Below are positions 1 through 64,000 of a stretch of DNA of 64,000 nucleotides, piece by piece; position 1 is the first letter of the stretch; each line of letters starts with the position of its first letter. Source of the stretch: Promethearchaeota archaeon. GTDB lineage: Archaea; Asgardarchaeota; Lokiarchaeia; Sigyniarchaeales; SOKP01. Location: the NCBI GenBank assembly GCA_011364975.1, contig RDOE01000005.1:1-64000 (forward strand). The letters run 5' to 3'. The position numbers and the translations under genes were made by a program. The notes below the pieces were generated by a model that worked only from the letters and a program-made list of their open reading frames with translations, did not search any database and was not told the origin of the DNA.

Positions 1-122
1 AGATTTCAAAAGCGTTCGAGGAAATTTCTCCCTGGCAAGGAAAATGGCCTATGTTATAAAAATAGACCTAAAATTTTCAGAAAATTGGCAGTGAGGGGGC
101 TATACTTATTATTTGAAATTTG

Positions 123-1739
123 TTATTTTGTTTCGGTTGTAGATGAAGATTTAGAGAGAGAGCTTCTAGATTGGTGTTTTTTTCTGATGATTCGATAAAG
201 GACGGCAGCGAGTATTATTGGACCGATAAGGATTGAGAGGGTAATTATTAAGTCAGCGGGATAGCCATAAATGCACCCACCATTAGCCCAGAATGAATTC
301 CCTTTACAATTAAATTCTACTATGCAGGCTCCATTTCCTGTTATAGTATTTCCAGTCACAGAGTTATAATCACTTCCATAAGAGAGATAAATTCCACGAT
401 GGTCATAGTTAATTATTTTATTGTCTGAAATGACATTATTAGAGGCGTCGTATAACAATAGAATTCCATTATAACTTTTATCCAGCGTATTTTTTGAGAT
501 GGTATTATAATAGCTTTGGAATAACTGGATACCATTATGGCATTTTGTAAGCTTATTTGCCGAGATAGTGTTTTTGGAGCTATATTTTAATTCAATTCCA
601 AGAGTATAGTTAGTTAGGCTGTTTTCATTAATCACATTACTTTGACTGCTGGAGAGATAGATTGATCCTGTACTACCTCCGAATGTACTTAGGCCAACTG
701 CGGTATTTTGTTTAATTTGGTTATTTTTACTAGAATCTAAGTGGATATTAAAATAGGAATTCTGAATAAGAGTATTTTCAGAGATAAGGTTATTATCACT
801 TTTTTTTAAATAAATTCCATCAGTATTATAACTCACAGTGCTGTTTGTCAAGATGATATCATTACATAGGTATAAGGATATTGCTTTTGAAGTGTGGGAA
901 ATGCTTAAATTGGAAATTATAGAATCGTTGCAATTAGCGAGAAAGACTTGTCCTGCATTTAAGAAGTCATCATAATTGAGATTAACTTTATTATTGTAAT
1001 AATAGAGGGGTTTATCATTGACTAAATTAGTGGAATCGATGTCATGGTGCGCGATATTGTGTAAATATCTTGTCCAATTTCCATTAAAAAGAGCAGCATC
1101 TATATATAAGCCATCCCCGCTTAATGAGTTTCTAGATAAGGAGTTGTATTCACAGGTTATCATGCTTATCCCATTTCTTACTATTAAATTATCTGAAATA
1201 TTAATGTAATTACTTTCATCTAAGTGAATTCCAGTACCATTGATAATATTGGAATAAATAGTTGCGTTATGACTATTAAATAAATATATTCCGTTTTGAA
1301 TATTAAAAAGACTATTATTAGTAATGATACCATTCTGAGTGTTCTTTAGGGTAATTGCATAAGCTAGTGGTCCCGTAGAGTTACAAATAGTACAATTTTC
1401 TATTCTAAAGTGTTCATTCGAATTTGTTATACTAATAGCTGTCCCGTAAAAGTTAGAAATTGTTACATTTTTAATAATGTATGGATCAGTATATGTACCA
1501 TTACCCGTACAAATTCCTAGGGCTATAGCAGCAGTCCAATTATTATCAATGGTAATTACATTAGAGGCTTCTGAAATTCGTAAATGATTAATGGTACAAT
1601 CCATTTTTAATAAATTGTTCACTGGAGGATTACTATATTGTATTCTGGAGCGAGGAATAATAACATAAGAAGAAGAAAAGGACAAAGCGAATACTAATGT
1701 ACACAATACTATTATACTTATTTTAGATTTGGATTTCAT
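123..1739 (-). CDS. NosD-like right-handed parallel beta-helix surface protein with signal peptide and C-terminal TM anchor
   Basis: Repeated N-x-I-x-x-N-x-L beta-helix rungs (e.g. NSTVSYNTDGIYLKKSDNNLISENTL); hydrophobic N-terminus; C-terminal LIITLSILIGPIILAAVLY helix. Confidence 0.85.
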   Translation of the reverse strand: MKSKSKISIIVLCTLVFALSFSSSYVIIPRSRIQYSNPPVNNLLKMDCTINHLRISEASNVITIDNNWTAAIALGICTGNGTYTDPYIIKNVTISNFYGTAISITNSNEHFRIENCTICNSTGPLAYAITLKNTQNGIITNNSLFNIQNGIYLFNSHNATIYSNIINGTGIHLDESNYINISDNLIVRNGISMITCEYNSLSRNSLSGDGLYIDAALFNGNWTRYLHNIAHHDIDSTNLVNDKPLYYYNNKVNLNYDDFLNAGQVFLANCNDSIISNLSISHTSKAISLYLCNDIILTNSTVSYNTDGIYLKKSDNNLISENTLIQNSYFNIHLDSSKNNQIKQNTAVGLSTFGGSTGSIYLSSSQSNVINENSLTNYTLGIELKYSSKNTISANKLTKCHNGIQLFQSYYNTISKNTLDKSYNGILLLYDASNNVISDNKIINYDHRGIYLSYGSDYNSVTGNTITGNGACIVEFNCKGNSFWANGGCIYGYPADLIITLSILIGPIILAAVLYRIIRKKHQSRSSLSKSSSTTETK

Positions 1740-1865
1740 ATAATATTCTTCTTAGAATATGAATGACATTTCAAGAGATATTAGTTAAATAGAATATATA
1801 AACCTATTTTACAGAAAATGCGAAATTTAAAGTTACTCAATTGAAATTATCTTTTATAATCATCA

Positions 1866-3059
1866 CTATTTTCGCTTTTTAATAAAGGCACCAGACTTCA
1901 TTAACTCACAGGGTTTAAGATAAGGCTTATTTATTTTTGTTGCGAGCTCTTCCAGCATGTTAGACCATTGTTCATACTTATGCTTGCCTGCACTAAACGG
2001 ACCGGGCATTCCGGGGCCAGTTAACATTACATCGTCGATAATTTTATACCCAGTAACGACTCCTTCTTCTAAGAGTTTGCAACCCTCATTTAACTGAATT
2101 GCCAGAATGATTTCGTGATTTAATAAACCAGCTTTTTTAGTTAAATTAATTTCAGGTTTTCCGGAAGTCCAATCATATAATCCTGTGCCGGACTTTTTAC
2201 CGAATTTTCCTTGCGCAACGAGAGTTGTAAGAACTTTTCCGGGAGTGATGTCTGGAGAGAGTATTTGTTCAAATATTTTCATACTTTTATACATAACATC
2301 AAGTCCCAGATAATCAGCTAGCTCGCATGGTCCCATTGGCATCAGAGTTCTTGCCCCAGCATCGGCGTCAATTTCTTCAAATGGGACGCCCTTTTCATGT
2401 GCTTTATCAATGATCCAATTGGTGTAAACAAGTGGGGGAATGAGTAATCTATTGGCAATAAATCCTGGGGTTTCCTTTTCAATACGAACGGGAAATCTTT
2501 TAGCATTAAAACAAGGGAGGCTTTTGGCTATTTTAAATCCAATTTCCATCGCTTTATCGGAAGTATTCTTGCCTCTCATTAGTTCGACACAACCCGTAAA
2601 GATTGGAGGAACAAAAAAGTGCATACCGATAACGCGTTCGGGTTTATTTGTGGATTCGCAAATTTTGGATATAAGCAGAGTTGAGGTGTTTGATGCCAAT
2701 ATGGCGTGTTCGGGGGCATACTTACCTAGTTTGTTAAATACTCCTTGTTTAATTTCCAAATCTTCAGAAACAGCCTCAATTATGAAATCGGCGTCTTTTA
2801 CAGCTTTTATTAAGTCTGTAGCTGTTGTTAGTCGTTTCATTATTTTTGCCACACTGGTTTTATCACCTAACTTCCCTTTACTTTCAAGTTTAGTAACGCC
2901 TTCTTCAATTTTACTAGCTCCCCGATCAACGATTTCTTTGTTAAGATCAACTAAAATTGTATCGTAGTCTGCCAATAAAGCAGCTTGGGCAATACCACTT
3001 CCCATGGTGCCTGCTCCAATAACGACAAGTTGCTTAACTTCAAAATTAGAATTATCCAT
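1866..3059 (-). CDS. 3-hydroxyacyl-CoA dehydrogenase
   Basis: N-terminal VIGAGTMGSGIAQ Rossmann motif, SNTSTLLISKI, GMHFF, ETPGFIANRLL. Confidence 0.92.
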   Translation of the reverse strand: MDNSNFEVKQLVVIGAGTMGSGIAQAALLADYDTILVDLNKEIVDRGASKIEEGVTKLESKGKLGDKTSVAKIMKRLTTATDLIKAVKDADFIIEAVSEDLEIKQGVFNKLGKYAPEHAILASNTSTLLISKICESTNKPERVIGMHFFVPPIFTGCVELMRGKNTSDKAMEIGFKIAKSLPCFNAKRFPVRIEKETPGFIANRLLIPPLVYTNWIIDKAHEKGVPFEEIDADAGARTLMPMGPCELADYLGLDVMYKSMKIFEQILSPDITPGKVLTTLVAQGKFGKKSGTGLYDWTSGKPEINLTKKAGLLNHEIILAIQLNEGCKLLEEGVVTGYKIIDDVMLTGPGMPGPFSAGKHKYEQWSNMLEELATKINKPYLKPCELMKSGAFIKKRK

Positions 3060-3397
3060 TGATCTTTAGCTCTGTAAATTGATAAATTTCTTCCTTCGCA
3101 AAAAGTTGTTACTAGTTAAATCTATAGAAATTAATATTTTCTAAACAAGAAATAATATTGTAATTAACCTGAATTAGGTTTTTTAATTTTTTTTTACTTT
3201 TATTTTATTTGTTTGAAAAGGGAATATTGTGAAAAAAGCTGTGAAATAGCGTGATGGGAGGAGATTACAGAAGTGAGTGATATTGGGGATAGTGATCGAT
3301 GTGGATGTTAGGAGTAAAAGGAGGAACAGATATAAAAAGAAACTTACTTTAATTAACATTAAAAGTATATCTCGTGGAGATTAGAAGGTAATGAGTT

Positions 3398-3772
3398 ATG
3401 GTTCGTTCAACGGGTAAAGTTCCGATTACCAAGGAGGAGGCAAAAAAGAGTTTATATTATAGTATCGTGGTAATGATTTTGATAGCCTTGTTTTTCGTGT
3501 TAATTTTGAACTTATCTCAGGATTTATTAATAATTATGATGTTTATTCCATTGCTGACAATGTATTTTTTCTTGGGATTTATTTCTTTTATTATGTACTT
3601 TCTTGATAATGAAATGGCGTATGGGATGTGGATTTCGCGTAAGAAGGCGAAAGAGTTGAAAAAGTTTAAGAGGATACAGTTTGGGAGGAGAGTAAGGATA
3701 GTAATTCTTGTCATGGCAATAATACCGTTTATTATGGTTTTGATAAGTCTTCTAGGAATTATGTCAGGTTAA
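3398..3772 (+). CDS. small membrane protein of unknown function
   Basis: ORF with three hydrophobic helices. Confidence 0.6.
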   Translation: MVRSTGKVPITKEEAKKSLYYSIVVMILIALFFVLILNLSQDLLIIMMFIPLLTMYFFLGFISFIMYFLDNEMAYGMWISRKKAKELKKFKRIQFGRRVRIVILVMAIIPFIMVLISLLGIMSG

Positions 3773-3802
3773 GATTTCTAAATATTACAGAGCAGTGCAA
3801 AT

Positions 3803-5443
3803 TTATGATTCTATAGAAGCGTTTCGTGTTGGTCTTTTTGGTTCTACTAGTATAGTGAAGATTCCAAATAATCGTTTGAGAAAGGTTGGGTTAGTTTCCT
3901 TTTCCCTTGCATAATTGATCCCCAAACAATCTAATCGTTTTGAGAGCGTATGAAGTCTACTTGTAAATGAGGTGTAACTTTTCAAGATTTTTTGGGTCCA
4001 TCCCGTTTCAGCAACGGCAAATAGCCGGGGAAATATTTGCCAATACAGGTTGTGAGCATTTCGGACCCATTCTGTCCAGAGAGGGGCTTCTATTCCTAAT
4101 ACGTTTTGATGAAATTGGGGTGCTAATTTTTTAGGGATTGGATCATATGCATAGGTTTTCTTTAATGGAGTAAAGGCATAGCCATAATCTAAATATACTC
4201 GTCCATATTTGGACATGACTATCTTTCGGCCGCGTTTGAGATGGTTAATGACTTTTTTTTTGTCAAACATCCAATATTGACTAATTACATCAATGGGAAG
4301 GGTATCATTAAGAATTTGATTCCATCCCATAGTCCTTTTCCCATGAAGCGCCAAAAATGTTACTATTCGATTTGTAAAGTAATATTGTAGGTCCTTTTCA
4401 TCCTCAAATCCTTCCATTTTTATTCGAGCTTGGCAGTCGGGGCACTGTTTCCACCGTGTTTTTGGAACTTCATCTCCACCTATGTGAATAATTTCTGAAG
4501 GGAACAATGTCATGATTTCTTTTAAAATATTTTGTAGGAAGGTAAAAACATGCTCTTTTCCAACACAAAACACGTCTTTATGGATACCTACAATTGACGA
4601 GACATCAAAGGGTCCACCGGAGCAGCTCATTTCAGGGTATGCGGATAAAGCGGCTATGCAATGTCCGGGCATTTCTATTTCCGGAATTATGTTAATACCT
4701 CTGTTAGCAGCATAAGTGACAATTTCTTTTATATCATCTTGGGTGTAATATCCTTGATGGGGAATTCCATCTTGATTTTTACTGATAAAGCCCCCGATTT
4801 GAGAGGAAGTCCGTTTAGAGCCAATTTCGGTGAGTTTTGGATATTTTTTAATCTCAATCCTCCACCCTTGGTCATCGGTGAGGTGCCAATGAAAGACATT
4901 CATTTTAAGGAGTGCAAGGAGGTCAAGTATTTTAAGAACTATTTCCTTTCCTAAGAAATGTCGTGCATCGTCAAGCATAAATCCGCGCCATGGAAATCGG
5001 GGATAATCTTCAATTTGAACGCATGACACGCCCCAGTTAACATTTTTAACTTCATTAGAATGGTCAATTTCAGGGGGGAGGAGTTGACGCAGGCTTTGGA
5101 TGCCATAAAAGATGCCAATAGAAGTGAGAGCAGAGATGATCACATTTTCTCGTGTGATTTTAATAGAGTATCCTTCTAAGCCAAGATGGCTCAGCCCGTT
5201 GTCAAGTTTTAGGACTATAGAATTAGTGTTAAAATGATTCGGAGGGATGATTTTGACGTTAAACTCAAATGTAGTTGCGGGATATAGGAAGTTTTGTAGA
5301 AATTCACCGATTTTTTTAAGTTCTGGGTCGCATTCGATTATGGTTTCGTGATTAAAGGCAAATTGACCTGTTTCTGGAGTAAGTTTTACGGGTAATGGTA
5401 TAATGGATGGGGTGTACTGGGTGTGATTTTTTTGATGGGTCAT
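3803..5443 (-). CDS. GH20 beta-N-acetylhexosaminidase
   Basis: HWHLTDDQGWRIEIKKYPKLTEIG, IIPEIEMPGH and the catalytic HIGGDEVPKTRW pair. Confidence 0.92.
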   Translation of the reverse strand: MTHQKNHTQYTPSIIPLPVKLTPETGQFAFNHETIIECDPELKKIGEFLQNFLYPATTFEFNVKIIPPNHFNTNSIVLKLDNGLSHLGLEGYSIKITRENVIISALTSIGIFYGIQSLRQLLPPEIDHSNEVKNVNWGVSCVQIEDYPRFPWRGFMLDDARHFLGKEIVLKILDLLALLKMNVFHWHLTDDQGWRIEIKKYPKLTEIGSKRTSSQIGGFISKNQDGIPHQGYYTQDDIKEIVTYAANRGINIIPEIEMPGHCIAALSAYPEMSCSGGPFDVSSIVGIHKDVFCVGKEHVFTFLQNILKEIMTLFPSEIIHIGGDEVPKTRWKQCPDCQARIKMEGFEDEKDLQYYFTNRIVTFLALHGKRTMGWNQILNDTLPIDVISQYWMFDKKKVINHLKRGRKIVMSKYGRVYLDYGYAFTPLKKTYAYDPIPKKLAPQFHQNVLGIEAPLWTEWVRNAHNLYWQIFPRLFAVAETGWTQKILKSYTSFTSRLHTLSKRLDCLGINYAREKETNPTFLKRLFGIFTILVEPKRPTRNASIES

Positions 5444-5588
5444 ATTTAAAGGTTATTTTGGTGTAATTTTAGTTTAATCGAAAAGTATCCATAGGGATAA
5501 GTAATTCTGAAAGCGAAATGTGTTAAAATACTATAAAAAAAGTAAACATAAAGGTATTTATTGAGTAGTTTGGAAAAGAGGAGGGCTA

Positions 5589-5972
5589 TTAGGAGGTAAT
5601 ATTGAATATTATATTGAGTATTACAAGGCAAGTTGACGCAACAAGGATGATTCCGAACATAATCACGAAGGGCCATTGGTTTTTTTGTGCGTAATAACCT
5701 GCAGAATTGATTACTGCATAGATTATTAGTCCCATTGCGAGAATAAAGAAATGAGGTGCCCAAGGGAGCCCAGTTAGAAGGAAGATTCCGCATAGTAGAG
5801 AGAGGGTTCCCATTAAAATTTCAGCGGTTATATGGAATGCAATTGCGATGGGTTCGGTTTTTATTTCTGGTATTTGTTTTGTTAGATACAACATTGTCCA
5901 TAGTCCTATAATCCCGATTCCTATTACTATAGCGTATATTCCGCTAATTATTAAAAGTGTTATCTTTTTCAC
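5589..5972 (-). CDS. small four-helix membrane protein
   Basis: ORF with strongly hydrophobic segments. Confidence 0.6.
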   Translation of the reverse strand: MKKITLLIISGIYAIVIGIGIIGLWTMLYLTKQIPEIKTEPIAIAFHITAEILMGTLSLLCGIFLLTGLPWAPHFFILAMGLIIYAVINSAGYYAQKNQWPFVIMFGIILVASTCLVILNIIFNITS

Positions 5973-6202
5973 ATTTTTAGGTAGTTTTGTTAAATAAGAT
6001 AAGCGAGTAATTAAATAAAAAATTTTTTATTCATATTTTTACTTCTCTGAAATTAATGTAAGAGATTTATGAGTCTTCTAAGCTTATTCAAAATCTGACT
6101 CTTTCGATTAGCAATTAGTAGAGATTTTTTAAATTATGATTCAAATAATTAATCAGAGTTAATGAGAAATTTTCAGAGTTTTAAGATAGTAGGGTAGAAA
6201 AG

Positions 6203-7592
6203 GTGCTAGATCCGGAATTTATTACGGCGAATATAGATCAGATTGGCAAAAAGGAAGCGCGAGTGATATTAAGGGAGTGGATTTCAGGTTCAGAGGACGT
6301 AAAAAAGCGGAGAGAGGCGTTAGATGCTTACATTACATTAGATAATGGGAAGGATTTTGGTTTTTATGAACAGTTATTTCTTACTGATGAGGATGTAGGG
6401 ATACAAAGAATTGCGGGGGCTTGTTTAAGCGATAGATATAGCACGGATAAAAAATTACTGGCTTTGCTGCAGTTTGTATTATTTGAGCAGAAGGAGATTG
6501 AGCCAAAAGTGTTTGCGATCGAGCTATTAAACTCGATTAACACAAAGAAGGCACGGAGGATTTTACGGGATTACTTAAAGAAGTTAGTAAAATTAGTTTC
6601 TAAGGATAAAAAGGTGGATTTTTCAAAGGAGATGTCGGGAATGGACTCCTTATCTTCGAGTTTAAGTGTACCAGTATCTAATGAGGTAATTGATATTATT
6701 ATCAATTTAACATTGGCAGAATATTATGAGAAGGTATGCCAGTATAATGTAACGATGATGGGGGGGGTGATAGTTCAATTACGATGTGAGGGAGCGGGCC
6801 TTATGGAGATTTCTCAGATTAAAGGCCTTGATAAACTGCAACATTTAGTACACTTAAATTTAAATAGAAATAGAATTGAGAGGGTAAAAGGCCTTGATCA
6901 TTTAAAGGAGTTAAGATCACTTATTTTATCGGAGAATTTGACTGAGTCTTTAGAACACTACGAGTATTTGGGAAATTTAAGAGAGTTAAATTTGGCCTCC
7001 AACAAAATTGAGGAGATAATCCCTATTAATCTTAAAAATTTAGAGAAACTTTCCTTGGATCGGAATCGTATTTCGGAGATAAAAAATTTAGATGAGTTAG
7101 TGGGATTAGAATTTTTAAACTTGAGTCATAACCATATCACCGAGATTAGCGGTTTGAATTCATTAGTCAATCTTAAGAACTTGAATCTTTCATTCAATAA
7201 TATTTCCAGTATTACGGGGTTAGATAGACAACCTATTAGACCTAAAAGTATTAACATTGTCGAATAACAAAATTGAAAGAATAGAGAACTTAGATAATTT
7301 GGAAAATCTTAAAAAGTTAGAAATTTCAGAGAACAGGATACAAAAGATAAGCGGTTTGGAGCATCAACTCCATTTACAGGAATTATTCTTAGATCGGAAC
7401 CAGGTGAAGAGAATCGAGGGGGTGCATAATTTAGGGAGTTTGATTATCTTATTTTTGGAGAAAAACCAGATAGAGTGCTTTAAACTGGAGGATATTCAGC
7501 ATTTAAAAAGCCTAAATTTTATTTTTCTTAATGAAAATCCCTTAAATTTGGAGAGTAGAGCGCTTTATCTCAAAAAAACTCGTTTTCCTTAA
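6203..7592 (+). pseudogene. SDS22-like leucine-rich-repeat protein, split by a -1/+1 frame change into ORFs 6203..7267 and 7257..7592
   Basis: LRR register LxxLxxLxLSxNxI is continuous across the two ORFs if one TAGA of the tandem TAGATAGA (7221-7228) is removed. Confidence 0.8.
7221..7228. repeat. 4-bp tandem duplication TAGATAGA at the LRR frameshift site
   Basis: Direct reading; removal of one copy gives GLDNLLDLKVLTLSNNKIERIENLD in one frame. Confidence 0.8.
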
Positions 7593-7767
7593 ATTAATGG
7601 TTAAGTTTGTATAAGCTTTTAGATTGATTGAAGGTCGAAGGTTGAATTTAAAAAATGGACTACTTTAATTTTTAGTATACTATAGAATATAAATTAAATA
7701 TGGTTTAGTTTTGATTTAGAATAGATTAATTTTGATACAACAATTTTAGTTATTTAGTTGAAGAGTC

Positions 7768-9036
7768 ATGAAAAGGCAATGGATACAAATTATCGGGCTA
7801 TTTTTAATTTTGGGGTCTTCCTGTTGGTCGGTATGGTTTGCGGGTTCAATTTTTTTTGAATATTCAGAAGCTAGTCGAATTGAAGATAATATAGGAGTCA
7901 GAACTTCGAATCCAAATTATTGGCCTATTTCTGGGTGGAGGAGTTCTGTACCAGAGGAGCAGGGAGTATCGTCCCAAAAGTTAAATGAAATGGAGGACTA
8001 TATAGAGAATCAGAATTTAAGGAATTATATTGATTCGATACTTATTGTCCGGAATGGTTATCTTGTGTATGAATGGTATCCTTCCATCGGTTATAATGAG
8101 AATATCAGGCACCATATATTTTCTTGTACAAAGGTATTTACGTCAGCACTAATAGGGATTGCAATAGAGGAGGGTTATATCGGTGGCGTAGATGATTATG
8201 TTCTGGATTATTTTCCGAATAGAACAATTAATAATTTGGATGCTCGAAAGGAAGCGATGACAATTAGACATTTACTCACCATGACTTCTGGATTGGAATG
8301 GAATGATAACCCCAATTTTTATCAGATGGAAGTCAGTTCAAACTGGGCTCAATATGTATTGGATCGTCCTATGGAATTTCAACCGGGAACCGTATGGAAT
8401 TATAATACGGGGTGTTCTCATTTGTTATCCGTCATTCTTAATGAAGTGACCCCGTATGGAACTCGTGCTTATGCGATAGAGAAAATCTTCAATCCGCTCA
8501 ACATTACCAATTATATATGGAATAATGATGCTCAAGGGATTCCTATTGGGGGTACACAGTTATTTATTACCCCCAGAGATATGGCGAAATTTGGTTATTT
8601 GTACCTTAAAAACGGATATTGGAATGGAACTCAGCTTATTCCTTCAAATTGGGTTGTTGAATCGAGAACTGCAGTTGTATCGTTTGAATTCGAGCAAGGT
8701 CATGGATCGGGCTATGGTTATCAATGGTGGACATATAATTTAGCAAATGGATATGCAGCTCGAGGTTCAAATCAACAACATATTTATGTCATTCCAGACC
8801 TCAACTTAGTAGTAGTGAGTACAGGTAATACGGAATATCCATTTATAAATTTGTTAGTGGATTATATCCTTCCCTCAGCAGGATTTTCTCCAATAAATCT
8901 GATGTTAGTGATATCTCTTATTGTCTTTTTAAGTACATTGGGTGCCTATTTTGGTTATAAGTATTATAAATCACATACGAAAAAGAAATCCATTCAAGAG
9001 AGTAGAGAACAAGATTCAACCGATACTGGTAAGTAG
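7768..9036 (+). CDS. serine beta-lactamase-family hydrolase (class C / 6-aminohexanoate-dimer hydrolase type), membrane anchored
   Basis: SCTK (SxxK) motif in HHIFSCTKVFTSALIG, YNTG, HLLTMTSGLEW; N- and C-terminal TM segments. Confidence 0.88.
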   Translation: MKRQWIQIIGLFLILGSSCWSVWFAGSIFFEYSEASRIEDNIGVRTSNPNYWPISGWRSSVPEEQGVSSQKLNEMEDYIENQNLRNYIDSILIVRNGYLVYEWYPSIGYNENIRHHIFSCTKVFTSALIGIAIEEGYIGGVDDYVLDYFPNRTINNLDARKEAMTIRHLLTMTSGLEWNDNPNFYQMEVSSNWAQYVLDRPMEFQPGTVWNYNTGCSHLLSVILNEVTPYGTRAYAIEKIFNPLNITNYIWNNDAQGIPIGGTQLFITPRDMAKFGYLYLKNGYWNGTQLIPSNWVVESRTAVVSFEFEQGHGSGYGYQWWTYNLANGYAARGSNQQHIYVIPDLNLVVVSTGNTEYPFINLLVDYILPSAGFSPINLMLVISLIVFLSTLGAYFGYKYYKSHTKKKSIQESREQDSTDTGK

Positions 9037-9103
9037 AAGACCAAACCTTTTGGTATTAATTTAAAAATTTTTTTTCTTATTAGTAAAAGTGTTAAATTGA
9101 TTA

Positions 9104-9685
9104 TTATTTGGGATTCGAATCAGGATGTTGATGAATGTAATCATCAATCCACAGTTCCATGAGTACTTCGTCATAATAATTGGCATCCATAAAGAATTGG
9201 TTTTTTCTAATTCCAACCGTTTTAAATCCTACTTTTTTATAGAGAGAAAGAGCTCGGGTATTATTGGAGAAACAACTTAAAATGATTTTTTCCTTGTCAT
9301 TTAACTTTTTAGATTCCCGTATCGCTAAGTCGATTAAATGAAGTCCTATTCCCAAATCTCGGTATTTTTGTTGTATTATTATTCCTAAGCGTCCAACGTG
9401 GTTAGCTGCGTCCCATTCTAAGTTTGAGACTTCACATTGGCCAATAATATTGAGAGGACTTTTAAATTCAGGAAGCACGGCTACAACGCATAGTTCTTTT
9501 TCTTGTAATAAATGGTTATACCATGATTGCTTTTCATATTCAGACCGAACGGGGAAGAACACCGGTAAATAGATACCTTCTTCGACAACTTCGTTGAAAT
9601 TGTGCCAAATGCCTTCAATATCAGCTTCAGATACATGTCTAAGGATAATCTTTTCTCCGTTTTTTAGTTGGAATACTTTTTTCAT
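9104..9685 (-). CDS. GNAT-family N-acetyltransferase
   Basis: RLGIIIQQKYRDLGIGLHLIDLAIRES and NTRALSLYKKVGFKTVG. Confidence 0.9.
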   Translation of the reverse strand: MKKVFQLKNGEKIILRHVSEADIEGIWHNFNEVVEEGIYLPVFFPVRSEYEKQSWYNHLLQEKELCVVAVLPEFKSPLNIIGQCEVSNLEWDAANHVGRLGIIIQQKYRDLGIGLHLIDLAIRESKKLNDKEKIILSCFSNNTRALSLYKKVGFKTVGIRKNQFFMDANYYDEVLMELWIDDYIHQHPDSNPK

Positions 9686-9730
9686 TATCTAAATATAAGT
9701 TTTTATAATTAAATTCCTTATGGTATTATT

Positions 9731-10204
9731 ATGGAAAATGATAAAGAAAATGATAAAGAGAACGAGGGCCCTTCTAAGAATATCGATCAGAGGGTAAAAA
9801 TGCATGAGTATTTGAAAGAGGCGACTGAGAGAAAAAAGGCTCCCGTAGCTAAAGATTTAGTGGAGTTGAAACATGTTGAGGTTAAAAAGCAAAAAGTAAG
9901 TCAAGAGACCCTAGATTTAGCCCAAACACTTAAAGAGCAATTTATTGAGCATGATCAATTCGAACGGCTTTCTAATGATGAGATTACGATCTTAGAGTCT
10001 TTTATGGGTAAACGCTTATTTTTAACAAGAATTGCTATTGTAGCTAATCAAAGCAGAGTTCCGTTAGGGATTCCTCCTTTAAAGAAAGCAGAATTAGAGA
10101 AGCTTTTAAATGGGTTGATAAGTAAAGGTTATATACAAACTGAGAATGTAGCAGGAGAAATCGTATACTTACTAACAGAACGTGGAAAATATAGGGTACA
10201 GTAA
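9731..10204 (+). CDS. hypothetical protein with C-terminal winged-helix-like region
   Basis: ORF; C-terminal helix-turn-helix-like pattern ending in EIVYLLTERGKYRV. Confidence 0.55.
   Translation: MENDKENDKENEGPSKNIDQRVKMHEYLKEATERKKAPVAKDLVELKHVEVKKQKVSQETLDLAQTLKEQFIEHDQFERLSNDEITILESFMGKRLFLTRIAIVANQSRVPLGIPPLKKAELEKLLNGLISKGYIQTENVAGEIVYLLTERGKYRVQ
9734..9757. repeat. two tandem copies of GAAAATGATAAA inside the 5' end of ORF 9731
   Basis: Direct reading; encodes ENDKENDK. Confidence 0.8.
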
Positions 10205-10224
10205 TCTAAAAAATAAGGTAAAAA

Positions 10225-10527
10225 TTAATCCTTTTTTAAAATTAATTTACTTATGGGGATATCCTGGTATTCCCCTGAGGGGTATTCTCTTCTAATCGTA
10301 AGAGGCAGAATTCCTGTTTTAAGTTCTGCAAGAGCAATTTTTATGGGATCTATCATCCCCTTAGGTTTTTCTACGAGTATAGGTGCACCGTAAGAAATTT
10401 GTAACGCTCTTGCACCGGTAATTCTAGCTTTTTCATACCTGGTTAGAAAAATGGGTCCTACTTTGACATATTTCCTAACTTCATTATATTTTTTTCTTAA
10501 TTCACGCGATTCTAAAAAGGAGGACAT
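10225..10527 (-). CDS. rpoK: DNA-directed RNA polymerase subunit K (Rpb6/omega family)
   Basis: LTRYEKARITGARALQISYGAPILV...PIKIALAELKTGILPLTIRREYPSGEY. Confidence 0.93.
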   Translation of the reverse strand: MSSFLESRELRKKYNEVRKYVKVGPIFLTRYEKARITGARALQISYGAPILVEKPKGMIDPIKIALAELKTGILPLTIRREYPSGEYQDIPISKLILKKD

Positions 10528-10650
10528 GGTCTAAACCATAAAATGAGTAATTATGGGATAAAATATAAAATAACATAAAACTTTTTTGGTTTTAATAAGA
10601 ACTTACGACGGTTGAAATGTGAACGGAGTCAATATAGTGCGCAAGGGGGG

Positions 10651-10680
10651 AAGTGTTCTATCATTTAGATATTTTATGAT
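10651..10680 (-). other. tRNA intron 3, T-loop (near 59/60)
   Basis: 30 nt between TTCAAAT and CCCCC of the T arm; internal TATCAT...ATGATA hairpin. Confidence 0.78.
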
Positions 10681-10695
10681 ATTTGAACCCCCGAC

Positions 10696-10727
10696 CGTCG
10701 AGATCGTTACGAAACTATCGTAATGAC
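10696..10727 (-). other. tRNA intron 2, variable loop (45/46 or up to 48/49; GTC repeat at the junction makes the site ambiguous)
   Basis: 32 nt between AA and GTC-GGGGG; contains ATTACG/CGTAAC hairpin. Confidence 0.75.
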
Positions 10728-10743
10728 TTACACGGTGTGAGCG

Positions 10744-10775
10744 TTTAACGTAATTCGTTGTTAATTCATAAACTA
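10744..10775 (-). other. tRNA intron 1, position 29/30 (anticodon stem)
   Basis: Removal joins ACA+CG to give ACACG, which pairs exactly with CGTGT. Confidence 0.8.
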
Positions 10776-11079
10776 TGTCGTTATACGACTAAACCACTCG
10801 CGCATTATATTAATATCTATTAATAATATGTTTGCTTATTTATTTTTTTTATTATTTTTGAAGTTTACATAATTATAAAGATTAGGTGAGAGAAATTGTA
10901 AAATTCAGAAGAGTTCGCTGTTTATTATCTAGTATTTATTTAATAAGCGAGAATACGGAGTTTTAAGCAATTGAACGTTAATTTATTAAAAAGTTATTAA
11001 GATAATTTAAGAGATTCGATAGACTCTTAATTTTTATTAAATAAGTGATTATTTTTTCGTATAAAGTAATTTGGAATAA

Positions 11080-13434
11080 TTGAGCTTGGTGATTTCTGTA
11101 GTATCAAATGAGTCCTTTATCTCGCATCCCTTAATTAAGGAAAATACTGTTTTAAGACGCGAATATCAGGAAAACATCTTTATTAACTGTTTAAACACTA
11201 ATTGCATGGTAATTATACCCACGGGATTAGGAAAAACGATAGTTGGACTCATGTTGGCGGTTCAGAGATTATCTGAATTTCCAAATTCAAAAATAATTCT
11301 TTTAGCTCCGACCAAACCGTTAGTAAATCAGCATTATTCTTCTTTTTTGGACCTTACTGTAATCCCCCCTGAAAGTTTAAAAGCGATTACTGGAACTACG
11401 GCTCCTGAGAAAAGGAGAGAGCTCTGGGAGGATTTACAGGTTGCTTTTATGACCCCCCAAGTACTTCAAAATGATATCATCTCAAATGTATGTTCTTTAA
11501 AGGATGTATCTCTCATAATTTTTGACGAATGTCATCGAGCAGTCGGTGATTATGCGTATTGTTTTATAGCAAAGAAGTATATGGAGAGCGCAAGAAATTC
11601 GCAAATATTAGGTTTAACCGCTAGTCCGGGTTCTACAGAAGGAAAAATAAATGAGATTAAAACTAATTTGTATATCAAACATATCGAGATAAGAACAGAG
11701 AAAGATTCTGATGTTAAACCATACATTCAGAAAGTTGATAATGAATGGATCAAAGTAAAGCTTCCTTCTCAATTTTTAGAAATTAAAAACATCATAGTAG
11801 AGAAATTAAGAACGAATTATAAATTTTTAAAGGAGGTGGATTTATTAGCTTCTTCAGACCTTACAAAAGTAGTGCGGAAAGACCTCCTTAAAGTTGACTC
11901 GATAATTAATAGTCGATTACGGAGTACCAGAGATGACAACGAAAAATATCAATTATTTGCGGCAAAAAAATCTACTGCTAATGCCATCAGATTATCCCAT
12001 ATGGATGAATTGATTGAAACACAAGGAGTGAGTGCATTTCATGATTATGTAGAAAAAAATAAAGATAAAATTAAACGAAATACTGCTAATAAATCGTTAT
12101 TGGAATTATTTAATGATCCGGATATTAAACACATTATTAAATTATCTGAATCCGTGATATCTCAAAATATTGTTCATCCGAAACTTGAAAAATTACAGGA
12201 TTTATTAATTACCCAACTGAACGAAAATGAGCAATCAAGGATTTTAGTGTTTTGTCATTTTCGGGATTCTGTTAACAATATTGTTTCCTTCTTGGAAGGA
12301 AAAGAGAATATCCGGGTTCATAAATTTGTAGGGCAACAAACAAAATCATCCGACAAAGGGTTAACTCAAAAGGAACAATTGCAAATTATACAAGAGTTTA
12401 AAGAAGGAATATATAACACTCTTATTGCCACCAGCGTAGGAGAGGAAGGATTAGACATTGCTGAATGTGACTTGGTTGTATTTTATGATGTTGTTCCAAG
12501 TGCCATTCGGTCTATTCAACGTCGAGGTAGAACCGGCAGAAAGAAGGAAGGAAAAGTTTTTATTCTAATGGCAGAAGGTACTCGAGATGAGGGATATTAT
12601 TGGGCAGAAAAGTCAAAAGAACGAACAATGAAAGAGAGTTTAAGAAAGATGAAAGAGAATGAATTACCTGCAAAGGCAGGTCAATCCAATCTTCTTAATT
12701 TTATTGAAAAGCCTAAAAAAGAAAATACAGCGCCATCTAACCAAAATCCAGAAACCTCATCTGATATTCCCAAAATGGAAGATGCTAATCATTTTTCTAT
12801 TATATGTGATACTCGAGAAACAGTTTCACCTGTGGTTAGAAATTTATCCTTGATTGGAGTTAATTTAAAGTTAGAGCAGTTACCTGTAGCGGATTATATT
12901 ATTTCTGAGCGTGTGGGAGTTGAGAGAAAGTCTTCTGACGATTTTAATAATTCCATTAAAGATGGGAGACTTTTTAATGAGTTATTCGAGTTGAGGAATA
13001 ACTTCGAGCGACCGATATTAGTGTTAGAAGGTAATCCCTTATTAAATACCCCAATTTCAGAGAATGCAGTTTATGGTGCTATTACGTCAATTATTTTAAA
13101 TCTTGGGATCCTAGTGTACAAGACAGTTGATCCATATGAAACTGCAATATTTTTATATCAATTGGCGAAGAAAGAACAATCTGAAAATAAAGGTGACCCA
13201 AAGTTACGATTTGAGAAAAAACCTCTTGAAACTTCGCGCTTATTAGAATATATTGTTGCAGGTATACCAGGAATAAATGCGTTACGTGCAAAGAATTTAT
13301 TGAGAGATTTAACTTCTCTTCAATCAATATTTAACGCAGATATTGGAGATCTTCTTAAAATTGAAAACATTGGAAAAAAAATAGCCCAAGAAATCTATAG
13401 AATTAGTAGATATAAGTATAAAAGTGATACTTAA
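11080..13434 (+). CDS. hef: Hef: DEAH helicase fused to XPF/ERCC4-type nuclease and HhH domain
   Basis: PTGLGKT, DECH, TSVGEEGLDI, QRRGRTGR; nuclease VGVERKSSDDF; C-terminal HhH pair. Confidence 0.95.
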   Translation: MSLVISVVSNESFISHPLIKENTVLRREYQENIFINCLNTNCMVIIPTGLGKTIVGLMLAVQRLSEFPNSKIILLAPTKPLVNQHYSSFLDLTVIPPESLKAITGTTAPEKRRELWEDLQVAFMTPQVLQNDIISNVCSLKDVSLIIFDECHRAVGDYAYCFIAKKYMESARNSQILGLTASPGSTEGKINEIKTNLYIKHIEIRTEKDSDVKPYIQKVDNEWIKVKLPSQFLEIKNIIVEKLRTNYKFLKEVDLLASSDLTKVVRKDLLKVDSIINSRLRSTRDDNEKYQLFAAKKSTANAIRLSHMDELIETQGVSAFHDYVEKNKDKIKRNTANKSLLELFNDPDIKHIIKLSESVISQNIVHPKLEKLQDLLITQLNENEQSRILVFCHFRDSVNNIVSFLEGKENIRVHKFVGQQTKSSDKGLTQKEQLQIIQEFKEGIYNTLIATSVGEEGLDIAECDLVVFYDVVPSAIRSIQRRGRTGRKKEGKVFILMAEGTRDEGYYWAEKSKERTMKESLRKMKENELPAKAGQSNLLNFIEKPKKENTAPSNQNPETSSDIPKMEDANHFSIICDTRETVSPVVRNLSLIGVNLKLEQLPVADYIISERVGVERKSSDDFNNSIKDGRLFNELFELRNNFERPILVLEGNPLLNTPISENAVYGAITSIILNLGILVYKTVDPYETAIFLYQLAKKEQSENKGDPKLRFEKKPLETSRLLEYIVAGIPGINALRAKNLLRDLTSLQSIFNADIGDLLKIENIGKKIAQEIYRISRYKYKSDT

Positions 13435-13545
13435 TTCCAAAAATAAAGAGTAGAAACAATTAAATTCTTAAAAAATATTTTATTTGTAGAAATTTATTAT
13501 TTAATATAATTAAATGTGTTTTTTCAAACTTAAAAATAAGAGACT

Positions 13546-13549
13546 GGTG
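13546..13549 (+). promoter_or_regulatory. possible Shine-Dalgarno GGTG for the GTPase gene
   Basis: GGTG 5 nt before ATT 13555 and 8 nt before ATA 13558. Confidence 0.4.
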
Positions 13550-13554
13550 GATTT

Positions 13555-14148
13555 ATTATAATAAAATTCAAGATAATCGTAGCGGGATGCAAAAATGCGG
13601 GTAAAACATCTTTAATAAGGAGATATGCAACTGGAAAATTTGATATCTCAACATTATCCACTATAGGGGTAGATTTCGAAACCAAAAAGGTTGTTGTAGA
13701 TGATAATGAAATTTTACTGAATATATGGGATTTTGCAGGAGAAAAGAAGTTTAGGTTACTACTACCTTCTTATGTTTCAGGAGCCTCAGGAGCTTTGGTT
13801 CTTTATGACATAACGAACCGTGAATCCTTAAAAGATTTACATGATTGGATGAAAGTAATATCTTCTGTGCCAAATAGTCCAAAAACAAAATTACTTATTG
13901 AGGCAAAAACTGATTTAGAAGATCAAAGAGAAGTGACTAAAGAGGACGCTCAAAAGATTTTTGAGAAATATAATTTTTCGGGTAAAATTATTGGAACTTC
14001 TGCAAAAACGGGCAAGAATGTGGAGAAAGTATTTGAAACCCTCGGTAGAGAAATACTTACTAATTCCTTAAAAAAATGCCCTAATTGTGGCAAACTATAT
14101 CCACTAGAACTGAAATTTTGCCAATATTGCGGTCAGCGCACAATGTAA
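13555..14148 (+). CDS. Ras-like small GTPase with C-terminal zinc ribbon; apparent non-canonical start (ATT 13555 or ATA 13558)
   Basis: In-frame upstream extension of ORF 13795 gives IIKFKIIVAGCKNAGKTSLIRRYATGKFD...WDFAGEKKF...GTSAKTGKNV and CPNCGKLYPLELKFCQYCG; only codons after the TAA at 13537 and before the P-loop are GAG ACT GGT GGA TTT ATT ATA ATA AAA. Confidence 0.85.
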   Translation: MIIKFKIIVAGCKNAGKTSLIRRYATGKFDISTLSTIGVDFETKKVVVDDNEILLNIWDFAGEKKFRLLLPSYVSGASGALVLYDITNRESLKDLHDWMKVISSVPNSPKTKLLIEAKTDLEDQREVTKEDAQKIFEKYNFSGKIIGTSAKTGKNVEKVFETLGREILTNSLKKCPNCGKLYPLELKFCQYCGQRTM

Positions 14149-14288
14149 TAGAACGTAAATATATATCTTATTCAATTTCAATTGCTAAATTATCACTAAT
14201 TATTTTTATTTTATACAAAAATCTTAAAGAGATTAAATCTTTTAAAATCAAAATAGAATATTTAAGATTTTAATTTTGGTGAATTTGT

Positions 14289-15353
14289 TTGTTTTATGAT
14301 ATAAATGATGATATTAATGATATTTTAAAACGATTAGCTCAAGAAAATATTACGTTTAACGATAAGATCATTTTAGTTACCGGAGGTGCGGGATTTCTAG
14401 GATCTTGGGTTTGTGATGTATTAATAAAACAAGGAGCATACTGTATATGTTTAGATAATTTAACATCAGGACGGTTCGATAATATTGCTCACCTAATGAA
14501 AGAAGATAATTTTCGTTTTATTAATCATGATATCTCAGAACCAATATACTTTGGGTTCACGCACCATCCCAAAGGCATATGTGTGGGAGAAATAAAAAAG
14601 ATTGATATTGTGATGCATATGGCAAGTAGAGCATCTCCATTTGAGTTTAAAAAGTACCCGATCCCGATTTTAAAGAGTAATACCCTTGGAACAATGAATG
14701 CTTTAGGAATTGCTAAGGCTCATAATGCTTTATTCTTCTATACAAGCACTTCAGAAGTATATGGAAATCCTCCAGGTGATGCAGTGCCAACATCAGAGGA
14801 CTACTTTGGGCATGTTAACCCTGTGGGTCCTAGGAGTTGCTATGACGAGTCAAAACGTGCTGGAGAAGCTTTTGTTAAAGCCTATGAATTACAGCATAAA
14901 ATAAAAACAAAAATTGTTAGAATATTCAATACGTCAGGACCAAGAATTAGGTCTGGTTCTGAATTTGGTCGAGTAGTTCCAAACTTTATCAAACAAGCCT
15001 TAAGCAATCAAGATATCACTGTATTTGGGGATGGTACTCAAACAAGATCCTTCATCTATGTTACAGATGAAATTGAAGGAATTTTAAAGATGGTATATAA
15101 AGAAGAAGCCCTTGGAGAAGTAATTAATTTAGGAAATGATAAGGAATTCACAATATTAGAATTAGCAAACATGATTAAAGAATTAACCCATTCAGATTCT
15201 AAAATTACATTTAAACCTTTACCGATTGATGATCCTGTGAGAAGATGTGCTGATTTAACAAAAGCAAAAAAGTTGTTGCATTGGCAACCAACTACAACTT
15301 TAAAAGAAGCGTTAATAAAAACCATTGCCTGGTTTAAAGATAATGAGTTATAA
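14289..15353 (+). CDS. NAD-dependent epimerase/decarboxylase, UDP-glucuronate decarboxylase (UXS)-like SDR
   Basis: VTGGAGFLGSWVCD, TSTSEVYGNP, SCYDESKRAGEAF, RIFNTSGPRI. Confidence 0.9.
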   Translation: MFYDINDDINDILKRLAQENITFNDKIILVTGGAGFLGSWVCDVLIKQGAYCICLDNLTSGRFDNIAHLMKEDNFRFINHDISEPIYFGFTHHPKGICVGEIKKIDIVMHMASRASPFEFKKYPIPILKSNTLGTMNALGIAKAHNALFFYTSTSEVYGNPPGDAVPTSEDYFGHVNPVGPRSCYDESKRAGEAFVKAYELQHKIKTKIVRIFNTSGPRIRSGSEFGRVVPNFIKQALSNQDITVFGDGTQTRSFIYVTDEIEGILKMVYKEEALGEVINLGNDKEFTILELANMIKELTHSDSKITFKPLPIDDPVRRCADLTKAKKLLHWQPTTTLKEALIKTIAWFKDNEL

Positions 15354-15867
15354 AGAAAAAGCCACCAAATCAACTGAGTTAGAAAAAGATAACAAATATT
15401 TTGATAAATTAGTAACACTGTTATTGTTAATTGGAATTATTATTATATCAGGTTTTCTTCTCTATTCGATATTAAACCCGGAACCGGGTGATGTTAGCTT
15501 TGGGATTTTAAATTCTGAAAAAGAAGCTGGTAATTATCCCACTAGTGTTGAGCTTGGTAATAATATTTCATTTTTTCTTACGGTAAATAATTATTTTAAC
15601 AGAGAGTTTTCATTTCGAATTGAGCTTTTGATAAGTAACGACACTGTGATAACTCTTCCTTCAAATCGTTTATATGCGCGTTCTATATTAAATACATCAA
15701 CCTTAACTATACATAGATATAGCAGTTGGGTTTCTAATCGGTTTGATGTGTCATTTACCGAACCTGGGGATAATCAAACAATAATAGCGGAATTGTGGGA
15801 GATTAATGATGACTTTCCTGGTAAATTTTTTACTAGTTTATATTTGAGGTTAAATGTAACGATCTAA
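15343..15867 (+). CDS. DUF1616-like membrane protein (start likely ATG 15343)
   Basis: TM helix then FGILNSEKEAGNYPTSVELGNNISFFLTVNNYFNREFSF. Confidence 0.7.
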   Translation: MSYKEKATKSTELEKDNKYFDKLVTLLLLIGIIIISGFLLYSILNPEPGDVSFGILNSEKEAGNYPTSVELGNNISFFLTVNNYFNREFSFRIELLISNDTVITLPSNRLYARSILNTSTLTIHRYSSWVSNRFDVSFTEPGDNQTIIAELWEINDDFPGKFFTSLYLRLNVTI

Positions 15868-17240
15868 TTCGCACTTCCTATTATTTTAACATCATCAATT
15901 TTGACGTAGGGGGCATAATAAGCTCCATATACATGGTATTCTTTAGAAACTGCACTTATTTTGTGGAACATATCTAATAGATTTAAACCAAACATCGTTT
16001 CATTTAAAGGACTACCAATTTCTCCATTTATTATGATATTACCTTGAGTAATTAATCCTGAAAAGTCTCCTGTTGATATATTTGGAGAATCTGCTGTATG
16101 ATGCATAAAGATTCCATCTTTGATGCTATGAATGAGTTCATCCTTGGATATTGTTCCTGATTTTAAAATAAAATTAGTTATTCCAATAGATGGTAAGGAA
16201 CTATAGGATTTTCTCGTAGCATTCCCAGTACTTTCTATTCCTTCCTTCCCTGCGGTATAACTGTTGTGTAATAATCCCGTGTCTAAAAATACGCCCTTAT
16301 CAAAGATTTTCTTATTTTTACAGGGTACCCCCTCTTCATCATGGCTAGAAGAACCTACAGCACCGTCGATTAGAGCGTTATCTTCGATATTTAAAAAGTC
16401 TGATCCAATTTTTTGGCCTATTGTGTCGATTAAAAAGCTTCGTTTGTATTGGTATGTTTCTGCATTAATTGCCGCGGCTATAGGTCTTAGTATTAAATCT
16501 ATTGATGCTCGAGGAGAAAGAATTAAAGCTAGGTTCTTCGATTTAATTTTTATCCTATTTAAATTATTCCTTGCATTTTCAAGTGCGTTATTAACGATAA
16601 ATCTTGCATCTATTTCATTAATTTTCCGTTTTATCTGATAATCAAACCCATTTGAAATTTCACCTGTTTTATCATCTTTAAGGGTGATTTCTGAAAAGAT
16701 GGAAAAATGAGTTTCTTTACTAAAAATTTCAATTCCATTTGAATTAAGGATAAAGGTTTTCGTATTATTGGAGGTGAAACTAGCCGATTGAGAGATAGCA
16801 GACTGTTCTTTAGAACATTCATCAATTAAATCATTTAAATATATAATTGAATCTTCTATTTTTAAATTCTCAATATCCTTATCATAAATTCCTTTTACAG
16901 GGGGGTATCTTGAAGACTTTGCGGGTAGATCTATAAAGTCTGGATCGATGCTGCCTGCTTTCATCATTTTAGACGCGGTTTTCACTATTTTTTCGATCGA
17001 TGTAGCGTTGAATATATTTGTAAACGCAAAACCTAAAGAGCCGTGATGATTATAAACTCGAATTGATATACCACCTTCATTTCCCACCTCATTATGCTTA
17101 ATAGCGTTTTGTTCGACTTCGATGTTTAAGTATTCGTTTAACCCAACAAAAATCTCTGCACATTTTAAATCTCTTATATTTTTTTGTGCTAGATTAATTC
17201 CTTTATTAGCAAGAGCAAAAATATCATAATTTTCATCCAT
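15864..17240 (-). CDS. TldE/PmbA-like subunit
   Basis: TldD/PmbA family layout, adjacent to TldD homologue; lacks HExxH. Confidence 0.85.
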   Translation of the reverse strand: MDENYDIFALANKGINLAQKNIRDLKCAEIFVGLNEYLNIEVEQNAIKHNEVGNEGGISIRVYNHHGSLGFAFTNIFNATSIEKIVKTASKMMKAGSIDPDFIDLPAKSSRYPPVKGIYDKDIENLKIEDSIIYLNDLIDECSKEQSAISQSASFTSNNTKTFILNSNGIEIFSKETHFSIFSEITLKDDKTGEISNGFDYQIKRKINEIDARFIVNNALENARNNLNRIKIKSKNLALILSPRASIDLILRPIAAAINAETYQYKRSFLIDTIGQKIGSDFLNIEDNALIDGAVGSSSHDEEGVPCKNKKIFDKGVFLDTGLLHNSYTAGKEGIESTGNATRKSYSSLPSIGITNFILKSGTISKDELIHSIKDGIFMHHTADSPNISTGDFSGLITQGNIIINGEIGSPLNETMFGLNLLDMFHKISAVSKEYHVYGAYYAPYVKIDDVKIIGSAN

Positions 17241-18692
17241 TTAATTTAGACCTCCGACGGTAATATCATTTATTCTAATGTAAGGCCCCCCATCACATAC
17301 CCTAACACTTTGACCAGATTTTCCGCAAATTCCGTCCGAATAATTAAAACTAGATTTATCACTTATACCAGATATTTTGTTTAAAACTTCTAATATGATT
17401 CCCGAAAGGGCAACATCTCTCATTAGTTGTTTTTTTTCACCGTTTTCGATTTCATAAGAAAACTTACACTTAAATTGGAAATTACCCGTAGTAGGATTGG
17501 TGTATCCGTATAAAAAGTCTTCGCACAAGATCGCATGTTTAGTGTCCTCTATTAGCTCATCAACTTTCCAATCTTTTGGTTCTAAATAAATAAAACCCAT
17601 GCGTACTAAAGGCTTAGAAGAACTAGATGAAGCTCTTCCATGACCGTTTGGAGCTACATTCATACGCGAGGCGGTTTCAATATTATGTAAATAGTTTTTA
17701 AGTATTCCATTTTCAATAACGGTGGTAGATTGTGATTCAATTCCCTCATCATCAACATTATAGCACCCATACAATTCATATGGTAGATTAAATTTTTTAC
17801 CTTGTCCTAATGTTGGGTTATCTATAATCGTTACCTCATCAACTGCCACTTTCTCATCAATTTTCCCCTCTAAAATGCTTTCTTTATTAAGAACTGTATC
17901 CGCTTCACATGCATGTCCAAAAGCCTCATGTATTAGTGTCCCTGTGAGCTTTGGATCAGCTATAATGGTGAATTTCCCCCCTTTTGGAGATTTTGCTGTC
18001 AACAGTTCAATCGCTTCGGTAGCAGTTTTTTTACTAATTTCATTTGCATTTTCAGTAGTTAATACTTCAAATCCACCGATTCCACCGACAGAGTTAATTG
18101 ATCTTTGGATAATTCCTTTCTTTTTGGAATAAACCATGCTAAATAAGCGTAAAAAGGAAAGCTTTTGAATAATCCTACTTCCAAAGGAATTTATTAATAC
18201 TGAATTTGCAATATTATCTGTATAAATAGTGTGAGTGTTAGTGATTTCATTTGCGAAATTTGCGGCAATTTTTTCATGGTTTTTAACTAAATTGATTTTA
18301 TCTTCAATATTAACATCCTCTAAGGGAATTTTTCCAAAATTCTGATAATTAATTTCTTGTGGATTTAGTTGGTTTATTGTAAACTTAAAATTTAATAAAG
18401 ATTCTGAGAGTTTAGCTAGTTTTATTGACTTTGAAAATGAGTTTAAAATTTCTTTCTTGTTTAAATCCTTTAACACACAAAATCCCCAGCCTCCATTAAT
18501 AAAGGTTCGAATCCCACAGTCGTTTACTTCATAGTAGGATACTTCTTTTCTTTTTTGGTCAGTAAAATCAACAGTAGTTACAATATTTTTACTATCTCGG
18601 ACATCCCAATATTGAATTTGGTTTTGAGCGATATTATCAAGTTGTTTTACTAGACTGTTATCAAATATTTTTAAGTCATCTGAAAGTTCCAT
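17241..18692 (-). CDS. TldD-like metallopeptidase
   Basis: LIHEAFGHACEADTVL (HExxxH) and GGFEVLTTENANEI; paired with 15864..17240. Confidence 0.9.
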   Translation of the reverse strand: MELSDDLKIFDNSLVKQLDNIAQNQIQYWDVRDSKNIVTTVDFTDQKRKEVSYYEVNDCGIRTFINGGWGFCVLKDLNKKEILNSFSKSIKLAKLSESLLNFKFTINQLNPQEINYQNFGKIPLEDVNIEDKINLVKNHEKIAANFANEITNTHTIYTDNIANSVLINSFGSRIIQKLSFLRLFSMVYSKKKGIIQRSINSVGGIGGFEVLTTENANEISKKTATEAIELLTAKSPKGGKFTIIADPKLTGTLIHEAFGHACEADTVLNKESILEGKIDEKVAVDEVTIIDNPTLGQGKKFNLPYELYGCYNVDDEGIESQSTTVIENGILKNYLHNIETASRMNVAPNGHGRASSSSSKPLVRMGFIYLEPKDWKVDELIEDTKHAILCEDFLYGYTNPTTGNFQFKCKFSYEIENGEKKQLMRDVALSGIILEVLNKISGISDKSSFNYSDGICGKSGQSVRVCDGGPYIRINDITVGGLN

Positions 18693-18776
18693 CGATAAAT
18701 GCTTCGTATTATTACTTCTAATGACTATAGAAAAGTTGCAAATACTTTAAAGGTTAAAGTTTTAAGTTAAAATGTT

Positions 18777-19046
18777 TTATTTTCTTAGTTTAAAATTTAC
18801 ATAAATATTTTTTTCTAGATTGAGAAATTTATTTAATGAGAGATTCTCTGATTTTTCTTTTAGCTTTTTGATAATTTTAATCGCTTCATGAAGGCTGCAT
18901 TGTTGTGAAAATTTTGTAGAGTTTTTAAACTGAAAGGATTTCGCGCATTTCCAGCACCTTTTAGTTTTTATAATTTTATTTGAATAATACCACTCCCCGC
19001 AATGATAGCACCGAAAGAAGTAAAATTTCTGGATATTGGGTATCAC
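18777..19046 (-). CDS. small zinc-ribbon-type protein
   Basis: CYHCGEWYYSNKIIKTKRCWKC. Confidence 0.6.
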   Translation of the reverse strand: MIPNIQKFYFFRCYHCGEWYYSNKIIKTKRCWKCAKSFQFKNSTKFSQQCSLHEAIKIIKKLKEKSENLSLNKFLNLEKNIYVNFKLRK

Positions 19047-19232
19047 AATACTAAGAGATGTAATAAATTTTTATTTTAACTCAGTGAATTAATTTACTAA
19101 ATTATACAGAGGTTTTAATTAATTTATAAGGGAAATCATGTTTTACTCTTTTTTTGATATTCTTGGAAATAATAAAATTGGAAGATACATTTTATTCAAT
19201 TAAGGAGTTTAAATAAAGTCACATTAAATAAA

Positions 19233-20594
19233 ATGACTCATAAATTTATAAGTCCAATTGAAAATAGATATCGAACTCCAATAGCTGATTTGTTTACTCA
19301 AGAAAAAAAATTGGAGTATTGGTTGAGGGTTGAGGCTGAATTAGCTCTAGCACATGCAAAATTAGAAAGTATTCCTAAAGACAGTGCTAAGGAAATTAAG
19401 AAAAAGGCAAATTTAAATTATGTTAAATTGGAAAGAGTTAACCAAATCGATAATGAGATACACCATGATTTAATGGCAATGGTAAAGGCCTTAAGTGAAC
19501 AATGTGAAGGGGATGCTGGCAAATATGTTCATTTAGGGGCTACTAGTTATGATATTGAAGATACAGCTTCAGCATTACAACTAAAAGAAGCATTACTTAT
19601 TATTAGAAAATCTTTGATTGAGCTATTAAGTGAATTGATTAGAGTTATGGAAGAAAAAAAAAATTTAGTGTGTATAGGAAGAACTCATGGTCAACATGCT
19701 TTACCTACTACATATGGAATGAGATTTGGTGTATGGAGCTATGAAATAGATCGTCATATAGACCGAATTGATGAAGTTTTGGAAAGAATTTCGTATGGTA
19801 AAATGTCTGGGGCTGTTGGCACAATGGCTAGTTTTGGAGAAAAGGGAATTGAATTACAGAAATTGGTAATGAAAGCTCTTGAACTCAATCCCGTTTTAAT
19901 TGCTAATCAAATAATTCAACGGGACCGTCATGCTGAAGTTCTTTTCCTTACTGCATTAATTGCGCAATCTATTGCAAAAATTGCAAAAGAATTCCGAATT
20001 TTGCAAAGAAATGAAATTGCAGAGATGTTTGAACCCTTTAAAAAAACTCAGGTTGGTAGTTCAACAATGCCACATAAGCGTAACCCTCACAAATCAGAAA
20101 GAATTTGCAGTTTGGCTCGATTATTAAAGTCTCATATAATCACTGCATTAGATAATATTATTTTAGAAGATGAACGAGATTTAACTAACTCCGCTAATGA
20201 GAGATTCATTTTTTCCGAGAATTTCATATTATTGGATTATATTATTTCACAGATGAAAAATATAGTTAAAAATCTTGAATTTGATGAAGAACAAATAGAA
20301 AAGAATCTAAATTTAACCAAGGGAGCGATTTTAGCAGAAAGAATTATGGTTGATTTAGTCAAGAAAGGTATAGGACGGCAAGAGGGGCATGAAATATTAC
20401 GAACAGCAGCAATCAAGGCTAAAAAGGAAAATCGTTATATTAAAGAGATATTGTTGGAGTTAGAGATTATCAATAAAAAATTTTCATCTGAAGAATTGGA
20501 TACAATCTTGAATCCTTATAATTATATTGGAAAAGCTATTGAACAAGTGGAATCCCTTGTTAAAAATTTAAAACAAAAACATAATTTATCATAA
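19233..20594 (+). CDS. purB: adenylosuccinate lyase
   Basis: HVHLGATSYDIEDTA-type motif, GRTHGQHALPTT, signature GSSTMPHKRNP. Confidence 0.95.
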   Translation: MTHKFISPIENRYRTPIADLFTQEKKLEYWLRVEAELALAHAKLESIPKDSAKEIKKKANLNYVKLERVNQIDNEIHHDLMAMVKALSEQCEGDAGKYVHLGATSYDIEDTASALQLKEALLIIRKSLIELLSELIRVMEEKKNLVCIGRTHGQHALPTTYGMRFGVWSYEIDRHIDRIDEVLERISYGKMSGAVGTMASFGEKGIELQKLVMKALELNPVLIANQIIQRDRHAEVLFLTALIAQSIAKIAKEFRILQRNEIAEMFEPFKKTQVGSSTMPHKRNPHKSERICSLARLLKSHIITALDNIILEDERDLTNSANERFIFSENFILLDYIISQMKNIVKNLEFDEEQIEKNLNLTKGAILAERIMVDLVKKGIGRQEGHEILRTAAIKAKKENRYIKEILLELEIINKKFSSEELDTILNPYNYIGKAIEQVESLVKNLKQKHNLS

Positions 20595-21778
20595 TGTCAG
20601 AAGATAATAAGAACCTGTATTCAAGGTTAGGAGTTTCTTCCAAGAAAGAGGATGTGCATAAAGCAATCAATCAAATTGACAAAGGTTTATTCCCAGGGGC
20701 TTTCTGCAAAATTGTTCCAGATGTGATTGGAAGGAAGAATTACTGTTCAATTTTTCATTCGGATGGGGCGGGAACAAAGTCATCCTTAGCTTATATGTAT
20801 TATAAAGAAACAGATGATTTATCTGTCTTTAGGGATATTGTTCAAGATGCTATTGTAATGAATATAGATGACGTTGTGTGTGTTGGTGCAGTTGGAGATT
20901 ACTTTTTATCCAATAATGTTGGTAGAAACAGTCATTTTATATCGGGAGATATTATTAGCACAATTATAAATGAATATTCGTCATATAGTAGATTTTTAAC
21001 CGGTTTGGGTTTAAAATTGATATTATGCGGAGGAGAAACTGCTGATGTAGGAGATATCGTAAAATCATTATTAATAGATGCCTCTGTTTTTACTACAATG
21101 AAAAAGGAAGACGTTATTGATGCTAGCAATATTAAACCTAATGATGTAATTGTAGGATTTGCAAGCTCTGGTGAAGCAATTTATGAAGATAGATTTAATA
21201 GCGGAATAGGAAGTAATGGTTTAACTCTTGCAAGACACGGAGTATTATCGCATGAATATTATACTAAATATCCTGAATGTTACAATCAAGATCTTGATCC
21301 TAACATAGTTTTTTTTGGAAGGCACACCCTTACAGAAAAAATAAAGGATTATAATTTAACCGTGGGGAAAGCCTTGTTATCTCCAACCAGAACTTATACT
21401 CCTATTTTAATCGAGGTATTCAAGAAGTATCGAAAAGAAATCCATGGAGTTATACATAATACTGGAGGGGGTCAAACTAAAATCCTTAATTATGGAAGAG
21501 GAATTAGATATATAAAAAATAATTTGTTTAAGTTGCCTAAAATATTCGAGATTATTCAAAATTCTTCTGAAACTCAATGGAAAGAAATGTTTCAAGTGTT
21601 TAATATGGGGCATAGAATGGAACTATATTGCGATGAGGCTATTGCTGGAGAGATTATGAATATTTCACGCAAATTTAATGTGGAATCAAAAATAATCGGA
21701 CATTGTGAGAAAGCTAATGAGGAGAATAAAAACGAACTCGTAATTAATTCAGAGTTTGGTGCATTTAAATACGTTTAA
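20594..21778 (+). CDS. purM: phosphoribosylformylglycinamidine cyclo-ligase-like protein
   Basis: HSDGAGTKSSLAY, GGETADVGD, NTGGGQTKI; follows purB directly. Confidence 0.85.
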   Translation: MSEDNKNLYSRLGVSSKKEDVHKAINQIDKGLFPGAFCKIVPDVIGRKNYCSIFHSDGAGTKSSLAYMYYKETDDLSVFRDIVQDAIVMNIDDVVCVGAVGDYFLSNNVGRNSHFISGDIISTIINEYSSYSRFLTGLGLKLILCGGETADVGDIVKSLLIDASVFTTMKKEDVIDASNIKPNDVIVGFASSGEAIYEDRFNSGIGSNGLTLARHGVLSHEYYTKYPECYNQDLDPNIVFFGRHTLTEKIKDYNLTVGKALLSPTRTYTPILIEVFKKYRKEIHGVIHNTGGGQTKILNYGRGIRYIKNNLFKLPKIFEIIQNSSETQWKEMFQVFNMGHRMELYCDEAIAGEIMNISRKFNVESKIIGHCEKANEENKNELVINSEFGAFKYV

Positions 21779-21889
21779 GTTAATAAAATATTTTCGAATT
21801 TATCAAGAATTTATTTCTGAGCAAATTAAAACAAAAAATTTAAAATAATTTCATAATAATTATTTTTTAATCAAAAGTAGTGGTAGATA

Positions 21890-22960
21890 ATGGGGAAAAA
21901 AAAATCACCTCTTAAAACTCTTTTTAAAGAAAGGGTATATTTTTTGTTCGAAGTCTTAATTATCTTTTTAGGCTTATTTATTTTTATGTTAATCCCAGTT
22001 TACTTGGTCCCCGTTCTTATAGAACCAAGTTCGGTACTTTTTGAACCGGTATATTATATTGTACGGGCAGTAAGTGCCATTATTGCAATAATTATCTTTT
22101 TATATCTATCCAACTTTATTATGGAATCTCAGAAACGAAAAGTTATTCTCAATGAGGATATAGTTCCTGCTCAAAACTTTATAAATCTTTTTCGAATTTC
22201 GAAAAAAAATGTTAAATATCAATTTCTATATGGAATTCTAATTTTATTTTTAATTTTTATTCCATTAGACTTTTTTACATATCTTTTTTTACCCGATATG
22301 ATAAGTTATTCCGCAATTGCATTAGATCCAAGTGCAGAATTTTCTTTAAATTCCTATCTCTTAGAAGATTATTTTATATTTCTAATTTCAGTGATAATTG
22401 TTCAAGTTTTTGTCGCGGTATATGAAGAAGCGCTAACGAGAGGATTTTTAACTAATAGAGGTAGCGATTATATGAACAAGATGTCTGCTGTTATCATCTC
22501 CTCATTCTTTTTTGGCCTTGGACATTATAGATATATTTTTACGCGAACTACGACTGGGTTTCCTGCATTGTATCCTTTTATATGGTTTATTCAGACCTTC
22601 TTAGTAGGCATAGTCCTTTCCATGATAGTCTTGAAAAAGCATTGGATTTTCCCAGTCATTTTTGCTCACGGTTTTAATAATATAATTTCTGCTCATGCTA
22701 TTTGGAATTACTTAAAAGCAAATGATTTTATCTTGATGACTCTCACAGTGTATATTCCATTATTAGTCATAAGCGTTATATTATTGGTATGGCAGTTCTC
22801 AAGAATTAAGGAGAGTATTACCTCCGGATTCAAAGAATTTAAATTATATTTCAAGAATGATGAGAATATTGGGGAGGAAACATTGGAGAAGTTCGTGAGG
22901 ATCATGTATGATTTCCTTTTTGGCTTTATAATCTTTTTAGTTGGGGTAATAATCATTTAA
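21890..22960 (+). CDS. CPBP (CAAX protease/bacteriocin-processing) intramembrane metalloprotease
   Basis: YEEALTRGFL, FGLGHY, FAHGFNN in a multi-TM protein. Confidence 0.85.
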   Translation: MGKKKSPLKTLFKERVYFLFEVLIIFLGLFIFMLIPVYLVPVLIEPSSVLFEPVYYIVRAVSAIIAIIIFLYLSNFIMESQKRKVILNEDIVPAQNFINLFRISKKNVKYQFLYGILILFLIFIPLDFFTYLFLPDMISYSAIALDPSAEFSLNSYLLEDYFIFLISVIIVQVFVAVYEEALTRGFLTNRGSDYMNKMSAVIISSFFFGLGHYRYIFTRTTTGFPALYPFIWFIQTFLVGIVLSMIVLKKHWIFPVIFAHGFNNIISAHAIWNYLKANDFILMTLTVYIPLLVISVILLVWQFSRIKESITSGFKEFKLYFKNDENIGEETLEKFVRIMYDFLFGFIIFLVGVIII

Positions 22961-22966
22961 TGAGTA

Positions 22967-23500
22967 TTGATACGAATGGTGAAATTCGGTATTCTCTCTG
23001 ATACATTAATAACTTCAGAGGATAGTATAACGTATCAAAGGTTTATTTTGAGTCAAATTTCTAGCGCTTTTAAAGACGTGGATGAAATCATTCATGCGGG
23101 TAATATTATCGAACCCGAATTCTTAAAATTATTAAAATCAATTGCTCCTATTAGATGTGTTAAAGGGGATTTGGATCAAATTATGGAATTGAAAGAGTTT
23201 TTGAAAATTCCCGCTGGGGATTACAATCTAGGAGTAATACATAAGAAACCTGAAAATTTGGAGGTTTTTTATAAACAAAATAACTTACACATCTTGATTT
23301 TTGGACATACAAGACAAGCATTAATCGAGGGTACAAGATTTAATACGTTATTAATAAATCCGGGAAGCCCAACAAAACCCATTGCGCCTCCAGCTAAAAA
23401 AGGGTTTGAAAAACCACTCGCTCGACCGAGTGTAATTACACTTTCTATTGATGAAAACAATATTTTATCAACTTTTATAATAAACTTAAAAAACAAGTAA
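22967..23500 (+). CDS. calcineurin-like/YfcE-fold protein with degenerate active site, Vps29-like
   Basis: KFGILSDTL, IIHAGNI, VKGDLD, IFGHTRQ, LLINPGSPTKP, PSVITLSI. Confidence 0.75.
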   Translation: MIRMVKFGILSDTLITSEDSITYQRFILSQISSAFKDVDEIIHAGNIIEPEFLKLLKSIAPIRCVKGDLDQIMELKEFLKIPAGDYNLGVIHKKPENLEVFYKQNNLHILIFGHTRQALIEGTRFNTLLINPGSPTKPIAPPAKKGFEKPLARPSVITLSIDENNILSTFIINLKNK

Positions 23501-23597
23501 GTTAAAAATAAATATTATATCGTTCATATTATTTATACACAATTATATTTAGCAAGAAGTTTTATTCTTCTTGTAACTATCTTTAAACGGGTGGATA

Positions 23598-24002
23598 TTG
23601 GAAATGGTAAGCAGACTTGAAATGATTCTAAAGGAATTAAATGATAATGGGAATTTCAGAGCATCTCTTTTTGCAACTTCAACAGGACTTGTATTAGCAT
23701 CTCAAAAGTCAGAAAAAGTAGATGAGAGAGTTATAGCAGCTATGGGTTCGTTGTTGAGTGACGCTGCGTATAAAGCTTCTGAAGAAATGAATTTATCTGT
23801 TTTATCGAGTTTAAAAATAAAGTATCTTAAAGATTTTATAGTATGCCGTAATATCCTTATGCCTGATGGAAAAACTCAATTCATTTTAGCGGTTTTATCC
23901 AAACCACCGGAATCGGACGATATCGAAAAATATTATGATCAACTTCTAGATTGGGCAGTTGATAATTCTTCACAAGATTTAGAAAAATTATCTTCGATTT
24001 AA
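23598..24002 (+). CDS. Roadblock/LC7 domain protein
   Basis: FRASLFATSTGLVLASQKSEKVDERVIAAMGSLLSDAA...LKYLKDFIVCRNI. Confidence 0.85.
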   Translation: MEMVSRLEMILKELNDNGNFRASLFATSTGLVLASQKSEKVDERVIAAMGSLLSDAAYKASEEMNLSVLSSLKIKYLKDFIVCRNILMPDGKTQFILAVLSKPPESDDIEKYYDQLLDWAVDNSSQDLEKLSSI

Positions 24003-24121
24003 GCTAAACTAAGGCTTTAAAGAAATTTCTGTTTAAATATTTTCTAAATAAACTTAGATTCATTTTTTGTTTATAACTTAGAAATGAAAAGTTTAATTAT
24101 TCTTTTGTTACTTCAAAATAT

Positions 24122-25159
24122 ATGAAAGCTGCCTTTATTAAATCGCATGGAGATTTAGAGCAATTAAAAATTGGAGAACTTGATGCTCCGCAAATCAAAC
24201 CAAATGAAGTATTAATTAAGACGGAATTTAGTGCATTAAATCACATTGATATTTTTATAATTAAGGGTTGGCCGGGCTTAAGCCTTGAAATGCCTCATAT
24301 TTTAGGAAGTGATGGGAGTGGAGTTATTAAAGAAATAGGTTCCGCTGTTACAACTGTCAGTGTTGGAGATCGAGTTACGATTAATCCTGGATTAAGTTGT
24401 GGTAAATGCTATTTTTGTCTTTCAGGAAAGCAAAACTTTTGTAAAAATTTCTCAATAATGGGAGAAAATCAATGGGGGACTTTTTGTGAATTTTTTAAGG
24501 TTCCTGAAGAAAATGCACTACTCATTCCAAAAGATTTTTCATTTGAACTCGCTGCTGCAGCTCCTTTAACATTTCTAACCGCCTGGAGGGCTTTGACAAC
24601 TCAAGCTAATTTAAAACGAGAGGATTTTGTCTTAATACACGGCGCGGGAGGAGGTGTTTCTACAGCTGCAATTCAAATTGCTAAATACTTAGGAGCGAAA
24701 GTAATTACAACTACAAGTGATTCAAATAAAAAGAAGAAGGCTGAAGAGTTAGGAGCAGATTATGTTATAAATTATAAAGAGAATCGTGATTTTGGCAAAA
24801 CTATTTATTCAGAGATAACTAAAAAGAAGGGGGTAGATGTAGTACTTGATAGTGTGGGTAGGGATACCTTTCAGAATAGTTTAAGATTACTGCGACCAGG
24901 AGGATGCTTAGTTAGCCCAGGCGCGACTACAGGAGCAATAAGTGAAATTGATATCCGCCAAATTTTCTGGAAGCAATTAAAAGTAGTAGGTTCTACCATG
25001 AGCAATCAAAGAGAATTTAGGGAAGTAATGACCTTAATATTTCAAAAAAAACTCAAACCGATAATTGATAAAGTATTCCCTTTAAATGAGGTGAGAGAGG
25101 CGGAAAAATATTTAAAAGAAGGAAGCCAGTTTGGGAAGGTGCTTTTAAAGATAAATTGA
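24122..25159 (+). CDS. zinc-dependent MDR-family alcohol dehydrogenase
   Basis: GSDGSGVIKEIG, CGKCYFCLSGKQNFC, GAGGGVSTAAIQIA. Confidence 0.92.
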   Translation: MKAAFIKSHGDLEQLKIGELDAPQIKPNEVLIKTEFSALNHIDIFIIKGWPGLSLEMPHILGSDGSGVIKEIGSAVTTVSVGDRVTINPGLSCGKCYFCLSGKQNFCKNFSIMGENQWGTFCEFFKVPEENALLIPKDFSFELAAAAPLTFLTAWRALTTQANLKREDFVLIHGAGGGVSTAAIQIAKYLGAKVITTTSDSNKKKKAEELGADYVINYKENRDFGKTIYSEITKKKGVDVVLDSVGRDTFQNSLRLLRPGGCLVSPGATTGAISEIDIRQIFWKQLKVVGSTMSNQREFREVMTLIFQKKLKPIIDKVFPLNEVREAEKYLKEGSQFGKVLLKIN

Positions 25160-25801
25160 TTAATGGAAAGTAGCTATAAAAAAATCATACACTTCTTTTG
25201 CAACTAAATGCTCAAAACCCCAATAAAAATGATCAGCCCCCTCAATTATTTTTTTTGTTTTGGGGGTTAAATAGTATTGATAATGTTCATTAAAATTAGT
25301 ATATAATGCGATAGTATCATTATCTCCTTGAATAAACAGCTTTGGTTTATCAGTTTGCGAAAGCTTTTTAAATTTTGAACCCATAAAATCCCATGGAAAA
25401 GAAATAGCACAATATCCTATGATTTTTTCAGAATAATTAACTGCTGAACACCCTATCGCAGCCCCATAAGAATAACCACAGATAAAAATTTTTTGATAAT
25501 TATAAATCGATATGAGATAATCAATGCACGCGTTTACATCACTTAATTCACCGGTTCCATCTGAATGTGAACCATTAGACAACCCAACTCCTCTGAAATT
25601 AAAACGTAAACTTGATATACCATTCGTTATGAAGGTGTTAAATACTGCAGATACCACATTATTATGCATATTTCCTCCATAACTCGGATGAGGATGTGTA
25701 ATTAAAATCGCGCCGTTGTGGTCATCAGAATGTGAAATGTAAATTTCTGCTTCGAGAATTAATTCACCATTTTTAATGAATACGTTTTTAATTTCTGGCA
25801 T
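25160..25801 (-). CDS. alpha/beta hydrolase
   Basis: THPHPSYGGNMHNNVV, FNFRGVGLSNG, CGYSYGAAIG, GADHFYWG. Confidence 0.88.
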   Translation of the reverse strand: MPEIKNVFIKNGELILEAEIYISHSDDHNGAILITHPHPSYGGNMHNNVVSAVFNTFITNGISSLRFNFRGVGLSNGSHSDGTGELSDVNACIDYLISIYNYQKIFICGYSYGAAIGCSAVNYSEKIIGYCAISFPWDFMGSKFKKLSQTDKPKLFIQGDNDTIALYTNFNEHYQYYLTPKTKKIIEGADHFYWGFEHLVAKEVYDFFIATFH

Positions 25802-25854
25802 ATTTTTAAAAAATTGTTAATCAATAATAATTCTCCTATATTTCAAATTTTATT

Positions 25855-26709
25855 ATGAGTTATAACCGAATATTAATTGAGGATAAATTACGGAAGTTCC
25901 TAGTTGAAGATAATAATTTTATTGATGTAAGTTCAAAATCTATTCCTTTTAAGTCTCAAACTTCCGCAAAGATTTATGCAAAAAGTAATGGGTATGTTTC
26001 TGGTCTTGAAGAGATGCAAATACTATTTGATATATTAAAAGTTCAAGTTAATTTGAAAAAAAGTGATGGAAATCAAGTTTTTAATGGTGAAGTTTTAGCA
26101 GAATTAAGAGGAAGCACTAGAGCTATTCTTTTAGGGGAAAGATTGGCCTTAAATCTCATGACTCATATGAGTGCGATTACAACTTCAACCCGCAAGTTTG
26201 GGGATATAATAAGAGAGTCTGGAAAACCAATAAAAATTGCCTGTACGAGAAAGACGCTTCCTGGACTTCGAATTTTTGCAAAAAAGGCTGTAGAATTAGG
26301 AAAGGGAGATACTCACCGTTTTAGTCTAGATGATATGGTTTTACTTAAGGATACGCATTTACGGTTTTATAAAGGAGATCTTGCATCATTAATCACGGAA
26401 ACGAGAAAATATACTAGTTTTACCAAGAAAATTGAAGTAGAGGTAGAGAACATTAATGATGTGGTAATTGCTGCAGAAAATGGAGCAGATATTATTATGT
26501 TAGATAATATGAGTCCTGAATTGGTCAAGGAAGCGATAGATATATTGAAACAAAAGGATTTACGTAGTAAAGTATTAATCGAAGTTTCAGGAAATATTAC
26601 CTTAGACAATATTGTTAGTTATTTACCATATGAACCAGATGTTATAAGCACGAGTATTATCACGCAAAAACCTTTCGAATATGTAGATTTTTCACTTAAG
26701 TTTGATTAA
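25855..26709 (+). CDS. nadC: nicotinate-nucleotide pyrophosphorylase
   Basis: GERLALNLMTHMSAITTST, ACTRKTLPGLR, GADIIMLDNM, IEVSGNITLDNI. Confidence 0.88.
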   Translation: MSYNRILIEDKLRKFLVEDNNFIDVSSKSIPFKSQTSAKIYAKSNGYVSGLEEMQILFDILKVQVNLKKSDGNQVFNGEVLAELRGSTRAILLGERLALNLMTHMSAITTSTRKFGDIIRESGKPIKIACTRKTLPGLRIFAKKAVELGKGDTHRFSLDDMVLLKDTHLRFYKGDLASLITETRKYTSFTKKIEVEVENINDVVIAAENGADIIMLDNMSPELVKEAIDILKQKDLRSKVLIEVSGNITLDNIVSYLPYEPDVISTSIITQKPFEYVDFSLKFD

Positions 26710-26725
26710 TTTAATGAATGTATAA

Positions 26726-27118
26726 TTAATCAAGAATAACCTCATGAACTGAACAGGCTACATCCTTTATTCTTACAATTGATTGATATAAATCGTTAAT
26801 TACCTTAAACTCTCCTACTGCTAAAATGATTTCAATCTTTTTTTCTGCAATTCTCCAATCAGTTATAGCCTTAATAATAGAATGGAACTTATGATTAATT
26901 TCAGATATTTCATTAATTATAGGTTCTTTAAATGGATACACGAGATTTATAGTCATTATTCTATATCCTTCGATGTTATCAAACTTTTCATAGTTTTCAA
27001 TAAATTTTATGATCGAGTCCCTTAATGCTTCACTTTTCGATGCGAATCCACTTTCAATCCTTACTTTTTCAAATCGATCCAATAAATCGTCTGTAATTTG
27101 CAATGATATAATTTTCAT
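26726..27118 (-). CDS. CopG/NikR-like ribbon-helix-helix regulator
   Basis: N-terminal RHH (ISLQITDDLLDRFEKVRIESGFASKSEALRDSI) plus ACT-like C-terminus. Confidence 0.85.
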   Translation of the reverse strand: MKIISLQITDDLLDRFEKVRIESGFASKSEALRDSIIKFIENYEKFDNIEGYRIMTINLVYPFKEPIINEISEINHKFHSIIKAITDWRIAEKKIEIILAVGEFKVINDLYQSIVRIKDVACSVHEVILD

Positions 27119-27268
27119 TATATCATAATTTGATACCTTTTATAATAAACATTATAAATAAGAATAGTTATGATAGGAATTTGAAGCTAGGGTATTTTAT
27201 TAATATACTCAATAGTCTTGTCTAAATCATTACTAAATATTAATTCTAAGATCAACCCTCTCTTGTCG

Positions 27269-27943
27269 TTACTTTAGCATACCTTTAGGACAATTTGCGA
27301 ATAATTGTTTGAACATGTTATAGAATTTCTCCAAATTTTCCGCCTCTAAATTATAGGGTTTGCCTATTAATAAGGAGCCCCAATAAATTTTTGCTAATTT
27401 TTCAACAAACTCCGCATTTTTTATTGCGTTAAGTGCTGATTTCCCACAAACGATAACTCCATGATTTGCTAATAATGCCCCATTCTTATTTCCTAATGCC
27501 TTAATTGCTACTTCTCCCATGTCCTCCGTATGCGCTTCTCCATATTCTGAAATATCAATTGATCCCCCTAAATAAATTACTTGTTCTTCCATTATTATAG
27601 GGATACTTTTCCTAACAACTGATAACATTGTAGCAAATGTGGAGTGAGTATGAATGACACATTGGACTTTAGGACGGGTTTTAAATATTGCAACATGCAA
27701 CCTAACTTCAGTAGAGGGGAGTTTACCTGAGCTTAATGGTGTTCCATCAAATGCCATATGTGTGATTTGCTCTTTTGTTAAAAGATCATACTGATTTCCA
27801 GTGGGAGTTATAAGGTATTCTTCTTTTTTTCCTACTCGTAAACTTACATTTCCTTCATTATTTTCTACTAATCCTTTCTCGAAAATGGATTTCGCAGCAT
27901 CAACAACTATTCTCCTTAATTCATCTATTTTTTCTTGAGACAT
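27269..27943 (-). CDS. class II aldolase/adducin family protein (fuculose-phosphate aldolase-like)
   Basis: NEGNVSLRV, LITPTGNQYD, HTHSTFATML, LLANHGVIVCG. Confidence 0.9.
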   Translation of the reverse strand: MSQEKIDELRRIVVDAAKSIFEKGLVENNEGNVSLRVGKKEEYLITPTGNQYDLLTKEQITHMAFDGTPLSSGKLPSTEVRLHVAIFKTRPKVQCVIHTHSTFATMLSVVRKSIPIIMEEQVIYLGGSIDISEYGEAHTEDMGEVAIKALGNKNGALLANHGVIVCGKSALNAIKNAEFVEKLAKIYWGSLLIGKPYNLEAENLEKFYNMFKQLFANCPKGMLK

Positions 27944-28073
27944 AAAGAATAAAATTAAAAATTTAATAAATAATTAATTTTAAAATTAAAAATTCAATGT
28001 AGTCTAAATTTATTAAATTGTTTAAGATTTATCTTGATACGAATATGGATAATTTTACATAAAATGGAAGAAT

Positions 28074-29156
28074 ATGAGCCGCTTCATTTTTCATTGCGAT
28101 TTAGATTGCTTTTTTGCAGCAGTTGAGATTAGGGACAATCCAGAATATAAAGGAAAACCTGTCATTATTGGAGCAGACCCAAAGGGGGGTAAAGGTCGTG
28201 GAGTTGTGGCAACTTGTTCTTATGAAGCACGCAAATTCGGGTTACATTCTGCATTACCAATTTCTAAGGCGTATCAGTTGTGTCCTCACGGAATCTATTT
28301 ACGTCCGAGTTCGTCTAAATATAGTGAAGCATCTATAAAAGTTATGACCATCCTTCACTCGTATTCTCCTAGTTTTCAACAAGTAAGTATTGATGAGGCA
28401 TATATCGATGTTACAGGTATATGTAATAATTATGAAGAGGCAACAGCTTTAGCTCTAGAAATCCAGAAAGAAATATACCAGAAGGTCGGAATCACTCTGT
28501 CTATTGGGTGTGCTCCAACAAAATCCATTGCAAAAATTGCATCCGATCAAAATAAACCTAATGGAATCACAGTTATTAAGCCAGATGAGATTCATAGTTT
28601 CTTATACAATATGGATATAACTCGAATACCAGGGATTGGAAAAAAAACCAAGAAATATTACAATAAGTTGGGATTTTATATTATTGGGGATATCATTAAA
28701 ACTCCGTTACATATTATGATTGAAAAATTTGGAAAATATGGTAAATGGGTTTGGGAAATTGCCAATGGCCTTGATAATCGAGAAGTGAAGGAATTTCAGG
28801 AAGAAAGAAAATCAATTAGCAAAGAAAGGACCTTTTATGAAGATACAGGTGATTTCAACCTTATATTATCTAAATTTGAAGAGATTAACAGTAGAATTCA
28901 TACTTATGTAGAGAAACATAATATTTACTATAGAACTATAACTTTAAAAATACGATTTGAAGGATTTTTGACCTTTACAAGGTCTAAATCATTAAATTAT
29001 CCATTTCAAGATAAAGAAAAAGTAATGACTATCATTTTGAGTTTATATAACGAATTTTCAAAATACCCCAAAAAAGTTAGATTAATAGGAATTAAATTAT
29101 CAAATATCGAAAAACAAAAGAATAAAAAGCAATTACAGATCCTTCAATTTTCATGA
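28074..29156 (+). CDS. dinB: DNA polymerase IV (Y family)
   Basis: HCDLDCFFAAVEIRDNPEYKGKPVIIG, SIDEAYIDVTG, SIGCAPTKSIAKIASDQNKPNG. Confidence 0.95.
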   Translation: MSRFIFHCDLDCFFAAVEIRDNPEYKGKPVIIGADPKGGKGRGVVATCSYEARKFGLHSALPISKAYQLCPHGIYLRPSSSKYSEASIKVMTILHSYSPSFQQVSIDEAYIDVTGICNNYEEATALALEIQKEIYQKVGITLSIGCAPTKSIAKIASDQNKPNGITVIKPDEIHSFLYNMDITRIPGIGKKTKKYYNKLGFYIIGDIIKTPLHIMIEKFGKYGKWVWEIANGLDNREVKEFQEERKSISKERTFYEDTGDFNLILSKFEEINSRIHTYVEKHNIYYRTITLKIRFEGFLTFTRSKSLNYPFQDKEKVMTIILSLYNEFSKYPKKVRLIGIKLSNIEKQKNKKQLQILQFS

Positions 29157-30074
29157 GATTTTTATTTGTTTTAATAGATTCAATGCATTATTGTGAAGCA
29201 ATCCATTACTAGAGATGATTCCAGGACTGGTTATGACACATCTTTCATTAACAAATTCTACATCTTTTGTATTAAAGTCAGTCACTTTTCCCCCTGCTTC
29301 TTTAACTAATAAAGTCCCCGGTAAATAATCCCATGAAAATGAGTTATGCATATTCATTGGTTTAATATAGAGATCCGCACTTCCATCTGCAATCATACAA
29401 AATTTTAACATACTATCGATTTGAAGTGAATTAGTTATGCCTGCTTCTTTAACAAAATCAAAAACCCATGGTTTATTGTAATGTAACGAGATACAAATAC
29501 GTGCTTGTTGAAGATTATCCTTCTTACTTACACTTATTGAATTAAATCGTTTATCACCATAGGAAATTTTAGCCCCGCGTCCTTTTTCTGCAATAAAAAA
29601 AGCATTTCCTAGTTCATTATAATGAGGGACCCCAATAGCAGAAAATAACAAATCAGAACTTTTCATATAACCGATTCCAATAGCATAAGATAATCCCTGT
29701 TGATATCCGAGTGTTCCATCAATCGGATCGATTGTCCATTGGTAGTCTGATACTACCCCACTATAATTTATAATATCTTTAAAATCCAAATTAAGGTCAA
29801 TATTAAGAGATTTAAAACATTTTTTGATTAATTTCTCTGCATCGGGATCAAATGTATCGATATATTTTTCCTCTGCTATAATAGAATCATCCGGAAAATA
29901 TTTCCTTAATTTTGAAATTATATAAATTTGAGATGCATAATCTGCTAAGGTTACCGGTGATTTATCTTGTTTTAGATATGATTTGAAATTTTGATCCTTA
30001 AACCACTCTGTAATCTGTAATGCTTTTTGTAAAATTCTTTGTAATAAGAATGATTTTTCATTATTTGAAGTCAT
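29151..30074 (-). CDS. inositol monophosphatase/bisphosphate nucleotidase family
   Basis: WTIDPIDGTLGYQQGLSYAIGIG, IIAEE, WDYLPGTLLVKEAGGKVTDF. Confidence 0.9.
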   Translation of the reverse strand: MTSNNEKSFLLQRILQKALQITEWFKDQNFKSYLKQDKSPVTLADYASQIYIISKLRKYFPDDSIIAEEKYIDTFDPDAEKLIKKCFKSLNIDLNLDFKDIINYSGVVSDYQWTIDPIDGTLGYQQGLSYAIGIGYMKSSDLLFSAIGVPHYNELGNAFFIAEKGRGAKISYGDKRFNSISVSKKDNLQQARICISLHYNKPWVFDFVKEAGITNSLQIDSMLKFCMIADGSADLYIKPMNMHNSFSWDYLPGTLLVKEAGGKVTDFNTKDVEFVNERCVITSPGIISSNGLLHNNALNLLKQIKIS

Positions 30075-30190
30075 GTTACATTTTCTAATTAAACTTAGAT
30101 TTTAAAATAATTCTGTCAATTATATGTTCTATAAGGTTGGAATTTTATAGAATCTTAAAATATAAATAAAAGTAATATTATCACTCTAAT

Positions 30191-30934
30191 ATGACTGAAT
30201 TACAGTTTATAGGAATGGTTTTTGAATCTTTCATAATAATTATTGCTGTAATATTATTAACTTTAGTGTATCTAAAATATACGCAAAAAAAACACCGATT
30301 GACCTTAACTCTCTTCTTTATATTCTTAAATTACACCCTCGCAATACTTTTTTCATGGCTTTCAAAAGTTTTAGTGTTATATTCTGGTATTGAATATATT
30401 TATAACAATACGCTTCCGGATCCTCAAACGCTAGAGTCTTGGATTTTATTTCGAATCACAGATTTTAGAATAAGCTTTGTCTTTCTAGCATTAGCGATAT
30501 TTTTTTCGTATATCCTAAAAGTAAACGTATTTGAGAAGGGCTATAATAAACTTCTTAGAATTATCATTTTCGTTTATACCATCTTCATATTAATGTATAC
30601 TATCCTAATATATCAACGGGGAAATACCTTATTAGATGTATTTGCATTCTTATTTATTTTTGTCTTCATGGCAGCGATATATATCCCATTTTTTGTTCGA
30701 GCGTTTCAGGCATATAAGTCTACTGAAAATGAAACGTTTAAAAATGCTTTCCTCTCACTTGCATTAATGAGCATAGCTTTTATTTTGATTCCTTTAAACT
30801 TTTTTGTTGATAGGCTTTTAATACTATTAGGCGGTCCCGGATTTTCAGTATTTTATTTTTTGGCCTGGATCTTTGGGATATTAGGAATGTTAGGGGCTTA
30901 TTTTGGGTATATTAGACCTAAAAGCACAGCATGA
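30191..30934 (+). CDS. multi-pass (about 7 TM) membrane protein
   Basis: Evenly spaced hydrophobic segments. Confidence 0.65.
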   Translation: MTELQFIGMVFESFIIIIAVILLTLVYLKYTQKKHRLTLTLFFIFLNYTLAILFSWLSKVLVLYSGIEYIYNNTLPDPQTLESWILFRITDFRISFVFLALAIFFSYILKVNVFEKGYNKLLRIIIFVYTIFILMYTILIYQRGNTLLDVFAFLFIFVFMAAIYIPFFVRAFQAYKSTENETFKNAFLSLALMSIAFILIPLNFFVDRLLILLGGPGFSVFYFLAWIFGILGMLGAYFGYIRPKSTA

Positions 30935-31011
30935 GGATTTTTATACTAAAAAGAAAAAGTAAATAAATATTTTTTATCTTCTTTTTTTTAATAAATATAT
31001 TTGATCGTTAT

Positions 31012-31015
31012 GGTG
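31012..31015 (+). promoter_or_regulatory. possible Shine-Dalgarno GGTG for the longin-like gene
   Basis: GGTG 7 nt before ATT 31023. Confidence 0.4.
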
Positions 31016-31022
31016 TTTTGTT

Positions 31023-31433
31023 ATTAAAATTCTCCAAGATATATGGATTTTGACTGAATCAGGGATTGTACTTTATCATAGAGAATTCAATGAGAATATG
31101 GATGACCAATTATTTGGTGGTTTAATGGCAGCGATAAATTCTTTTGTTGAAGAACTAATTAAAGATGGGCTTTCGAGTTTTGAGTTACAGAATAAGCGTT
31201 TTTCTATTCTAAAAAGGAATAGTATAATCTTTATTGCAGTCTCGTCAAAAAAAATTAAAGAGAAGAAAGTTTTAGAAGAATTACAATTAATAGCAAAAAA
31301 ATTTTTTGAGCTATATTCTGAAGATATAATGAAAGTTTGGGATAATGATACTAGCCGATTTTTAAATTTTGAAAAAGAAATACAAAGTAGTCTTGAAGAA
31401 ACTATTAAAAAATTTCAGGATGCATTCTGGTAA
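31023..31433 (+). CDS. longin-like small protein; apparent ATT start (track start 31050 cuts the first strand)
   Basis: Extended N-terminus (M)KILQDIWILTESGIVLYHREFNENMDDQLFGGLMAAINSFVEEL fits a longin/profilin-like first strand-helix. Confidence 0.6.
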   Translation: MKILQDIWILTESGIVLYHREFNENMDDQLFGGLMAAINSFVEELIKDGLSSFELQNKRFSILKRNSIIFIAVSSKKIKEKKVLEELQLIAKKFFELYSEDIMKVWDNDTSRFLNFEKEIQSSLEETIKKFQDAFW

Positions 31434-31549
31434 GAGATTATCTCACACTATCAACCTCAAAATGCACTTATACTTTATAATATATAATCCTAAAAACTAA
31501 TTTATATTTTGAAATAATGAATATAAAAAAATAAACATACTTTAAAGAA

Positions 31550-31912
31550 ATGAAAGCTATAGGGATAGTTTTTTTATATGATCGTGCTTTAGGCACACCT
31601 GAACTGGTTTCTAAAGATTTTAGTGCACAATTTTCAAATGTATCAGAAAACCTTGTATTAGAGGGCTTACTCGAGCTTCCTGATTTGAAATTTATCCTAG
31701 ATAATAAAAATATATTCTGGGGGGGTATTAAAGAAAATTTTCAAGAGATACAGGAAAATGAGAATATGATTGGAAGACTTGCTTGGAGAATTTTTAAAGA
31801 TTACTCTGGGATAGAATCTTCAGAAGAAGTAAAATCACTAATATATAAAGCTAATGATGCTCCTTGGAATTTCACTCTTATGGTATGCGTGTTATATGAG
31901 CAAGGATTGTAA
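31550..31912 (+). CDS. conserved-looking small protein of unknown function
   Basis: 120-aa ORF; codirectional with the longin-like gene. Confidence 0.55.
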   Translation: MKAIGIVFLYDRALGTPELVSKDFSAQFSNVSENLVLEGLLELPDLKFILDNKNIFWGGIKENFQEIQENENMIGRLAWRIFKDYSGIESSEEVKSLIYKANDAPWNFTLMVCVLYEQGL

Positions 31913-31928
31913 ATTATTAATGCTTAAA

Positions 31929-34013
31929 TTAACTAGGATTCAAAATTTCTTCAATTTGTTTAAAATAACCATATTTATATAATTCTTCTTGATCTATTTG
32001 AAAATTATCTCGAAATTTAGGGTCAAACTGAAGGTTCATGTTAAGATTTTGAATAATCTTAAAAAGGGAATAAATTTCAATTTTTTTTAAAAAATCATTT
32101 TTAATCGAGAAATATTTACGATAACCCTCGTAAAATTTAGTATTTACATCATTAATATTAATTTTATTAAGAATTTCCATTTGTATCCTAACAAAATCTT
32201 GGGCTCTCACACCAATACCCCAATTATCGAAATCTATAACTCCTTTTAACTTAATTTCATTACTAGAATCTTCAACAATTAAATTGGACCATTGGTAATC
32301 ATTATGGATTAATACTGGTTCACTTTCTTCTTCAATTAACGAATTATTCTCTTTGAAATAATGATCAACTTTCTCTGCTGTATTATTAGTAAATTTCTTT
32401 AACTTTGAAAGTTCTAAGTTTAATTTTGAATTAAAAAGCTCATTCCAACTTGTTTTTGATTTTTTTCCTAGATTATGAATCTGCTCGTCAAAGGAATCAA
32501 ATGAAATTTGATGTAATTTTCCTAAAAGTTCTCCAATATCAAAAAATAAGTTCACAAATTTAGATTTTGAAAAGTTAAAGCTTTCATTATTATATTGATT
32601 GTATAAATCTAATAAGGAGATTCCTGGAATGAATTCGTTTACACTAAAGATATAGGGTATGATTTCTTTACTCTCATCAAAATATATCAAATTTCCAACA
32701 GGTATTATCGGGGGATTCTCTTTATTAAAAATATAACATCCTTTTCTATTATAAATAATTTCTTTTACTTTTTCTCTAGTTTCTGGAGATTTAGGGTCTA
32801 ATGTATTATCAATTAAAGGATATAAGAGTTTTTCTTTTATAATTTCTCCATTTTCGAGAGATTCAGTAGTATGAAATCGAAATAATAATTCACTCTTTTC
32901 AAAATTTACTCTATAAATTGTATTTTTAGTAGCATTTAAAAGGCCTATTACTTTTTTTATTTTTCCTTGATCTAAGAGAATATCGATTTTCGAAAATGCA
33001 TTTATGATTTCGTCCAACTGATATATTTCAGTTTTTCCTAAAAAGTATAATAGATATAATTGCTTTTGGTTAATCATATAATTAATAGTCGCTTCTATTC
33101 GATTTTTAGTAATAGTCTCGAAAATTTGATTTATTTTAGGTATAAAACCATAATAATTTTCTATAATTTTAGGAAAGTTATTTCTATAAATCGAGTAGAA
33201 AGCATACTTTAATCCTCGTTCTTCTTTGCCAATTTCTGATTTAAAGTCATATATCTTATTTCTTATATCGTTAATTTGCTCTTGAAGTTGATGTATCTCA
33301 AGCACTTTTTCTTCGGTTGCACAAAGATATAATTTAGAACAGAGATTTACTATATTACTTAAACAAGGTGTAATACTAACAAATTTCCTTGATTCTGTTG
33401 GAACTATCTGGAAAAATTTCTGTAAATTTTCCTCACTTCCACAGGAAAATGAAAAATTATCACTTATAAGATTTAAATACGATTTCCAATGATTTATATT
33501 ATCAAAAGAATCGATGAGGCCTATAAAATTATCAAATTGAGTTAATTTATTTACAATCTGAGGATTTATTTCATTATTACTGAACTTTTTGGGATCATTA
33601 TGAATGAAAAAATTATTCCCTACATTTACCGTAGTAAGAATATTTTCAAAATATGAATATACATTATCAATTTTTACTTGATGAGGAGGCATTATTACTA
33701 AACTTATGTCATTAAATTTTTTTCCCAAAATGCCTACTTGTTCAATGACATCATCAAGCGTATATCCATAAACACCTACCAATAAAGGAGCTTTTTTATC
33801 ACTAATCTCAGAACATAAACTTATTAGCTTTACTTTTTCAGTTACTTTATCAATAAAATAAGCGCCTTCTCCATTAGGTCCAAATAAGTAGATAGAATCT
33901 GCTCCATTGATAAGGAGGTGTCTCACTAATAATCTATGAACTTCTAAACTTATGGAAAAATCCTTATCGAAAAAAGTCACAGATGGAACAATAACACCAT
34001 TGAAGTTACTCGT
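31929..34013 (-). CDS. fusion: DHDPS/N-acetylneuraminate-lyase-like domain + APH-family kinase domain; apparent ACG start at 34013
   Basis: N-terminus extends to SNFNGVIVPSVTFFDKDF; GPNGEGAYF, APLLVGVYGYTLDDVIEQ; C-terminal HNDYQWSNL and GVIDFDNWGIG. Confidence 0.8.
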   Translation of the reverse strand, partial: TSNFNGVIVPSVTFFDKDFSISLEVHRLLVRHLLINGADSIYLFGPNGEGAYFIDKVTEKVKLISLCSEISDKKAPLLVGVYGYTLDDVIEQVGILGKKFNDISLVIMPPHQVKIDNVYSYFENILTTVNVGNNFFIHNDPKKFSNNEINPQIVNKLTQFDNFIGLIDSFDNINHWKSYLNLISDNFSFSCGSEENLQKFFQIVPTESRKFVSITPCLSNIVNLCSKLYLCATEEKVLEIHQLQEQINDIRNKIYDFKSEIGKEERGLKYAFYSIYRNNFPKIIENYYGFIPKINQIFETITKNRIEATINYMINQKQLYLLYFLGKTEIYQLDEIINAFSKIDILLDQGKIKKVIGLLNATKNTIYRVNFEKSELLFRFHTTESLENGEIIKEKLLYPLIDNTLDPKSPETREKVKEIIYNRKGCYIFNKENPPIIPVGNLIYFDESKEIIPYIFSVNEFIPGISLLDLYNQYNNESFNFSKSKFVNLFFDIGELLGKLHQISFDSFDEQIHNLGKKSKTSWNELFNSKLNLELSKLKKFTNNTAEKVDHYFKENNSLIEEESEPVLIHNDYQWSNLIVEDSSNEIKLKGVIDFDNWGIGVRAQDFVRIQMEILNKININDVNTKFYEGYRKYFSIKNDFLKKIEIYSLFKIIQNLNMNLQFDPKFRDNFQIDQEELYKYGYFKQIEEILNPS

Positions 34014-34019
34014 ACTAAT

Positions 34020-34025
34020 CTCCTC
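34020..34025 (-). promoter_or_regulatory. possible Shine-Dalgarno GAGGAG for the fusion gene
   Basis: GAGGAG 6 nt upstream of ACG 34013. Confidence 0.5.
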
Positions 34026-34238
34026 ATTAATTTGATATCAATAATGGTGAGTAATTTATTTATTGATTGTATTTGAAAATATATTCTTAAAGATTTGTTT
34101 TTTGGAACGAGAAAAGCTCTTATATCTTAAAAAAATTAATGGTTTTTCAATTGGTATATGTTATTTTATGATTTAACAGTTTATAAACTTGATATCCATT
34201 TTATAAAAATGTAAAAAAGTAACTAACCGCATAATAGG

Positions 34239-35921
34239 TTAGATTTTTTTGGACTCCTTAAATACTTCAAAAATTTCCTTCTCGAAGTCAATAGTATCCT
34301 CTGGTAAAAGATTGGGTTCCTTGATTAATCTTGCCAGGTAGTAAATCTTAGAACCTCGTTCTAAGTATTGTAATACTGTATAAGCTCCATCAAGATGACT
34401 ACCACAACATAAATTTCCATGATTGGCCAAAATTATAGCATTTTTATCCTCAAGACTTTTCAATACAGATTTAGCTAACTCTTCTGTACCCGCCTCACCA
34501 TATTCAGCACAAAGAATCTCACCTCCCAAATATGGAACAAGTTCCTCAATTACAGGAGGTAAAGAAAGATTTAAGGTACTTAATATGGTAGAATAGATTC
34601 CATGAGCATGTATGATAGCATTCACATCGTCTCGTTGTTTATAAATACCTAAATGAAGTTGCTTTTCTACTGAAGGATTTCTTTCTCCTTCAATTACTTC
34701 ACCCTTGAGATTAATTAGCAAAATATCATTAGGCACCATTTCATCATATCTTACATTACTTGGTGTTATTAAAACGATATCTGCTCCGTTCTTTTTTAAT
34801 CTTGCGCTAACATTCCCTGCAGAACCAATAACATGGCCCTCTTGTAATAATTTTTTACATAATTCAACTATCTCTTTTTTGAGGTGTTCTATTTCTTTAA
34901 TGTTTGAATCCAAATCACTATTCTTTTTACCATAAATTTCTGGATTTAGAATATGATTCGGTTTCTCATTATTGAGCCAGAGATTTATATCCTGTAGAAG
35001 TAAGTTTGATTGTCTCTTTATTACTTCTTGAGTATTTCCTCCAAAATGCGGAGTCACTATAACATTATCTAGTTTTAAAAATTCATTGTCTTCATCAATT
35101 GGCTCAATGGGAAAGACATCCAAAGCAGCTCCAGCAATTGATTTATCTGCTAGGGCATTATATAGTGCATCATAGTCAATTATACTCCCCTTAGCTGTGT
35201 TGATGATGTATGCCGATTTCTTCATCATGGATATACGCTCTTCATTAATTAAATTATCATTATCATCTGTCGCTGCAGCATGAATCGTAATAAAGTCTGA
35301 ATTTTTCATTAAATTATCTAAGTCAACCTTTGTGCCAAAATCTTCAATAATATCCTTTGGAACAAAGGGATCATATACGATAATATTTACACCAAAACTT
35401 TTCAATCGTTCAGCAACGCGTTTACCGATCTGCCCAAAACCCAGAATACCAATCGTTTTTTCAAATAATTCAATACCTATAAATTTATTAAAGTAATTAA
35501 TCCAGTCTTCAAAATCTAGAACTTCAAACTCGTTGGAATGAAGAACTTTATCTATATGAGTCAGGTGTCTTGCTAAAGAAAGCATTAAACCAATTGTAAA
35601 TTCTGCAACGGCTTCAACATTTCTTAAGGGAGTATATATTATTGGGATTTTCTTTTTATTTGCTGCTTCAATATTTATGTTGAAAGGATCGCCTCTACAT
35701 GAGACTATTAGTTTTAGATTTGTCTGTTCAAAAATTTCAGCCTTTTTTAAATCATCAGCTGCGGTGATAAATATATCATATCCTTCTAATTTTTGTAACA
35801 ATTCTTTAAGATCAAAATATATAATTCCCGTATCTCTCCAACTCTCGTAGGTAATTTCCATTTTCTTTTTAAGTTCATTTAATACCTGATCTGAGATGCT
35901 AGCTGTTATTAATGCTTTCAT
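34239..35921 (-). CDS. fusion: D-2-hydroxyacid dehydrogenase + class II aldolase/adducin domain
   Basis: IGILGFGQIGKRVAERLKSFGVNIIVYDP, ALDVFPIEPIDEDN, TPHFGG; then GSAGNVSARL, HAHGIYSTIL, LANHGNLCCG in one uninterrupted ORF. Confidence 0.9.
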   Translation of the reverse strand: MKALITASISDQVLNELKKKMEITYESWRDTGIIYFDLKELLQKLEGYDIFITAADDLKKAEIFEQTNLKLIVSCRGDPFNINIEAANKKKIPIIYTPLRNVEAVAEFTIGLMLSLARHLTHIDKVLHSNEFEVLDFEDWINYFNKFIGIELFEKTIGILGFGQIGKRVAERLKSFGVNIIVYDPFVPKDIIEDFGTKVDLDNLMKNSDFITIHAAATDDNDNLINEERISMMKKSAYIINTAKGSIIDYDALYNALADKSIAGAALDVFPIEPIDEDNEFLKLDNVIVTPHFGGNTQEVIKRQSNLLLQDINLWLNNEKPNHILNPEIYGKKNSDLDSNIKEIEHLKKEIVELCKKLLQEGHVIGSAGNVSARLKKNGADIVLITPSNVRYDEMVPNDILLINLKGEVIEGERNPSVEKQLHLGIYKQRDDVNAIIHAHGIYSTILSTLNLSLPPVIEELVPYLGGEILCAEYGEAGTEELAKSVLKSLEDKNAIILANHGNLCCGSHLDGAYTVLQYLERGSKIYYLARLIKEPNLLPEDTIDFEKEIFEVFKESKKI

Positions 35922-36021
35922 TTTATTTGAACCCTATTTAGATTAATAGATTAATAATTTTTCATTCAATTTTTTTTAAGATTTAAAAAGTAAAAAGCAA
36001 TAAAAAAATAATTAATTTGAG

Positions 36022-36372
36022 TTAAAACATAAGGGATTTTAGTTTCATCAATTTTCTGATAGAACCTTCTTGAATCTTTATTTTTCCTGCCGAATATGCT
36101 TTAATCGCGCTTAATTCCTTATTAAAAAGATCGAGCATAACCTGTTCTGATGTAAATTCAATTTTAACCGGAGCATTATCATCACCGCTTCGATCTCTAA
36201 TCTCAATAGCCTGATCTTTATTGATCAAAAACAAAACAAGCCTTCCGCTGTCTAAAAAGCGTAGTTGTATGGTATCATCATAATCTGCTAACTTTTTCCT
36301 TACCTTCTCGGTAGAAAGATATCGATTTTCAATTTCTTTCAAACATGATTCAATGTTAATAAAGTCGGACAC
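36022..36372 (-). CDS. SCP2-like (sterol carrier) domain protein
   Basis: FTSEQVMLDLFNKELSAIKAYSAGKIKIQEGSIRKLMKL. Confidence 0.65.
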   Translation of the reverse strand: MSDFINIESCLKEIENRYLSTEKVRKKLADYDDTIQLRFLDSGRLVLFLINKDQAIEIRDRSGDDNAPVKIEFTSEQVMLDLFNKELSAIKAYSAGKIKIQEGSIRKLMKLKSLMF

Positions 36373-36460
36373 ATTTTTTCACCTTAAAATTATAATTTAG
36401 TGTTCCCTTAAATAATTAATTCTTTTCTACACCCATTAGATAATGGAGAAAATTTTATCA

Positions 36461-37966
36461 TTAAAGATCATCAATTTTATTCTTAATGTTTTTCCATTCG
36501 TTATAAATGATTTTATATGATTCTACAAACTGATCTTCTTTATCAATATGTTCATAGTTAAACAGATCATTTATTATTGATTTATAATCGGGATATAATC
36601 CCAAACCTTTTAATGTGTTCATAGCTGTTCCGATAAAGGATGATTCTTTAATAGCTGGGGTTAAAACCACACTGTCTAATACATTGGCTAAAATTTTGCG
36701 AAACTCTAAAGATTTAGCCATACCACCACCACAGAACAATCTGGGCTTTAAATCAGTAAATTTATTTAGTGCAATGAAGTTTTCATAAATACCAAAAGTT
36801 ATATTTTCAATAACACTTCTCGCAAAACTATTAATTTTAGGTAATTCATTAGAGATTAACTGAGGAGGGGGGAATACAAAAACTCCTCTTTTAATTGAAG
36901 TTTGATTCTTGATATTCATTTTTTCAGGTCCAAGATATGCAAATGTAGAACAAGCTCCAGGCAATGTCTCTCTTAAGTATTGATCGATAAGAGTATCCTT
37001 ATTTGTAGTAGGATGATTAATGAATGTATCCTTAAACCAATTATATGATGCACCGGTATTACCAGCATGAGCTTCAATTAACCATTTTCCCTTTATAGAA
37101 TGACAAGAAGCCCAATAATTACATTCTGGATCAAAAAGGGGTTTTTTAATAACAAGTTGGAGGGGTGCTGTTGTTCCTAAACTTATCCCAATATCACCTT
37201 CTTTAATTGCTCCCATTCCTAAGAGAGAAGCTTGTGTGTCACCTCCCGTCTTTATTACAGGAATTCTATCCTGATTAATATTGAACTTTTTTATAAGGTC
37301 TAATTTTAACTGACCGATGACGGTTCCAGATTCGACAATATCGGGAAAAAAATTAGGATCTAAATTAAAAGATTCTATTATTTCATTACTCCACCTTCTT
37401 TTTTTAATATCTAATAACTGTGATTCAGCTGCTGAAGAAGGATCAGAAACTAATTCTCCAGAAAGACGATAAACCAACCAATCATCAAGCATTAATATCT
37501 TTTTAATTTTTTCAAACTTCTCTTCTGCTTCTTCCCTAAACCATAATATCCTTGCTAATGTAAATAATAAAGAAGGAGTGTGTCCCGTGATATTAAATAG
37601 CTCTTTTTCTGTAAATTCATCTTCTATTATATAAGCAGAATCAATTCCTCGTATATCAATATTTGGGCCTCCATATATTTCTTTCCCCCTATTATCTATA
37701 AAAACAGAGGCAATTCTTTGTGCACAGGTAGAAATTCCTATGATATTTAGATTCTGGTCTCCAGATTGAAGAATTATTTGTTTTATAGCTAAACAAATTT
37801 TATTCCACAACTGGTTCATATCGAAAATTTTCGCAAAACCATCTATGCCTTCCTCTAGAATATCAATGGACTGATTTACAACACGCTCGATTTCCAATTC
37901 AGCCGATAACAATGCCACTTTAATAAAAGTGGATGATAGGTCTATTGTAAGAATTTTATCACTCAT
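36461..37966 (-). CDS. FGGY-family carbohydrate kinase
   Basis: IDLSSTFIKVALL, ISTCAQR, TGGDTQASLLGMGAIKEGDIGISLGTTAPL, LFCGGGMAKS. Confidence 0.9.
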   Translation of the reverse strand: MSDKILTIDLSSTFIKVALLSAELEIERVVNQSIDILEEGIDGFAKIFDMNQLWNKICLAIKQIILQSGDQNLNIIGISTCAQRIASVFIDNRGKEIYGGPNIDIRGIDSAYIIEDEFTEKELFNITGHTPSLLFTLARILWFREEAEEKFEKIKKILMLDDWLVYRLSGELVSDPSSAAESQLLDIKKRRWSNEIIESFNLDPNFFPDIVESGTVIGQLKLDLIKKFNINQDRIPVIKTGGDTQASLLGMGAIKEGDIGISLGTTAPLQLVIKKPLFDPECNYWASCHSIKGKWLIEAHAGNTGASYNWFKDTFINHPTTNKDTLIDQYLRETLPGACSTFAYLGPEKMNIKNQTSIKRGVFVFPPPQLISNELPKINSFARSVIENITFGIYENFIALNKFTDLKPRLFCGGGMAKSLEFRKILANVLDSVVLTPAIKESSFIGTAMNTLKGLGLYPDYKSIINDLFNYEHIDKEDQFVESYKIIYNEWKNIKNKIDDL

Positions 37967-38001
37967 TATTAAAAATCTGATTCAATTTGTATGTTTTAAA
38001 T

Positions 38002-38640
38002 CTATTGTGGAGTAATATATTTACGAACTACTTCCCCTCTTGGTTCTTTTTCCTCAAATAAGATAGCTTTAAAAGCGTAGATTTTTGTAGTTACATCCTT
38101 CCAAGCATCAGCATGAAGACCTGCTTTCATACATGTATGGCTTAAAAATGTATCCACATCCCAGTTTCGACCATGATCAACTGGTACTTGAGGAAGAAGT
38201 AATCCCCTTCTCCAACCTTTTTCAGCAATCAATCCATCTCTTCCGATTACAATATGGTTAATATAATCGTCTGGAGAGTCTATTTTAATTAATTCTGGTG
38301 GTGTTAGAATTGATAATTCAATGACAATGTTATCCATTTCTTGGAGAGTAACTGATGGAAATCTGGGATCCTCGATTGCAGAGCTTATTGATACTCTATG
38401 AACAACATCATACAATGGATAAGTCGGTTCAATATAACCTATACAACCTCTTAATGGGTTACCACTCATATTATATATATTTAAAGTAACGAAAGCACCA
38501 TATTTATCTGAAAATTTTTTCTTAATTGCATCTGCAACGGCTATCTTTCTATTATGCTTAAGAAAATATTCAATATTTTCTCTTGCCAATTTTATTAATA
38601 AGGTGCCATCTTCTAAACTAAATGGTTCTAAATTTGACAT
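38002..38640 (-). CDS. AMMECR1-domain protein
   Basis: GAFVTLNIYNMSGNPLRGCIGYIEPTYPLYDVVH, EDPRFPSVT, VGRDGLIAEKGWRRGLLLPQV. Confidence 0.93.
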   Translation of the reverse strand: MSNLEPFSLEDGTLLIKLARENIEYFLKHNRKIAVADAIKKKFSDKYGAFVTLNIYNMSGNPLRGCIGYIEPTYPLYDVVHRVSISSAIEDPRFPSVTLQEMDNIVIELSILTPPELIKIDSPDDYINHIVIGRDGLIAEKGWRRGLLLPQVPVDHGRNWDVDTFLSHTCMKAGLHADAWKDVTTKIYAFKAILFEEKEPRGEVVRKYITPQ

Positions 38641-38694
38641 TTTATATAACTTGAGAAGCAGTTATTTATATATCATAATATGGTCTTAAGTCTA

Positions 38695-40098
38695 TTAAAA
38701 CTCTATCTTAATAATTTTACCTTTAGGGGTAATTTTTTCCTTGTTTACTTCCATTCCTTTAAAAAAAACCTTCCAAAGACTTGTGATTATCCAAAAATCT
38801 TTATAGGGGCTAAATTTTGCTTTAGACTTAAAATTGTCAGGATTAATCTTATAAGGGTCAACCTTTTCAATTATAATTAAATCTGCTTGGTAACCTTCTT
38901 TTATAAATCCTTTATCTTTTAGGTGGAAGTTAAGAGCAGGATTCTCAGAACATGTTTGAACGAGATATTTTAGCTCTATCTCATTATTAAGAACTTTATC
39001 AAGTAAAATTAAGGAATATGTTTCAAATTCAGGAAAACCTGATGGGGCGTCAAAAAATCCCGTAGATTTCTCATTTAATGTATGTGGAGCATGATCCGAG
39101 GCAATTATATTGAGATCCCCTTTTTTAAATTGGTTATATAAAAATGATTGATCTTCCTGATCTCGTAGCGGAGGATCAACCTTACCAATATTTGGGTTTT
39201 CTAATTTAATGTTATTAGATAATAATAAGTGATGCGGGGTTATTTCCATGCTTATTTTGAAACTTTTATCTGTTAATTGAATAGTACGTATATATTCATA
39301 ACTTTTCTTGGTGCTAATATGACAAAAATGAATAATTGGATATCGTTGAGATTCTCGATGATTTTCTTTAACGTATTCAATATAATTACCAATGATGAAT
39401 TTAACATATCTCAGTTCTTTATCACCGGATTTAACTTTATCATATAGTTCTAAGAGATTTACTTTTTTAGAATTAATTTCATTCTGGAGATACTTCTTTT
39501 CGTCTTCGGTTAAAGGCCATTCAGGATGAATAAAAATAGGAATATTATATTTTGATGATACGTCAAAAAGTTGATTTATAATTTCTTTATTAGTCCAGTC
39601 AATTCGATTTAGGGGTTTATGAGGATATATTTTAAATCCTATAATGCTCTTTTTGATCATTTTTTTAATTTTAAAATCATCAAAATTATCGGGAAAACCT
39701 GCAATTAATCCTACATCAATATAACTATTAGATTTTGCCTTTTTAAGCCACAATTTAATTTGGTTTAAGTTATTAGCAGGAGGGATTGTGTTAGGCATTG
39801 TAAATACTGTTGTTATACCACTATACGCTGCAGCTTTTGTTCCCGTTAAAAATGTTTCTTTTTCGCTTTGTCCCATATCTCTTAAGTGAGAATGAATATC
39901 AATTAATCCTGGTATAACTAGTCTACCGTGACAATCAATTTCTATATGATTTCTTTTAGATCTGCTTCTATATTCCTCATTTGAGGACTTATTATCTAAT
40001 AAGATTTTGGAAATTTTTCCATGTTTAATTATAAGTGACCCTACTTGAGTGTTTCCATTAATATAGATAGAAGCATTCTTTAGAATTGTTGTTTTCAT
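38695..40098 (-). CDS. pyrC: dihydroorotase (start likely internal ATG at 40098)
   Basis: GLIDIHSHLRDMGQSEKETFLTGTKAAAYSGITTVFTMPNT, GFKIYPHKP, ASDHAPHTLNEK. Confidence 0.9.
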   Translation of the reverse strand: MKTTILKNASIYINGNTQVGSLIIKHGKISKILLDNKSSNEEYRSRSKRNHIEIDCHGRLVIPGLIDIHSHLRDMGQSEKETFLTGTKAAAYSGITTVFTMPNTIPPANNLNQIKLWLKKAKSNSYIDVGLIAGFPDNFDDFKIKKMIKKSIIGFKIYPHKPLNRIDWTNKEIINQLFDVSSKYNIPIFIHPEWPLTEDEKKYLQNEINSKKVNLLELYDKVKSGDKELRYVKFIIGNYIEYVKENHRESQRYPIIHFCHISTKKSYEYIRTIQLTDKSFKISMEITPHHLLLSNNIKLENPNIGKVDPPLRDQEDQSFLYNQFKKGDLNIIASDHAPHTLNEKSTGFFDAPSGFPEFETYSLILLDKVLNNEIELKYLVQTCSENPALNFHLKDKGFIKEGYQADLIIIEKVDPYKINPDNFKSKAKFSPYKDFWIITSLWKVFFKGMEVNKEKITPKGKIIKIEF

Positions 40099-40105
40099 GA
40101 TTTTA

Positions 40106-40726
40106 CTAGTTTTCTTGTTGGTCGATCTTAAAATTAATAAATGATACTTTATTTTCAATTTTTTTTATTTTCGGCAGAGAGACAAATTTTATTTGTTTTT
40201 TTGAATTTTTAAATTCATAATTGAATTTAGTAAAGTCTAAAGATACATTGGGTGAAGGGATAATATAAGAAAAATCTTTCAAGCTGATTTGTTCCTCCAA
40301 ACTTTCAACCTCCATAGTATCTTTATCATTAACAATATAAATTGCTTTATCATTAATCCAATCCTCTAATTCATAGAGGATTGAGTCTTGATTTTCTGTT
40401 TTTTTTGTAAAAATACCTGGAGTTGAATTTTCCCATTTTAAATTACTCCTTTCATTTACTTTCTTGAGAGCCTTTTCTATCAAAATTGCTTGAGAGCGTT
40501 CATCTGATCCTAAAAATCTTAACTGGTTACCCTCAAATTTTATAAATATTTTCGAACTTGAAAAGTAGATTACCAAATTATTTTCTTTTCGTATAGAATA
40601 AGAAAGACAAAAACATTCCCTAATAATTGAGCATAATGAGTAAATAGATAAGGATATTTCTCCAATATCAATCTCTTTTTTAGTGATATCAGTATACTTA
40701 CTTATAAGTAGTAGAAAGTTAACCAA
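40106..40726 (-). CDS. TrmY-like (tRNA pseudouridine54 N1-methyltransferase) SPOUT protein, apparently degenerate
   Basis: IFIKFEGNQLRFLGSDERSQAILIEKALKKV and WENSTPGIFTKK match TrmY; C-terminal SAM-site motifs are not recognisable. Confidence 0.6.
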   Translation of the reverse strand: MVNFLLLISKYTDITKKEIDIGEISLSIYSLCSIIRECFCLSYSIRKENNLVIYFSSSKIFIKFEGNQLRFLGSDERSQAILIEKALKKVNERSNLKWENSTPGIFTKKTENQDSILYELEDWINDKAIYIVNDKDTMEVESLEEQISLKDFSYIIPSPNVSLDFTKFNYEFKNSKKQIKFVSLPKIKKIENKVSFINFKIDQQEN

Positions 40727-40746
40727 TTTAATCAGTAAATGTTTTC

Positions 40747-42108
40747 TTAAAATCCATCAAAATTCTTAAATAATTTGTCAAATCCCGGAGGAAGTCCCGG
40801 ACCACCTTTTTTACCTTTCTTTCCCATTTGTTTAAATCGTTTAAAGAATTTTTTCATTTGATTATATTGATCTAGCATCCTATTAATGGTGGTATAATCT
40901 GTACCACTTCCAATGGCTATTCGCCTCTTCCTCGACTTCTTTATAAGTTTTGGCTCATTTTTCTCATCTGCTGTCATAGAATTGAGAACTATTTCCCATT
41001 TAGCTAAATTTTGTTCCGCATCTTCTGTCAAGGCTTCAGGTATGTTACCGCCACCGATCATAGCTAAGATTTGCTTCATTTTACCAACTTTTTTTATGCT
41101 TTTTAATTGATAATAAAGATCTTCAAGTGTAAATTTCCCTCGCATCATCCTTTTAACCATTTCTGGATCCATTTCAACTTCTGCATCTTCTACTCGTTTA
41201 ACTAACCCTTCAATATCAGGTCTGCCTAATAAGGTACCAACAAACTTAGTTGGTTCAAATTCTTCTAATTCATCAACTTTTTCTCCAACTCCAATAAATC
41301 TTATTGGTTGATTAGTAGCAGCACATGCTGATAACGCTCCACCACCTTTAGCTGTTCCATCCAATTTAGTTACAATAATACTCCCAATTTTGGTGGCTTT
41401 AGCAAATTCTTCTGCTTGAGAGTATGCTTGTTGTCCTAAAGTGCCATCAATAACCAATATTACTTCGTTAGGTTTTAAACTTTCTTCAATTTTCTCCATC
41501 TCTTTCATTAATTCTTTTTCTTCTTTATGTCTCCCTGCAGTATCAACAATAATAATATCATTCCCATCATTTATTGCTTTCTTTGTTTCTTTTACTGCAA
41601 TTTTGATCGCATTCTTTTCATTTGGGTTTCCGTAACATTTCACGTCAATTTGGGTTGATAGTTGTACAAGTTGTTCATAAGCACCGGGTCTCCAAGTATC
41701 AGTAGTGACTACAGCTACTTTATATCCTTTATTTTTATAAAATCGGGCTAATTTCGCTACTGTCGTGGTTTTTCCTGATCCTTGTATTCCAACGAGTAAA
41801 ATTACATTACTCTTACCCGATTTTATTCTTATAGGGGCAGGCTTTCCTCCAATTGTCTTAACTAACTCATCATGCACAAGTTTAACTACAAAATCTTTCC
41901 TTCTTGCTCTTTTCAGTTCTGTATTCATTGCATCTTTTTTTATATTTTCGGTCATTTGAAAAACCAACTCAACTTTCACATCAGCACTAAGTAAAGCTCG
42001 TTGTAAATCTTGAATTATTGCATTAATTGTATCTTTGTCAATTTGAGGTAACCCACGTAATTTTCGCATAATATTTTCTAAGTCGCGTCCAAATTTTTTA
42101 AAAGCCAT
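40747..42108 (-). CDS. signal recognition particle 54 kDa protein (SRP54/Ffh)
   Basis: [54 protein letters not shown] domain RRIAIGSGT. Confidence 0.97.
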
Positions 42109-42427
42109 GATTACCGTTATTTTAAAATTATCTTTAGTAATTAATATCTCTAAAAACTAATATTTTTTTGGAATATTATAGATTATAAATTTAAATTTTT
42201 TTTTAGCATATATTAATTCTGAATTTAAAAACATAGATTTAGTTATAAAAATGTTATAAATCAAATAACTTTATGACAGATATGTAGATCTTAAAAAGCT
42301 TGTTCCACTCCTAAGATTTATTTTAAACGCCTTTATAAAAGAAACTACCTCTTGATTAAATTTAAAATTAAGAGGGGGGGATTCACGATTATTGTAGTAT
42401 ATATAGTTTTTTAAATATTCATTTATA

Positions 42428-43033
42428 ATGGAATTTCAGATTGACCCAGCACAATTTCTTCCAAATATTGACCAATGGTTAATTGGTATTAATTATTTTT
42501 TCGAACTAACATTCTCCTATTTGAAATACATATTTTTTGTGATCTTATTAGTAATAGGAATTCTTACATTAATCAGTTTAAGAGGGCGATACTTTTTAGA
42601 GCGTTTAAGGTATAGCCAAGAGCAAAAACTTGCCGATAATCCAATAACTAAACCAAGATTGATAATAGGCACGATTTATATAATAATTGCGTTTGGAATT
42701 TTATTTAATTGGTTCACATATCTATTAATAATCAGCCTAAATCCACTTCCTGATAGATTTGTATTTAATTTCATAGAATTTACTGATATTTTTGATCCTT
42801 ATGGTTTAAACAGAATCTCAGATATTAATATGGCTCAATTTGAATTTGAAAAAACATTATATTACCTTATTTCTATAGGTTCATTTGCCTCTCTTTTAAA
42901 TATTATAATCAGTATATGGTTATTAGTAAATAAAGGAGGAAAAGATGCTAAAAAATCCATTATAATGCTCATTGGAGGCATAATTGGGGGCATTTTGACA
43001 GGATTTACCACTTGTTTACCCTTATTTTTATAA
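42428..43033 (+). CDS. membrane protein of unknown function
   Basis: Four hydrophobic segments. Confidence 0.6.
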   Translation: MEFQIDPAQFLPNIDQWLIGINYFFELTFSYLKYIFFVILLVIGILTLISLRGRYFLERLRYSQEQKLADNPITKPRLIIGTIYIIIAFGILFNWFTYLLIISLNPLPDRFVFNFIEFTDIFDPYGLNRISDINMAQFEFEKTLYYLISIGSFASLLNIIISIWLLVNKGGKDAKKSIIMLIGGIIGGILTGFTTCLPLFL

Positions 43034-43399
43034 AAAGTTATTATTCTCTTAAATTGTTTAAGTGTAATTGGGTTATACGTTATATGTTTTTTATTTATGT
43101 GAAGTTAACTTTTTAGTTAAGAAATAATATCGATTCCTTTAAGCGAGTAATTCAGATAGTCAATTTTTTAAAAAAGGGTATTATTATAAAAATTACTAAA
43201 GAAATGAATACAAATTAAAAAACCGGGTTTCTAGAATTTGAAAGGAGATTTATATCTAACACTTCTAAAATCTTCATTTTAAATCTAAAACTTTAATTTA
43301 ATTATAAGTATTTTAATAGTCAATCTTGTAAAAATGCCAAATCTTTTTTTTCAAGAAACACTGATAATATTAAATTTAAAAAAAAAAGATGAAGTAAAT

Positions 43400-43828
43400 A
43401 TGTCGATACGCAAAACTGAAATTCAAAAGTTAAAAACGGGACAATACATGATGGTCGAGGGTGAACCATGTATTATTAAATCTACAGAACGATCTAAGAG
43501 TGGAAAGCATGGTCATGCAAAAGTTCGGATAGTTTGTGTTGGAGTTTTTGATAATAACAAAAGATCTCTTACAATTCCATCAGGTCATGTAGTTGATACT
43601 CCAGAAATACTAAAAGGAAATGCACAGATAAATTTTATTGAAGATAATATTATCAATATCATGAATCTTGAAACTTATGAGTCGTTTGATGTTGAATGGC
43701 CGGCAGAAGAGGATTCAAGAGCTAAACTTAAAGAATTAAAAAGTAATCCTCCTAAAATGGGGACTTCTCAAGTAGAATTTTGGGAAATCGCTGGTAAAAA
43801 GCTGATTAATCGAGTAATTATTAATTAA
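43400..43828 (+). CDS. translation initiation factor aIF5A (start likely ATG 43400)
   Basis: MSIRKTEIQKLKTGQYMMVEGEPCIIKSTERSKSGKHGHAKVRIVCVGVFD with hypusine-loop SGKHGHAK. Confidence 0.95.
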   Translation: MSIRKTEIQKLKTGQYMMVEGEPCIIKSTERSKSGKHGHAKVRIVCVGVFDNNKRSLTIPSGHVVDTPEILKGNAQINFIEDNIINIMNLETYESFDVEWPAEEDSRAKLKELKSNPPKMGTSQVEFWEIAGKKLINRVIIN

Positions 43829-43930
43829 TATAATTACAATTTCTTTTTAAGTGAAGTTTAAATTTTATTTTATTATAATTTAATATTTTTAGTAATTTAT
43901 TGTATTATATAGAATATTTTATAGCAAAGT

Positions 43931-44866
43931 TTGAGATTAATGGATAAAAAGGCGATTTCTTTAGCTTGCAGAATGGATTCGGAAAGAGCTATAAAGTTGA
44001 CTAAGAGAATTTTTGAATTCCTAGTTAAAAAGGGGGAAGTGGTTCAATTAGAAACTAGAATTGCACCAAAAATTTTTCCCCATAGTGGAAAAGATTTAAG
44101 TGAGATGAATACAGATAATACTAAATTTTTGATCTCAACAGGTGGAGATGGTACCATCTTACGTGTCGTAAGTAGCCTACCTCTGCGTAAAGCACCACCT
44201 ATATTAGGAGTAAATATTGGCTCCTTAGGATTTCTCGATGAATCAAATGAAAGAACAATATTCAATGACATAAATAGGGTATTAAATGGGGAATATGTTA
44301 TCGAAAACTGTTCAAAAATAGTACCCTATATTATTAAGGATAATGAAGAAATAAAATTGAATAGTGCTTTAAATGAAATCTTAATAGTGTCATCGAAAAG
44401 TTCTAAAGTATTACTCTTATCCGTAAAAATTGATGGGGTATATTTAAATCGAAGTTATGTTGATGGAATTATTATTTCTACAGCTGTAGGATCCACAGCA
44501 TATAATCTAAGCGCGGGTGGTGCTATAGTAAAGTCAAACATGGATATAATGGAAATAACCCCTTTAAATAGTTTTGCGAGAACCGGTTTAAAGCCAATAG
44601 TATTACCTATTGACAGTGAAATTGAGATCCAATTATTAAGACCTCGATTAAATGCAAAAATTATAATAGATGGTCAAAGAACTTTTAAAAAAATACCACC
44701 AAACACTATTATAAAAATTCGAAAAGCTAACGCATATAATAGTTTTATACGCCTATCTCAAAGTCAAAGTGAAAATTATATTAAACGATTAAGAAAAAAA
44801 ATTATTGGTACTCTTAAGGTTCCTTTAGATGACAGTCCTGAAGAGGAATTCAATTCTGGTTTTTGA
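43931..44866 (+). CDS. nadK: NAD kinase
   Basis: STGGDGTILRVVS, GVNIGSLGFLDE, DGIIISTAVGSTAYNLSAGGAIV. Confidence 0.95.
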   Translation: MRLMDKKAISLACRMDSERAIKLTKRIFEFLVKKGEVVQLETRIAPKIFPHSGKDLSEMNTDNTKFLISTGGDGTILRVVSSLPLRKAPPILGVNIGSLGFLDESNERTIFNDINRVLNGEYVIENCSKIVPYIIKDNEEIKLNSALNEILIVSSKSSKVLLLSVKIDGVYLNRSYVDGIIISTAVGSTAYNLSAGGAIVKSNMDIMEITPLNSFARTGLKPIVLPIDSEIEIQLLRPRLNAKIIIDGQRTFKKIPPNTIIKIRKANAYNSFIRLSQSQSENYIKRLRKKIIGTLKVPLDDSPEEEFNSGF

Positions 44867-45377
44867 TACAAATATTTTTTTAACTGGGATTGATTTTAGT
44901 CTTATTCCTAATGAAATTTACACTACAACTCAAGTAATAGAGGAAATTGAAGTAGTTAAATACCAAGAGAAAAATAGAGCTATTGCCACTCGAATTTTCG
45001 CTGCAAAAGAAACTGGTCAACTCATAATAAAAACACCTGTTAATAAATACATAAATTACGTAACTATTAATTCAAAATCAACGGGAGATTTTAGTAGTTT
45101 ATCCGAAACGGATATCGGACTAATTGCGTTAGCATTAGAATTACAAGATGCCAAGAAGAGTGATGTTATTGTTTATACGAATGATTATTCAATGGAAAAT
45201 CTGTGTTTTCATCTTGGGTTAAAATTTAAATCAATTTTCAAACCAGGGATTAAAAAGAAATTAAATTTTGAAATCTATTGCCCAATTTGTAACAAGGTTT
45301 ATCCTTCTACTATTATATATAACAATTGCGATAACTGTGGAATAAGATTGAAAAGAAGAGCTTTATCCTTCAAATAA
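44829..45377 (+). CDS. nob1: Nob1-type endonuclease: PIN domain + zinc ribbon
   Basis: VFDTNIFLTG, ETDIGLIALALEL, VYTNDYSMENL; CPICNKVYP...CDNCG. Confidence 0.88.
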   Translation: MTVLKRNSILVFDTNIFLTGIDFSLIPNEIYTTTQVIEEIEVVKYQEKNRAIATRIFAAKETGQLIIKTPVNKYINYVTINSKSTGDFSSLSETDIGLIALALELQDAKKSDVIVYTNDYSMENLCFHLGLKFKSIFKPGIKKKLNFEIYCPICNKVYPSTIIYNNCDNCGIRLKRRALSFK

Positions 45378-45443
45378 AATGAGTGTATAATATAAATTGA
45401 GATTACTAATTTAATATTAAGCAAGACGAAAAAGTGGATAAAA

Positions 45444-46493
45444 ATGGGAATTAAAATAAATGAACTTGTAAAAGAAGTAAAAAGAACTATAAATTTTGAA
45501 AATCTATTGAACAAAGTCATTGCAATTGATGCATTCAATACTCTATATCAGTTCCTTGCAATAATAAGACAACAGGATGGAACACCACTAAAGGATTATG
45601 GCGGAAATGTAACTTCTCATCTTTCTGGATTATTTTATAGAACAATTAATTTTTTGGAACATAATATAAGGCCTATTTATGTATTTGATGGAGAGCCTTC
45701 TGTGTTAAAGCTAGATACCATTAAAGAACGAAAAAAGGTCAAAGAGGAAGCAAAACAAAAGATGATTATAGCACAAGATAAAGAAGATCTGGTAGAAGCA
45801 AAGAAATATGCGCAATTGACTTCAAAATTGGATGCTAATATGATTGAGGAGAGTAAAAAATTAATTCAGTATTTGGGATTACCAATTGTTGATGCTAAAT
45901 CTGAAGGTGAGGCCCAATCTGCTTATTTAGTTGAGGTAGGTGCTGCTTGGGCTTGTGCATCTCAGGATTACGACACACTATTATTTGGGGGGGAAAGATT
46001 ACTAAGGAACTTTGCTATTAGTAGGAGTAAAAAGGTAAAGGATACTACGGTAACCCTTGATATTGAATATATATCACTATCTAAATTTTTAGAACAGTTA
46101 AAAATTACAAAAGAACAATTAATAGAGATGGGAATTTTAATTGGAACCGATTTTTTTCCTGGGGTTAAAGGAATTGGGCAGCATAAAGCACTGGAATTAA
46201 TAAAACAGTATGGATCTTTAAAAAATATAATAAATAGTAATGTAAAAATTGGAAAGGTTGAAATTGATATTGATCAAGATATTATCGATAAAATAAAAGA
46301 TATCTTTTTATATCCCGATATAGAAAAAAATTACCCAACGTTAAAGTGGGAAAAAATAAATTATGAAAAAATTGAAGAGTTGTTGATTGAACAGCACAAT
46401 TTTTCAGATCAAAGAGTTCGAAATGCTCTTGAACGTTTAAGAAAGCAAGATTCATCCAAAAGACAAGTATCTTTAGATAATTTTTTCAAATAA
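45444..46493 (+). CDS. fen1: flap endonuclease 1
   Basis: IAIDAFNTLYQFL, FDGEPSVLK, EGEAQSAYLVEVGAAWACASQDYDTLLFG, GTDFFPGVKGIGQHKAL; C-terminal QVSLDNFF. Confidence 0.97.
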   Translation: MGIKINELVKEVKRTINFENLLNKVIAIDAFNTLYQFLAIIRQQDGTPLKDYGGNVTSHLSGLFYRTINFLEHNIRPIYVFDGEPSVLKLDTIKERKKVKEEAKQKMIIAQDKEDLVEAKKYAQLTSKLDANMIEESKKLIQYLGLPIVDAKSEGEAQSAYLVEVGAAWACASQDYDTLLFGGERLLRNFAISRSKKVKDTTVTLDIEYISLSKFLEQLKITKEQLIEMGILIGTDFFPGVKGIGQHKALELIKQYGSLKNIINSNVKIGKVEIDIDQDIIDKIKDIFLYPDIEKNYPTLKWEKINYEKIEELLIEQHNFSDQRVRNALERLRKQDSSKRQVSLDNFFK

Positions 46494-46587
46494 TTTAGGA
46501 TTTTTAAATTAAAGAAATATAGAAAAATTTTTACAAAGCTATTGCTTTATTTAATTAATAAAATTAATAAATTTAGTTTAGTCAATA

Positions 46588-48822
46588 ATGTCTGCAAGAG
46601 ATAATGATAAGCCTAAATCTAATGAAAGTAATAATGTTAGAATCACTTTACGAGTTCAAAAAGCTAAAAAAAGAGATATTGGACGCAATATTGTCAGAAT
46701 AGACCCTAATACCATGGAAAAACTAAATGTTCAAACAGGTGATGTGATCGCTCTTACGGGGAAAAAAGAAAGTGCCGGGATTGCCTGGCCAAGTTATCCT
46801 CAAGATAGTGGACTTGGAATTGTTAGAATAGATTCTAGTTTAAGGAAAAATACAGGGACTAGTATCGATGATACTATTGAAATATATAAAATAACAATCC
46901 AACCGGCAAGAAATATTACCTTAGCTCCTACAACAGTCAAAATTAAAACAAACACAAGATTTGAATCGTTTGTAAAAAGAAAGTTAAATAATTATCCAGT
47001 AACCCTTGAGGATTTTATTTCAATCTCGATCGGAATCAGTCGTGAAATAACTTTCAAAGTTATAAGCATGAAACCTACTGGTGTTTGCATAATTAAACCA
47101 GAAACAGATTTAAATATTAGTGAAACTATTACTGAGGATGAAGAACAGGGTGCAGATTATGTTACTTATGAGCAAGTTGGAGGTTTAGACCGAGAGATTC
47201 AACGAGTAAGAGAAATGGTAGAATTACCACTGAGACATCCCTCATTATTTAAACGTTTAGGAATTGATCCCCCAAAAGGTGTTTTATTAAGAGGACCCCC
47301 GGGTTGCGGAAAAACACTCTTAGCTAAAGCCGTAGCTAATGAAAGTGAGGCTTATTTTATCTCCATAAATGGTCCAGAGATAATGAGTAAATTTTATGGT
47401 GAATCAGAGAAAAAATTGAGGAAGATATTTGACGAGGCTCAAGAAAAAAGTCCTTCTATAGTCTTTATAGATGAGTTAGATGCCATTGCTCCTAAGAGGG
47501 AGACAGTAACAGGTGAAGTGGAAAGAAGGGTCGTAGCACAATTATTAGCACTTATGGATGGATTACATAGTAGAGGTAAAGTGATTGTTATAGGCGCAAC
47601 CAATAGACCAAATAGTTTAGATGAAGCCTTAAGAAGACCCGGTCGATTTGATCGGGAAATAGAGATAAAGGTCCCAAATGAAAAAGGACGAAGGGAAATT
47701 TTTCAAATACATACGAGAAATATGCCTTTAGATAAAAAAATATCATTGAAAGAATTTGCGAATATTACTCATGGATTTGTTGGGGCAGATATTTCTGCAG
47801 TTTGTAGAGAAGCAGCGATGTCCGCATTAAGAAGATATTTGCCTAAAATTGATTTAGATTCAGATATGATTGATCCAGAATTACTAGAACAAATAGAAGT
47901 AACAAAAGAAGATTTTGAACAAGCTTTAAAAGAAGTGTTACCCTCTGGAATACGGGAAGTGTTTGTGGAGGTCCCAAATGTCAAATGGGATCAAATTGGA
48001 GGATTAGAAGAGTTAAAACAAAAACTTATTGAATCAGTAGATTGGCCTCTATCTCATCCCAATATATTTGAGCGTATGGGAATTACCCCTCCTAGAGGCA
48101 TATTACTTTATGGGCCACCAGGGTGCGGAAAAACACTTCTGGCTAGAGCTGTTGCTAATGAAAGTAAAGCCAATTTCATTTCAATTAAGGGTCCAGAATT
48201 ATTATCTAAATACGTTGGAGAGAGCGAAAAAGCAATAAGAGAAGTATTTCGAAAAGCAAAAATGGCAGCACCTTGTATCATTTTTTTTGATGAATTTGAT
48301 TCTATTGCCCCGAGCAGAGGTCGATATACTTCCGATTCAGGGGTATCAGAAAAGGTGCTTTCTCAATTTTTAACCGAATTAGATGGATTAGAAGTAAACA
48401 AGGATATTTTGGTGATTGCAGCTACAAATAGACCAGATATATTGGATCCTGCATTAATAAGGCCTGGAAGAATTGACAGAATTTTGTTAGTACCTGCCCC
48501 CGATGAAAAAGGAAGGATGGAAATTTTTAAAATTTTTACCAAAAACATGCCCCTTGCAAGTGATGTGGATTTAGAACTCATAAATAAGAAATTAAAAGGA
48601 TTTTCAGGGGCAGATATAGAGACATTATGCCGTGAAGCTGCAATGATTGCCTTAAGAGAAAATTTAAGAGCAAGAAAAGTTACTTTTGAACATCTAAAAG
48701 TAGCTAAAGAATCAGTTAACCCAAGTATTACTCCAGAAATCATTAAATGGTATGAACAATTTGGAGAAAAGTTAAAAAGTCGCATAATTGAAAAAGCTAA
48801 AGAAGATCGTTTATTTGTTTAA
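46588..48822 (+). CDS. cdc48: CDC48/VCP-type AAA+ ATPase with two ATPase domains
   Basis: [17 protein letters not shown] and [17 protein letters not shown], two SRH regions, N-domain [11 protein letters not shown]. Confidence 0.97.
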
Positions 48823-48901
48823 AATAAACAATAAAGTTAATTTATCATAAATCTTTTTTACAATTAGAATTCTATTTTTAAAATATAAGTATAGTAAAAA
48901 G

Positions 48902-49183
48902 GTGTTTAACATAGAAGCACACCGCTGGAATCAAAAACCAATAGTTAATTCTCTGATTGATATAATAATCAAAAATAAGGGAGAAGTTTTAGATAAACGG
49001 CTCGAGGAATTATTGAAAAAGGAATTCCCATTTATAAATCCTTTAATGCTTGAAGAAATATTGATGAAATTAGAAAGCCTAAATATTATAAACGTATTTA
49101 GAGTATCTAAAACTAAAAAAATGATCGTTCTTAATAAGAACAACCAAGAAATCAAAGAAGATATTATGGGTACGTCAGTTTGA
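48902..49183 (+). CDS. small hypothetical protein
   Basis: 93-aa ORF with GTG start following cdc48. Confidence 0.5.
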   Translation: MFNIEAHRWNQKPIVNSLIDIIIKNKGEVLDKRLEELLKKEFPFINPLMLEEILMKLESLNIINVFRVSKTKKMIVLNKNNQEIKEDIMGTSV

Positions 49184-50701
49184 GCTGATCTTGTCCCATT
49201 TAGAGCAAACTTGAGAGAGTGAAATATCTTCTAACTCAGATTTATATATTCTCTGCCTTATTTCGATGAAGATAGGATAATTTATTGCGCTACCCATTAA
49301 CAACATTTCTCCTACAGCTAAACTAGAGATCATCCTTGCATAATCTTTAGTAATATTCTCAGAACTATCCATCAAATGTTTTAAATCATAGGGGTTTTTT
49401 ATATTTAGAATCATTTTAGAATTTGCTTGGGATAGGGCAGTTGTGCTTAATTTTTTGGGTCTCTGACTTATGAGGCAAAGGCATGCCATAAATTTTCGAC
49501 CTTCTCGCGCAATTGTTTCGATAATACTTTTAGAAAGTGCTTTTGAATGAGCAGCTTCTGGACAGAATTGATGTGCTTCTTCAATTATGAGTAAAAAGGG
49601 AGGGATTTCATTCTTCCGTCTTAAGTAAAATAAGCGATTGCAAATATAGTCCACGATTATTTGTTTTTTCCTTATTGAAATTTCATTTTGAAGATTAAAT
49701 ATAGTCAATTGTCCCCCATCAACTATATTTTTTAATTTGGGATTTTCTTGTGGACCAAATAGTCTTAAATGCTCGAGATCAGCCAACCAACCTATTAATG
49801 CTTGTTTAGTGCTTTTGTTACCATTTGTGTCCTTCTCAATAAAACTTATTAAATCATTCAAACTATACCCTTTTTTTGAATTATCATTATCTTTTAAATT
49901 CTTTATGTAATTAGAAAGTTCTCTAACTTGTACATTAGAAATCTGTTCTTGATACTTTTTAAAAGAATATGGATTCAATTGAGGTATAGAAATTTGGAAA
50001 TATTGGGTATCAATTATTTTTACTTTATCTTTAATTGGTGAAACATTCTTTAGATAAGTATATTCCCCATGAACATCGATCAAAATAATTGCTGGTGTCC
50101 CTAAGGAAATTTCTCTCGATAGTAATTCTTCTAATATAATTGAAGTTAAATAACTTTTTCCGCCTCCTGATATTGATAGTATTGCAAAGTGCTTATTTAA
50201 AAGGCGATCCATATTTATGTATGCGTTCAAATCAGTAACCTTAATTTTACCTAGATTTAACCCATTTTCAGGACTGAGTCCTAAGAAATCTTTAAGTAGA
50301 TCATCATCGACTAGGTAAACTTCCTTTCCTGGACTAGCAGGAAAAGTCATTCGGCTAATCTTGTCTATTATTTTTTTATCATCTTTTTGAAATTGTATAA
50401 TGCCTAGATTTCTCACGATAGCAATAGCATACTCGAAATCATCGCTTGGAAACAGTCCTTTGAGGATATTTGGATTACTATCGTTATTATAGGCTTTAAT
50501 TGTTAAAGCATCAGAAAAATATTCATTTAGTAATATAATCTTTTCAATTATACCTATCAAATATCCTTCAATTGAATTAGTATAGACGAACAAACCTTTT
50601 TTTACGATTACTCCATCATTTCTTTTATTTATAACAAATGGATATTGTAATACATCAGGTAATTGAAGAAAATTGAAAACTATACCAACCTTAAAGGACA
50701 T
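49175..50701 (-). CDS. HerA-like hexameric ATPase/translocase
   Basis: ISGGGKSYLTSIILEELL, LIDVHGEY, LLIIEEAHQFCPE, AREGRKFMACLCLISQRPKKLSTTALSQANSKMILNI. Confidence 0.92.
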   Translation of the reverse strand: MSFKVGIVFNFLQLPDVLQYPFVINKRNDGVIVKKGLFVYTNSIEGYLIGIIEKIILLNEYFSDALTIKAYNNDSNPNILKGLFPSDDFEYAIAIVRNLGIIQFQKDDKKIIDKISRMTFPASPGKEVYLVDDDLLKDFLGLSPENGLNLGKIKVTDLNAYINMDRLLNKHFAILSISGGGKSYLTSIILEELLSREISLGTPAIILIDVHGEYTYLKNVSPIKDKVKIIDTQYFQISIPQLNPYSFKKYQEQISNVQVRELSNYIKNLKDNDNSKKGYSLNDLISFIEKDTNGNKSTKQALIGWLADLEHLRLFGPQENPKLKNIVDGGQLTIFNLQNEISIRKKQIIVDYICNRLFYLRRKNEIPPFLLIIEEAHQFCPEAAHSKALSKSIIETIAREGRKFMACLCLISQRPKKLSTTALSQANSKMILNIKNPYDLKHLMDSSENITKDYARMISSLAVGEMLLMGSAINYPIFIEIRQRIYKSELEDISLSQVCSKWDKISSN

Positions 50702-50801
50702 TAAATTTAGTTACAATGTATATTTAATAAAAATAAGATAAGAGCCAAAATTTTCTAATTTTATTAGAGTTTAAATGAATATTAAAAAAAATTAATGCTT
50801 T

Positions 50802-51407
50802 TTATTTTTCTTCTTTCTCTAAAAGACCCATTATTTTAAGAATAACGTAATAGCCATTTTTCCAAAAGTATATCATAAATAATGTAACAGCTAAGAACGC
50901 AAATGAAGTAATTCCTGCAAAAAGAACCCAATTTCCACCACTGAAGCTTTCTAAGATACCAGAAAAAGGAGACCCACTAGATGGCCCAAGTAGCATATCT
51001 TGAACTATAGCATAAGTCATTCCAATGATAATAAGAATAATACTAATTAATAATCCTCCTGCAGCGATTTTAACATCTAACCGATTTTTATATTTCTCTT
51101 CAATTTGTTTTATTTTAAAAACAAATTTGGTAACCCATCTTCTACCTTTTTTAAACAAGCCAAAGAAGAAAACCAGTAAAAAGAATAACCCTGCTGAAAA
51201 TCCAGCGACTATTGCGATTTGATAACCTAAATTTAGACTCAGAAATAATTCGAATTTTCCTTCTGGCATAATAAAATCAAAAATTGACCATATCAAGCCC
51301 GTTAAAGTGATTAAACAGGCAATTACGATAAAGATATAAAATAATTCTCCAACAACTCTTTGTTTTGATGTATAGACTTCTTTATAGTTAGTAATTGATT
51401 CGTTCAT
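50802..51407 (-). CDS. membrane protein of unknown function
   Basis: Four hydrophobic segments. Confidence 0.6.
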   Translation of the reverse strand: MNESITNYKEVYTSKQRVVGELFYIFIVIACLITLTGLIWSIFDFIMPEGKFELFLSLNLGYQIAIVAGFSAGLFFLLVFFFGLFKKGRRWVTKFVFKIKQIEEKYKNRLDVKIAAGGLLISIILIIIGMTYAIVQDMLLGPSSGSPFSGILESFSGGNWVLFAGITSFAFLAVTLFMIYFWKNGYYVILKIMGLLEKEEK

Positions 51408-51517
51408 TTTTTCACTTCTTTTATTTTTTTAATCATTTTATAACATTCTAAATATATAAAATTGATTATTACATAACAATTTATTAATGAAAAAAGAAGG
51501 GATGAGATCCAGGTAAT

Positions 51518-53050
51518 TTATTCTTTAACTTGAAGGATATCAAAAAGTTTTTTGTAGAAATTATTATCATTTAAGCAATCATATAAGTTTTTTGAATATT
51601 CAGAGAGCTTATCATAGAAATTTTTATTTTTCACGTCCGGGCTATACTTTTTATCAACTTTGCAGATACTTTCAGCACTTTTTGAAATATCAGGAAATAA
51701 TCCCGCTCCAGCTGCTGCTAATATTGCTGCTCCTAAAGATGTAGCTTCCTCAATTATATTTCTTACACAAGTAATTCCCAAGACATCCGTATAAATTTGA
51801 TTCCAAAGATCTGATCTTGAACCACCTCCCGTTAATCGTAGTTCTATTGGATCAATACCAAGTTCTTTGAAAACTTCAAGATTTTTTTTTACTTCAAAAG
51901 CAACCCCTTCTAGAATTGCTCGTGCAATGTCTCTTCTCTGATGGCCTAAGGCTAATCCAAAAATTACCCCTCTAGCATAGGGATTCCAATTGGGGGCTCC
52001 AGCTCCAACTAAATGTGGAATAGCAATTAATCCATTAGAACCAATAGAAGATTTCTCTGCTTCATGAGTTATAATTTCATAGGGATCTAAATTTTGTTCT
52101 TCAGCAATAATACACTCTTCACGTCCTAATTGATCTCTAAACCATCTTAGAAAAGCTCCTGTGGTAAATATGCTTGCTTCTTGAACCCACGTACCTGGAA
52201 CTGCATGACAACTACATAATACTCTTTTAGAAGGATCAAAATTAGGTTTATCTAAAAAAGCTAGCATAAAACTCCCTGTTCCTGTGGTTAATTTAATGGT
52301 TCCTGGTGAAACAACACCGACTCCCAATGCAGCGGATTGTTGATCTCCTGCCCCTGTTATTACGAGAGTTTTTTTATCAAAAAAAGTTTCATCAGTATGA
52401 ATTTCACCTATTTCTAGACCACTTTCCATAGCCTCTGGCATTTTATCTAAATCTAAACCAAGATCGGAGGCAATTTCATCTGAATATTTTAATTTATTAA
52501 TATCAAATAACATAGTCCGAGACGCGTTTGAATGATCAGTAACATACTTTCCAGTTAATTTGAAAATGATAAAATCTGAAACTAAAAGAAATTTATGAGC
52601 ATTTTGATAAATATTAGGTTTTTTCTCTTTAAACCACAGTATCTTTGTTGCCGAAAAATAAGGATCTATAGTTAAACCCGTAGTATTGTAAATTTTATCA
52701 ATTCCAATTTTATTCTTAATATAATCAACTTGTTCGGTAGTTCTCCTATCTTGCCACACTATAGCATTATGAAGGGGATTTCCTTCCTTATCTACTGGAA
52801 CTATCGTTTCTCTCTGATTTGTAACAGAAAGACTCACAATTTCAGATTTATCAATCCCGCTTTTTTTAATAGCACCTTCAATTGTTTTCTTAATTGATTC
52901 CCACCAAGAATTTGCATCTTGTTCTACAAAAGAAGGTTGAGGGTAAAAACTCTCCCACTCTTGATAATCACTAGCTAAAATCATACCGGCGATATCAAAA
53001 ATAAAGGTACGACAGCCTGTAGTTCCTAAATCGAGAGCTGCAATAAACAT
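51518..53050 (-). CDS. FGGY-family kinase (glycerol/xylulose kinase-like)
   Basis: ALDLGTTGCRTFIFD, SVTNQRETIVPVDKEGNPLHNAIVWQDRRT, TGAGDQQSAALGVGVVSPGTIKLTTGTGSF, LTGGGSRSDLWNQI. Confidence 0.92.
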   Translation of the reverse strand: MFIAALDLGTTGCRTFIFDIAGMILASDYQEWESFYPQPSFVEQDANSWWESIKKTIEGAIKKSGIDKSEIVSLSVTNQRETIVPVDKEGNPLHNAIVWQDRRTTEQVDYIKNKIGIDKIYNTTGLTIDPYFSATKILWFKEKKPNIYQNAHKFLLVSDFIIFKLTGKYVTDHSNASRTMLFDINKLKYSDEIASDLGLDLDKMPEAMESGLEIGEIHTDETFFDKKTLVITGAGDQQSAALGVGVVSPGTIKLTTGTGSFMLAFLDKPNFDPSKRVLCSCHAVPGTWVQEASIFTTGAFLRWFRDQLGREECIIAEEQNLDPYEIITHEAEKSSIGSNGLIAIPHLVGAGAPNWNPYARGVIFGLALGHQRRDIARAILEGVAFEVKKNLEVFKELGIDPIELRLTGGGSRSDLWNQIYTDVLGITCVRNIIEEATSLGAAILAAAGAGLFPDISKSAESICKVDKKYSPDVKNKNFYDKLSEYSKNLYDCLNDNNFYKKLFDILQVKE

Positions 53051-53140
53051 AATTAAATAGTACTTAGGATGATTAAGTTTTGATTATTAATTATATATCG
53101 ATATATTTAATAAAAACTATTTTAAAATAATTATTAGATT

Positions 53141-53830
53141 TTAACCTAACTTTTTTAGTTCATGACCACATTTTGGACAAATAAGCTTACCAAACCCAAC
53201 TTGATAAGTCGTGATATCCATAAAAGGAGTATTACATCTTGGACATCTAGGAGTAAAAGTAGGAAACCATTGTCCTTTGATATTTGGCTGGGTTTTTAAT
53301 TGTTGTATGAATTTTAAATTATCAAGTTGTGCCTTGTTGAAGATTGAAGACTGAGCATCCTCAGCTACGGACTTACCTTTAGCTTTTAATAGAATTAAAA
53401 ATTTTATTTTAAGAGGATTATTTAAGAGAGAAAGGGTTTTAATAATTGCTTCTTTTCCATAATCAGCAAATAATTTTCCAATTTCGGGTGGAGCTAAAGC
53501 TACCATTATATATTGAGTTTCTTTAGGGGATTTTTCTGCTTGAATAAGAAATTGAAACATTCTACTTTTATTATCCATAGCCCATATAAAGATCCAATCT
53601 TTTATATCATAATCCTCATTATTAGGGCCTACAATGCGCTTAATAGTATCTATAGAGGTATATTTTCCCGGATTTTTTAAGTTTGAATAAAGATCTTCAA
53701 AAAAACTGGGTTCTATAACCGGATATTTATTCAAAATACTTTTTAATGATAACAATTTTACCTGAGATAATATTTCTCCCGAAAGATTATCCCAAGGAGT
53801 CAATGTGTAAATAGAAAAATACTGTTCCAT
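53141..53830 (-). CDS. hypothetical protein with C-terminal zinc ribbon
   Basis: CPRCNTPFMDITTYQVGFGKLICPKCGHEL. Confidence 0.6.
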   Translation of the reverse strand: MEQYFSIYTLTPWDNLSGEILSQVKLLSLKSILNKYPVIEPSFFEDLYSNLKNPGKYTSIDTIKRIVGPNNEDYDIKDWIFIWAMDNKSRMFQFLIQAEKSPKETQYIMVALAPPEIGKLFADYGKEAIIKTLSLLNNPLKIKFLILLKAKGKSVAEDAQSSIFNKAQLDNLKFIQQLKTQPNIKGQWFPTFTPRCPRCNTPFMDITTYQVGFGKLICPKCGHELKKLG

Positions 53831-53909
53831 AATTAGTTTATGAAAGAAATTATATATATGTTAACTCATAAAAAGAATATTTAAAAACATTTTAAAATTA
53901 ATTTTTCCC

Positions 53910-54206
53910 ATGGCAAAATTTAAAATTGTTACGAAGAAGAATTGTTTTTTTTGCGAAAAACTGGAAGAATGGCTTGCAGATAAAAAGGTTGATTATAAGA
54001 TATTAGATTATCAAGATCCAAAAGATTTTAATGATCCATTGATGAAGAATCCAACGTTTAATAGTCTTTATTGTGATATGAGTGCGTGTGTTGAGGGAAT
54101 TCCTATAATTGTTAAAAATGATAAAGAATTCTTTTATGGAGAAATCTGGGACTTAGTAAATAATGAAATTATTGATGAAAAAGCTCGAAAAATTTTTGAA
54201 ATTTAG
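53910..54206 (+). CDS. glutaredoxin-like protein
   Basis: FKIVTKKNCFFCEKLEEWLADKKVDYKILD; GIPIIVKNDKEF. Confidence 0.8.
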   Translation: MAKFKIVTKKNCFFCEKLEEWLADKKVDYKILDYQDPKDFNDPLMKNPTFNSLYCDMSACVEGIPIIVKNDKEFFYGEIWDLVNNEIIDEKARKIFEI

Positions 54207-54293
54207 ATTTTTATTTTTCTTTTTAATTTTTTTATTTTAAGAAGTTCGTGAAACAGAACTTTTACGATATACAATATATGTCTTGATATTATC

Positions 54294-55544
54294 TTAAACT
54301 TGATGAACTTCTTCAATAGGAATTTTAATTTGTTCTTTAAAGCGATCTTTAGTAACACCATTAAGTAACCAAAATCCTACTATAGCCATCATACAAAGAA
54401 TACCTGCTAAATACCATACCCAATTTGGACCAAGGTGGTCCATGACTAATCCTGCGGCTAAGACCCCAAACAAATTTGGAATTGACCAATGGAATCCAAA
54501 AACAGCCATGTATCGTCCTCTCTTGTCTTCAGGAGCAAAAGAAGCTGCTGCACCCAAAGATACAGGAATCACAACCATCTCTCCTATGGTTAAGATAACC
54601 ATTGCTATATAAAAAAGATATGGGGCAGAGATAAAGCCATACATCCCAAATCCAATCATATAAAACAAAGTCCCAACTATCATCATCTTCATAGGGGCGT
54701 ATTTTGAAATTTTCTTAGTTATCCAAAATTGAAATACAACCACCATAAGCGCATTCAAACTTAGTAAAAAGCCAAAATTTTCAATCGGAAATCCATGAAC
54801 TTTATTTAAAAATACCGATAGTGTGCTATTTAACTGCATGTAGACTATTACTGTTATTGCAGAAACCGATAGAAATAATATATAGACCCGATCCTTTAAA
54901 ACTTCTTTATATCCAATAATAGTTTTAATTACTGTTTCTTCAGGTTTATTATCTTTAACTTGTGGTTTTGTTTCTGGAATTACAAAATATACAATCATTG
55001 CAGTAATTAAGCTACCCACTGCATCAGCAATAAATAAAAACAGATAAGACTGAGTTGCTAAAAATCCACCAAGAATAGGACCAATCGTGGCTGAAAGATT
55101 AACTGCCACCCGCAAAAGTCCAAAACCTTCTGCCTGTTTTTCCTTTGGAAGTAAATCAGCTACCATTGCTTGTCGGGCTGGACCTCCTAAATCACCCAAT
55201 ACTCCCAAAATTGAAGCGATAATGAAAAAAATATTCAAATCATTGATTAACCCCATTGCTATACTTCCTACTCCACTTGCAACCAAACCTAAAAGAAGCA
55301 TCGCACGACGTCCATATTTATCAGCTAAGGCACCTCCTATTCCACTACCGATTATGCTTCCTGCAGAAAATACCATAAATAGGAATCCTACTTGTGTCAT
55401 CCCCACTCCAAAATGATCGGTTATATACAACGCAAAAAAAGGGAATAATAGAAAACTTCCTAATCTATCTATGAAAGTCGCAAAAACGAGCACCTTAAAT
55501 GGGTTAGGATATTCGTGATAGGAATTTTTAATTTTAGAGAACAT
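54294..55544 (-). CDS. MFS transporter
   Basis: 12-TM layout; GGALADKYGRRAMLLLG (MFS motif A). Confidence 0.92.
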   Translation of the reverse strand: MFSKIKNSYHEYPNPFKVLVFATFIDRLGSFLLFPFFALYITDHFGVGMTQVGFLFMVFSAGSIIGSGIGGALADKYGRRAMLLLGLVASGVGSIAMGLINDLNIFFIIASILGVLGDLGGPARQAMVADLLPKEKQAEGFGLLRVAVNLSATIGPILGGFLATQSYLFLFIADAVGSLITAMIVYFVIPETKPQVKDNKPEETVIKTIIGYKEVLKDRVYILFLSVSAITVIVYMQLNSTLSVFLNKVHGFPIENFGFLLSLNALMVVVFQFWITKKISKYAPMKMMIVGTLFYMIGFGMYGFISAPYLFYIAMVILTIGEMVVIPVSLGAAASFAPEDKRGRYMAVFGFHWSIPNLFGVLAAGLVMDHLGPNWVWYLAGILCMMAIVGFWLLNGVTKDRFKEQIKIPIEEVHQV

Positions 55545-55773
55545 TTTTGAATCATCTAGTTATGGGAATCTCATGAGAATAGGATGAGATCTAATTTCAA
55601 AAATTTTATCATTTATGCTATCAATAAGAAAGATTAATCTAATTTATAGTTTAAAATCATGAACTTTAGCTGAAGTTTGAAAATTATCGTTAGAAATTTT
55701 TCACATATTATAATTTTTATTAGACTATTCATTACTAACTATCGAAAAGTATATTATTAAGGGAGATTCAAAA

Positions 55774-57018
55774 TTGTTTGATTACATTATAAGCGAAGAA
55801 GCTAAAAATATAAAGGAAGAGGTACGAGCATTTGTAAGAGAAGAAATTCCCCACACATTAATCAAGAAGATGGATAAAGAGGAAATAAATTATCCAATTG
55901 AATATTTACAAAAGCTTGGTAAACATAACCTTATAGGTTTACGATTTCCAAAAGAATTTGGTGGTCGAGGGTTAAATTGGGAATGTGAAGTTGTTGCACT
56001 TGAGGAAGTAGGCGTATTGGGAAGTTCATTACCATGTTTATATTCTTTGCCAATAATTACTGGAGAAGCTATGAATATGTTTGGCACTAAAGAACAAAAA
56101 TTAAATTATTTAAAACCAATGTGTGAAGGGAAGAAATATACTGCAGAAGCTTTAACAGAACCAAGAGGAGGTTCAGACTTTTTTGGAGCAACGTGTACCG
56201 CAGTTAAAAAAGGAGATTCTTACATATTAAATGGTGAAAAACGTTTTGTTGTAGGAGCTGAGGGTGCTGATTTCTTTTTAGTTTATGCTAAAACAAATCT
56301 CGATCCTAAAGCTGATCCTCGATCGGCACTTAGTCTTTTTATTGTTGATCGATGTGAAGGGGTTGAAACGGAATATATATACGGTTTATTAGGGACAAGA
56401 GGTGGAGGCGCAGGAAGATTAAAATTTGAGAATGTTAAAGTCCCCCAAGAAAACATCATTATGGGGGAAGGGAAGGGAGGTCAAATTTTTTATCAAATGA
56501 TGGTTCCTGAGCGTCTTACAACAGCAGCAGGTTCATTAGGCTCCGCAAGAACTTGTCTTCATATTGCAACTAAATATTCAACCAAGAGAAAAGCCTTTGG
56601 ACAAACAATAAAGAACTTTCAAGCAATTAATTTTAAAATTGCAGATAGCATAACTCTGTTAGATGCAGCAAGATCAATTGTACTTAATACTGCAAAAACA
56701 ATTGACAATGGGGCACCATCTGCATTACAACGAAGATTAGTTTCGGAATCAAAGAAGTTTTCTACTAAATCTTGTTGGAAAATTATAAATAACGCAATGC
56801 AAATAATGGGAGGCATCGGATATACTACCGTGTATCCAATTGAAAGGATACTTCGCGATTCAAGAATTGGAGAATTATGGACTGGAACAACAGAAATCAT
56901 GAATCTCATAATCCAACACGAGTACTATAAAGAGCTATTGAGCGAAAAATGGTTAGATCGTGATGTTGAAAAAGATGCAATTGATGCAGACCATGAGGAA
57001 GAAAAGCATTTTGGTTAA
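55774..57018 (+). CDS. acyl-CoA dehydrogenase
   Basis: ALTEPRGGSDFFG, YILNGEKRFVVGA, RKAFGQTIKNFQAINFKIAD, QIMGGIGYTTVYPIERILRD. Confidence 0.93.
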   Translation: MFDYIISEEAKNIKEEVRAFVREEIPHTLIKKMDKEEINYPIEYLQKLGKHNLIGLRFPKEFGGRGLNWECEVVALEEVGVLGSSLPCLYSLPIITGEAMNMFGTKEQKLNYLKPMCEGKKYTAEALTEPRGGSDFFGATCTAVKKGDSYILNGEKRFVVGAEGADFFLVYAKTNLDPKADPRSALSLFIVDRCEGVETEYIYGLLGTRGGGAGRLKFENVKVPQENIIMGEGKGGQIFYQMMVPERLTTAAGSLGSARTCLHIATKYSTKRKAFGQTIKNFQAINFKIADSITLLDAARSIVLNTAKTIDNGAPSALQRRLVSESKKFSTKSCWKIINNAMQIMGGIGYTTVYPIERILRDSRIGELWTGTTEIMNLIIQHEYYKELLSEKWLDRDVEKDAIDADHEEEKHFG

Positions 57019-57019
57019 A

Positions 57020-58168
57020 TTATTTCTGTTTAGAAAGATACCGAATTTTAACCAATAAATCTCTTAATTCCATTTTATCATTTTCAGCAGTGATATATTT
57101 CTTTTTTACTCCTTCTGACAATGGTACTGTTTTAATTTTATTTCCTTGTAATGACACCATATTTCCAAAATTGCCTTCAAGGACCATTTTCATCGCAGCT
57201 AAACCAAACCTTAAACCGAGAATTCGATCGAATGAATTTGGAGTACCTGCTCGCATTGTATGTCCTAAAACTACACTTCTACATTCAAATTCGACATCAT
57301 TTTTTTCAAATTCTTGTTTTAAATCATCCCTTAAATTTAATTCATCTACTATGATTTGAGAAATATTTAATTTTGCCAGTAGGGGATTACCAAAAGTATC
57401 TTTAGGTAATTTACTTATTGTTTCTTTTGATAGAGTTTTAAAATCTCTTTCTAATGACTTAAAATTGGGATAAGCGCCCTCAGAAGTAGCAATAATATGA
57501 TACGTGTATCCTGCATTAACCCTTTTCTTTAAAACATCGACAACATCTTTCTCGAAATCAAAAGGTGTTTCTGGAATTAAGATTATGTCCGCTCCAGCAG
57601 AGATACCACTATACATCGTTAAAAAACCAGCATCGCGTCCCATTACTTCTACTACGAAAACTCTTTGATGAGAACGAGCAGTTGAAGTTAAATTATCCAT
57701 CGCATTAGATGCCAATTGTACAGCACTCCAAAATCCAAATGTATAATGAGTTCCAGCTAGATCATTATCTATCGTTTTTGGACACCCTACTATCTTTGCA
57801 TTAGCGTGTTTATACATATAATCAGCCACTCCAAGTGTATCATCTCCTCCAATTGCGATTAGAGCATCAATACCTAACGCTTTAAACTGATTAGTTAACT
57901 CTTTAGCCTTTTCTTCTTTCGAAGTAGCCCCCTTAAAAGGGTTTGTTCTACTAGTATATAATAAGGTCCCTCCTTCTGTATGAAGGTCATCATGGTCAGC
58001 AATATTCAACAGAATTGTTTTATTTTCAATAAATCCTTTCCAACCTTTTAAAATACCAACGCATTGTACTCCTGCATCATAAGCTTTTAACATTATCCCA
58101 TAAATTACGGAATTTAGTCCCGGGCAGTCACCTCCGCCCGTTAAAATCCCCACCTTTTTTATATTCAT
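57020..58168 (-). CDS. PfkA-family 6-phosphofructokinase, probably PPi-type
   Basis: GGGDCPGLNSVI, AIGGDDTLGVA, PKTIDNDLAGTHYTFGF, EVMGRDAGF. Confidence 0.9.
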   Translation of the reverse strand: MNIKKVGILTGGGDCPGLNSVIYGIMLKAYDAGVQCVGILKGWKGFIENKTILLNIADHDDLHTEGGTLLYTSRTNPFKGATSKEEKAKELTNQFKALGIDALIAIGGDDTLGVADYMYKHANAKIVGCPKTIDNDLAGTHYTFGFWSAVQLASNAMDNLTSTARSHQRVFVVEVMGRDAGFLTMYSGISAGADIILIPETPFDFEKDVVDVLKKRVNAGYTYHIIATSEGAYPNFKSLERDFKTLSKETISKLPKDTFGNPLLAKLNISQIIVDELNLRDDLKQEFEKNDVEFECRSVVLGHTMRAGTPNSFDRILGLRFGLAAMKMVLEGNFGNMVSLQGNKIKTVPLSEGVKKKYITAENDKMELRDLLVKIRYLSKQK

Positions 58169-58241
58169 CTTTATTCACTTTTAAATAATTGAATTAATAA
58201 TATTGAATTCTAATATAAAATAATTATTATATCTATGGCAA

Positions 58242-58817
58242 TTAGATATCATTAGAATTAACGGACTTTGATCGAATGAATTCATATTTTGATTCATTTT
58301 GAGGGATGATATAACTTCCTCCTCCCTCATCAGTAAGTTTGAGAGTTACTGGTAGTTCCCCTTTTTTAGCTTTAGCGATATTATCTAATAATTCTTGAAT
58401 TTCATTCTTCTCTGGGTCGTTAGTTTGAAGATTATCAAAATATATTAATACAGCGCTTTCAAATCGGTCTAAAATACCTTCAACATTAGTATAATAAAAA
58501 TTAGCACTCGGTCCTGGCTCTACCATAAGTTCTAATTCAGGAATTTCTAATTTTGCTATTGGAGATCGATAAATTTTAGATTTTAAATCCTCTTCATTTT
58601 CGATTTTTAATAATTTTATACCTGGTTCCATATTAGTAGTTAACGGGATAATATCATTATTGGTAAAATTGCAGTGATTGCATTCAAATTTAATAATTAG
58701 CATTTGATCTTTATCTGGCAATTCATAAACCGTCTTTTTTATAAATATTTTACCTTGTTTGCAACTTGGACAAATAAATGAAAATTCTTCTTCAGTTTCT
58801 TTAGATTTTTCTGACAT
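58242..58817 (-). CDS. ZPR1-type zinc finger protein
   Basis: CPSCKQGKIFIKKTVYELPDKDQMLIIKFECNHCNFTNNDI; EGILDRFE. Confidence 0.85.
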   Translation of the reverse strand: MSEKSKETEEEFSFICPSCKQGKIFIKKTVYELPDKDQMLIIKFECNHCNFTNNDIIPLTTNMEPGIKLLKIENEEDLKSKIYRSPIAKLEIPELELMVEPGPSANFYYTNVEGILDRFESAVLIYFDNLQTNDPEKNEIQELLDNIAKAKKGELPVTLKLTDEGGGSYIIPQNESKYEFIRSKSVNSNDI

Positions 58818-59085
58818 TTCGTACTATTCTTTGATAAAATATTTTAGTTTTAAATTCTTTTTCTACCTACAACTAATACGGCAATTTATGAGAGATAATT
58901 AATCAAATAGTTCATGACTATTAAACCACTTACTTATAAATTTTTTTAAGAAATTTTTAATTTAATGGTAATTAATTTACCTTAGTAGTTCACTTAAAGA
59001 TATTTTTAAAAGATTGCTCACGAGATTGCTTTATTATAATTTTATCATTCAAATATTTAGTCATTGACCTAAAAGTTGTTGAAAA

Positions 59086-59661
59086 TTGAAAAATAAAGGA
59101 ATTATCGAAATAACATTTCATGGGAGGGGTGGACAAACTGCTATTACAGCAAGTCAACTCCTCGCGCAAATGGCTTTCGAAAAAGGATTTAAAGATGCTA
59201 TAGCGATTCCTATTATAGGCGCAGAGCGAAGAGGTGCTCCAATTCAAGCTTTTACAAAACTTTCTGAAAATAAGCCTATTCGGACTTATGATAGTGTTGT
59301 CGATCCAGACTATATGGTAATTTTTGATACTTCACTATTACTTATGCCAGAAATAAAAGATACCATTAAAGATGGAGTAGTTTTGATTGTTAATAGTAGT
59401 AAATCTTTCGATACAAAGAAATTTGGAAATGATATTAAATTATTTATTGTTGATGCGACAGGTATCTGCATAACAAGAAATTTCATGCATTCAAGTGGTC
59501 CTATATTAAATATTCCCATGCTAGGGGCATTTGGAAAGATCACGGGATACTATGATCTTGGAATTATGGAAAAAGTGATAAAAAAAGAGTTTGGTGAAGC
59601 AAGATTAACCAAAAATATGAGCGTCGCAAAAGATGCTTATGATACAGTTAAGGAGGTTTAA
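59086..59661 (+). CDS. porG: 2-oxoacid (pyruvate-type):ferredoxin oxidoreductase gamma subunit
   Basis: EITFHGRGGQTAITASQLLAQMAFEKG, IGAERRGAPIQAF. Confidence 0.9.
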   Translation: MKNKGIIEITFHGRGGQTAITASQLLAQMAFEKGFKDAIAIPIIGAERRGAPIQAFTKLSENKPIRTYDSVVDPDYMVIFDTSLLLMPEIKDTIKDGVVLIVNSSKSFDTKKFGNDIKLFIVDATGICITRNFMHSSGPILNIPMLGAFGKITGYYDLGIMEKVIKKEFGEARLTKNMSVAKDAYDTVKEV

Positions 59662-59663
59662 AT

Positions 59664-60029
59664 TTGTCAGAATTAGATACTGAAAAATGGAAAAAAATAA
59701 ATAAATCTCGTCAAGAACGTCCAAAAGTTCAAGAATATAAAAATTGGAAGGAATTACCTCCTATTCCGATCTCACTACCTATTGATGGTAGTATTGGAAC
59801 AACTGGAGATTGGAGAACTTTTAGACCGGTAATAAATGAAAATTGCAATAAGTGTGGTATATGTTGGATGTATTGTCCTGAAGGGACAATAAAAAAAAAA
59901 GAAGATGGTTCATTTGAAATAGATTTACGATATTGTAAAGGTTGTGGAATCTGTGCCAATGAATGCCCAACAAATAATATTGAAATGATAAGAGAAAGCG
60001 AGGAAAAAGATGACCCAGAGTCAGAATGA
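59664..60029 (+). CDS. porD: 2-oxoacid:ferredoxin oxidoreductase delta subunit (2x 4Fe-4S)
   Basis: CNKCGICWMYCPEG and CKGCGICANECP. Confidence 0.92.
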   Translation: MSELDTEKWKKINKSRQERPKVQEYKNWKELPPIPISLPIDGSIGTTGDWRTFRPVINENCNKCGICWMYCPEGTIKKKEDGSFEIDLRYCKGCGICANECPTNNIEMIRESEEKDDPESE

Positions 60030-61266
60030 TTTTATTCAAGAGAAAGAAACAATAATAATAAAGGGTAATGTTGCAGCAGCTTATGCTGCAAAATCAGCTC
60101 GAGTTCAAGTTATTAGTGCTTATCCTATCACCCCTCAAACTACAGTAGTTGAAAAATTATCGGAATTTGTTGATAATGGGGAGATGCCCGGAACACAGTA
60201 TATAAAAATGGAATCAGAGCATAGCGTATTAGCTTCAATTGTAGCAGCAAGTAAAGCAGGGACCCGTACCTTCACAGCAACTTCTGGTCAAGGCTTATTT
60301 TATATGCATGAAATGGTTCATTGGGCAGCAGGAGCAAGATTACCAATAGTTATGACAATTGCTTCCCGAGGTCCAGCACCCCCATGGAATATATGGGCAG
60401 ATTTTACGGATGTTATGAGTCAAAGAGATACAGGTTGGATTACATCTTTTTGTGCATCTCATCAGGAAATATATGACGAAGTATTAATGTCGTATAAACT
60501 TTGTGAAGATCCAGAGATTTTATTACCTAAATTTGTAGCCTATGGTGGATTTATTCTTTCTCATACATCTAAACCTGTAATTATTGAAGATCAAGAAAAA
60601 GTGGATCAATTTTTACCTCCTTTGCCCAGTGAAGAAGGGTGGCCTCATATTTGGATGGATCCTGATAGACCAATGATGTTCGGAAATCTTATCATGCCTT
60701 CTAGTTTCTATTATGAATTTAGAATGAAGATCCAAGATGCATTCTTAAAAGCTAAAGATAAAATTAAGCTTATTGCTAAAGAATTTGAAAAGCATTTTGG
60801 TAGAAGTTATGGTAATGGTCTAACTCAAGAATATAAACTTGATGATGCTGAGGTTATAATGGTAAACTATGGAGATTTGGCCTTACAGATGGAAGAAGCA
60901 ATTGATCAATTACGAGAGGAAGGATTCAAAGTGGGGATGTTAAAATTAAGACATTTTAGACCATTCCCGACAGAAGATCTAATTAAAATAGCCAAAAAGG
61001 TAAAATTAATTGGAGTAATAGATCGCGCAACTGCGTTTGGTTCTCAAACTGGTGGTCCGGTAAGTAGTGAAGTGAAAGCTGCACTTCAAGGAGTGAATGG
61101 GGCAGCAGAGATATTTCCTATTATTAATGGTTTAGGAGGTCGAGAAGTGACCTTGGAACAACAAAAAGAGCAATTAAAATTGTTAGTTAAATTAAATGAA
61201 ACTGGAGAGTTTCCTAAAAATTTATTGAACGGAACTCTCTGGGATGGATTACTAGAGGTAAAATAA
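60010..61266 (+). CDS. porA: 2-oxoacid:ferredoxin oxidoreductase alpha subunit
   Basis: GNVAAAYAAKSARVQVISAYPITPQTTVVEKLSE; ESEHSVLASIVAASKAGTRTFTATSGQGL. Confidence 0.95.
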   Translation: MTQSQNDFIQEKETIIIKGNVAAAYAAKSARVQVISAYPITPQTTVVEKLSEFVDNGEMPGTQYIKMESEHSVLASIVAASKAGTRTFTATSGQGLFYMHEMVHWAAGARLPIVMTIASRGPAPPWNIWADFTDVMSQRDTGWITSFCASHQEIYDEVLMSYKLCEDPEILLPKFVAYGGFILSHTSKPVIIEDQEKVDQFLPPLPSEEGWPHIWMDPDRPMMFGNLIMPSSFYYEFRMKIQDAFLKAKDKIKLIAKEFEKHFGRSYGNGLTQEYKLDDAEVIMVNYGDLALQMEEAIDQLREEGFKVGMLKLRHFRPFPTEDLIKIAKKVKLIGVIDRATAFGSQTGGPVSSEVKAALQGVNGAAEIFPIINGLGGREVTLEQQKEQLKLLVKLNETGEFPKNLLNGTLWDGLLEVK

Positions 61267-61269
61267 AAA

Positions 61270-62205
61270 ATGACAACTATAAAGGAAGCTTTAGATTCAT
61301 GCCAAGAAGAGTATTTCCTTCCAGGAAATTCATGTTGTGCGGGATGTGGATTAGAATTAGCTTTAAGATGGGCAATGAAGGCTCTCGGGCCTAATACTGC
61401 GTTAATAACACCTGCTTCTTGCTTGAATGTAGTTATAGGACTATGGCCAAAGACAGCACCTAATTTTCCATTTACCAATATGGCATTTGCAGCAGGGGCT
61501 GCAGCAGCCACAGGCATGTCTGCTGCCTTTAAAGCAAAAGCATATCGTTTTCCTGGGAAGAAGTGGGAAAAAATGACGACAATTACCTTTGCAGGAGATG
61601 GTGGAACAGCAGATATTGGTATACAAGGTTTAAGTGGTGCAGCTGAGAGGAACTCGGATCAAATCTATGTATGTTATGATAATGAAGCATATATGAATAC
61701 CGGAATACAAAGATCCTCCAGTACTCCGCACGGTGCTATAACAACTACTACAACTCTAGGAAAAGATCGGTATAAAAAGAATCTACCAGCGATTATGGCG
61801 GCACATGAGATACCATACGTCGCTACATGTTCAATAAGTGAACCTTTAGATTTATATGATAAATTTAAGAAAGCAAAATCTATAGAAGGGTGTCGATATA
61901 TCCATATTCTTGCACCATGTCCTCCAGGATGGGGCTATGATTCAAATGAATCAATTGAATTAGCACGTCTTGCTGTTAAGACAGGAGCATGGATACTGTA
62001 TGAAGTCGAGAATGGGGTAGTAACGTTATCCAAGAGGAGTAAGTCGGTTCTTGATCCCGCTAAACGGATACCACTAATTGATTATCTTTCAAGACAGAAA
62101 AGATTTGCAAAATTATCAGAAAAAGATATGATTGAACTTCAAGAAGAGATAGATAGAAATTGGAAACATATCGCAAATCAATTAAGTTGCCAAGAGAAAT
62201 TATAA
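61270..62205 (+). CDS. porB: 2-oxoacid:ferredoxin oxidoreductase beta subunit
   Basis: GNSCCAGCGLELALRWAMKALG, FAGDGGTADIGIQGLSGAAERN, YDNEAYMNTG. Confidence 0.95.
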   Translation: MTTIKEALDSCQEEYFLPGNSCCAGCGLELALRWAMKALGPNTALITPASCLNVVIGLWPKTAPNFPFTNMAFAAGAAAATGMSAAFKAKAYRFPGKKWEKMTTITFAGDGGTADIGIQGLSGAAERNSDQIYVCYDNEAYMNTGIQRSSSTPHGAITTTTTLGKDRYKKNLPAIMAAHEIPYVATCSISEPLDLYDKFKKAKSIEGCRYIHILAPCPPGWGYDSNESIELARLAVKTGAWILYEVENGVVTLSKRSKSVLDPAKRIPLIDYLSRQKRFAKLSEKDMIELQEEIDRNWKHIANQLSCQEKL

Positions 62206-62253
62206 ATTGGTAGAATTTTTTTAATTAAAAACTTCAATCTCAGTAGATTTTAT

Positions 62254-62916
62254 ATGGGTTTTTTAATCAAAGTCTCATCTAAAAAAATTGAAGAAATCCA
62301 ATATGTTCTAGATATTGCTTTAGAACAGATTGTAGAAGGAAAGATTATCGCCTTCCCAACGGATTCTGTTTATGGGATTGGGGGTGATCCAAAGAATCTA
62401 GATGTTATTGAAAAAATTTTTCAAATAAAATTTAGGGACAGATCGAAGGGTTTACTATTATTAGTGTACGATCTAGAAGAAGCAAAAAAAATTGCTGAAT
62501 TTAATGAAATGGCAGAGAAATTAGCGAATCATTTCTGGCCGGGTCAATTAACATTAATCTTAAAAAGAAAAATTCCAAATATAATTCCAGCAGAAGTAAC
62601 TGCATTTCAAGATACAATTGGAATTCGAGTTCCGAGTAATGAGATAATAAGAAATATCTTACTTCTTTTAAAGAAGCAGAACATTTTTGGAGGGCTTATC
62701 GGTACATCAGCGAATTATTCAAATGAACCGCCTGCTATTAGTGGAGATGAGATTGCGAAAAAATTTTTAACTCCTATTGACCTAATCATTGATGGGGGTA
62801 AATCAAAATCTAAGATACCAACAACCATTGTTGATTGTACGACTAATAAGCCGAAATTCCTTCGAATTGGGTTAATTTCAGAAGAAGAAATAATCAATAT
62901 ATTGAATCAGAACTAA
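62254..62916 (+). CDS. Sua5/YciO/YrdC family threonylcarbamoyl-AMP synthase
   Basis: GKIIAFPTDSVYGIGGDP, KFRDRSKGLLLLV, FWPGQLTLIL, TIGIRVPSNE, GTSANYSNEPPA. Confidence 0.92.
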   Translation: MGFLIKVSSKKIEEIQYVLDIALEQIVEGKIIAFPTDSVYGIGGDPKNLDVIEKIFQIKFRDRSKGLLLLVYDLEEAKKIAEFNEMAEKLANHFWPGQLTLILKRKIPNIIPAEVTAFQDTIGIRVPSNEIIRNILLLLKKQNIFGGLIGTSANYSNEPPAISGDEIAKKFLTPIDLIIDGGKSKSKIPTTIVDCTTNKPKFLRIGLISEEEIINILNQN

Positions 62917-62936
62917 AATTATATGGTTAGCGTTTA

Positions 62937-63455
62937 ATGAATAATTTTAATTTATTAATATCTAGTTCTAGATATAATGAAACTAATGCAGGGGCAGAAT
63001 TATGGTTTACATTATTAATATGTGGGGACAAATATCCAATTATATCTAGTTTAGATTTTCCTGGTCTAATTACCGCAACAACTAATTTAAACAACAGGGA
63101 TATCCTTTCAAAAGTTAAGGAGATTCTGAGCAAAGATAAAAATTTTTTCAAATTCATATTGAAGATTGTCCCCATTGACCACGTTTGTGAAACCAATTTG
63201 AATTTTATAAAGGAATTTGTTAATTTTCATTATAGTCAATATATTCATGAAAATGATACTTTTCGAATTGATCTAAAAAGAAGGAAAAGTAAAATTATAG
63301 AGCGAAATTCTTTTATTAATACTATAGCGAACCTTATCAAGAACAAAGTTAATTTAGATTTTCCAGACAAAATAATAAGGTTTGAAATTTTAGGAAATAT
63401 GTCAGGAATATCATTTTTAAAACCAACTGACATTATCAATACAACAGAATTATAG
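62937..63455 (+). CDS. THUMP-domain (Tan1-like) RNA-binding protein
   Basis: FPGLITATTNLNNRDILSKVKEIL...FKFILKIVPIDHVCETNLNFIKEFV...VNLDFPDKIIRFEILGNMSGISFLKPTDI. Confidence 0.75.
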   Translation: MNNFNLLISSSRYNETNAGAELWFTLLICGDKYPIISSLDFPGLITATTNLNNRDILSKVKEILSKDKNFFKFILKIVPIDHVCETNLNFIKEFVNFHYSQYIHENDTFRIDLKRRKSKIIERNSFINTIANLIKNKVNLDFPDKIIRFEILGNMSGISFLKPTDIINTTEL

Positions 63456-64000
63456 TAATGAGTTAAGTGTTATTTTTTCAAGACTTAAGAGTATCATTTT
63501 TTCTCGAATTATGTCAGAAAGAGCTAAAAAAAGATCATCTAATGGAAAGTCAAGCAAATTTTTTTTTTCCTTATATAAGTTATATGACTTTAGAATTACT
63601 TTTAATTGATTATCTGTAATATTAAAATAATTTTTAATTCGATAAAATTTTTCAATCGATTTACTTTCTATCTCTAACTTAATTTCATTTAATGTGATTT
63701 TCTTTTTTAAATCCAAGTAAATCATTTCAAGATTATTCTGAGGGGAAATTATGCAAATGAGATAATTTTGTTTTAAACCGTTATTATAATCAAGTCCAAA
63801 ATCATAAATGGCATTTTTAATTTGTCTATTTGTTGAAAGGTACAGTAATAATTCGATATTTTTAGATTTGGAGATATTAATTTTCGATAAAAAAGCTTTA
63901 TGTGCAAAATAACAAGCGGATAATATATGTTCGGTATTGACAATATACTTTTCGTTAAAGATTTGTAGTACTACATGATTATAATTATTCTCAATATAAT
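63450..64000 (-). CDS. KEOPS complex subunit Cgi121-like, 5' end beyond window
   Basis: ORF stays open from 63725 to the window edge: ...VVLQIFNEKYIVNTEHILSACYFAHKAFLSKINISKSKNIELLLYLSTNRQIKNAIYDFGL..., matching the Cgi121 IELLLYLSxxRQIxxAIxxFG signature. Confidence 0.82.
   Translation of the reverse strand, partial: YIENNYNHVVLQIFNEKYIVNTEHILSACYFAHKAFLSKINISKSKNIELLLYLSTNRQIKNAIYDFGLDYNNGLKQNYLICIISPQNNLEMIYLDLKKKITLNEIKLEIESKSIEKFYRIKNYFNITDNQLKVILKSYNLYKEKKNLLDFPLDDLFLALSDIIREKMILLSLEKITLNSLL

Follow-up and report, generated by a model that had tools for sequence, protein, structure and literature searches.

The stretch of Lokiarchaeota DNA analysed here (the window; 64,000 nucleotides) belongs to an assembly of 3.74 Mb in 200 contigs. 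It contains, on the minus strand, a 166-nt gene for pre-tRNA-Val(CAC) (10638-10803). The gene is located between a plus-strand gene for a protein that, judged from its sequence, is a Hef-like helicase/nuclease (11080..13434) and a downstream minus-strand open reading frame, included for context only, that presumably encodes RNA polymerase subunit K/Rpb6 (10225..10527). The minus-strand sequence of the interval, when re-read, matched the description in the initial annotation, which had proposed a cryptic tRNA-Val(CAC) with three non-canonical BHB-type introns and had suggested that standard scanners may miss it. ARAGORN called no tRNA in the window from the unspliced gene, and no Rfam family scored above threshold at this position. 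Removal of three blocks of 32, 32 and 30 nt, however, yielded a complete 72-nt tRNA-Val(CAC) by ARAGORN, and the proposal is further supported by the BHB register and the orthologues described below. Neither ARAGORN nor Rfam detects the gene, so the tRNA sets of Lokiarchaeota are easily undercounted.

Exon 1 (10777..10803, 27 nt with a short D loop) comprises the 5' acceptor strand and the D arm, positions 1-28, and is 96% identical to its orthologues across nt 1-28. Intron A (10745..10776, 32 nt) interrupts the 5' strand of the anticodon stem at 28/29; its central helix (AACG/CGTT) is paired at 4/4 and its intron helix at 5/5 positions, and the intron is missing in intronless orthologues. Exon 2 (10729..10744; positions 29-44) supplies the remainder of the anticodon arm including the anticodon CAC, and is followed by intron C (10697..10728, 32 nt) at 44/45 in the variable loop. 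The central helix of intron C (CGTG/CTCG) is paired at 3/4 positions, with a U-U mismatch, and its intron helix at 4/5; in orthologues that have CACG the central helix is fully paired. Exon 3 (10683..10696; positions 45-58) carries the variable loop and the 5' half of the T arm, intron D (10653..10682, 30 nt) lies in the T loop at 58/59 (GTTC/GAAC, 4/4; TATCA/TGATA, 5/5), and exon 4 (10638..10652; positions 59-73) provides the 3' half of the T arm, the 3' acceptor strand and A73, pairing 7/7 with exon 1 and 5/5 with exon 3. All exons and introns are on the minus strand, and the anticodon loop itself is uninterrupted, all three introns being elsewhere.

The predicted mature molecule has the anticodon CAC, U33, paired stems and TTC in the T loop, with every acceptor, anticodon and T-stem pair intact. 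The D arm is the weak element. The absence of the G18-G19 pair and the three-pair D stem, both remarked upon at the outset, are genuine: the D loop has C18-G19, and the D stem has the same three pairs as in the orthologues. G18 is near-universal in tRNAs, although it is not an isotype criterion, and C18 could weaken the tRNA elbow. The T13-T22 mismatch of the D arm is also present in intronless orthologues and C18 occurs in nine genomes, so the weakness of the D arm is characteristic of the lineage. The nine C18 genomes are that of the window and those containing L010, L011, L013, L014, L015, L057, L059 and L061; the other orthologues have GG.

Orthologous loci were retrieved through the Hef-like gene, which returned 58 loci, nearly all from Lokiarchaeota. 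Counting the window, a tRNA-Val(CAC) was readable at 46 loci, the other 45 belonging to relatives (43 parsed by script and 3 by hand), and nearly all of the tRNA genes sit just upstream of the Hef-like gene. Once spliced, all 42 script-parsed orthologues read as tRNA-Val(CAC). Introns occupy four sites in this set, A (28/29), B (in the anticodon loop), C (44/45) and D (58/59), in ten combinations of zero to three introns per gene across the 46 loci: C+D (9), A (9), A+C+D (8), none (5), B (4), C (3), A+C (2), B+D (2), D (2) and A+B+D (2). The five intronless orthologues are ordinary tRNA-Val(CAC) genes of 73-75 nt and reveal the exon boundaries. Three introns are thus present in 10 of the 46 genes, and the initial view that a three-intron tRNA is rare does not hold within the class of the host. 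Within the genus of the window, 21 of 24 genomes contain a DNA match to the gene; one genome of this genus (G027) has two intron-containing copies of tRNA-Val(CAC), on contigs C108 (L179) and C149 (L172). In L041 the anticodon-loop intron is cut at 36/37 instead of the canonical 37/38, as indicated by both BHB register and sequence.

The exact positions of the junctions were evaluated by sliding both cuts of an intron together and scoring pairing of the four-base central helix across the orthologues. Mean pairing peaked at a single register for each site (3.84, 3.33 and 3.29 of 4 for A, C and D, respectively), compared with approximately 2.5 or less at other shifts, and the intron-side helices peaked at the same register at all three sites. 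Fully paired central helices were found at this register in 16/19 (A), 7/21 (C) and 12/21 (D) sequences, and in 0-2 at other shifts. In the window gene the central helices are paired at 4, 3 and 4 of 4 positions and the intron helices at 5, 4 and 5 of 5 (A, C and D, respectively). The T stem, as the exon helix of intron D, scores 3.81 of 4 across orthologues. Intron D is a strict hBHBh' motif, and introns A and C are relaxed HBh' motifs. When the full precursor was folded without constraints, the minimum-energy structure did not show the three BHBs together.

The junctions at 28/29, 44/45 and 58/59 each differ by one base from those originally assigned (29/30, 45/46 and 59/60). A genuine tRNA spliced at the latter positions is a rather improbable alternative. 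It derives some support from the window gene, where cuts at 28/29 and 29/30 give the same mature sequence for intron A, and from intronless L016 and L017, in which position 59 is A, as the 59/60 cut would give. Against it, a shift of +1 leaves full central helices in 0/19 (A), 2/21 (C) and 2/21 (D) sequences. Furthermore, in L020, L042, L047 and L064 intron A starts with a T immediately after the last exon C (following GAC or AAC), so only the 28/29 cut preserves the anticodon stem. The 44/45 cut generates G45, matching the intronless orthologues, and the mature variable loop is consequently AGGTC rather than AAGTC. Similarly, 58/59 yields the T loop TTCAATT in place of the TTCAAAT read earlier, a sequence found as such in nine orthologues that lack intron D; the T loop reads TTCAAAT or TTCGAAT in two intronless orthologues, which makes 58/59 the least certain of the three junctions.

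The exons and introns of the gene differ markedly in their conservation, the exons being 83-99% and the introns 50-67% identical to the listed set of orthologues. The intron stems also covary. Pairing with a species' own partner strand exceeded pairing with the partner from other species at all three sites (4.53 vs 3.79 of 7 for A, 5.82 vs 4.42 for C and 5.00 vs 3.40 for D), the direction of the effect being identical throughout; own-partner pairing was reached by 2, 0 and 0 of 5000 permutations for A, C and D, respectively, although the sequences are related and the significance is therefore overstated. These data bear on whether the gene is a decaying tRNA pseudogene that contains insertions and has lost splicing, which we consider highly unlikely. 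The replacement of G18 by C18, the U-U mismatch in one central helix and the presence of a tRNA-Val(TAC) in the genome would be compatible with decay. Such decay is, however, difficult to reconcile with the intact acceptor, anticodon and T-stem pairs, the excess of exon over intron conservation, the covarying intron stems and the lack of any other detected copy. With respect to the last point, the genome was searched with RF00005, with the mature sequence and with the complete gene, and none of these searches detected a second tRNA-Val(CAC), although one interrupted by a different set of introns could go unnoticed. Thus the combination initially named as decisive against the gene, a second intact copy and junctions without a BHB-like fold, did not materialize. 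The remaining valine tRNA genes found have the anticodons GAC (C11) and TAC (C21, intron-bearing), of which the TAC species could in principle read GUG and may thereby render the CAC gene dispensable.

In a blind search, up to three BHB-like introns were removed before ARAGORN was applied; the real sequence yielded full-length tRNAs, while none of 60 interior-shuffled controls did so. The three-intron solution was among the top BHB scores, but as several solutions tie at the top the choice between them rests on comparison with the orthologues. That the likeness to a tRNA is a chance resemblance, for which the silence of the standard scanners might speak, has a negligible probability and is refuted by the orthologues at 45 other loci, together with the shuffled controls.

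The genome encodes two splicing endonuclease genes (PF01974) and one RtcB gene (PF01139). In the endonuclease encoded on contig C126, which is nearest to the Aeropyrum pernix subunit, the catalytic Tyr, His and Lys are aligned, whereas the protein encoded on C191 has Phe in place of the Tyr and lacks the His; the catalytic Tyr/His/Lys triad is thus confined to one subunit. This pattern, a catalytic C126 and a structural C191 subunit, is as deduced from the alignments that of an (alpha-beta)2 enzyme. The (alpha-beta)2 endonuclease of A. pernix (3P1Z, 3AJV) is the closest solved relative of the C126 subunit and contains the same loop: in the C126 loop, GISKPRL, residues 58-60 (KPR) align with K44-P45-R46 of A. 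pernix. The two systems differ in that the Lokiarchaeota enzyme is known here by sequence and its C191 subunit is nearest to the M. jannaschii enzyme. In Crenarchaea, the Crenarchaea-specific loop with its conserved lysine enables the cutting of relaxed motifs (PMC6379350); the residue after the lysine is typically Pro or Val, and the next one Lys or Arg (PMC12397907). The main texts of both papers make no mention of Asgard archaea. A report of the loop from Korarchaeota (PMC4033280) had already extended it beyond Crenarchaea. The loop lysine is present in all 49 aligned Asgard catalytic subunits, including that of the window genome.

The observed structure of the gene, its conservation and covariation, the BHB register and the enzymes encoded in the genome lead us to view the locus as, very probably, a functional archaeal tRNA-Val(CAC) gene present in a single copy, with a transcript that contains three BHB-type introns and is spliced by an (alpha-beta)2 endonuclease and RtcB to a 72-nt tRNA that reads GUG. 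Transcription, cutting, ligation and translational use are predictions from sequence. In the proposed route each junction would present two three-base bulges opposite one another, and the (alpha-beta)2-type endonuclease would cut both between their second and third bases. Intron D would be presented as a strict motif in which the T stem serves as the outer helix; an endonuclease whose specific loop is of the Crenarchaea type would be expected to cut the relaxed motifs of introns A and C as well. The RtcB ligase would then unite the four exons into the 72-nt, GUG-reading tRNA.

The known archaeal maximum is three introns per tRNA gene (PMC8450103), and in 2024 multi-intron tRNAs with introns at non-canonical positions were described in Atabey- and Freyarchaeia (PMC11291895). 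A literature search, incomplete in its coverage, found no description of multi-intron tRNAs in Lokiarchaeota. The window gene is confirmed as a further case of this known kind, and its orthologues form a comparative series of unusual quality. The comparison originally drawn with Thermoproteales holds in that multi-intron tRNAs are known there, but the host is a Lokiarchaeon. Pyrobaculum and its relatives likewise have short BHB introns at non-canonical sites, at most three per gene, and an (alpha-beta)2 endonuclease with the Crenarchaea-specific loop (PMC4090602, PMC4033280, PMC8450103). They differ in belonging to another phylum and in their listed sites, 29/30, 45/46 and 59/60 (PMC4090602) beside 28/29, 44/45 and 58/59 here; in addition, the Lokiarchaeon is not established as a hyperthermophile. 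Atabeyarchaeia and Freyarchaeia are likewise Asgard archaea with multi-intron tRNA genes but represent other Asgard classes, and the available part of that report neither follows the presence or absence of introns at one locus through a series of genomes nor analyses BHB register or the endonuclease loop (PMC11291895).

With ten combinations of introns among 46 genomes, this single syntenic locus offers a natural series for testing how archaeal tRNA introns are acquired and lost. On the tree of the Hef-like proteins, the fewest changes amount to 8 for site A, 8 for B, 6 for C and 10 for D, a total of at least 32, to which L009 and L049 contribute; both are included in these counts and may be non-orthologous. 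In these two loci the tRNA-Val(CAC) (L009, 4486; L049, 5299, plus strand) has a different body and another position, as though a different gene had taken the place of the usual copy. Close neighbours on the tree can have different introns: L028, which has B+D, groups as the sister of L026 (A), and L058 (B) adjoins L033 and L034 (C+D). L022 has Hef-like proteins near-identical to those of L021 and L032, but its tRNA gene contains an anticodon-loop intron and has different acceptor and T stems, a possible gene replacement. The T-loop intron of the window genome's tRNA-Arg(GCG) scores 24 of 30 against intron D of a relative's tRNA-Val, a score equalled by 1 of 2000 shuffles. This likeness, in the one pair of tRNA genes compared, fits the transposition described for Thermoproteales (PMC4090602). 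We are modestly inclined to the view that, within Lokiarchaeota, BHB introns at the four sites of this one orthologous tRNA gene are gained, lost and exchanged over the time that separates genera to families, with some T-loop introns common to different tRNA genes. If so, introns would be actively mobile in archaea other than Thermoproteales, and their mobility would be made possible by a ‘Crenarchaea-specific' loop that Asgard archaea in fact possess generally. Asgard archaea are the closest archaeal kin of eukaryotes, and the conserved loop of their endonuclease bears on the timing of broad-specificity tRNA splicing before eukaryotes.

The intron-removal procedure also identified non-canonical BHB introns in further tRNA genes of the window genome, namely Pro(GGG), Pro(TGG), Thr(GGT), Gly(GCC), Leu(TAA), Ala(CGC) and Ser(GCT); seven such genes lie on contigs C73, C138, C199, C157, C64, C200 and C21 (L077, L082, L079, L078, L083, L086 and L085). 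It gave no sensible solution for a Leu (C170), an Arg (C169) and the Arg(GCG) (C193) gene. The last of these (L087, C193:3876-3961) has an intron near the anticodon in addition to the T-loop intron that resembles those in the tRNA-Val(CAC) genes of relatives. In the same genome, L081 (C106:34349-34413) resembles a selenocysteine tRNA (UCA) and contains an extra D-arm segment, probably an intron.
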